Below, in pieces: positions 1 to 29,222 of a DNA stretch of 29,222 nt; the stretch's first letter is position 1, and each line of letters opens with the position of its first letter. This DNA is from Burkholderiaceae bacterium. Lineage in GTDB: Bacteria > Pseudomonadota > Gammaproteobacteria > Burkholderiales > Burkholderiaceae. The position numbers and the translations under genes are program-made. A model generated the notes under the pieces. The model had not been told where the DNA came from. It saw nothing but the letters and a program-made list of their open reading frames with translations, and did not search any database. The stretch is from assembly GCA_030151165.1 (NCBI GenBank), contig JASLEM010000291.1:1-29222 (forward strand). Reading direction: 5' to 3'.

Positions 1-961
1 CGCCGTGGGCGGGCGTCGCGGTCTCTTCGAGTTCGGCGAGCAGGCCGCGGACGACACCCTCCCGCTGCGCGTCGGCGACCGGCCCGGCACCCGTCCGCAG
101 GCGCGTCGCGATCGCCGCCAATGCTGCGGCGATCTCCGCGACGACACGGCCCGTCAACTCGGCCTGGCGCGGGGTCGCGAACTGCGCCGCGGACGTGCCC
201 ACCTCCAGCCGGCTCGCCATCGCCAGGTCGCGCAGGTCGCTCAGTTGCAGCAGGATGGCCGTCTCGTCCTGCGCGCCCGGCCCGGCGTCGTTGCCGAAGA
301 CGAGATCGCGGGCCGACTGCAGGCGCTCGGCGAACGCCGCCTCCGCGTCGAGGATGCCCGAGCGCCCGGCGTCGGGCGACAGGCCGCCCTCCTGCCGGCC
401 CATCTGCTGCCCGATCGCCGCCAGCAACGCGGAGAGCCCCTGCGCGGTCGACGCGAGCGCGAACCGGCGCCAGGTCGGCTGCAGCAGCCACGCCGTCGCG
501 ACCGCCCAGGCCCAGTAGCCCGCCGACCCGGCCAGCCCCCAGCCGAAGCGACCCCAGGTCAGGCTCTGCGACGCCGGCAGCGACATCGCGAACACCAGCG
601 ACAGGCCGGCCGCGAACGACACCGAGCCGGCCTTCGGCCCCCAGGACTGCAGCAGCATCGCGCCGAACACGATCGCGGCCACCGCGGGAACGAGCCACGC
701 CTCGTGCGGGCGAACCGCGAGGAACAGCGTGGCCGCCGCGGTGCTCGCGAGCGCCGCGGCCAGCACGCGGCGCGCGACGCGGTCGGGGGTCGTGACGACG
801 TCCGCGAGGCTGGCGCAGACCGCCGTCGCGATCGCCGCCTGCGCGGCCTGGGCACCGGCCGCGAGGCCGATCGAGACCTGGACGAGCGCGAGCCCGAGCG
901 TCACGGCGATGCCGTTGACGACCCAGGCCGGCACGTGGCGGACGACGATGGACGGTGTCAC
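1..961 (-). CDS. FUSC-family inner-membrane protein, N-terminal part (cut by window edge)
   Basis: About 320 residues are readable from a GTG at 961 to the window edge with no stop, so the C-terminal part lies outside. The N-terminus has several hydrophobic helices, with phrases typical of FUSC proteins: PAWVVNGIAVTLGLALVQ, then a short VCASLADVVTTPDR loop, then a QSWGPKAGSVSFAAG helix. A soluble charged stretch follows. FUSC proteins (YccS/aromatic acid efflux/fusaric acid resistance relatives) are inner-membrane proteins often linked to efflux of aromatic acids; the substrate here is unknown. The gene starts 75 bp after the stop of the upstream monooxygenase on the same strand, so co-transcription is plausible. 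No good ribosome binding site precedes the GTG, and an in-frame TTG further upstream is an alternative start, so the start is uncertain. Confidence 0.75.
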   Translation of the reverse strand, partial: MTPSIVVRHVPAWVVNGIAVTLGLALVQVSIGLAAGAQAAQAAIATAVCASLADVVTTPDRVARRVLAAALASTAAATLFLAVRPHEAWLVPAVAAIVFGAMLLQSWGPKAGSVSFAAGLSLVFAMSLPASQSLTWGRFGWGLAGSAGYWAWAVATAWLLQPTWRRFALASTAQGLSALLAAIGQQMGRQEGGLSPDAGRSGILDAEAAFAERLQSARDLVFGNDAGPGAQDETAILLQLSDLRDLAMASRLEVGTSAAQFATPRQAELTGRVVAEIAAALAAIATRLRTGAGPVADAQREGVVRGLLAELEETATPAHG

Positions 962-1035
962 TGGGCGCGAGTCGAGAGTCGGGCGTGCCGGCAATGTACG
1001 GTGCGCGCGGCGCCGCTGGCAAGGGCCGCAGGCGA

Positions 1036-2607
1036 CTATGCGCCCGCGAGGTCCGGCGCGCCGAACCATCGCGCGGCGGCGGACTGGACATCGGTTGCGC
1101 CCGGCGCCTGGTCGACGGCCCAGGCGACGATGCCGTCCGGCCGCACGAGCAGCGCGGCCAGTCCGAGCGTGTCGCGCGCGCCGGCCGCCACGACGTCGAT
1201 CCGATCGCGCCAGCCGTCGGCCGCGTGTCGCAGGGCGGGCGTCGCGCCGAGGTCGACCAGCACGCCGCGGCCCGTGCGCAGATGGGTCGCGAGCCGGCTG
1301 CCGTCGTCGAACGCGAAGTCCGGCGCGCTGCGGCCGACCAGCGGGTGCGCGCCGCCCAGGTCGTAGCGCAGCGAGACGCCCCACAGCTGGCCGGCGCACC
1401 ACGTCGCGCCGTCGGGGGTGTCGATCAGGCCGCGCAGGATGCCGTCGAGGGCGCGCGCGTGGGCGTCGGGCCGCATGACGGCGGCCTGCGCGCGCGTCCA
1501 GTCCAGCACCCACTCGCCGATCGGGTGGCGCTCGGCCTGGTAGGTGTCGAGCAAGCCGGCGGGCGCGGTGCCGCGCACGGTGGCGGCGAGCTTCCAGCCG
1601 AGGTTCATCGCGTCGCCCAGCCCCGCGTTCAGGCCCTGGCCGCCGAGCGCGGAGTGGATGTGCGCGGCGTCGCCGGCCAGCAGCACGCGGCCGCGGCGAT
1701 AGGTGGTCGCCAGCCGCGCGCGATCGGTGAAGCTCGTGGCGAGGTGGACGCGCGCGAGCGTGACGTCCGTGCCCGAGACGCGCCGCAGCACCGCCTGCAG
1801 GTGCTCGCGCGTGATCGGCTGCGAGCGGTCGAAGGCGCCGCCGTCGAAGTCGGCGATCGCGATGCGGCCCGGCTCGTTCATGATGAAGCCCGCGGGCGTC
1901 GCGTTGCGGCCGGGCGGGAGCTTGCCGGGGTCGGCGATGTCGACGAGGGCCGAGTACGCGGTGAACTCCGGCTCGGTGCCGGCGAACTCGAAGCCCGCCA
2001 GCTTGCGCACGACGCTGCGGCCGCCGTCGCAGCCGACGAGCCAGCGCGCGCGGAACGAGCGGTCGCCCGCGTGCACCACGATGTCGCCGTCGCCGTCGCC
2101 GCCACCGTTGCCGTGATCGCCCTGATCGAGCCCGGTGACCGCGAGCCCGCGCCGGAGGTCGACGCCCAGCGCGACCGCACGCGTGGCGAGGACGCTTTCG
2201 ATCGAGCCCATGTCGGCCGCGAAGTTGGTGGACGCGGGGCTCGGCAGCCGATAGGGCCAGCGCGATGGGTCGACCTTGGCGGCGTCGATCGCGATGCCCG
2301 CGAAATGGCCGGCCTGCGCCTGGCGCGGCGCGCCTGCCGCGGGGCCGGGGCGCGCGCCGCGCGCGGCGTCGGCGGCGGCGAGCAGGTCGTCCAGCAAGCC
2401 GCGGCGGTCGAGCGCCTCGCCCGTCGCGACGGACAGGCCGCGCGTGCCGAGCGGGGGCCGCTTCAACGGCGCCTCGGGATGGGGGTCGCGCTCGAGGACG
2501 AGCACGTCGAGGCCCGCGAGCGCGAGTTCGCAGGCGAGGAAGAGGCCGACGGGGCCGGCGCCGGCGACGACGACGTCGTGGCGATGGAAAAGGGAATCGA
2601 CAGTCAT
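1036..2607 (-). CDS. FAD-dependent aromatic monooxygenase (PheA/TfdB-like, class A)
   Basis: This 523-aa protein has the three hallmarks of class A flavoprotein hydroxylases. There is a Rossmann dinucleotide motif GAGPVG (residues 16-21) with an acidic E39 at the end of the second strand, a DG motif in GCDGG (about 193-197), and the FAD-ribityl GD motif in LLAGDAAHIHSALGGQG (about 310-324). The C-terminal 150 residues fit the thioredoxin-like domain of the phenol hydroxylase/PCP monooxygenase group. Such enzymes hydroxylate aromatic or polyketide-like substrates with NAD(P)H and O2; the substrate cannot be told from sequence. A Gly/Asp-rich insertion at about 163-175 looks like a surface loop. 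The start ATG is preceded by a long gene-free leader. The FUSC membrane protein follows on the same strand, which would suit an aromatic-compound detoxification pair, but that is inference. Confidence 0.88.
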   Translation of the reverse strand: MTVDSLFHRHDVVVAGAGPVGLFLACELALAGLDVLVLERDPHPEAPLKRPPLGTRGLSVATGEALDRRGLLDDLLAAADAARGARPGPAAGAPRQAQAGHFAGIAIDAAKVDPSRWPYRLPSPASTNFAADMGSIESVLATRAVALGVDLRRGLAVTGLDQGDHGNGGGDGDGDIVVHAGDRSFRARWLVGCDGGRSVVRKLAGFEFAGTEPEFTAYSALVDIADPGKLPPGRNATPAGFIMNEPGRIAIADFDGGAFDRSQPITREHLQAVLRRVSGTDVTLARVHLATSFTDRARLATTYRRGRVLLAGDAAHIHSALGGQGLNAGLGDAMNLGWKLAATVRGTAPAGLLDTYQAERHPIGEWVLDWTRAQAAVMRPDAHARALDGILRGLIDTPDGATWCAGQLWGVSLRYDLGGAHPLVGRSAPDFAFDDGSRLATHLRTGRGVLVDLGATPALRHAADGWRDRIDVVAAGARDTLGLAALLVRPDGIVAWAVDQAPGATDVQSAAARWFGAPDLAGA

Positions 2608-3040
2608 GAGGAAGAACTCTGAACGGGTGGGCCAGAGGCTCCGGGGCGGTCGCGCGTCAGCGTGGCGAGGGTTCGCCGGCGACGACGTCCTGCCGGAGCC
2701 GCGGTGCAGCGCGTCGAATCGATCGGGCCGTCACGGCGAGCCACGCGCCGCCGAGCCCGGGGACGGACGGCGGATGCGGGCGGCGCGAGGGCGCGCGGGA
2801 TCGAGAAGGAGAAGCCAGGGCGACGGGCGCGGGCCCGAACCGACGTCGCGGTTCAACGGGGCCGTGCGCGACGTCGCGCGCCCGGCCCGGGCGTTGCCCG
2901 GGGAACGAGGCGGTCGACGATTCGACGGTGCGAACGAAGAGGAAGTCGCTGACTTATAGGCCGCACCGTGGGGGTGGGATTCAGAGGCGTGCCGCGCCGG
3001 CAGCGCGGGGTGTCGTGCCGCGATTCTACGGCAGGCGCCC
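2608..3040. other. 433-bp gene-free region upstream of the monooxygenase
   Basis: No convincing coding frame is present; the open frames here are Arg-rich GC artefacts. On the minus strand a TATAAG at about 2952-2957 could be a -10 element. If so, the monooxygenase mRNA would have a leader of roughly 340 nt. A perfect GC hairpin lies within it at 2886-2902. I recognise no riboswitch or RNA family. Confidence 0.5.
2886..2902. repeat. Perfect 7-bp GC inverted repeat with 3-nt loop
   Basis: CCCGGGC, then GTT, then GCCCGGG forms a very stable small stem-loop. It has no U-tract on either side, so it is not a canonical intrinsic terminator. It lies between the stop of no gene on the plus strand and the leader of the minus-strand monooxygenase, so it could be an RNA structure in that leader. 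Confidence 0.5.
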
Positions 3041-3643
3041 TCAATAGACGAACGGGATCAGCCGCTTCGTCCGCGCCGCGTAGTCGACGTAGCCGCTGCC
3101 CAGCGAGGCGGCCAGCGCGGCCTCCTCGATCGCGATGCGGCGCAGGAACGCCAGCGTGATCGGCACCATCAGCACCGCCAGCGACAACGCGTTGCCGCCG
3201 CACACGCCGACGCCGAGGAAGCTCAGCAACGAGCCCGTGTAGGCCGGATGCCGGAGGTGCCGATAAGGGCCGGTGTCGATCACCCGGTGATCCGCGAGCA
3301 CCGCCACGTCGTAGGTGAACAGGCGGCCCAGCCAGGCCATCGCGACCCAGCGCAGGACGATGCCCGCGACGAACAGCGCGAGCCCCGCGCCGTAGACGGC
3401 GTTCGCCGCGGCCGCATCGAGGTCGAACCACGACGCGAACCGCGCCTGCGGGACGAGCCGCCCGGCCAGCCACGCGAGCACGATGCTGCCGCCGATGATG
3501 ACGTACAGCAGCCGCAGCGACCCGCGATCGGCCGCGCGCGTGGCATCGCCGGACAGCCGGCTGCGCATCAGCCAGAGTTCGGCCACGAGCATGAAGGCGA
3601 GCAGCATCCCGGGCGTCGGGAAGCGGGGATCCGGCAGGCTCAC
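3041..3643 (-). CDS. Isoprenylcysteine carboxyl methyltransferase-like membrane protein
   Basis: The protein has 200 aa from a GTG start at 3643 and about five hydrophobic helices. The conserved C-terminal block of the ICMT/PEMT-type membrane methyltransferases is clear. It runs DTGPYRHLRHPAYTGSLLSFLG, followed by a helix and a final E-E-A-A...Y-x-x-Y-x-x-R-T-K-R-L-I-P signature that includes GSGYVDYAARTKRLIPF. Bacterial members bind S-adenosylmethionine and methylate unknown lipid or small-molecule acceptors; most are unassigned. The GTG overlaps the stop of the upstream phosphatase gene in a GTGA tetranucleotide, so translation is probably coupled. This overlap is also why I chose the GTG. 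The frame stays open far upstream, but that part runs antisense to the phosphatase and SWIM genes and is spurious. Confidence 0.85.
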   Translation of the reverse strand: MSLPDPRFPTPGMLLAFMLVAELWLMRSRLSGDATRAADRGSLRLLYVIIGGSIVLAWLAGRLVPQARFASWFDLDAAAANAVYGAGLALFVAGIVLRWVAMAWLGRLFTYDVAVLADHRVIDTGPYRHLRHPAYTGSLLSFLGVGVCGGNALSLAVLMVPITLAFLRRIAIEEAALAASLGSGYVDYAARTKRLIPFVY

Positions 3644-4713
3644 GGGTGGACGTCTCCATGCGTCGTCGGCAGCGACTCCCCGGTGTCCAGCGCCAGCACC
3701 TGCTCGGGCCAGCGCAGCGCCGCCAGCCTCGTGCGCGGCACCACGCCCGGCGCCAGCGGCCGTTCCTGGAACCGGCCGCCGACCGAGAAGTCGACGCAGA
3801 ACACGTTGCGATGGCGCCCGTGCCACGCCGTCGGCGCGAGGTCGGTGAACAGGTTCTCGTCGGTCTTGCCGAGGGCCGCGCGGTCGACCAGCGCGAACTG
3901 GCGCCAGTAGTGGCCGACGACCACAGGCACCTCGTCCGCGTACTCGTCCCACCAGCGGATGCGCTCGACGAAGCGCCAGTGGCCGCTCGCGAAGAACGGG
4001 TGCGCGGCGCGGCGCTCGATGCCCGAGGTCACGACGCGCATCGGGTTGGCCATCTGGCGGATCTCGTCGACGGCCGCCGTGGCCTCGAGCATCGGCACGG
4101 GCTGCGACGGGTCGAGCAGGCGCTCGCGGTACTGCCGGTATTCGAGGCGCGCGGCGTCGCCGAGGCCGCGCGCGGCGACCAGCGCGGAGGCATCGTCCTC
4201 CCAGCGCACGAAGTGCTCGCGCGCCGACAGCGCCGGGTCGATCGCGCGCAGCTGCGCGACCGACGCCGCGTCCCACGCCGCGTGCACCACGCGCAGGTCG
4301 TCGCGCTCGAGCAGCAACGGCTGGCGACGCAGGAACGCGAGCACGTCGTCGCGCCGCTCCGGCTCGATGTGCACGCGCGGCTCGTACTTGCGGTCGCGCT
4401 CGCCGTACTCGCTGAAGAACCAGTCGTTGCCGTCCTTGCGGTCGCCGCGCAGCAGGTTGATCTCGTGGTTGCCGAGCGTCATGACGGCGCGGCCGCTCTC
4501 GACGAAGCCGCGCACCATCGCGATGACGCCGGGGCTGTCCGGGCCGCGGTCGCACAGGTCGCCGACGAAGACGAGCGTGCGGCCGTCGGGATGCGTGCCG
4601 TCGCCGGCGTAGCCGAGGTGGCCCAGCAGCGCGCGCAGGGCGTCGATCTCGCCGTGGACGTCGCCGACGATGTCCAGCGGGCCGGCAGGCAGGGCGGCGA
4701 ACAGGGTGCTCAT
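3640..4713 (-). CDS. Calcineurin-like metallophosphoesterase
   Basis: This 357-aa protein starts MSTLFAALPAGPLDIVGD. The dimetal phosphoesterase motifs are all visible: GDVHG (about 17-21), GDLCDRG (about 51-57), GNHE (about 81-84), a VVHAAWD histidine motif and a VVVGHYW histidine motif near residue 280. The family includes PrpE/ApaH-like protein phosphatases and dinucleoside tetraphosphatases; this protein is longer than PrpE and its substrate is unknown. The start is supported by a TATGCT hexamer exactly six bases upstream of the ATG, the geometry of a leaderless transcript, and by the absence of a Shine-Dalgarno sequence. It heads a two-gene unit with the membrane methyltransferase and is divergent from the SWIM/MoxR cassette across a 163-bp gap. 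Confidence 0.88.
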   Translation of the reverse strand: MSTLFAALPAGPLDIVGDVHGEIDALRALLGHLGYAGDGTHPDGRTLVFVGDLCDRGPDSPGVIAMVRGFVESGRAVMTLGNHEINLLRGDRKDGNDWFFSEYGERDRKYEPRVHIEPERRDDVLAFLRRQPLLLERDDLRVVHAAWDAASVAQLRAIDPALSAREHFVRWEDDASALVAARGLGDAARLEYRQYRERLLDPSQPVPMLEATAAVDEIRQMANPMRVVTSGIERRAAHPFFASGHWRFVERIRWWDEYADEVPVVVGHYWRQFALVDRAALGKTDENLFTDLAPTAWHGRHRNVFCVDFSVGGRFQERPLAPGVVPRTRLAALRWPEQVLALDTGESLPTTHGDVHP

Positions 4714-4726
4714 GGCGCCAGCATAC
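4714..4726 (-). promoter_or_regulatory. Candidate leaderless promoter (-10 TATGCT) for the phosphatase gene
   Basis: Read on the minus strand the sequence is GTATGCTGGCGCCATG, where the last ATG is the start codon. The TATGCT hexamer ends six bases before the A of ATG, so transcription would begin at or next to the start codon. The same 16 bases occur at the esterase gene start near 20049. No clear -35 is visible. Confidence 0.5.
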
Positions 4727-4824
4727 GTGGGTCGGCGTCGTTCGCGCCGACGCCGGCGCGACGCTCGCGCCGAACATGGTGGAAATCCCCGGTTTCGCGC
4801 GCCGGGGTCGTCGCGGCGCTCTCG

Positions 4825-4830
4825 TAGACT
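4825..4830 (+). promoter_or_regulatory. Weak -10 candidate for the SWIM/MoxR/VWA cassette
   Basis: TAGACT lies 46 bases before the SWIM start codon in the only gap upstream of the cassette. No convincing -35 hexamer is present at 16-18 bp, so this is only a candidate. The Shine-Dalgarno AGGGAG at 4861-4866 is much clearer and fixes the ATG at 4877. Confidence 0.25.
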
Positions 4831-4876
4831 GGGAACCGGATCGACCACAACGACATCTGCAGGGAGACGGGCCGGC

Positions 4877-6241
4877 ATGACGCTGACCTTGGAGGAAGTG
4901 ACCGCACTGGCACCGGACGACGCGTCGGCGAAGGCCGCGCGCGGCCTCGTCGCGCCGTCGAAGTGGCCGCTGCTCGGCGCGAACGACGACGCGGCCTGGG
5001 GCGAATGCCAGGGCAGCGGTTCGAAGCCGTACCAGACGCAGGTCGACCTCGCGGGGCCGGCCTTCCGCTGCTCGTGCCCGAGCCGCAAGTTTCCCTGCAA
5101 GCACGGGCTGGCGCTGCTGATGTTGCGCGCGCAAGAGCCGGCCCGCTTCGCTTCCACCGAAGCGCCGGCCTGGGTCGCGGAGTGGCTGGCGTCGCGCAGC
5201 GAGAAGGCGCAGAAGAAGGACGTGAAGCAGGCCGTGAAGGCCGCGGCGCCGGCCGATCCGCAAGCGGCGATCCGGCGCGAAGGCCAGCGCTGGCAGCGCA
5301 TCGACGCGGCGGCGGTCGACCTGCAGCGCTTCCTCGCCGACGTCCTCGCGCGCGGCCTCGGCTCGCTCGATGCCCAAGCGCTCAGGACCTGGGCCACGAC
5401 AGCGGCCCGCATGGTCGACGCGCAGGCGCCCGGCCTCGGCGCGCGGCTGCAGGACGTCGCCGCCGGCGTGCGCCGCGGCGAGCACTGGCCGGAGCGCACG
5501 TTGCACGGTCTCGGCCTGCTGCAGCTCGCCTGCGACGCGCTCGCGCGCCGCGAGACGCTGTCCCCGACGCGCCAGGCCGACCTGCGCACGCTGGTCGGCT
5601 GGCCGCACGACCAGACCGAGGTCGCGGCCGCCGGCGAGCGCCTCGCCGATCGCTGGTGCGTGCTGGGCCTCGCGATCGAGGAGCGCGCGAACAAGCTCAC
5701 GGAGCGCCGCGTCTGGCTGCGTGGGCAGCGCAGCGGTCGCTTCGGCTGGATGCTCGATCACGCGTTCGCCGGTCGCGGCTTCGAGCAGGCCTGGATCGCC
5801 GGCACCGCCGTCGACGCCACGCTCGCGTTCTTCCCAGGCGCCAGCCCGTTGCGCGCGATCGCGCTCGAACGGGGCGCGGCGTCGGCGAACGACGAGGTCG
5901 GCGCGTGGTGGCAAGGCGGCGGCGCCGGGATGGCTCGCACCGATGCGTGGCAGGACGTCGCCGAGCGCGTCGCGGCCTGCCCGTGGGCCGCGCTGCATCC
6001 GGTCGTCGTCGGTGGCGCGGTGGTCGATCACGACGGCGGCCACCTCCGGCTCGTGCGCGACGCCGACGCCTGGCCGATGGCCCTCGGCGACGCCGACGTC
6101 TGGCGCCTGCTCGCCTGCACCGGCGGCGCGCCGGTGACGCTCGCCGGCGAGTGGGACGGCACGGCCGTCCGCCCGCTGGCCGCCTGGAGTTCGGCGCCCG
6201 GCGGCGGTACCGCGCCGCTGTGGACACGGGAGGCCGCATGA
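4877..6241 (+). CDS. SWIM zinc-finger protein, first gene of the MoxR/VWA cassette
   Basis: The 454-aa protein has a SWIM zinc-binding motif near its N-terminus: C65-x-C67-x6-C74-x-H76 within FRCSCPSRKFPCKHGLALL. SWIM domains bind zinc and mediate DNA or protein contact. The rest is alpha-helical and Trp-rich, with no enzyme motif I recognise. The start ATG has a good AGGGAG ribosome binding site ten bases upstream. The stop overlaps the start of the next gene in ATGA, so translation is coupled. Genes of this type are usually found as the first member of a SWIM/DUF5691/AAA/DUF5682/VWA cluster, which is exactly the order here. The molecular role is unknown; a sensor or adaptor that recognises the target of the ATPase complex is one possibility. 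Confidence 0.87.
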   Translation: MTLTLEEVTALAPDDASAKAARGLVAPSKWPLLGANDDAAWGECQGSGSKPYQTQVDLAGPAFRCSCPSRKFPCKHGLALLMLRAQEPARFASTEAPAWVAEWLASRSEKAQKKDVKQAVKAAAPADPQAAIRREGQRWQRIDAAAVDLQRFLADVLARGLGSLDAQALRTWATTAARMVDAQAPGLGARLQDVAAGVRRGEHWPERTLHGLGLLQLACDALARRETLSPTRQADLRTLVGWPHDQTEVAAAGERLADRWCVLGLAIEERANKLTERRVWLRGQRSGRFGWMLDHAFAGRGFEQAWIAGTAVDATLAFFPGASPLRAIALERGAASANDEVGAWWQGGGAGMARTDAWQDVAERVAACPWAALHPVVVGGAVVDHDGGHLRLVRDADAWPMALGDADVWRLLACTGGAPVTLAGEWDGTAVRPLAAWSSAPGGGTAPLWTREAA

Positions 6242-7884
6242 CGCAGGCCACGCCCGCGTGGGCGCCGTTGATGCCGGTGGCGATGGTGGGCACCGATCGC
6301 CATGCCGGGCCGATGCCCGCCTGGCCGGGCGAGATCGGCGCGGCCATCGCGGCACTCGCGTCGGCGCGGCGCCCGGCCGACCTGCCGCCCGACATCGACC
6401 AGGCCGCGGCCGGCGTGCTGCGAGCCGCCGCGATCCTCGCCACCTGCGGGATGGCGGGCGCGCGCCCGATGCGCGCGGCGCTCGCCGCCTCGCGCGAAGC
6501 CGCGGCCGTCGACGCGAACCCCACGCTCGCCGACCCCGCCGTCGAACGCTGGCTGGCCTGGGCCTTGCGCGACGGCCCCGACCGGTTGAAGCAGGCCTTC
6601 CTCGTGCGCCTCGGCCAGGCCGGGCTGCGGCTGCCGGCGGTGCTGTTGCCGGCGGCGCTCGAGCTCGCGCGCCACTCGCTCGCCCTGCGCACGACGATCC
6701 AGCCGTTGCTGGGCGAACGCGGCGTCTGGCTTGCGCGGCAGCGCGAGGACTGGCAGTTCGCAGCCGGCGTGGCGGCGGCGGACGACGACGAGCGCACATG
6801 GAGCGAGGGCACGCTGGAGCAACGCAAGGCCTTCTTCGCGGCGCAGCGCCGGCGCGACCCGGCCGGCGCCCGCGCACGCCTCGTCGCGGCATTGCCCGAG
6901 ATGCCCGCCCGGGAACGCGCCGACCTGGCGCGCGGCCTCGCGATCGGACTCGGGCCCGACGACGAAGCGCTGCTCGACCAGTTGCGCGGCGACCGCAGCC
7001 AGGACGTCCGCGCCGCCGCGCTCGATCTGCTGCTGCGCCTGCCCGACTCGGGCCACGCGATGCGCGCGGCCGCGAGGCTCGCGGCGCTGATGTCGCGCGG
7101 CTCGTTGCTCACCGGCCGCCGCTGGATCATCGAGCCGCCCGCGCAGCCGGCGGACGACTGGAAGGCCGACCAGGTCGAGGCCGCGGTGTCGGCCGGCGTG
7201 AGTGCCGGGCTGAAGGGCGAACGCGCGTGGTGGCTCCATCAACTGGTGCGCCAGGTGCCGCTCGCCTGGTGGACATCGCACACGGGCATGAGCGTCGCCG
7301 ACATCGCCGCCTGGGCCGACCGCGGCGACTGGGCCGAGGCGCTGTGGACCGGCTGGCGCGATGTGCTGCGCGCCGCCCCCGATCGCGCCTGGGCGGAGGC
7401 CTTGCTGGACGACTGGCCCGAACCTTCGGCACCGGGCGCGCCCGGACGTCCCTCGCGCGCCGTGCTGGGGGATCGCAGCCTCGTGCTGTGGGTCGTCGCG
7501 CCCGAGGTCCGCGAGCGCCATTTCGAGCGGCGGCTGAAGTCGGCCGACGCGCCGCTCGCGACGCAGGTGCTCGACATCGCCGCCGGCTGCGCGCCGGGCG
7601 AGACGGTGTCCGCGCGCCTCGCGCCGCTGATGGTGGCGCGCGTCAAGGCGGCGCTCGCTGCCACCCTGCCCGCCGATGCCGCAGCCCGGCAAGCCGCGGC
7701 CTCGAGCCAGGACGCCGTCGGCCGCTGCCTGGCCGAGCTCTGCTGCGTGCTGCCGCTCGCGTCGCTCGCCGACTTCGACGACTGGCCCTCCTCGCCCGAC
7801 GAATCCGCCGCCATCGGCCGGGCCCGCCACGAAAGCCGGCAGATCATCCAGGCGCGCCGCGCGCTGGATGCGTTCCTTCCCTGA
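6238..7884 (+). CDS. DUF5691-type alpha-helical repeat protein
   Basis: This 548-aa, Ala/Leu/Trp-rich protein begins MTQATPAWAPLMPVAMVGTD. It is predicted mostly helical, with paired helices that resemble HEAT-like repeats, for example SQDVRAAALDLLLRLPDSGH at about 255-275. No catalytic motif is apparent. The assignment to DUF5691 rests on its position between a SWIM protein and a MoxR ATPase, its length and its general character; I could not run a profile search. The start overlaps the SWIM stop by four bases (ATGA). It could be a scaffold for the neighbouring ATPase, but that is inference only. Confidence 0.75.
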   Translation: MTQATPAWAPLMPVAMVGTDRHAGPMPAWPGEIGAAIAALASARRPADLPPDIDQAAAGVLRAAAILATCGMAGARPMRAALAASREAAAVDANPTLADPAVERWLAWALRDGPDRLKQAFLVRLGQAGLRLPAVLLPAALELARHSLALRTTIQPLLGERGVWLARQREDWQFAAGVAAADDDERTWSEGTLEQRKAFFAAQRRRDPAGARARLVAALPEMPARERADLARGLAIGLGPDDEALLDQLRGDRSQDVRAAALDLLLRLPDSGHAMRAAARLAALMSRGSLLTGRRWIIEPPAQPADDWKADQVEAAVSAGVSAGLKGERAWWLHQLVRQVPLAWWTSHTGMSVADIAAWADRGDWAEALWTGWRDVLRAAPDRAWAEALLDDWPEPSAPGAPGRPSRAVLGDRSLVLWVVAPEVRERHFERRLKSADAPLATQVLDIAAGCAPGETVSARLAPLMVARVKAALAATLPADAAARQAAASSQDAVGRCLAELCCVLPLASLADFDDWPSSPDESAAIGRARHESRQIIQARRALDAFLP

Positions 7885-7906
7885 ATCCAACCCACCGAGA
7901 CACGTC

Positions 7907-8998
7907 ATGACCGCCTCCACCGCTTCCGTGATGCGCCAGCACGCAGAGCACCAGTTCGCCGAGGAACTGGCCGAGCTGCGCCGCCAGGACACGCGCGCCC
8001 GCCCCGGCAACTGGGTGCTGTCGCCGTGGGCGGTCGTGCGCTACCTGATGGGGGGCACGCTCGAGAACGGCTTCGAAGTCAGCGCCAAGTACATCGGCGA
8101 CGCGCGCCTGATGGAGATCGCCGTCGCGACGATCGCCACCGACCGCGCGCTGCTGCTGTACGGCGTTCCCGGGACGGCGAAGTCCTGGGTCTCCGAGCAT
8201 CTCGCGGCCGCGATCAGCGGCGACTCCACGATGCTGATCCAGGGCACCGCCGGCACCAGCGAGGAGCAGCTGCGCTACGGCTGGAACTACGCGCAGCTGC
8301 TGGCGAACGGGCCGTCCGAGAAGGCCCTCGTGCCGAGCCCGATGATGAACGCGATGCGGCTCGGCAAGATCGCGCGCGTCGAGGAGCTCACGCGCATCCC
8401 GGCCGACGTGCAGGACAGCCTGATCACGGTGCTTTCCGAGAAGACGCTGCCGATCCCGGAGCTCGCGTCCGAGGTGCAGGCGGTGCGCGGCTTCAGCGTC
8501 ATCGCCACGGCCAACAACCGCGACAAGGGCGTCAACGAACTGTCGGCCGCGCTCAAGCGCCGCTTCAACACGGTGGTGCTGCCGGTGCCGGCGAGCGAGG
8601 AAGACTAGGTCGCGATCGTCGTGAAGCGCGTGGCGGAGATGGGCGTCGCGCTGCAGCTGCCCGCGGAGCCGCCGGCGCTCAAGGAAGTGCGGCGCATCGT
8701 GCAGATCTTCCGCGAGCTGCGCGGCGGCAAGACCGCCGACGGCAAGACGCAGGTGAAGTCCCCGAGCTCGACGCTTTCCACCGCCGAGGCGATCTCCGTC
8801 ATCAACAGCGGGATGGCGCTCGCGGGCCACTTCGGCGACGGCGTGCTGCGTCCGCACGACATGGCGTCCGGCCTGATCGGCGCGGTGATCAAGGATCCGG
8901 TGCAGGACAAGGTCGTCTGGAACGAGTACCTCGAGACCGTCGTCAAGGAGCGCGACGACTGGAAGGATCTGTACCGCGCGTTCCGCGACATGGCCTGA
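7907..8998 (+). pseudogene. MoxR-type AAA+ ATPase interrupted by an in-frame TAG
   Basis: The first 233 residues (7907-8608) hold the AAA core. They include Walker A GVPGTAKS (86-93), a degenerate Walker B in ARVEELTRIPADVQDSL (156-172), sensor 1 in SVIATANNRD (about 197-206) and an arginine finger in ALKRRFN (about 215-221). A TAG at 8606-8608 then stops the frame. The same frame continues directly afterwards with the C-terminal lid, VAIVVKRVAEMG to the TGA at 8996-8998; the first ORF start after the stop is the GTG at 8621. Read through, the protein would be 363 aa, a normal size for this family. No frameshift is needed; a single G-to-T change (GAG to TAG) restores it. MoxR ATPases work as hexamers with VWA partners to remodel or activate client proteins. 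Here the lid would be lost or made as a separate 125-aa fragment. A sequencing error remains possible. Confidence 0.85.
8606..8608 (+). other. In-frame amber codon in the MoxR ATPase gene
   Basis: The codons around it read GCG AGC GAG GAA GAC TAG GTC GCG ATC GTC. The residues before (PASEED) and after (VAIVVKRVAEMG) form one continuous MoxR-like segment, where an acidic residue is expected at the stop position. Both halves keep the codon bias of their neighbours, so any mutation would be recent. A GTG at 8621 could restart translation, but no Shine-Dalgarno precedes it. Confidence 0.85.
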
Positions 8999-9015
8999 CG
9001 CACCGGCCCGTCGTC

Positions 9016-11631
9016 ATGGATGCGAACGACATCGACGCGGCGGCGCCGCCGCTGCTGCCGCCACTGTCCGGGCGGGCGGATGCCACGCCCGCCGCCGAAC
9101 GCCGGCCTGGTGGCGCGACGCACTGGTTCGGCATCCGCCACCACGGCCCGGGTTGCGCGCGCAGCCTGGGGCGCGCGCTCGACGAGCTCCAGCCGGATTG
9201 CGTGCTGGTCGAGGGGCCACCCGAGGCCGACGCGCTACTCGGCTTCGTCCTCGATGAAGCCATGCGCCCGCCGGTCGCGCTGCTGGGCTACTGCCCGGAC
9301 GAGCCGCGGCTGGCCGTCTATCACCCGTTCGCCACGTTCTCGCCCGAGTGGCAGGCCTTGCGCTGGGCGGCCGCACACGGAGCAACCACCCGCTTCATCG
9401 ACCTGCCGCTGGCGCACGAGCTGGCGTTCGAGAAGGCGGCCCGCGACGCGAGGAAGGCCGCCGCCGAGGCTGCCGAAGCGGCGGCCGCAACGGCCGAAGG
9501 CGATGCCGGCGCCGCCGACGGCAACGCGAGCGCCGACACGGAAGCAGGCGCCGACACCTCCGCCCACGCGTCGCCCGTCATCGATGTCGGTGCCGATGTG
9601 GATGCTGACGTCGACCGCGAGCCGGGCGGCGTCGCGACGACGGCCGCGGCGGACGACGCCGACGACGCGCTCGGCCACCGCGATCCGCTCAGCTGGCTCG
9701 CGCGCGCCGCGGGCTACGACGACGGCGAATCGTGGTGGAACCACATGGTCGAGGAACGGGCCGACGGTGCGGAGCTGTTCGAGGCGATCGCGACGGCGAT
9801 GACCTCGCTGCGCGCAGAGATCGGCGACCGCCACGCGACGCCCGAGGCCGCGCGCCGCGAGGCGCAGCGCGAGGCCCACATGCGCCAGTGCGTGCGCGCG
9901 GCGCAGAAGGAAGGCTTCGAGCGCATCGCCGTCGTCTGCGGCGCCTGGCACCTGCCCGCGTTGCGCGACGGCGTCGCGGCCAAGGGCCGGTCGAAGGACG
10001 ACACCGCGCTGCTCAAGGGCCTGCCGAAGGTGAAGGTGCAGTCGACGTGGGTGCCGTGGACGTACCGGCACCTCACGCGTGCCAGCGGCTACGGCGCGGG
10101 CATCGCGTCGCCCGGCTGGTACGAGCACCTCTGGAACACGCACGAGGCGCCGGGCAGGCGCGCGACCGGCTGGCTGGCGCGCGTCGCGCGACTGATGCGC
10201 GAGCGCGAGCTCGATTGCTCGTCGGCCCACCTGATCGAGGCGGCGCGCCTGGCCGACACGCTCGCCGCGCTGCGCGAGCGCCCGGCGCCCGGCCTGCCCG
10301 AGCTGGACGAGGCCAGCCGCACCGTCCTGACCATGGGCGACGATGCCGCGCTGCGGTTCATCCGCGACGCGCTGGTGGTGGGCGACCATCTCGGCGCCGT
10401 GCCGGCCGCGGTACCGACGGTGCCGCTGCAGCGCGACGTCGAAACCCTGCAGAAGCGGCTGCGGCTCAAGCCCGAAGCGCTGCAGAAGACGCTCGATCTC
10501 GACCTGCGCAACGACAACGACCTCGCCCGCAGCCACCTGTTGCACCGGCTCAACCTGCTCGAGGTGCCCTGGGGCAGGGTCGCGAAGGTGGGGCGCGCGG
10601 CGCGCGGCACCTTCCACGAGATCTGGTCGCTGCAATGGCAGCCCGAGTTCGCGCTGCGCCTGATCGAGGCGAGCGTGTGGGGCCAGACGCTCGAACAGGG
10701 CGCCACCGCGCGCGCCATCGCGCGCTGCGCCGAGGCGCGCAACCTGGGCGAGCTGTCCGCGCTGGTCGACCAGGCCTTGCTGGCCGATCTCGATGTCGCC
10801 GTCGCCACCGCGACGAAGGCGCTGGAGGATCGCGCCGCGCTGACCGGCGACGCCGCGCAGTTGCTCGCGACGTTGCCACCGCTGGCCAATGTGTTCCGCT
10901 ACGGCAACGTGCGGCAGACCGATGCGACGCTCGTCGCGCACGTGCTGGACAGCCTGGCGCTGCGGTCGGCGATCGGCCTGCCCGTCGCCTGTTCCGGCAT
11001 CGACGACACCGCCGCCGAGACGCTGCGCGGGCTCGTGCTCGCGGCCCATGCGGCGATCGCGCTGCGCGACGGCGAAGAAGCCACCGCGCGCTGGCGCCAC
11101 GCCCTCGGCCAGGTCGCCGACCAGGCCGGCGCGCACGAGTTGCTGAAAGGCATCTCGACGCGGCTGCTGCTGGACGTCGGCGACTGGTCGGCCGACGATG
11201 CGGCGCGCGCGATGTCGCTGAACCTGTCCGCGGGCGCCGAGCCCGCGCGCGCGGCGGCATGGCTCGAGGGCTTCCTCAATCGCAACGCCGTGGTGCTGCT
11301 GCACGACGCGACGGTGTGGTCGATCGTCGACGACTGGCTCACCCGCCTGACGCACGACCACTTCGTCCACGTGCTGCCGCTGGTGCGCCGCACGTTCGCG
11401 GCGTTCGCGGCGACCGAGCTGCGCGACCTGTCCCAGAAAGCGAAGCAGGCCGCGGCGTCGAGGCCGGGCGCCAACGCGTCTCGCGAAGCCTCGACCGCAA
11501 CCCACGATGCCGGCGAGAGCACGATCGCCGCATGGGACACCGCCCGCGCCGCGCTGCCGCTGCCGCTGCTGCGCGACCTGCTGGGGATCGCGCCGACCGC
11601 GTCCCCGGCGTCCTCCGACGGAGCCGCCTGA
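9016..11631 (+). CDS. DUF5682-type protein with TIKI/TraB/EreA-like motifs
   Basis: The protein has 871 aa. The N-terminal 320 residues contain THWFGIRHHGPGCARSL (35-51), CVLVEGPPEADALL (62-75), a REAHMRQCV motif (285-293) and VVCGAWHLPAL (307-317). The order G-x-x-H, E-G, R-x-x-x-M, G-x-x-H resembles the erythromycin esterase/ChaN/TraB/TIKI superfamily, whose His and Glu residues form the active site; this link is my inference. A low-complexity Ala/Asp/Glu linker (about 143-220) interrupts the domain. The C-terminal two-thirds is helical without recognised motifs. It starts 17 bases after the ATPase gene and its TGA overlaps the VWA ATG (TGATG), so it belongs to the same operon. It could be the effector of the cassette, but no experiment is known to me. 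Confidence 0.82.
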   Translation: MDANDIDAAAPPLLPPLSGRADATPAAERRPGGATHWFGIRHHGPGCARSLGRALDELQPDCVLVEGPPEADALLGFVLDEAMRPPVALLGYCPDEPRLAVYHPFATFSPEWQALRWAAAHGATTRFIDLPLAHELAFEKAARDARKAAAEAAEAAAATAEGDAGAADGNASADTEAGADTSAHASPVIDVGADVDADVDREPGGVATTAAADDADDALGHRDPLSWLARAAGYDDGESWWNHMVEERADGAELFEAIATAMTSLRAEIGDRHATPEAARREAQREAHMRQCVRAAQKEGFERIAVVCGAWHLPALRDGVAAKGRSKDDTALLKGLPKVKVQSTWVPWTYRHLTRASGYGAGIASPGWYEHLWNTHEAPGRRATGWLARVARLMRERELDCSSAHLIEAARLADTLAALRERPAPGLPELDEASRTVLTMGDDAALRFIRDALVVGDHLGAVPAAVPTVPLQRDVETLQKRLRLKPEALQKTLDLDLRNDNDLARSHLLHRLNLLEVPWGRVAKVGRAARGTFHEIWSLQWQPEFALRLIEASVWGQTLEQGATARAIARCAEARNLGELSALVDQALLADLDVAVATATKALEDRAALTGDAAQLLATLPPLANVFRYGNVRQTDATLVAHVLDSLALRSAIGLPVACSGIDDTAAETLRGLVLAAHAAIALRDGEEATARWRHALGQVADQAGAHELLKGISTRLLLDVGDWSADDAARAMSLNLSAGAEPARAAAWLEGFLNRNAVVLLHDATVWSIVDDWLTRLTHDHFVHVLPLVRRTFAAFAATELRDLSQKAKQAAASRPGANASREASTATHDAGESTIAAWDTARAALPLPLLRDLLGIAPTASPASSDGAA

Positions 11632-12818
11632 TGGATACGGACCAGGAACGCGAACGACTGGCCCGGTGGCGCCTCGTGATCGGCAACGAGGCCGAGGCTG
11701 CGTGCGGCTCGCTCGCCGGGGCGGCGATCGACATGGACCAGGCGCTAACGGCGCTCTACGACGCGCAAGGCCAGGCCGGAGGCCTCGGGGGTGGCAAGGG
11801 GCGCGGAGGCCGCGGGGCTTCGCAACCGAGCGTCGCGCGCTGGCTGGGCGACATCCGCAAGTATTTCCCGAGCTCGGTCGTGCAGGTGATGCAGCACGAC
11901 GCGCTGCAGCGGCTCAACCTGCGCGAGATGTTGCTGCAGCCCGAGATGCTGCGCAGCGCGCAGCCGGACGTGCATCTCGTCGCGAGCCTGATCGCGTTGT
12001 CGCGCGTGATTCCGGCCGGCACGAAGGACACCGCGCGGCAGGTGGTGCGGCGCGTCGTCGACGACCTGATGAAGCGCCTCGAGGAACCGATGCGCTCGGC
12101 GATCAGCGGCGCGCTCGATCGCAGCCAGCGCAACCGCCGCCCGCGCCATGCCGAGATCGACTGGCACCGCACGATCCGCGCCAACCTCCGGCACTGGCAG
12201 CCGGCGTACCGCACCGTGGTGCCCGAGACGCTGCACGGCTACGGCCGCAAGGCGCGCAAGCCCCAGCGCGAGATCATCCTGTGCATCGACCAGAGCGGCT
12301 CGATGGCGAACTCCGTCGTCTACGCGAGCATCTTCGGCGCGGTGATGGCGTCGCTGCCGGCAGTGTCGACACGGCTCGTCGTCTTCGACACCGCCGTCGT
12401 CGATCTTTCCGACCAGCTCGACGACCCGGTCGAACTGCTCTTCGGCGTACAACTGGGCGGCGGCACCGACATCGACGGGGCCGTCAGTTACTGCGAGTCC
12501 ATCATCCGCGAGCCGCGCAACACGATCCTCGTGCTGATCTCCGACCTGTACGAAGGCGGCGTCGAGGCCAACCTGCTGCGGCGCGCGATGGCGCTCGTCG
12601 AAAGCGGCGTCCAGTGCATCACGCTGCTGGCGCTCAGCGACGAGGGCCGGCCCGCGTACGACCATGCCCTGGCAGCGAAGCTCGCCGCGATCGGCATGCC
12701 GTCGTTCGCCTGCACGCCGGACGCCTTCCCCGCGCTGATGGCCGCCGCGATCCGACGCGACGACGTCGCGGAATGGGCCGCGGCGAACGGCCTGGTGAAC
12801 AGCCCGAACGCGCGCTGA
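11631..12818 (+). CDS. VWA-domain protein with intact MIDAS, MoxR partner
   Basis: This 395-aa protein has a helical N-terminal half with a Gly-rich linker at about 49-62, then a von Willebrand factor A domain. The metal-ion-dependent adhesion site is complete: DQSGSM (220-225), GGGTDI with T279, and SDLYEGG with D305. VWA proteins of this kind pair with MoxR AAA+ ATPases and bind clients through the metal site. The start ATG at 11631 shares bases with the stop of the upstream DUF5682 gene. It is the last gene of the cassette; the tautomerase that follows has its own ribosome binding site and looks independent. The gene itself is intact although the ATPase gene is broken. Confidence 0.88.
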   Translation: MDTDQERERLARWRLVIGNEAEAACGSLAGAAIDMDQALTALYDAQGQAGGLGGGKGRGGRGASQPSVARWLGDIRKYFPSSVVQVMQHDALQRLNLREMLLQPEMLRSAQPDVHLVASLIALSRVIPAGTKDTARQVVRRVVDDLMKRLEEPMRSAISGALDRSQRNRRPRHAEIDWHRTIRANLRHWQPAYRTVVPETLHGYGRKARKPQREIILCIDQSGSMANSVVYASIFGAVMASLPAVSTRLVVFDTAVVDLSDQLDDPVELLFGVQLGGGTDIDGAVSYCESIIREPRNTILVLISDLYEGGVEANLLRRAMALVESGVQCITLLALSDEGRPAYDHALAAKLAAIGMPSFACTPDAFPALMAAAIRRDDVAEWAAANGLVNSPNAR

Positions 12819-12920
12819 GCGGACGTCGCGAACGGACGCCCCTTGTCCTCCCCGCCCGCCGGCCTCGAAACCCGCGCCGCCGACGTCGCCGGCGCTTCTC
12901 CTGGAGAATCGGCGCACACC

Positions 12921-12926
12921 AAGGAG
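12921..12926 (+). promoter_or_regulatory. Shine-Dalgarno site of the tautomerase gene
   Basis: AAGGAG with seven bases to the ATG is one of the best ribosome binding sites in the window, which contrasts with the coupled starts of the cassette before it. Confidence 0.7.
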
Positions 12927-12933
12927 CCTCGAC

Positions 12934-13314
12934 ATGCCTCTCGTCCGCATCGACATGCCCGCCGGCAAATCCGCCGACTTCCGCCAGACCGTCGGCGACG
13001 TGATCTACGACGCGATGGTGGCGACGATCAACGTCCCCGCCAACGACCGCTTCCAGATCTTCACCGAGCACGCGCCGGGCACGCTCGTGGCCGACCCGAC
13101 CTACATGGGCATCGCGCGCTCGCCCGAGTGCATGATCATCCAGGTCACGCTGAACGCGGGCCGCACGACGGCGATGAAGAAGGTCTTCTACACGACGATC
13201 GCCGACGGCCTGCACGAGAAGCTGGGCGTGCGCCGCGAGGACGTGTTCATCAGCCTCGTCGAGGTGAGCAAGGAGAACTGGTCGTTCGGCAACGGCGAGG
13301 CGCAGTACGCCTGA
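12934..13314 (+). CDS. Tautomerase-family protein
   Basis: A 126-aa protein beginning M-P-L-V-R-I-D-M-P. The proline after the initiator Met is the expected catalytic N-terminal base of the tautomerase (4-oxalocrotonate tautomerase/MIF) superfamily. The length and the sequence style (GMPAGKS-type loop, VTLNAGRTTAMKKVFY, LGVRREDVFISLVEVSKENWSFGNG) fit the longer Tautomerase_2 group, not the 60-aa 4-OT. Members act on small keto acids or are uncharacterised. A strong AAGGAG at 12921-12926, seven bases before the ATG, fixes the start. It sits alone between the VWA gene and the convergent hybrid kinase gene. Confidence 0.9.
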   Translation: MPLVRIDMPAGKSADFRQTVGDVIYDAMVATINVPANDRFQIFTEHAPGTLVADPTYMGIARSPECMIIQVTLNAGRTTAMKKVFYTTIADGLHEKLGVRREDVFISLVEVSKENWSFGNGEAQYA

Positions 13315-13351
13315 GCGGCGGCGGCTTCGCGCGCGCGTCACGCGGCGGCGG

Positions 13352-15850
13352 TCACTTTCCCGGCAGCGTCCGGATCAGCTCGATCAGGCCCTCGACGTCC
13401 ACCGGCTTGACGAAGTGATGGTCGAAGCCGGCCTCCGCGGAGCGCCGGCGATCCTCGTGCTGGCCCCAGCCGCTGAGCGCGATCAGCGAGACGTCCTCGC
13501 CCCCGGGCAGCGCGCGGATCTCGCGGGCGGCCTCGAGGCCGTTCATCTTCGGCATGCCGATGTCCATCAGCACGATGGACGGCCGCCAGGTGCGCACGCG
13601 CTGCACGGCGTCGACGCCGTCGTGCACCGTCGCGACGTGGAAGCCGAGCATCTGCAGCACCTGCGCCAGGCTCTCGGCGGCGTCGACGTTGTCGTCGACC
13701 ACCAGCAGCCGCTGGCCGTTCGTGGGCTCGGCGGCGAGCGCGTGGCCGGCGGCCGGCTCGGTGCGCGTCGCGGTGTCGCGGATCAGCGGCAGCCGCACGA
13801 CGAAGGTGCAGCCCAGGCCGGCCCCTCCGCTCGCCGCGGTGACGCTGCCGCCGTGCATGTCGACGAGCCGCTTCACCAGCGCGAGCCCGATGCCCAGGCC
13901 GCCCTGCGAGCGTTCCATCGAGCGGTCGACCTGCGCGAACATGTCGAACACGCGCGGCAGCATGTCCTTCGCGATGCCGATGCCCGAGTCGACGACGCTG
14001 ATCACCGCCTCGTCGCCCTCGCGTCCCGCCGACACCTGGATGTGGCCGCCCGCCGGCGTGTACTTGGCGGCGTTGTTCAACAGGTTCGCGATGATCTGGC
14101 TGAGGCGCGTGACGTCGGCGTCGACGAGCAGCGCGCGCGGCGGCGCCAGCTTCAGCGTGAGGTCGTGCCGGCCGGCGTCGATCAGCGGGCGGCTGGTCTC
14201 GACGGCGGTCATCACGACGTCCGACACGTCCGCCTGCTCGAGCCGCAGTTCGACCTTGCCCTGGCTGATGCGGCTGACGTCGAGCAGGTCGTCGACGAGG
14301 TGCACCATCTGGCGCAGCTGCCGCTCGATGATCTTGCGCGCGTTCTCGTGCATCGCCTCGTCGCGCGTGAGGTGCATCAGCTGCACCGCGTTGCGGATCG
14401 GCGCGAGCGGGTTGCGCAGCTCGTGCGCGAGGGTCGCGAGGAATTCGTCCTTGCGCACGTCGGCGTCGCGCAGCGCGGCCTCGATGTGCTTGCGCGCGGT
14501 GATGTCCGCGATGATGCCGAGGAAGCGCAGGCGGGCGGCGTCCGACGCGTCGACGCTGGCCGACACGTACGCGCTGCCGTGCACGTCGATCCAGTGCACG
14601 CTGCCGTCGGGCCAGACGACGCGGCAGTCGAACTCGATGTCCTCGCGCGACTCGAAGCAGCGCGCCACGAGCGCGCGCACGCGCTCGCGGTCGCCCTCGT
14701 GCACGTGCGCCAGCAGCATGTCGAGGTTCCATCCGGGCACCGGCGCGTCGTAGCCGAAGCAGCGGTCGTACAGCGAAGAATGGCGGCACGCGCCGGTCGC
14801 GACGTCGATCTCCCACTCGCCCACGTGCGCCGCCGCGAGCGTGAACTCGAGCCGCGTCTTGCTCTCGCGCAGGGCGGCGTCGATGGCCTCCTGGTCGGTG
14901 ATGTTGGACGCGATCGACAGCACCGACTCGACGCTGCCGTCCGGCGCGAACTCGGGGATCAGGCGCGACGAGAACACCAGCGGCGTGCCGTCGGCGCCCG
15001 TGAAGCGGAACTTGATGCGGTCGACCTGCCCGGTCGCGAAGACGCGCTCGAACACGCCGGCCCATTCGTCGCACAGATCCGCGGGCATGCCCAGCTCGCG
15101 GTTCGTCCGGCCGATGTGCGCGGCCGCGGGGATGCCGCTGTAGCGCTCGATCACCGGGCTCACGTAGAGATGGCGCAGCTGGCGATCCATGCGCGCGAAG
15201 ATGTCCGGCGCGTTCTCGACCAACGTCGCGAACTGGCGCTCGCGCTGCGCCAGCGCCGCGGCGGACTCGGCCAGCGTGGCCTGTGCGCGCACGCGCTCGC
15301 CGACGTCGCGGATCACGGCGAGCACGCCCAGCGGATGCTGCGCCGTGTCCTTCAGCAGCGACAGCGTCGACTCGACGTTCAGCTCGCGTCCGTCCATGCA
15401 CACGTGCACCGATTCGTAGCGATAGCTGCCGAGCGTCTGCAGGTGTTCGCGCGCGTGCGACGCGTGGCGCGCGTCGGGCCAGCGCTCCTGGTACAGCTCG
15501 CTGCGCGGCCGGCCGAGCATCTGCGACGCGTCGCAGCCGTACTGCGCCTCGGCCGCCGGGTTCATGAAGATCAGGTGGCCGCCTTCGTCGAACGCGAGCA
15601 CGGCGTCCTGCATCTGCGCGAGCACGCCCTTGCGCATCTCGTTGCTCGCGGCGTTGGCCGAGTCGAGCGTGTAGATGTCCTCGCCGACGATCAGCGCGTC
15701 CACGTCACCGTCGCGGATCGCCGCGAGCGTGTCCTCGGCCTCGTGCAGGCGAAGCTCGGCGTCGGCGAGCGCGCGCCGCAGCCGCGCGAGTTCGCCGTCC
15801 GGATCCGGCGCCGCGCCGGACGGCTCGCGATCGAAGGCGTCCGCACTCAT
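13352..15850 (-). CDS. PAS hybrid histidine kinase of the Kai operon
   Basis: The 832-aa protein has no membrane segment, so it is cytosolic. In order it has a short coiled coil with DTLAAIRDGDVDALIVGE (about 40-57), a PAS domain (about 75-185), a second PAS (about 205-320), a PAS_3-like domain (about 330-455), HisKA with H476 in FLATLAHELRNPLAPI, a HATPase with an NLLNNAAKYTP N-box and G-boxes, and a C-terminal receiver domain with D763 in VLMDIGMPKMNG. All phosphorelay residues are present. The first PAS-linked segment is typical of kinases encoded next to kaiC in non-cyanobacteria. It starts 25 bases after kaiB2 in the same direction. It probably reads or reports the KaiC state. It lacks the KaiB-like sensor domain of SasA, so the way it touches KaiC is unknown. 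Confidence 0.92.
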   Translation of the reverse strand: MSADAFDREPSGAAPDPDGELARLRRALADAELRLHEAEDTLAAIRDGDVDALIVGEDIYTLDSANAASNEMRKGVLAQMQDAVLAFDEGGHLIFMNPAAEAQYGCDASQMLGRPRSELYQERWPDARHASHAREHLQTLGSYRYESVHVCMDGRELNVESTLSLLKDTAQHPLGVLAVIRDVGERVRAQATLAESAAALAQRERQFATLVENAPDIFARMDRQLRHLYVSPVIERYSGIPAAAHIGRTNRELGMPADLCDEWAGVFERVFATGQVDRIKFRFTGADGTPLVFSSRLIPEFAPDGSVESVLSIASNITDQEAIDAALRESKTRLEFTLAAAHVGEWEIDVATGACRHSSLYDRCFGYDAPVPGWNLDMLLAHVHEGDRERVRALVARCFESREDIEFDCRVVWPDGSVHWIDVHGSAYVSASVDASDAARLRFLGIIADITARKHIEAALRDADVRKDEFLATLAHELRNPLAPIRNAVQLMHLTRDEAMHENARKIIERQLRQMVHLVDDLLDVSRISQGKVELRLEQADVSDVVMTAVETSRPLIDAGRHDLTLKLAPPRALLVDADVTRLSQIIANLLNNAAKYTPAGGHIQVSAGREGDEAVISVVDSGIGIAKDMLPRVFDMFAQVDRSMERSQGGLGIGLALVKRLVDMHGGSVTAASGGAGLGCTFVVRLPLIRDTATRTEPAAGHALAAEPTNGQRLLVVDDNVDAAESLAQVLQMLGFHVATVHDGVDAVQRVRTWRPSIVLMDIGMPKMNGLEAAREIRALPGGEDVSLIALSGWGQHEDRRRSAEAGFDHHFVKPVDVEGLIELIRTLPGK

Positions 15851-15875
15851 GCCGCGTTTCCTTGCGTCCGGCCGC

Positions 15876-16169
15876 TCAGCGCGCCATCGGGACTTCGAGC
15901 CCCTTCAGCACGCGCGCGACGTCGGACATGTCGCCGATGATGCGGCGCGGCGGCCGCGGCTCGAGGCGCAGCAGCGTCGGCGCGCAGATGATCTGGTCGG
16001 CGGCGGCCTGCGCGACGTGGTCCGCGATGTTGACGATCTCGAGCGAGTAGCGGTCGCGCAGGTGCTCCTCGAGGATGCGCCGCGTGTTCACGATCGCGCG
16101 CGCCGACTTCGGCGTGGCGTCCGTCACGTAGAGACGAAGGACGTAGCGGCCCGGATCGGGTGTGGCCAT
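15876..16169 (-). CDS. kaiB: KaiB-family protein, second copy
   Basis: The 97-aa protein has the thioredoxin-like KaiB fold signature: RYVLRLYVTDATPKSARAIV, a DRYSLEIVNIADHV strand, QIICAPTLLRLEPRPPRRIIGD and a final VARVLKGLEV strand. KaiB proteins bind KaiC, in cyanobacteria after a fold switch. It lies six bases after the first kaiB on the same strand. The two copies are clearly different in sequence, so this is an old duplication and not a recent tandem copy. The start ATG at 16169 gives the usual KaiB length of about 100 residues. Its specific job beside the other KaiB is not known. Confidence 0.92.
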   Translation of the reverse strand: MATPDPGRYVLRLYVTDATPKSARAIVNTRRILEEHLRDRYSLEIVNIADHVAQAAADQIICAPTLLRLEPRPPRRIIGDMSDVARVLKGLEVPMAR

Positions 16170-16175
16170 GCCGGC

Positions 16176-16532
16176 CTATCGGAGCGGCTGGACGTCGAGA
16201 CCGACCAGCACGCGCTCTTCGTTGGACAGGTCGCCGATGATCTTGCGGATCGGCTCCGGGAACTTGCGCACCAGCGTCGGCACCGCGAGGATCTGGTCGC
16301 CTGCCGCGAGCCGCGGGTTGACGAGCAGGTCGACGACCTCGATCGAGTAGCGGCCCGCGAGGTGTTCCTCGCAGACCCGCTTGAGGTTGTCGAGCGCGGC
16401 GATCGACTTCGCGGTCTCGCCGGCGACGTACAGCCGCAGCTGCCACTCGGCCGGGCCGCCCTTGCGCGCGGTGTCGTTCGCGGCGTCGCCGGCGGGGTCC
16501 GCCGGCTTGGTCTTCGTGGCCTTGGCGTTCAC
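16176..16532 (-). CDS. kaiB: KaiB-family protein, first copy, with N-terminal extension
   Basis: This 118-aa protein starts at a GTG that overlaps the kaiC stop in GTGA, so translation is coupled to kaiC. The first 30 residues are a Lys/Ala/Asp-rich, probably disordered tail. The KaiB core follows: [18 protein letters not shown], the [16 protein letters not shown] strand, [20 protein letters not shown] and [17 protein letters not shown]. The PxPxRxxIGD block matches canonical KaiB. A longer open frame runs upstream through kaiC in another frame and is spurious. It is the copy more similar to the cyanobacterial consensus, so it is the likelier direct KaiC partner. Confidence 0.92.
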
Positions 16533-18346
16533 TTCGCACCTCTCCCGGTCTTCTTCGGCGCCGCGTCGACGACGGGGCGCGGCTTCGGCGGCGGCACGTC
16601 GCGCGAGCGCGCGAGCGACTTCGACCGGCTCGTCAGCCCTTCGGCCAGCAGCGTCTCCCGCTCGATTTCGAACTCGACGTCGCCTGCGCGCTCGTCGGCC
16701 TGCGCGTTGAGCGCGGCGATCTGCGCGTCGATCGCCTTGCGGTGGTTCGCGAGCTCCTTGAGGCGGCGCTCGTGGTCGCGCTGGCGCAAAGCCGTCGCTG
16801 CGTTCTCCTGCGCTTCCTGTGCGACGCGCGCGGTGCCGGTGAGCACCTTGTCGCCCGACAGGTAGACGTCCACGAGGTCCACGCCGTGGTCGCCCATCAC
16901 GAACTCGCGCACCTGGTGCGAATGCGGCATGCCGCGCGACTTCAGCACCTGCAGCGTGCGCGTGCGCTCGCCGTTGGCGGCGACGTTGGACAGCAGGATC
17001 CAGGTGTCCATCAGCGACGAGACGCCGACCTGCGAATCCGCCACGTCCTCCATGCCGCCCCGGGTCAGGCTCGTGAACAGCGCGGTGACGCCCTGCTGCT
17101 TGAGGAAGTCGATCAGGCGCATCAGCGTCGGCTTGAGCGACGCGTCGTCGTGGTGGATCGTGAGGTTGCTGATCGGGTCGACCACCACCACCGAGGGCTT
17201 CAGGTCGCGCACGGTGCGGTACATGTGGACGAGATGCTGCTCGAGGCCGTGCAGCGTCGGGCGCGAGGCGTCGATGTGCAGCAGGCCGGCCTTCTCCCAC
17301 TGCGCGAGGTCGATGCCGATCGAGCTCATGTTGCGCTTCAGCTGGCTCGCCGACTCCTCGTAGGCGAACAGCAGCGCGCGCTCGCCGCGCCGGCAGGCCG
17401 CGTCGACGAAGCTCGCGCCCACGCTGCTCTTGCCGGTGCCCGGCGCGCCGGAGACCAGCGCGCTGCTGCCGCGGAAGACGCCCGCGCCGCTCAGCATGTC
17501 GTCGAGCCCCTCGATGCCGGTGCCGACGCGCTCGCCGCTGGCCTGGTGGTCGAGCCGCATCGACGTGATGGGCAGCACCGCGACGCCGTCGGCCGCGATC
17601 AGGAACGGGTATTCGTTGGTGCCGTGCGCGGTGCCGCGGTACTTGACCACGCGCAGCCGGCGCGTCGAGACCTGGTCGACGATGCGGTGGTCGAGCAGGA
17701 TCACGCAGTCGGCGACGTACTCCTCGAGCCCGTAGCGCGTCAGCGACTGGTCGCCGCGCTCGCCGGTGATCACCGCCGTGACGCCGCGATCCTTCAGCCA
17801 GCGGAACAGGCGCCGCAGCTCGGCGCGCAGCACGGCGTGGTTCGGCAGGCCGGAGAACAGCGCCTCGAGCGTGTCGAGCACCACGCGCTTCGCGCCGATC
17901 GAGTCGATCGCGTAGCCGAGGCGGATGAACAGGCCCTCGAGGTCGTACTCGCCGGTCTCCTCGATTTCGTTGCGCTCGATGTGCACGTGGTCGACGGCGA
18001 TCTTCCTGTCACGCTGCAACTGCTCCAGGTCGACGCCGAGCGAGCGCAGGTTCTGCGCGAGCTCGTCGGCGCTCTCCTCGAACATCATGAAGACGCCCGG
18101 CTCGTCGAACTGCGTCGCCCCGCGCACGAGGAATTCGGCCGCGAGCATCGTCTTGCCGGAGCCGGCCGAACCGCACACCAGCGTCGGCCGGCCGCGCGGC
18201 AGGCCGCCTTCGGTGATCTCGTCGAGGCCCGGGATGCCCGTCGCGGCCTTGGGCAGCGTCGGGGCGATCGTGGAGGCAGCGGTTGCCGCGGTTGTCGACG
18301 ACTTGGCTTTCGAGTCCGCGGTCTTGGAGGTCTTGGAGCGTGCCAT
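16529..18346 (-). CDS. kaiC: KaiC-family double RecA-domain ATPase
   Basis: At 605 aa this is longer than cyanobacterial KaiC (519). The CI domain has Walker A GSAGSGKT (59-66) and catalytic Glu pair E90-E91 in [10 protein letters not shown]. The CII domain has Walker A GAPGTGKS (300-307) and E330-E331 in [10 protein letters not shown]. The phosphorylation segment reads [16 protein letters not shown], which puts S443-S444 where Synechococcus KaiC has Ser431-Thr432. Two serines there resemble the KaiC2 type. There is an N-terminal basic tail of about 35 residues and a C-terminal charged, probably coiled-coil tail of about 85 residues. KaiC is an ATPase and autokinase; here it heads an operon with two kaiB genes and a hybrid kinase. 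A 271-bp gap to the divergent small-protein gene must hold its promoter, but I see no clear -35/-10. Confidence 0.93.
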
Positions 18347-18617
18347 CAGTCGTGTTCCCAGGGCTTTCGTGCTGGAGGAGGGGGGCAATGGATCGGGGCG
18401 CGGCGGACCGGAAGGTCGCCGCGCGAGCGACTTAGGCAACCAGTGTGCCCGGCAGCGGGTGGACGTTCGATCCGCCCTCCTGTCGAGTTCGCAGCCCGCA
18501 CGGGCCGGCGCGGAAGAACTTGCTGAAACTGTCGCCCCGCGCGGGAAAACCCGTCGCGCATGCCTTACCATTTCGCGCCACAGCCCTTTCCACCCACCAT
18601 CCCTGACGGAGCCCCCC

Positions 18618-18761
18618 ATGGCCAAGGAACAACGCGCCAGCAAGAACACCAAGAAGCCGAAGAAGGACGCCCCGCCGCCGAAGGCCGCCGGCGCGGATCG
18701 CCCGACGGCGCCGGTGACCAGCGTCGCCCCGAAGGGCAAGCTGGCGAAGAAGCTGGCTTGA
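18618..18761 (+). CDS. 47-aa Lys/Pro/Ala-rich basic protein
   Basis: The reading frame is MAKEQRASKNTKKPKKDAPP, then an Ala/Pro-rich stretch, ending GKLAKKLA and a TGA. Nine or so lysines make it strongly basic and probably disordered. The ATG follows GGAG at 18608-18611 at a normal spacing. Very similar short MAKEQR...NKKPKK proteins are widely annotated as hypothetical in betaproteobacteria, which is why I accept this frame although it is short. Its function is unknown; a nucleic-acid-binding or ribosome-associated role would fit its charge. It is divergent from kaiC and 64 bases upstream of the MOSC gene. Confidence 0.75.
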   Translation: MAKEQRASKNTKKPKKDAPPPKAAGADRPTAPVTSVAPKGKLAKKLA

Positions 18762-18825
18762 CGGCCCTGCGAGGCGGCGGCCCGCGCCCGGCGCCTCGCG
18801 ACCACGACGTGCCGGACGGGCGGCG

Positions 18826-19359
18826 ATGAACGACCTGCGCTCGCTGACCCGCCAATTCCCGCGGGCCGGCCGCATCGAGGCGATCTACCTGCGGCCCGCG
18901 CGCGACGCGCGGGCCGTCTCGGTGCCGTCGACGATCGCGCTCGTCTCGCGCGGGCTCGAGGGCGATCGCAGCGCCGCCAAGGCGCCGTCGCGCCCGGAGG
19001 GCGGCAAGCGCCAGGTCACGCTGATCCAGGCCGAACACATTCCGCTAATCGGCGGCTGGACCGACCACGACATCGACCCCGCCGACCTGCGCCGCAACCT
19101 CGTCGTCTCCGGCGTGAACCTGCTCGCGCAGCGCTCGCCCTTCGCCGACCAGCCGCTGCGCGTGCGCCTCGGGCGAGACGTGCTGCTCGAGATCACCGGC
19201 CCGTGCGACCCGTGCTCGAAGATGGAAGCGCTGCTCGGCCCGGGCGGCTACAACGCGATGCGCGGCCACGGCGGCACGACCGCGCGCGTGCTGCAGGGCG
19301 GCACGATCGCCGTGGGCGACGCGGTCGTCGTCGAACCCGCCGCGCCGGCGTCCGCCTGA
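18826..19359 (+). CDS. MOSC-domain protein
   Basis: The 177-aa protein is a single MOSC (molybdenum cofactor sulfurase C-terminal) domain. The core sequence GKRQVTLIQAEHIPLI, the DLRRNLVVSGVNLLA segment, and the ITGPCDPCSKME motif with C127 and C130 are typical. The conserved cysteine in G-P-C-x-P-C is the one proposed to hold sulfur or bind the molybdenum cofactor. Stand-alone bacterial MOSC proteins (YiiM/YuaD-like) are linked to cofactor-dependent reduction or sulfur transfer, but this one has no cofactor genes beside it. The start ATG is preceded by GGGCGGCG, a modest ribosome binding site. Its stop faces that of the convergent esterase gene across 24 bases. Confidence 0.88.
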   Translation: MNDLRSLTRQFPRAGRIEAIYLRPARDARAVSVPSTIALVSRGLEGDRSAAKAPSRPEGGKRQVTLIQAEHIPLIGGWTDHDIDPADLRRNLVVSGVNLLAQRSPFADQPLRVRLGRDVLLEITGPCDPCSKMEALLGPGGYNAMRGHGGTTARVLQGGTIAVGDAVVVEPAAPASA

Positions 19360-19383
19360 CGCCTCGCCGCGCTGCCGGTTCGT

Positions 19384-20049
19384 TCAGGCCGTGAGCACCT
19401 TCACGAGCCACGCCTCGATGTCGCGCTCTTCTTCGGGCGATACCCCGTGCTGTATCGGATAGTCGTGCCACTCGACCGCGTAGCCGAGCCCGAGCAGCGT
19501 GTCGCGCGACGCGGTGCCCGCGGCGATCGGCACGACGCCGTCCTGGCGGCCGTGGCCCATGAAGATCGGCACGTCGCGGTTGGCCTCGCTGCGTTCGGCC
19601 GCGGTGGCGGGCGCGAGCGCGAGGTAGCCGGACATGTCCAGCAGCCCGGCCAGGCGCTGCGGCGCGCGCACACCGACGAGCAGCGCCATGACGCCGCCTT
19701 GCGAGAAGCCGCCGAGCACGATGCGCGACGCCGGCACGCCGAGGGCGATCTCGCGCTCGATCACCGCCTGCACCGCGGCCGCCGAGGCGCGCAGGCCGGC
19801 CTCGTCCTGCCTGCTGACGATGTCCATGCCGCGGATGTCGTACCAGGACGGCATCTCCATGCCGCCGTTGACGGTCACCGGCTGGATCGGCGCGGCCGGG
19901 AACACCCAGCGCACCGGGCCGACCGCGGACAGGTCCATGCTGGAGACGAACGACAGGAAGTCGGTGGGCGAGGCGCCGAGGCCGTGCATCACGATGACGG
20001 TGGCGGCGGGGGTCTCGCCGGGCGAGAAGTCGAGGGTTTTCAGGGCCAT
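19384..20049 (-). CDS. Alpha/beta-hydrolase carboxylesterase/phospholipase
   Basis: This 221-aa protein belongs to the Abhydrolase_2 family (carboxylesterase II, lysophospholipase/acyl-protein thioesterase). The catalytic triad is S116 in GGFSQGG, D170 in GRQDGVVP, and H201 in YPIQHGV. The oxyanion motif VMHGLGA lies at 20-26. There is no signal peptide, so it is cytosolic. It hydrolyses short-chain acyl esters or acts as a depalmitoylase-like enzyme; the natural substrate is not clear. The start ATG carries the same upstream GTATGCTGGCGCC as the phosphatase gene at 4713 and no Shine-Dalgarno, which suggests leaderless expression. Confidence 0.92.
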   Translation of the reverse strand: MALKTLDFSPGETPAATVIVMHGLGASPTDFLSFVSSMDLSAVGPVRWVFPAAPIQPVTVNGGMEMPSWYDIRGMDIVSRQDEAGLRASAAAVQAVIEREIALGVPASRIVLGGFSQGGVMALLVGVRAPQRLAGLLDMSGYLALAPATAAERSEANRDVPIFMGHGRQDGVVPIAAGTASRDTLLGLGYAVEWHDYPIQHGVSPEEERDIEAWLVKVLTA

Positions 20050-20062
20050 GGCGCCAGCATAC
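20050..20062 (-). promoter_or_regulatory. Candidate leaderless promoter (-10 TATGCT) for the esterase gene
   Basis: On the minus strand the sequence is GTATGCTGGCGCCATG with the ATG as start codon, identical over 16 bases to the phosphatase start at 4713. The -10 hexamer ends six bases before the ATG, so the mRNA would start at the start codon. A T-rich GTTTTGGG precedes it, but no -35 consensus is seen. Confidence 0.5.
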
Positions 20063-20143
20063 CCAAAACGCCGGCGGCCACGGCCGCGCGCGCAGGAGCC
20101 GCGCGCGTCGCGCGCGCCCTCCCGCGGGCCGATGCGGCGCGGG

Positions 20144-20560
20144 CTAGAGCTGCGTCGGGTGGTCGCTGCGCGGACGGTTCGCGGCGGGGACGTCGCTCGC
20201 CGGCAGCGCCTCGAGGTTGCTGTAGCCCGTCGGCAGCCACAGCTTGATGCGCAGGTTGCCGTCGGACGGCACCTCGAACTGGTAGCCCTGCAGCAGCTCG
20301 GCCTTGTCGCCGTCGCGGTTGATGACGACGTAGTGGCCCTTGCGCAGGATCGGCGGGACGAGCCACGACTGCTGGCCGCCGGCGCCGACGCTGCCGATGT
20401 AGATCAGCCCCTTGGCGTGCGATTGCCAGTCGGCGGCGAAGCTGTCGCTGGTGACGGGGGGTTGCGCGGCGGCCGCGGCGGTGGCCGCCGTCATCAGGGC
20501 CGCGGCGACGAGCGCGCCGGCGATGACATGCAACGCGAACGATGAGCCATGAGTCTTCAT
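20144..20560 (-). CDS. Small secreted protein of unknown function
   Basis: The 138-aa product has a Sec-type signal peptide: a short basic start, a long Ala/Leu hydrophobic core (about 8-32) and an AAAAA-Q cleavage region. The mature part of about 105 residues has alternating beta-like stretches (GLIYIGSVGAG, WLVPPILRKGHYVVINRD, LRIKLWLPTGY). I recognise no family. It is likely periplasmic or outer-membrane-facing. It lies on the same strand as trpS and the esterase gene, with gaps of 158 and 94 bases, so it probably has its own transcript. Confidence 0.75.
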   Translation of the reverse strand: MKTHGSSFALHVIAGALVAAALMTAATAAAAAQPPVTSDSFAADWQSHAKGLIYIGSVGAGGQQSWLVPPILRKGHYVVINRDGDKAELLQGYQFEVPSDGNLRIKLWLPTGYSNLEALPASDVPAANRPRSDHPTQL

Positions 20561-20718
20561 GAGGGAACCTCGCTTTCGCTTCGTTCAGGAGCGACGCGCC
20601 GGGGCGACTCGGTGGATCGGCGGCGCGCCGGCTCCATGGTGCGCCAATTTCGGCGTGCTGTCCTTGCCCGCGGGCTCGAAAGTGTTGCTGCCGGGTGAAC
20701 GCGGCAGCGTCGACGCCG

Positions 20719-22017
20719 TCAGTCGACCTCGAGGAACCGGTCGAGCGCCGCGCGCGCGGCGGCCTCGTCGGCGCCCACGGTGACGGGCGCTCCGGCGAGC
20801 GCGGCCGCGCCCTCCTTCTTCAGGCGCGCGACCCAGGTGCCGGCCTCGCGGCCCTGCTCGAAGCCCTTGCTCTGCAGCAGCACGGCGTCGCCACCGGCCG
20901 CGACGAGCTTGAAATAGAACAGGCCGTCGGCCTCGCGGTACTGCTTGAAGGTGGCGAGCGCGGGGCCGGCGTCGGCCTTCTTCGCCTCGGCGGCGGCCTT
21001 CGGGATCGCGTTGAAGCGGCGCAGGCCCACCGCCTGGCGCAGCTCGGCGAGGAAGGGGCCGGCGATCGCGCGGGCCTTGCGGGCGCCGACCTGGAGCTGC
21101 TCCTCGATGCGTTCGGGGTGCGCCATCAGCTCCTCGTACGCGGCGCGCTGCGGGCCGACCTCGCGCTCGATCGTCTCGTGCAAGCGCTTCTTCGCCTCGC
21201 CCCACGCGAGGCCGGCGCGCAGCTCGGCGTGGAAGGCCTCGCGCTCGGGCGCGGTGGCGAAGGCGTCGAACAGCGTCACGAGGTGCGACGAGTCCGGATC
21301 CTTGGGCTCGCCCGGCAGCTTCGAGTCGGTGACGACGCGCGCGATCGCCTGCGCGAGGCCCTTCGAGCCGCCTTCGAACAGCGGGATCGTGTTGTCGTAG
21401 CTCTTCGACATCTTGCGACCGTCGAGGCCCGGAAGCAGTTCGGTCGCTTCCTCCGTGACGGCCTCGGGCAGCGTGAACAGCGCCTTGCCGTCGCCGAAGA
21501 GGTGGTTGAAGCGCTGTGCGATGTCGCGCGCCATCTCGATGTGCTGCACCTGGTCCTTGCCGACCGGTACCTGGTGCGCGTTGAACATCAGGATGTCCGC
21601 CGCCATCAGGATCGGGTAGCTGAACAGGCCCATGTTGATGCCGTCGTCGGGCTCGCCGCCGGCGTTCGCGTCGACCGCGGCCTTGTAGGCGTGCGCGCGG
21701 TTCATCATGCCCTTAGGCGTGACGCAGGTCAGCAACCACATCAGCTCGGGGATCTCGGGCACGTCGCTCTGGCGATAGAAGGTCACGCGCTCCGGGTCGA
21801 GCCCGGCGGCCAGCCAGGTGGCCGACAGCGCGAGGCGCGAGCGCTCGACGCGCGCCGGGTCGTCGCACTTGACCAGCGCGTGGTAGTCGGCCATGAACAG
21901 GAAGCTCTCGACGCCGTCGCGCCGGCTGGCCGCGATCGCGGGGCGGATCGCGCCGACGTAGTTGCCGAGGTGCGGGGTGCCGGTGGTGGTGATGCCGGTG
22001 AGGACGCGAACTGTCAT
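20719..22017 (-). CDS. trpS: Tryptophanyl-tRNA synthetase with C-terminal extension
   Basis: This class I synthetase charges tRNA-Trp. The HIGH-type motif is TPHLGN (14-19), the KMSKS motif is KMSKS (202-206), and the family signature [18 protein letters not shown] and GKDQ region are all present. Usual bacterial TrpS is 325-350 aa. This protein has 432, and about 80 extra residues follow the synthetase body after roughly residue 345. The extension contains a [16 protein letters not shown] and LLQSKGF stretch that reads like a YegP/DUF1508-type small domain; that comparison is my inference. Similar extensions are common in betaproteobacterial TrpS as I recall. The gene has 85 bases to the upstream VOC gene on the same strand. 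Confidence 0.95.
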
Positions 22018-22102
22018 GGGGGAGCCAACGGTCGGGGGAGTGAAATTCGACTGTACCCGAGCGCGGCGGGCGGGACGGCTGGCGCGGGCTTCGCCGAGCC
22101 CG

Positions 22103-22492
22103 TCAGCTGTCCGCGTTCGCGAAGTTCAGCTCCACGCCATTGCCCGCCGGATCGCGGAAGAACAGCTGCACCTGCGGCGTGCCGGGCACGCGGGCGGTGC
22201 GGTAGACCAGGCCGCGCTGCATCAGCGTCGTCTCGAACTGGCCGAGGCCGGTGCAGTCGAAGGCGGTGTGGTCGAAGGTCGTGCGCGCGTCGGTGCGGCG
22301 GTCCTCCCCCGGCGCGGCCAGGCTCAGGTGCAGCACCGCGCGGCGGCCGGCGTAGAGCCAGTAGCCGAAGCTGTCGAACGGCGGCCGCGGGCCGACCTCC
22401 AGCCCGACGACGTCGACATAGAACGCGCACAGCGCGTCCATCAGCGGGCGCGGCGCGCGCAGGTTGTAGTGGCTGAGGCCGAGGGCGGGCAT
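22103..22492 (-). CDS. VOC-superfamily (glyoxalase/dioxygenase-like) protein
   Basis: The protein is 129 aa from the ATG at 22492 ([21 protein letters not shown]). The paired beta-alpha-beta-beta-beta modules of the vicinal oxygen chelate fold are visible: HYNLRAP at the start of the first, and [16 protein letters not shown] plus [17 protein letters not shown] at the second. Candidate metal ligands are the His of LSHYN, the His of FDHTAF and the Glu of GVELNF. The enzyme class (glyoxalase, dioxygenase, or fosfomycin-type) cannot be told. An ATG at 22546 in the same frame would add 18 residues that do not fit the fold, so I prefer the shorter start. A TATGCT hexamer at 22542-22547 on the minus strand could be its -10. 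Confidence 0.85.
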
Positions 22493-22587
22493 GGTGGCGG
22501 GCGGGTTGTGCAGGGGTGGCGTGCAGCGAACGCCTGCCGGCAGCATACTGCGCGCAGCCCCGATCCCGCGACCGCGAAAGGCCCGCC

Positions 22588-23724
22588 ATGCCCGACCATC
22601 CCCGCACCGGACTGCAACTGCGCTCGCTCGTGACGCCCGAGGGCGACCTGCGGCTGTCGCTCGAGACCGTCGAGGTGCCGCTGCCGCGCGCCGACGAGGT
22701 CATCGTGCGCATCGAGGCCACGCCGATCAACCCGTCCGACCTCGGCGTGCTGCTGGGCGCGGCGGATCCGGCGACGGCGGTGCTGTCCGGCACGGCCGAC
22801 CACCCGGTCGCGACGCTGCGCATCCCCGAGGCGGCGCGCGCCTCGATGAAGGTACGCGCCGGCAACTCGATGCCGGCGGGCAACGAGGGCGCGGGGATCG
22901 TGGTCGCGGCCGGGTCGTCCGACGCGGCGCAGGCGCTGATGCGCCGGCCGGTCGCGGTGCTGGGCGGCGCGATGTACTCGCACTTCCGCTGCGTGGCCGC
23001 CGCCGACTGCCTGCCGCTGCCCGAAGGCACGACACCGGTCGACGGCGCGTCGGCGTTCATCAACCCGTTGACGGCGCTCGGGATGGTCGAGACGATGCGC
23101 CGCGAGGGCCATCGCGCGCTGGTGCACACGGCGGCGGCGTCCAACCTCGGCCAGATGCTCAACCGGCTGTGCCTGCAGGACGGCGTGGCGCTGGTCAACA
23201 TCGTGCGCAAGCCCGAGCAGGTGGCGCTGCTGCGCGAGCAGGGCGCCGCGCACGTCGTCGACAGCGGATCGCCCGCGTTCATGGCCGAGCTGACCGACGC
23301 GTTCACCGCGACCGGCGCGACGCTCGCGTTCGACGCCACCGGCGGCGGCCAGCTCGCGAGCCGGATCCTGTCGGCGATGGAGGCGGCGCTCGCGAAGACG
23401 ACGCCCGTCCTCGGCCGCTACGGCACGTCGACGCACAAGCAGGTCTACCTCTACGGCGGGCTCGACACCTCGCCGACCGAGATCGTGCGCAACTTCGGCA
23501 TGTCCTGGGGCGTGGGCGGCTGGCTCGTGTTCCCGTTCCTGCAGAAGCTCGGCGCCGAGCGGGCGGCGGCGCTGAAGGCGCGCGTCGCGGCCGAGCTGAA
23601 GACGACGTTCCGCAGCCACTACTCGCGCGAGGTGTCGCTCGCCGAGGCGCTGCAGCCGGCCAGCATCGCGGCCTACGGCCGGCGCGCGACGGGCGAGAAA
23701 TTCCTCATCAACCCATCGCGCTGA
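22588..23724 (+). CDS. Zinc-independent MDR oxidoreductase (quinone-reductase-like)
   Basis: This 378-aa protein belongs to the medium-chain dehydrogenase/reductase superfamily. The N-terminal GroES-like domain includes DEVIVRIEATPINPSDLG (about 33-50) and GNEGAGIVVAAG. The nucleotide-binding domain has ALVHTAAASNLGQML in place of the usual GxGxxG-bearing AAxxGVG motif, the arrangement seen in quinone oxidoreductase-type members. The cysteine cluster of zinc alcohol dehydrogenases is missing, so no catalytic zinc is expected. It probably reduces enones or quinones with NAD(P)H. A GAAAGG ribosome binding site at 22576-22581 supports the ATG at 22588. The TetR gene follows after 72 bases on the same strand. 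Confidence 0.88.
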   Translation: MPDHPRTGLQLRSLVTPEGDLRLSLETVEVPLPRADEVIVRIEATPINPSDLGVLLGAADPATAVLSGTADHPVATLRIPEAARASMKVRAGNSMPAGNEGAGIVVAAGSSDAAQALMRRPVAVLGGAMYSHFRCVAAADCLPLPEGTTPVDGASAFINPLTALGMVETMRREGHRALVHTAAASNLGQMLNRLCLQDGVALVNIVRKPEQVALLREQGAAHVVDSGSPAFMAELTDAFTATGATLAFDATGGGQLASRILSAMEAALAKTTPVLGRYGTSTHKQVYLYGGLDTSPTEIVRNFGMSWGVGGWLVFPFLQKLGAERAAALKARVAAELKTTFRSHYSREVSLAEALQPASIAAYGRRATGEKFLINPSR

Positions 23725-23766
23725 GGCGAGGCGCGGGCGTCGCCGGCGGCGATCGTCGCTAAAGTA

Positions 23767-23780
23767 CGAGTCTTTGCTCG
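23767..23780. promoter_or_regulatory. Putative TetR operator, degenerate copy at the tetR start
   Basis: CGAGTCTTTGCTCG matches the perfect palindrome CGAGCAATTGCTCG in 11 of 14 positions. It lies 17 bases upstream of the regulator's ATG and just after a TAAAGT that could be its -10, so binding would block the regulator's own promoter. A second, overlapping inverted repeat (GAGTC...GACTC) leaves some doubt about the exact site. Confidence 0.5.
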
Positions 23781-23796
23781 CTTTCGACTCCGCCGC

Positions 23797-24486
23797 ATGC
23801 CCACCGCCCGCAAACGCCCCTCGCTGAAGCCGCGCAAGATCCCGCAGCAGTCGCGCGCCGAGCAGACCGTCGCGACGATCCTGGAGGCCGCGGCGCGCAT
23901 CCTGGAACGCGAAGGCCTCGAGGGGCTGAACACCAACCTCGTCGCGAAGCGCGCGGGCGTGAGCATCGGCTCGCTGTACCAGTATTTCCCGGGCAAGGAC
24001 GCGCTGATCGTCGCACTGAGCCTGCGCGAGCGCGCGCTGTTTCACGACGAGGCGCAGGGTGCGCTCGAAGAGCCGACCGGCGCGGCGGCGCTGAAGCGCC
24101 TGATCGCCGTCTCCGTGCACCAGCAGCTGCGCCGCCCGGTGCTCGCGCGGCTGCTCGACTTCGAGGAGATGCGCGCGCCCATCGCGAAGGAGCTCGCGGC
24201 GTCCAAGGACGGTTTCGGCGCGCTGATCGGCCACGTGCTGTCGCACGACGACATCCCGCCGCCGCCGGACCTGGCGATCGCCATCGACGACGTCGGCACC
24301 ATCCTGCGCGCGATGACCGATGCCGCCGGCGAACGCGGCGAGGTGGATCGCGCCGAGCTGGAGCGCCGGATCGGCCGCGCGTTGTCGGGCTACCTCGGCA
24401 TCGCCGACGGCGCGCCCGCGAAAGTGCCCGGCCGGAAGACGAAGACCCCCGCGAAGCCTCCGCGCCGAGCCGCCACGCGCGCCTGA
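23797..24486 (+). CDS. TetR/AcrR-family transcriptional regulator
   Basis: The 229-aa protein has a typical TetR N-terminal helix-turn-helix: an AEQTVATILEAAARILE helix, then LNTNLVAKRAGVSIGSLYQYFPGKDALI (about 46-73) with the classic Y-Q-Y-F-x-x-K-D end. The C-terminal domain is ligand-binding and diverse; a basic Lys/Pro/Arg tail of about 20 residues closes the protein. Members repress nearby genes until a small ligand binds. The sequence offers a likely operator: an imperfect copy of a 14-bp palindrome at its own start, and two perfect copies in the gap behind it, before the VOC gene. The VOC gene is therefore the most likely target, and the regulator itself by feedback. Confidence 0.92.
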   Translation: MPTARKRPSLKPRKIPQQSRAEQTVATILEAAARILEREGLEGLNTNLVAKRAGVSIGSLYQYFPGKDALIVALSLRERALFHDEAQGALEEPTGAAALKRLIAVSVHQQLRRPVLARLLDFEEMRAPIAKELAASKDGFGALIGHVLSHDDIPPPPDLAIAIDDVGTILRAMTDAAGERGEVDRAELERRIGRALSGYLGIADGAPAKVPGRKTKTPAKPPRRAATRA

Positions 24487-24489
24487 ATG

Positions 24490-24503
24490 CGAGCAATTGC
24501 TCG
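24490..24503. promoter_or_regulatory. Putative TetR operator, perfect palindrome copy 1
   Basis: CGAGCAATTGCTCG is a perfect 14-bp palindrome, starting three bases after the tetR stop codon. An identical copy lies 104 bases downstream, centre to centre, near ten helical turns. Such AT-cored palindromes are rare in this GC-rich sequence. Confidence 0.65.
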
Positions 24504-24584
24504 AGCCCTCGGCGCGCGCCACGTCAGGATCGCGGCGCCGCCGCGGGAGCGCGCGCCACGCGCGGGCGCGCGGCGCAATGCGAG

Positions 24585-24613
24585 TTTCGGAATCGAGCAA
24601 TTGCTCGCAAAAT
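24585..24613 (+). promoter_or_regulatory. Candidate VOC promoter with operator in the spacer
   Basis: CAAAAT at 24608-24613 could be a -10 element (4 of 6 consensus bases), with TTTCGG at 24585-24590 exactly 17 bases upstream as a poor -35. The spacer holds the second palindrome. This geometry would let a bound dimer exclude RNA polymerase. The start codon would follow after about 90 bases of leader. Confidence 0.35.
24594..24607. promoter_or_regulatory. Putative TetR operator, perfect palindrome copy 2
   Basis: This is the second exact copy of CGAGCAATTGCTCG, 104 bp upstream of the VOC start codon region (ATG at 24712). It sits inside the best promoter candidate of the 225-bp gap between tetR and the VOC gene. 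Confidence 0.65.
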
Positions 24614-24711
24614 CGACGTCAGGGAAAGCGCTCCCGCCGGCACCGCTGCAGAGGTCCGGCCGGAGGGCGATCCCGCTCATCCGAGACCGTCCATTCCAAG
24701 CGAGAAATTCC

Positions 24712-25122
24712 ATGACCCTGCACCAACGCGCCAAGCTCAACCACCTGAGCTTCCCCACCCCCAACGTCGCCGAGACGGCCGCGTTCTTCCAGAAGTACCT
24801 CGGCTGCGAGATCGTCGCTGCCGGCGACTCGTGCCTGCTCAAGCGCGACGGCTTCGACATCGTCCTCGAGCATGTCGCCGAGGACGTGGCGTGGCCCACG
24901 AACTTCCATTTCGGCATCGAGGTCGACACGCTCGCCGACGTCCACGCGTTGCACGACGAGTTCCGCGACGGCGGCGTCCGCATGGAGACGACCGTCTTCA
25001 ACAACTCGCGCGGCTCGCGCTTCATGTGCCGCACGCCGGGCGGCGTGCTGCTCGAGGTCACGACGCGCGCCGATGTCCAGCCGGCGAAGTGGCGCGAGCT
25101 GTTCGAACCCGCCGGCCGATGA
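24712..25122 (+). CDS. VOC-superfamily protein, likely TetR target
   Basis: The 136-aa protein starts MTLHQRAKLNHLSFPTPN. The vicinal oxygen chelate repeats are visible as KLNHLSFPTPNVAETAAFF...YLG and FHFGIEVDTLADVHAL...FMCRTPGGVLLEVTT. Possible metal ligands are the His of LNHLSF, the His of NFHFGIE and the Glu of LLEVTT. These are the usual positions in glyoxalase I-like and extradiol dioxygenase-like proteins, but the substrate is unknown. It is preceded by a 225-bp gap with two copies of the palindrome that I assign to the TetR regulator next door. It is unrelated in detail to the other VOC gene at 22103-22492. Confidence 0.88.
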   Translation: MTLHQRAKLNHLSFPTPNVAETAAFFQKYLGCEIVAAGDSCLLKRDGFDIVLEHVAEDVAWPTNFHFGIEVDTLADVHALHDEFRDGGVRMETTVFNNSRGSRFMCRTPGGVLLEVTTRADVQPAKWRELFEPAGR

Positions 25123-25141
25123 AGGGCACCGGCGCGCCGGC

Positions 25142-25642
25142 TCACTTGCCGGCGGCGCGGCGTTCCTTCATCACGGCGTCCATGTCGTCGACGCGGTAGA
25201 CCAGCGACGCGCACTGTCGATTGAGCGCCAGCGTGTCGACGTTGTAGGCCGCGGCGGCCTCGCGGCTCTTCGCGGCGTCCTCGTTGATCTGCTTCACGTG
25301 GACGTTGTGGTCGGCGACGAGCAGGTTGAACGCCTGGACGGCGGTGTCGCTGTCGTGGTCGAGGTTGCCCTGCACCTCGACGATCTTCGCGTTCTCGGCC
25401 TCGAGCGCGTCCACGCTCCGGTCGTGCGCGGCCTGCGTCGTCTCGAGCGCGGTGCGACGCGCCTTCAGGCCGTCCTCGAGCTCCATGCAGCTGCGCAGCT
25501 GTTCGCGCGTCGCGTAGACCCGCGCCGCCGGCGCGGAGGCGGCGGGCTTGCCCGTCTTCACGGTGGTCGCGTGCGCCGTGGTCGCGGCGAGCGCCGTCGC
25601 GAAAGCGAGCGCGGACAGGTGGGCGAATCGGAACAGGGTCAT
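25142..25642 (-). CDS. Periplasmic coiled-coil protein of unknown function
   Basis: The 166-aa product has a signal peptide (MTLFRFAHLSALAFATALAA, cleavage probably after THA at 25). The mature protein is helical, with long heptad-like stretches from about 55 to 145. Two cysteines, C52 and C144, stand at the two ends of the helical part and may form a disulfide that closes a helical hairpin. I recognise no named family. It lies 101 bases after the tctA stop on the same strand and could be read from its own promoter in that gap. Its stop faces that of the VOC gene. Confidence 0.8.
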   Translation of the reverse strand: MTLFRFAHLSALAFATALAATTAHATTVKTGKPAASAPAARVYATREQLRSCMELEDGLKARRTALETTQAAHDRSVDALEAENAKIVEVQGNLDHDSDTAVQAFNLLVADHNVHVKQINEDAAKSREAAAAYNVDTLALNRQCASLVYRVDDMDAVMKERRAAGK

Positions 25643-25743
25643 GGCGCGGGCGGACGAAGCACGGTGCAGTCCCGCGATTCTGCCCGGCCGTGGGCCTCGT
25701 CCCGCGGCCTCGTTATCCCTGAGGGACGCCGCGCGCCGGCCCG

Positions 25744-27249
25744 TCACGCGCGCGCGGGCCCGCGCAGCCGCCCGCGCAGCCACGCGACGATCTGCGCCAG
25801 CACCAGCAGCGCGCTGAGGCCGACGAAGGTCGCGGCGATCGGGCTCGTGGCGAACACGCCCAGGTCGCCGCGCGACAGCAGCATCGCGCGCCGGAAGTTC
25901 TCCTCCAGCATCGGCCCGAGCACGAAGCCGAGGACGATCGGCGACAGCGGGAACTGGAGCATCAGCAGGCCCGCGGCGAGCACGCCGATGACGGCGACGA
26001 AGCCGACGTCGAACAGGCTGTTGCGCGTGCTGTAGACGCCGATCGCGATGAAGAACAGCGCGGCCGGGAACAGGAAGCGATACGGCACCCGCAGCATCCG
26101 CACCCACACGCCGATCAGCGGCACGTTGAGGATCACCAGCAGCACGTTGCCGATCCAGAAGCTGGCGACGAGGCCCCAGAAGATGTCGGGATGTTCGGAG
26201 ATCAGCTGCGGCCCGGGCTGGATGCCCTTGATGATCAGCGCGCCCAGGATCAGCGCCATCACCGGATCGCCCGGGATTCCGAGGGACAGCGTCGGGATGA
26301 AGTCGACCTGCGTCTTCGAGTGCGACGCGGCCTCCGGCGCGGCCACGCCCTCGAGCGCCCCGTAGCCGAATCGCCCGGGCGTCTTCGACCACTTGCGCTC
26401 CAGCGCATAGGCGATGAAGGTGGTGATCGTCGGGCCGGTGCCCGGCAGCGCGCCGAACAGCGCCCCGACCGTCGTGCCGCGCACCATGGGCCAGAACGAC
26501 TGGCGCAGCTCCGCGCGGCTCGGGCGCATGTCGCGCATGCGCACCGTCGCGTCGGACGGCTTGATCGTCGTGCGGTTGACGCTGACGAGGAAGTCCGCCA
26601 CCGCGAACAGGCCCATCGTCAGCGCGCCGAGCTCGATGCCGTCGCGCAGCTCGTCGAAGCCGAAGGTGTAGCGCGGCGTGCTCGTCATCACGTCGGAGCC
26701 GACGACGCCGCACAGCAGCCCGAGGATCGTCATCGCGACGCCCTTCAGCGGCGAGCCGCGCGCCATCGTCGCGCCCGCGAGCAGGCCCAGCAGCATGATG
26801 GCGCAGATGTCGGCCGGCCCGAACTGCGCCGCGGCGCGCACCAGCATCGGCGACAGGAAGATCATCATCACGATGCCGACCGACGCCGCGAAGAACGACG
26901 CCATCATCGTGATACCCAGGGCCGTACCGCCCCTGCCCTGGCGCGTGAGCGGGTAGCCGTCGAGGCACGTGACCGCGTGGGGCGGGTGGCTCGGCAGGTT
27001 CAGCAGGATCGCGCCGATCGCGCCGCCGTACTGCGAGCCGTAGAAGATGCCCGCGAGCATCAGGATCGCCGGCACCGGCGCAATGATCGAGACGGCGGGC
27101 AGCAGCATCGAGATCGTCGACAGCGGCCCCATGCCCGGCAGCACGCCGATCAGGTTGCCCACGAGCACGCCGAACACCGACCACATCAGGTTGTCCCACT
27201 GCAGCGCGACGCCGAAGCCGGCCCACAGGCTCATCAAGGTGTCGTGCAT
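25744..27249 (-). CDS. tctA: Tripartite tricarboxylate transporter, large membrane subunit TctA
   Basis: The 501-aa protein is a polytopic inner-membrane permease of about 12 helices. The two family signature loops are present: GVLPGMGPLSTISMLLP (about 35-51) and GALPGTGPTITTFIAYALER in the second half. The sequence YGGAIGAILLNLPSHPPHAV (about 73-92) replaces the more usual YGGSTTxILxNxPGE form, so the first substrate loop differs. With TctB and a periplasmic TctC receptor, such proteins import tricarboxylates, terephthalate or similar anions using the ion gradient. The start follows the tctB stop by four bases. No tctC is in this window; betaproteobacteria often encode many unlinked ones. 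Confidence 0.93.
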   Translation of the reverse strand: MHDTLMSLWAGFGVALQWDNLMWSVFGVLVGNLIGVLPGMGPLSTISMLLPAVSIIAPVPAILMLAGIFYGSQYGGAIGAILLNLPSHPPHAVTCLDGYPLTRQGRGGTALGITMMASFFAASVGIVMMIFLSPMLVRAAAQFGPADICAIMLLGLLAGATMARGSPLKGVAMTILGLLCGVVGSDVMTSTPRYTFGFDELRDGIELGALTMGLFAVADFLVSVNRTTIKPSDATVRMRDMRPSRAELRQSFWPMVRGTTVGALFGALPGTGPTITTFIAYALERKWSKTPGRFGYGALEGVAAPEAASHSKTQVDFIPTLSLGIPGDPVMALILGALIIKGIQPGPQLISEHPDIFWGLVASFWIGNVLLVILNVPLIGVWVRMLRVPYRFLFPAALFFIAIGVYSTRNSLFDVGFVAVIGVLAAGLLMLQFPLSPIVLGFVLGPMLEENFRRAMLLSRGDLGVFATSPIAATFVGLSALLVLAQIVAWLRGRLRGPARA

Positions 27250-27253
27250 CGCG

Positions 27254-27748
27254 TCACCAGGCGAACAGCGGCAGCAGCAGGTGCAGCCCGAAGTGGAAGA
27301 CGACGACGCCGAACGCCGTCATCACGAGCGCGAGCAGCGCGGCGTCGCGCACGCCGTTGCGGCGGTCGCCCATCGCCGCGACGAACACCGAGACGAACGA
27401 CGCCGGCACCAGCCCGCCGTGCGCCGCGAGCACGACGAACGCGGCGATGCCGCCGACGATGCACGCCCAGCCGCGCCACTGCACCACCGGGCCCGACAGG
27501 TGCGCGTACTCGGACGCCACGGCCGGTGCGTCGTCGTCCAGGGCCTTCGGCGCGAGCGGCGTGGTCGCCAGGATCGCGACGCCGACCAGCGCCATCAGCA
27601 CCCCGAGCACGACCGGGAAGAAGCCGGGGCCCATCTGCCGCAACGTTCCCATCCGGTAGCCGACGCCGGCCACCACGGCCGCCGCGCCGAGCGCCAGCAA
27701 CACCGCGCCGCCGATGTGATCCCTGCCCAGCCTGACTCTCGCCGTCAT
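27254..27748 (-). CDS. tctB: Tripartite tricarboxylate transporter, small membrane subunit TctB
   Basis: The protein is 164 aa from the ATG at 27748 (MTARVRLGRDHIGGAVLLALG). Four hydrophobic helices and the MGTLRQMGPGFFPVVLGVLMALVG block are typical for TctB. An upstream ATG in frame at 27859 would add 37 polar residues that include no family feature and would reach across the divergent promoter region, so I prefer the shorter start. It is the first gene of a tctB-tctA pair. Its 5' gap of 128 bases is shared with the divergent CYTH gene. Confidence 0.9.
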   Translation of the reverse strand: MTARVRLGRDHIGGAVLLALGAAAVVAGVGYRMGTLRQMGPGFFPVVLGVLMALVGVAILATTPLAPKALDDDAPAVASEYAHLSGPVVQWRGWACIVGGIAAFVVLAAHGGLVPASFVSVFVAAMGDRRNGVRDAALLALVMTAFGVVVFHFGLHLLLPLFAW

Positions 27749-27876
27749 CTCGAAAAGCCTCGTCTCGTCCCGGCACGCACGCCCTCGCGCGGCCACGGCC
27801 GACTCTACATTCAGTGTCGCGGCCGTGCCGGCCCGCTCCGCCGACAATGCACGCGACACGAACCGAAAGGCCGCCG

Positions 27877-28347
27877 ATGGGCACCGAGATCGAACGCAAA
27901 TTCCTCGTCACGGGCGACGACTGGCGGCAGGCGCCGGCGGACGCCTACGCGCAGGGCTACCTCAACCGCGACCAGCAGCGCACGGTGCGCGTGCGCGTCG
28001 CGCGCGGCGCCGCGTGGCTCACGGTCAAGGGCGCGAACCGGGGCGCGACGCGCGCGGAGTTCGAGTACGAGATCCCGGTGGCCGACGCCGAGCAGCTGCT
28101 CGCGCTGTGCGACGGCCCGATCGTGCGCAAGTGGCGCCGCGTGGTCGTGCACGAGGGCGCGACGTGGGAGGTCGACGAGTTCCTCGGCGACAACGCCGGG
28201 CTCGTCGTCGCCGAGATCGAGCTCGCGCACGAGGACCAGCCGTTCGCGCGGCCGCCGTGGCTCGGCAAGGAGGTCACGCACGACGCGCGCTACTTCAATT
28301 CGAACCTCGCCGCGGCGCCGTATTCGAGCTGGAAGATGCCCGGCTGA
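27877..28347 (+). CDS. CYTH-domain protein (inorganic triphosphatase-like)
   Basis: The 156-aa protein starts MGTEIERKFLVTGDDWR. The E-x-E-x-K signature of the CYTH tunnel (E4, E6, K8) is intact, and later charged strands (RTVRVRVARG, AWLTVKGANRG, RAEFEYEIPV, WEVDEFLGDNAGLVVAEIEL) provide the remaining acidic and basic tunnel residues. Proteins of this size without a CHAD domain (YgiF/NeuTTM-like) hydrolyse inorganic tripolyphosphate or act as adenylyl cyclase class IV relatives. Triphosphatase is the more likely activity. A GAAAGG site at 27865-27870 supports the ATG at 27877; an in-frame upstream GTG-type extension is not needed. Confidence 0.93.
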   Translation: MGTEIERKFLVTGDDWRQAPADAYAQGYLNRDQQRTVRVRVARGAAWLTVKGANRGATRAEFEYEIPVADAEQLLALCDGPIVRKWRRVVVHEGATWEVDEFLGDNAGLVVAEIELAHEDQPFARPPWLGKEVTHDARYFNSNLAAAPYSSWKMPG

Positions 28348-28496
28348 GCCGGCGCCGGCCCGCCTGTGTGATGATGGCCGGCTGCGCGCACGCCCGCAGG
28401 CCACCCGGCCGCGGCCAGCGCCCCGCCGCTGCCCGACCGCAGCCGCGCCCCCGATGCGCCGACGACGCGCAGGAACGAACAACGAACGGACAACCC

Positions 28497-29222
28497 ATGG
28501 CCACCAATCCCGACATCACGAGCATGGCGCTCTTCTGCGACTTCGAGAACGTCGCCCTCGGCGTGCGCGACGTGCAGCACGACAAGTTCGACATCAAGCT
28601 CGTGCTCGAACGCCTGCTGCTCAAGGGCAGCATCGTCGTCAAGAAGGCGTACTGCGACTGGGAGCGCTACAAGGGCTTCAAGTCGACGATGCACGAAGCC
28701 AACTTCGAGCTGATCGAGATCCCGCACGTGCGCCAGTCGGGCAAGAACTCCGCGGACATCCGGCTCGTCGTCGACGCGCTGGACCTCTGCTACACCAAGT
28801 CCCACGTCAACACCTTCGTGATCATCAGCGGCGACTCCGACTTCTCGCCGCTCGTCTCGAAGCTGCGCGAGAACAACAAGCAGGTGATCGGCGTCGGCGT
28901 GAAGCAGTCGACCTCCGACCTGCTCACCGCGAACTGCGACGAGTTCATCTTCTACGACGACCTCGTGCGCGAGAGCGGCCGGCAATCGAGCCGGCGCGAG
29001 GCACGTCCGCCCGCGCCCGCGAGCCGCAAGCCGGCCGCGACGGCGACGAACCCCGAGGAGAACAAGCGTCGCGACGAAGCCGAGGCGCGCCGCACCAAGG
29101 GCGTCGAGATGGCGCTGCAGACCTTCGAGGCGCTGTATTCCGAGCGCGGCGACGGCGGCAAGATCTGGGCGTCGGTGCTCAAGGAGGCGATCAAGCGCCG
29201 CAAGCCCGATTTCAGCGAGTCC
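28497..29222 (+). CDS. NYN-domain (LabA/DUF88-like) protein, 3' end cut by window
   Basis: From the ATG at 28497 the frame stays open for 242 codons to the window edge. The NYN PIN-like nuclease fold is clear: MALFCDFENVALGV with D15 (about 10-23), KNSADIRLVVDALDL with its Asp near residue 87, and VIISGDSDFSPLVSKLRE (about 107-124). These acidic residues match the metal site of NYN ribonucleases. A basic, Pro/Ala-rich linker follows, then the start of a helical domain (GVEMALQTFEALYSERGDGGKIWASVLKEAIKRRKPDF) that looks like an OST-HTH/LOTUS RNA-binding domain. It may act on RNA. LabA-type NYN proteins tune the cyanobacterial Kai output, but distance alone does not link this gene to the Kai operon here. 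Confidence 0.88.
   Translation, partial: MATNPDITSMALFCDFENVALGVRDVQHDKFDIKLVLERLLLKGSIVVKKAYCDWERYKGFKSTMHEANFELIEIPHVRQSGKNSADIRLVVDALDLCYTKSHVNTFVIISGDSDFSPLVSKLRENNKQVIGVGVKQSTSDLLTANCDEFIFYDDLVRESGRQSSRREARPPAPASRKPAATATNPEENKRRDEAEARRTKGVEMALQTFEALYSERGDGGKIWASVLKEAIKRRKPDFSES

Follow-up and report, generated by a model that had tools for sequence, protein, structure and literature searches.

The window, as we call the whole stretch of DNA analysed here (29,222 nucleotides of a Burkholderiaceae bacterium, contig JASLEM010000291.1 of assembly GCA_030151165.1), carries a five-gene cassette in the order SWIM / DUF5691 / MoxR / DUF5682 / VWA. The gene order and partner families of the cassette are all in place, and the MoxR gene, which is third, is interrupted by an in-frame TAG. 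Two relatives recur below: L001, a 20.7-kb locus of Scleromatobacter humisilvae and the nearest relative found (the best among the loci found), and P0001, the closest listed intact homologue of the MoxR protein. The features are as follows.

1036..2607, minus strand: FAD monooxygenase gene with TAG as its own terminator (Pfam FAD_binding_3 and Rng_hyd_C, reaching residue 518 of 523)
4670..6241, plus strand: SWIM zinc-finger protein gene (Pfam SWIM, 3.5e-5), frame open
6271..7884, plus strand: DUF5691 protein gene, start approximate (Pfam PF18944, 3.4e-101), no internal stop
7907..8608, plus strand: core part of the MoxR AAA+ ATPase up to the in-frame TAG, 233 aa (Pfam AAA_5, 3.8e-37; 94% identity to P0001)
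8606..8608, plus strand: in-frame TAG, codon 234, where nearly all relatives examined have Glu (translation and relatives' alignments)
8609..8998, plus strand: lid (small helical domain), the same frame continued for 129 codons plus TGA, not decayed (dN/dS 0.044 against L001; 59 of 59 invariant lid sites kept)
9016..11631, plus strand: DUF5682 protein gene (Pfam PF18934, 4.1e-260), no internal stop
11640..12818, plus strand: VWA (CoxE-like) protein gene with DxSxS, start approximate (Pfam VWA_CoxE, 2.2e-51)

Elsewhere in the window there is a KaiC-type double ATPase on the minus strand (16529-18805; PRK09302, 716.8 bits), beside which lies a hybrid sensor kinase with PAS domains (13352-15850, minus strand). 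Between 22014 and 23762, long open frames run on both strands with no Pfam match among the families scanned, and the plus-strand frame at 22516-23724 has a quinone_pig3 match of 56.7 bits, far below the cut-off.

The four partner genes of the MoxR gene contain no internal stops over the ranges tested, in keeping with the original prediction that the rest of the cassette is intact. The SWIM gene aligns with L001 from window residue 56 on, and its true start is probably further in, at some candidate start up to 4877. That prediction also credited the VWA protein with a full MIDAS; the DxSxS element was indeed found, as DQSGS, while the further Thr and Asp, which we take to be those of GGTDID and SDLYEG, were read by eye in the translation. 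Apart from a short break, DNA similarity between the window and L001 is continuous over 4767-12822, that is, over the cassette itself, and the flanks have no DNA match. Matches to the MoxR gene at E<=1e-60 are patchily distributed: among 399 genomes sampled from the order 12 have one, and among 398 from the phylum 15 do, the genome of L001 being counted both times. Core relatives were also present on 29 plasmid records (best identity 73%), and the five genes may move together as one unit.

The MoxR frame runs from ATG 7907 to TGA 8996-8998 and comprises 233 residues, the TAG at 8606-8608, which is codon 234 of 363, and then 129 residues. All 1092 bases of the gene pair with a stretch of the same length in L001's genome (G001) at 90% DNA identity, and its 362 codons (with X at the stop) align to 1086 bases of that genome in one frame with 95% protein identity; hence, there is no frameshift, and the claim that an amber codon splits a single MoxR-like sequence is borne out. 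The core has an AAA_5 match of 127.8 bits over residues 82-220, placing it among AAA core proteins, and contains what we take to be the Walker A (GVPGTAKS) and Walker B (VEE) motifs. Among NCBIfam models, the core matched only MadB_ATPase, far below the cut-off, and the lid had no match. The window gene descends from the MoxR family, and its product as read is without the C-terminal helical lid, which the TAG cuts off and which the 89 distinct relatives described below possess in the same polypeptide.

The position of the stop relative to the domain boundary was assessed on an AlphaFold2 model of P0001 rather than of the window product. Mean pLDDT was 82.3 but dropped to 50-66 near residues 210-230; across the five models it spanned 82.3 to 63.5. 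The helix at 231-249, the first to follow the last core helix (208-222), has residue 234 in its fourth position. In the model, therefore, the TAG sits no more than a few residues from the core-lid boundary at which it was originally placed. The fold resembles that of solved MoxR proteins, an observation that belongs to the intact homologue and not to the window product; in a sequence search of solved structures with P0001, Midasin and NorQ chains were the sole hits at E<=0.001.

Aligning close relatives at the TAG codon, a check suggested at the outset, shows how strongly this site is conserved. All 120 homologous proteins listed, out of 8000 scored, have Glu as residue 234; the position is otherwise invariant in a 31-sequence alignment, and it is Glu at 88 of 89 distinct homologous loci with a lid, the remaining locus being a homologue of 44% identity with Thr. 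These loci derive from 111 with a tblastn match to P0001, of which 18 were left out as reversed or as ending before residue 330, and the remaining 93 became 89 after duplicates were merged. The MoxR gene is free of internal stops at all 89. The same holds for 55 distinct genome matches at E<=1e-60 (distinctness counted by hand), drawn from searches of overlapping sets that comprised 299 genomes at family, 399 at order and 398 at phylum level and gave 35, 14 and 16 such matches with at most 5 or 6 candidates scored per genome; many genomes supplied both counts, so that the 55 and the 89 are not independent. A much weaker match, G135, at 31% identity, contains one TGA.

The sequence beyond the stop has been preserved as well as the sequence before it. 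Compared with L001, the lid has dS 0.397, dN 0.0174 and dN/dS 0.044, and the core has dS 0.385, dN 0.0273 and dN/dS 0.071; GC3 is 0.96 on both sides of the TAG. Invariant sites were defined over 54 distinct loci with at least 80% identity to P0001, L001 left out, as those where at least 52 of the 54 have a residue and all of these agree. The window keeps all 189 other invariant sites (130 in the core, 59 in the lid), and its sole departure is codon 234 itself. By a rough hand calculation that gives the window branch half of dS, a lid free of constraint over a fraction f of that branch would have accumulated about 58f amino-acid changes in 290 sites; at most 5 are seen, which bounds f below about one fifth. 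An old pseudogene was rejected on the dN/dS values and the retained invariant sites. Because the part after the stop has not decayed, these sequence comparisons indicate that the lesion is either very young or an error, and an undecayed lid fits a young stop, a base error and a bypassed stop alike.

Similar cassettes are found in other bacteria. By alignment, L001 has the same five genes in the same order, with a MoxR protein 95% identical to that of the window, and Escherichia coli SMS-3-5 (L114) has the same five genes in the same order as annotated, its MoxR protein having 284 of 364 residues in common with P0001; unlike that of the window, both MoxR genes are uninterrupted. E. coli K-12 places the MoxR ATPase YehL in a row with a VWA protein (YehP) and a SWIM protein (YehQ), as yehL-yehM-yehP-yehQ, but the K-12 stretch shown has no annotated DUF5691 gene and its SWIM gene is last. 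A global alignment of K-12 YehL with P0001 contains 146 identical positions, and we label the window gene as putatively YehL-type. In the excerpted text of PMC3893208, YehL is one of seven MoxR subfamilies, and evidence to date is said to suggest chaperone-like roles in the maturation of specific protein complexes. The MoxR-vWA ternary conflict systems of Kaur et al. 2020 (PMC7159879) have, in the text excerpted, a MoxR and vWA chaperone pair in common with the window, and the word SWIM is absent from that text. Membership of a MoxR-vWA-beta-propeller ternary system was rejected, since the bpMoxR match of the window core (core piece only) is 22.8 bits against a Pfam cut-off of 27; as a counterpoint, PF20030 is among the precomputed domains of some listed relatives. 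In the open-licence PubMed Central literature we found no paper on DUF5682, alone or with MoxR, or on MoxR with a SWIM zinc finger.

A close form of this MoxR gene is carried by 30 of 5426 E. coli genomes. Two of the 30, e1-39 and EC17CM2, carry an identical shortened MoxR protein, WP_023141628.1 (L116:4979-5776 and L117:5001-5798), beside which SWIM, DUF5691, DUF5682 and VWA genes are annotated with no pseudogene flag; the other 28 were judged by their annotated product, a plain ATP-binding protein. When aligned, the e1-39 locus (L116) shows an in-frame deletion of 297 bases, which takes out the latter half of the core and the first part of the lid. As in the window, a broken MoxR gene lies in an otherwise intact-looking cassette, although the lesion in E. 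coli is an internal in-frame deletion and that in the window is a stop codon. Since two E. coli genomes carry a shortened MoxR in this cassette, the motor gene does get broken while its partners remain open.

We consider it probable that the window records a recent and ordinary nonsense inactivation of the cassette's motor. Of the options first put forward, that the cassette has just lost its motor is the best fitting, given that relatives are intact, the cassette is otherwise open and the lid is undecayed. The event would have been a single, very recent nonsense substitution at the conserved Glu at the start of the lid in a YehL-type MoxR AAA+ ATPase gene. Translation would end after 233 residues, giving a truncated product that retains the nucleotide-binding core without the lid. 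In general, AAA+ ATPases need the lid for hexamer assembly and ATP turnover. This strain would thus lack the MoxR motor, which would remodel substrates together with its VWA partner, and polarity from the 390 untranslated bases may lower expression of the DUF5682 and VWA genes. Some function could remain in the truncated product.

In the chief competing reading, the TAG arose as an error of sequencing, library preparation or assembly, or stands for a minority allele that entered the consensus, and the organism has an intact gene. We regard this as unlikely, yet deserving of real weight: the window may stem from a metagenome or a draft assembly, the MoxR gene has no other decay and the cassette has this one lesion only. 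On the other side, the site lies outside any homopolymer and a random change seldom makes a stop (in the other 362 MoxR codons, 3258 single-base changes are possible and 84 of them do so), although real mutations face equal odds. It is very doubtful that the stop is read through or suppressed, by an amber suppressor tRNA or local recoding, such that full-length MoxR is still made. Full constraint on the lid would be expected if this were so, but the TAG is absent from all 89 distinct relatives, no tRNA gene lies in the window, and the FAD monooxygenase in the same window also ends in TAG, five residues past its C-terminal Pfam domain. The last observation likewise led us to reject general reassignment of TAG, which is unlikely even though one TAG-ended gene is thin evidence; among 16 frame ends listed, 14 are TGA and two are TAG, namely those of the FAD monooxygenase and codon 234.

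The original prediction also allowed that translation from GTG 8621 yields the lid as its own protein, and to this may be added ATG 8639 as a start, the lid then joining the core in trans as a split MoxR. This is highly improbable. Scarcely credible is its stronger form, a naturally split MoxR in which two chains from adjacent, nearly abutting frames assemble in trans and lid supply acts as a switch on the motor. A split would account for the conserved lid frame and for a stop that, in the model, falls within a few residues of the boundary between core and lid, but no relative examined has a stop there (0 of 89 loci). GTG 8621, 12 bases past the stop, corresponds to GTC (codon 239) in L001, which is no start codon, and a start there would, on the model, forfeit the first residues of the first helix of the lid. 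Its anti-SD score of -3.3 (-2.7 at the usual spacing) is near the background median of -2.6, taken from 400 random cassette positions with a 25% point of -4.4 and a 10% point of -5.9. For ATG 8639, the upstream 20 bases reach -5.4, which puts them in the top 10-25% of background; this match, however, runs right up to the ATG, and at the usual spacing the score is only -1.5. The start codon of MoxR itself gets no better than -3.0, so that the test has little power in this genome. For GTG 8621, therefore, the earlier suggestion fared poorly on the L001 codon, the helix, the stop-free relatives and, with that low power, the anti-SD score.

Proteins consisting of the lid are present in databases: 1336 of 1353 candidates are lid-like, and 120 of them were listed. 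Five of these 120 begin exactly at residue 235, right after the stop position, which would suit a split, but implied starts are scattered from residue 138 to 245, and only 10 of the 116 with contig size given sit on contigs above 10 kb. Thirty-eight of the 120 have fewer than 160 residues; the first residue is M, V or L in 37 of these and A in the other. Most of the listed lid-only proteins look like truncated gene calls or contig-edge fragments. Four MoxR proteins without part or all of the core (P0143, P0157, P0171 and P0221) occur on contigs of 26 kb to 2 Mb, and could be broken, miscalled or genuinely split copies.

Recent nonsense loss, the reading we prefer, involves neither a new kind of gene nor anything that requires a new mechanism. 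As a single case on one contig it is ordinary. It shows the look of a young nonsense lesion, with one stop, no decay and intact relatives, and it gives one more example of a broken MoxR gene in this little-studied cassette whose partner genes stay open. This hints that, in some strains, the cassette may be dispensable, or that loss of its motor may be tolerated or even favoured.
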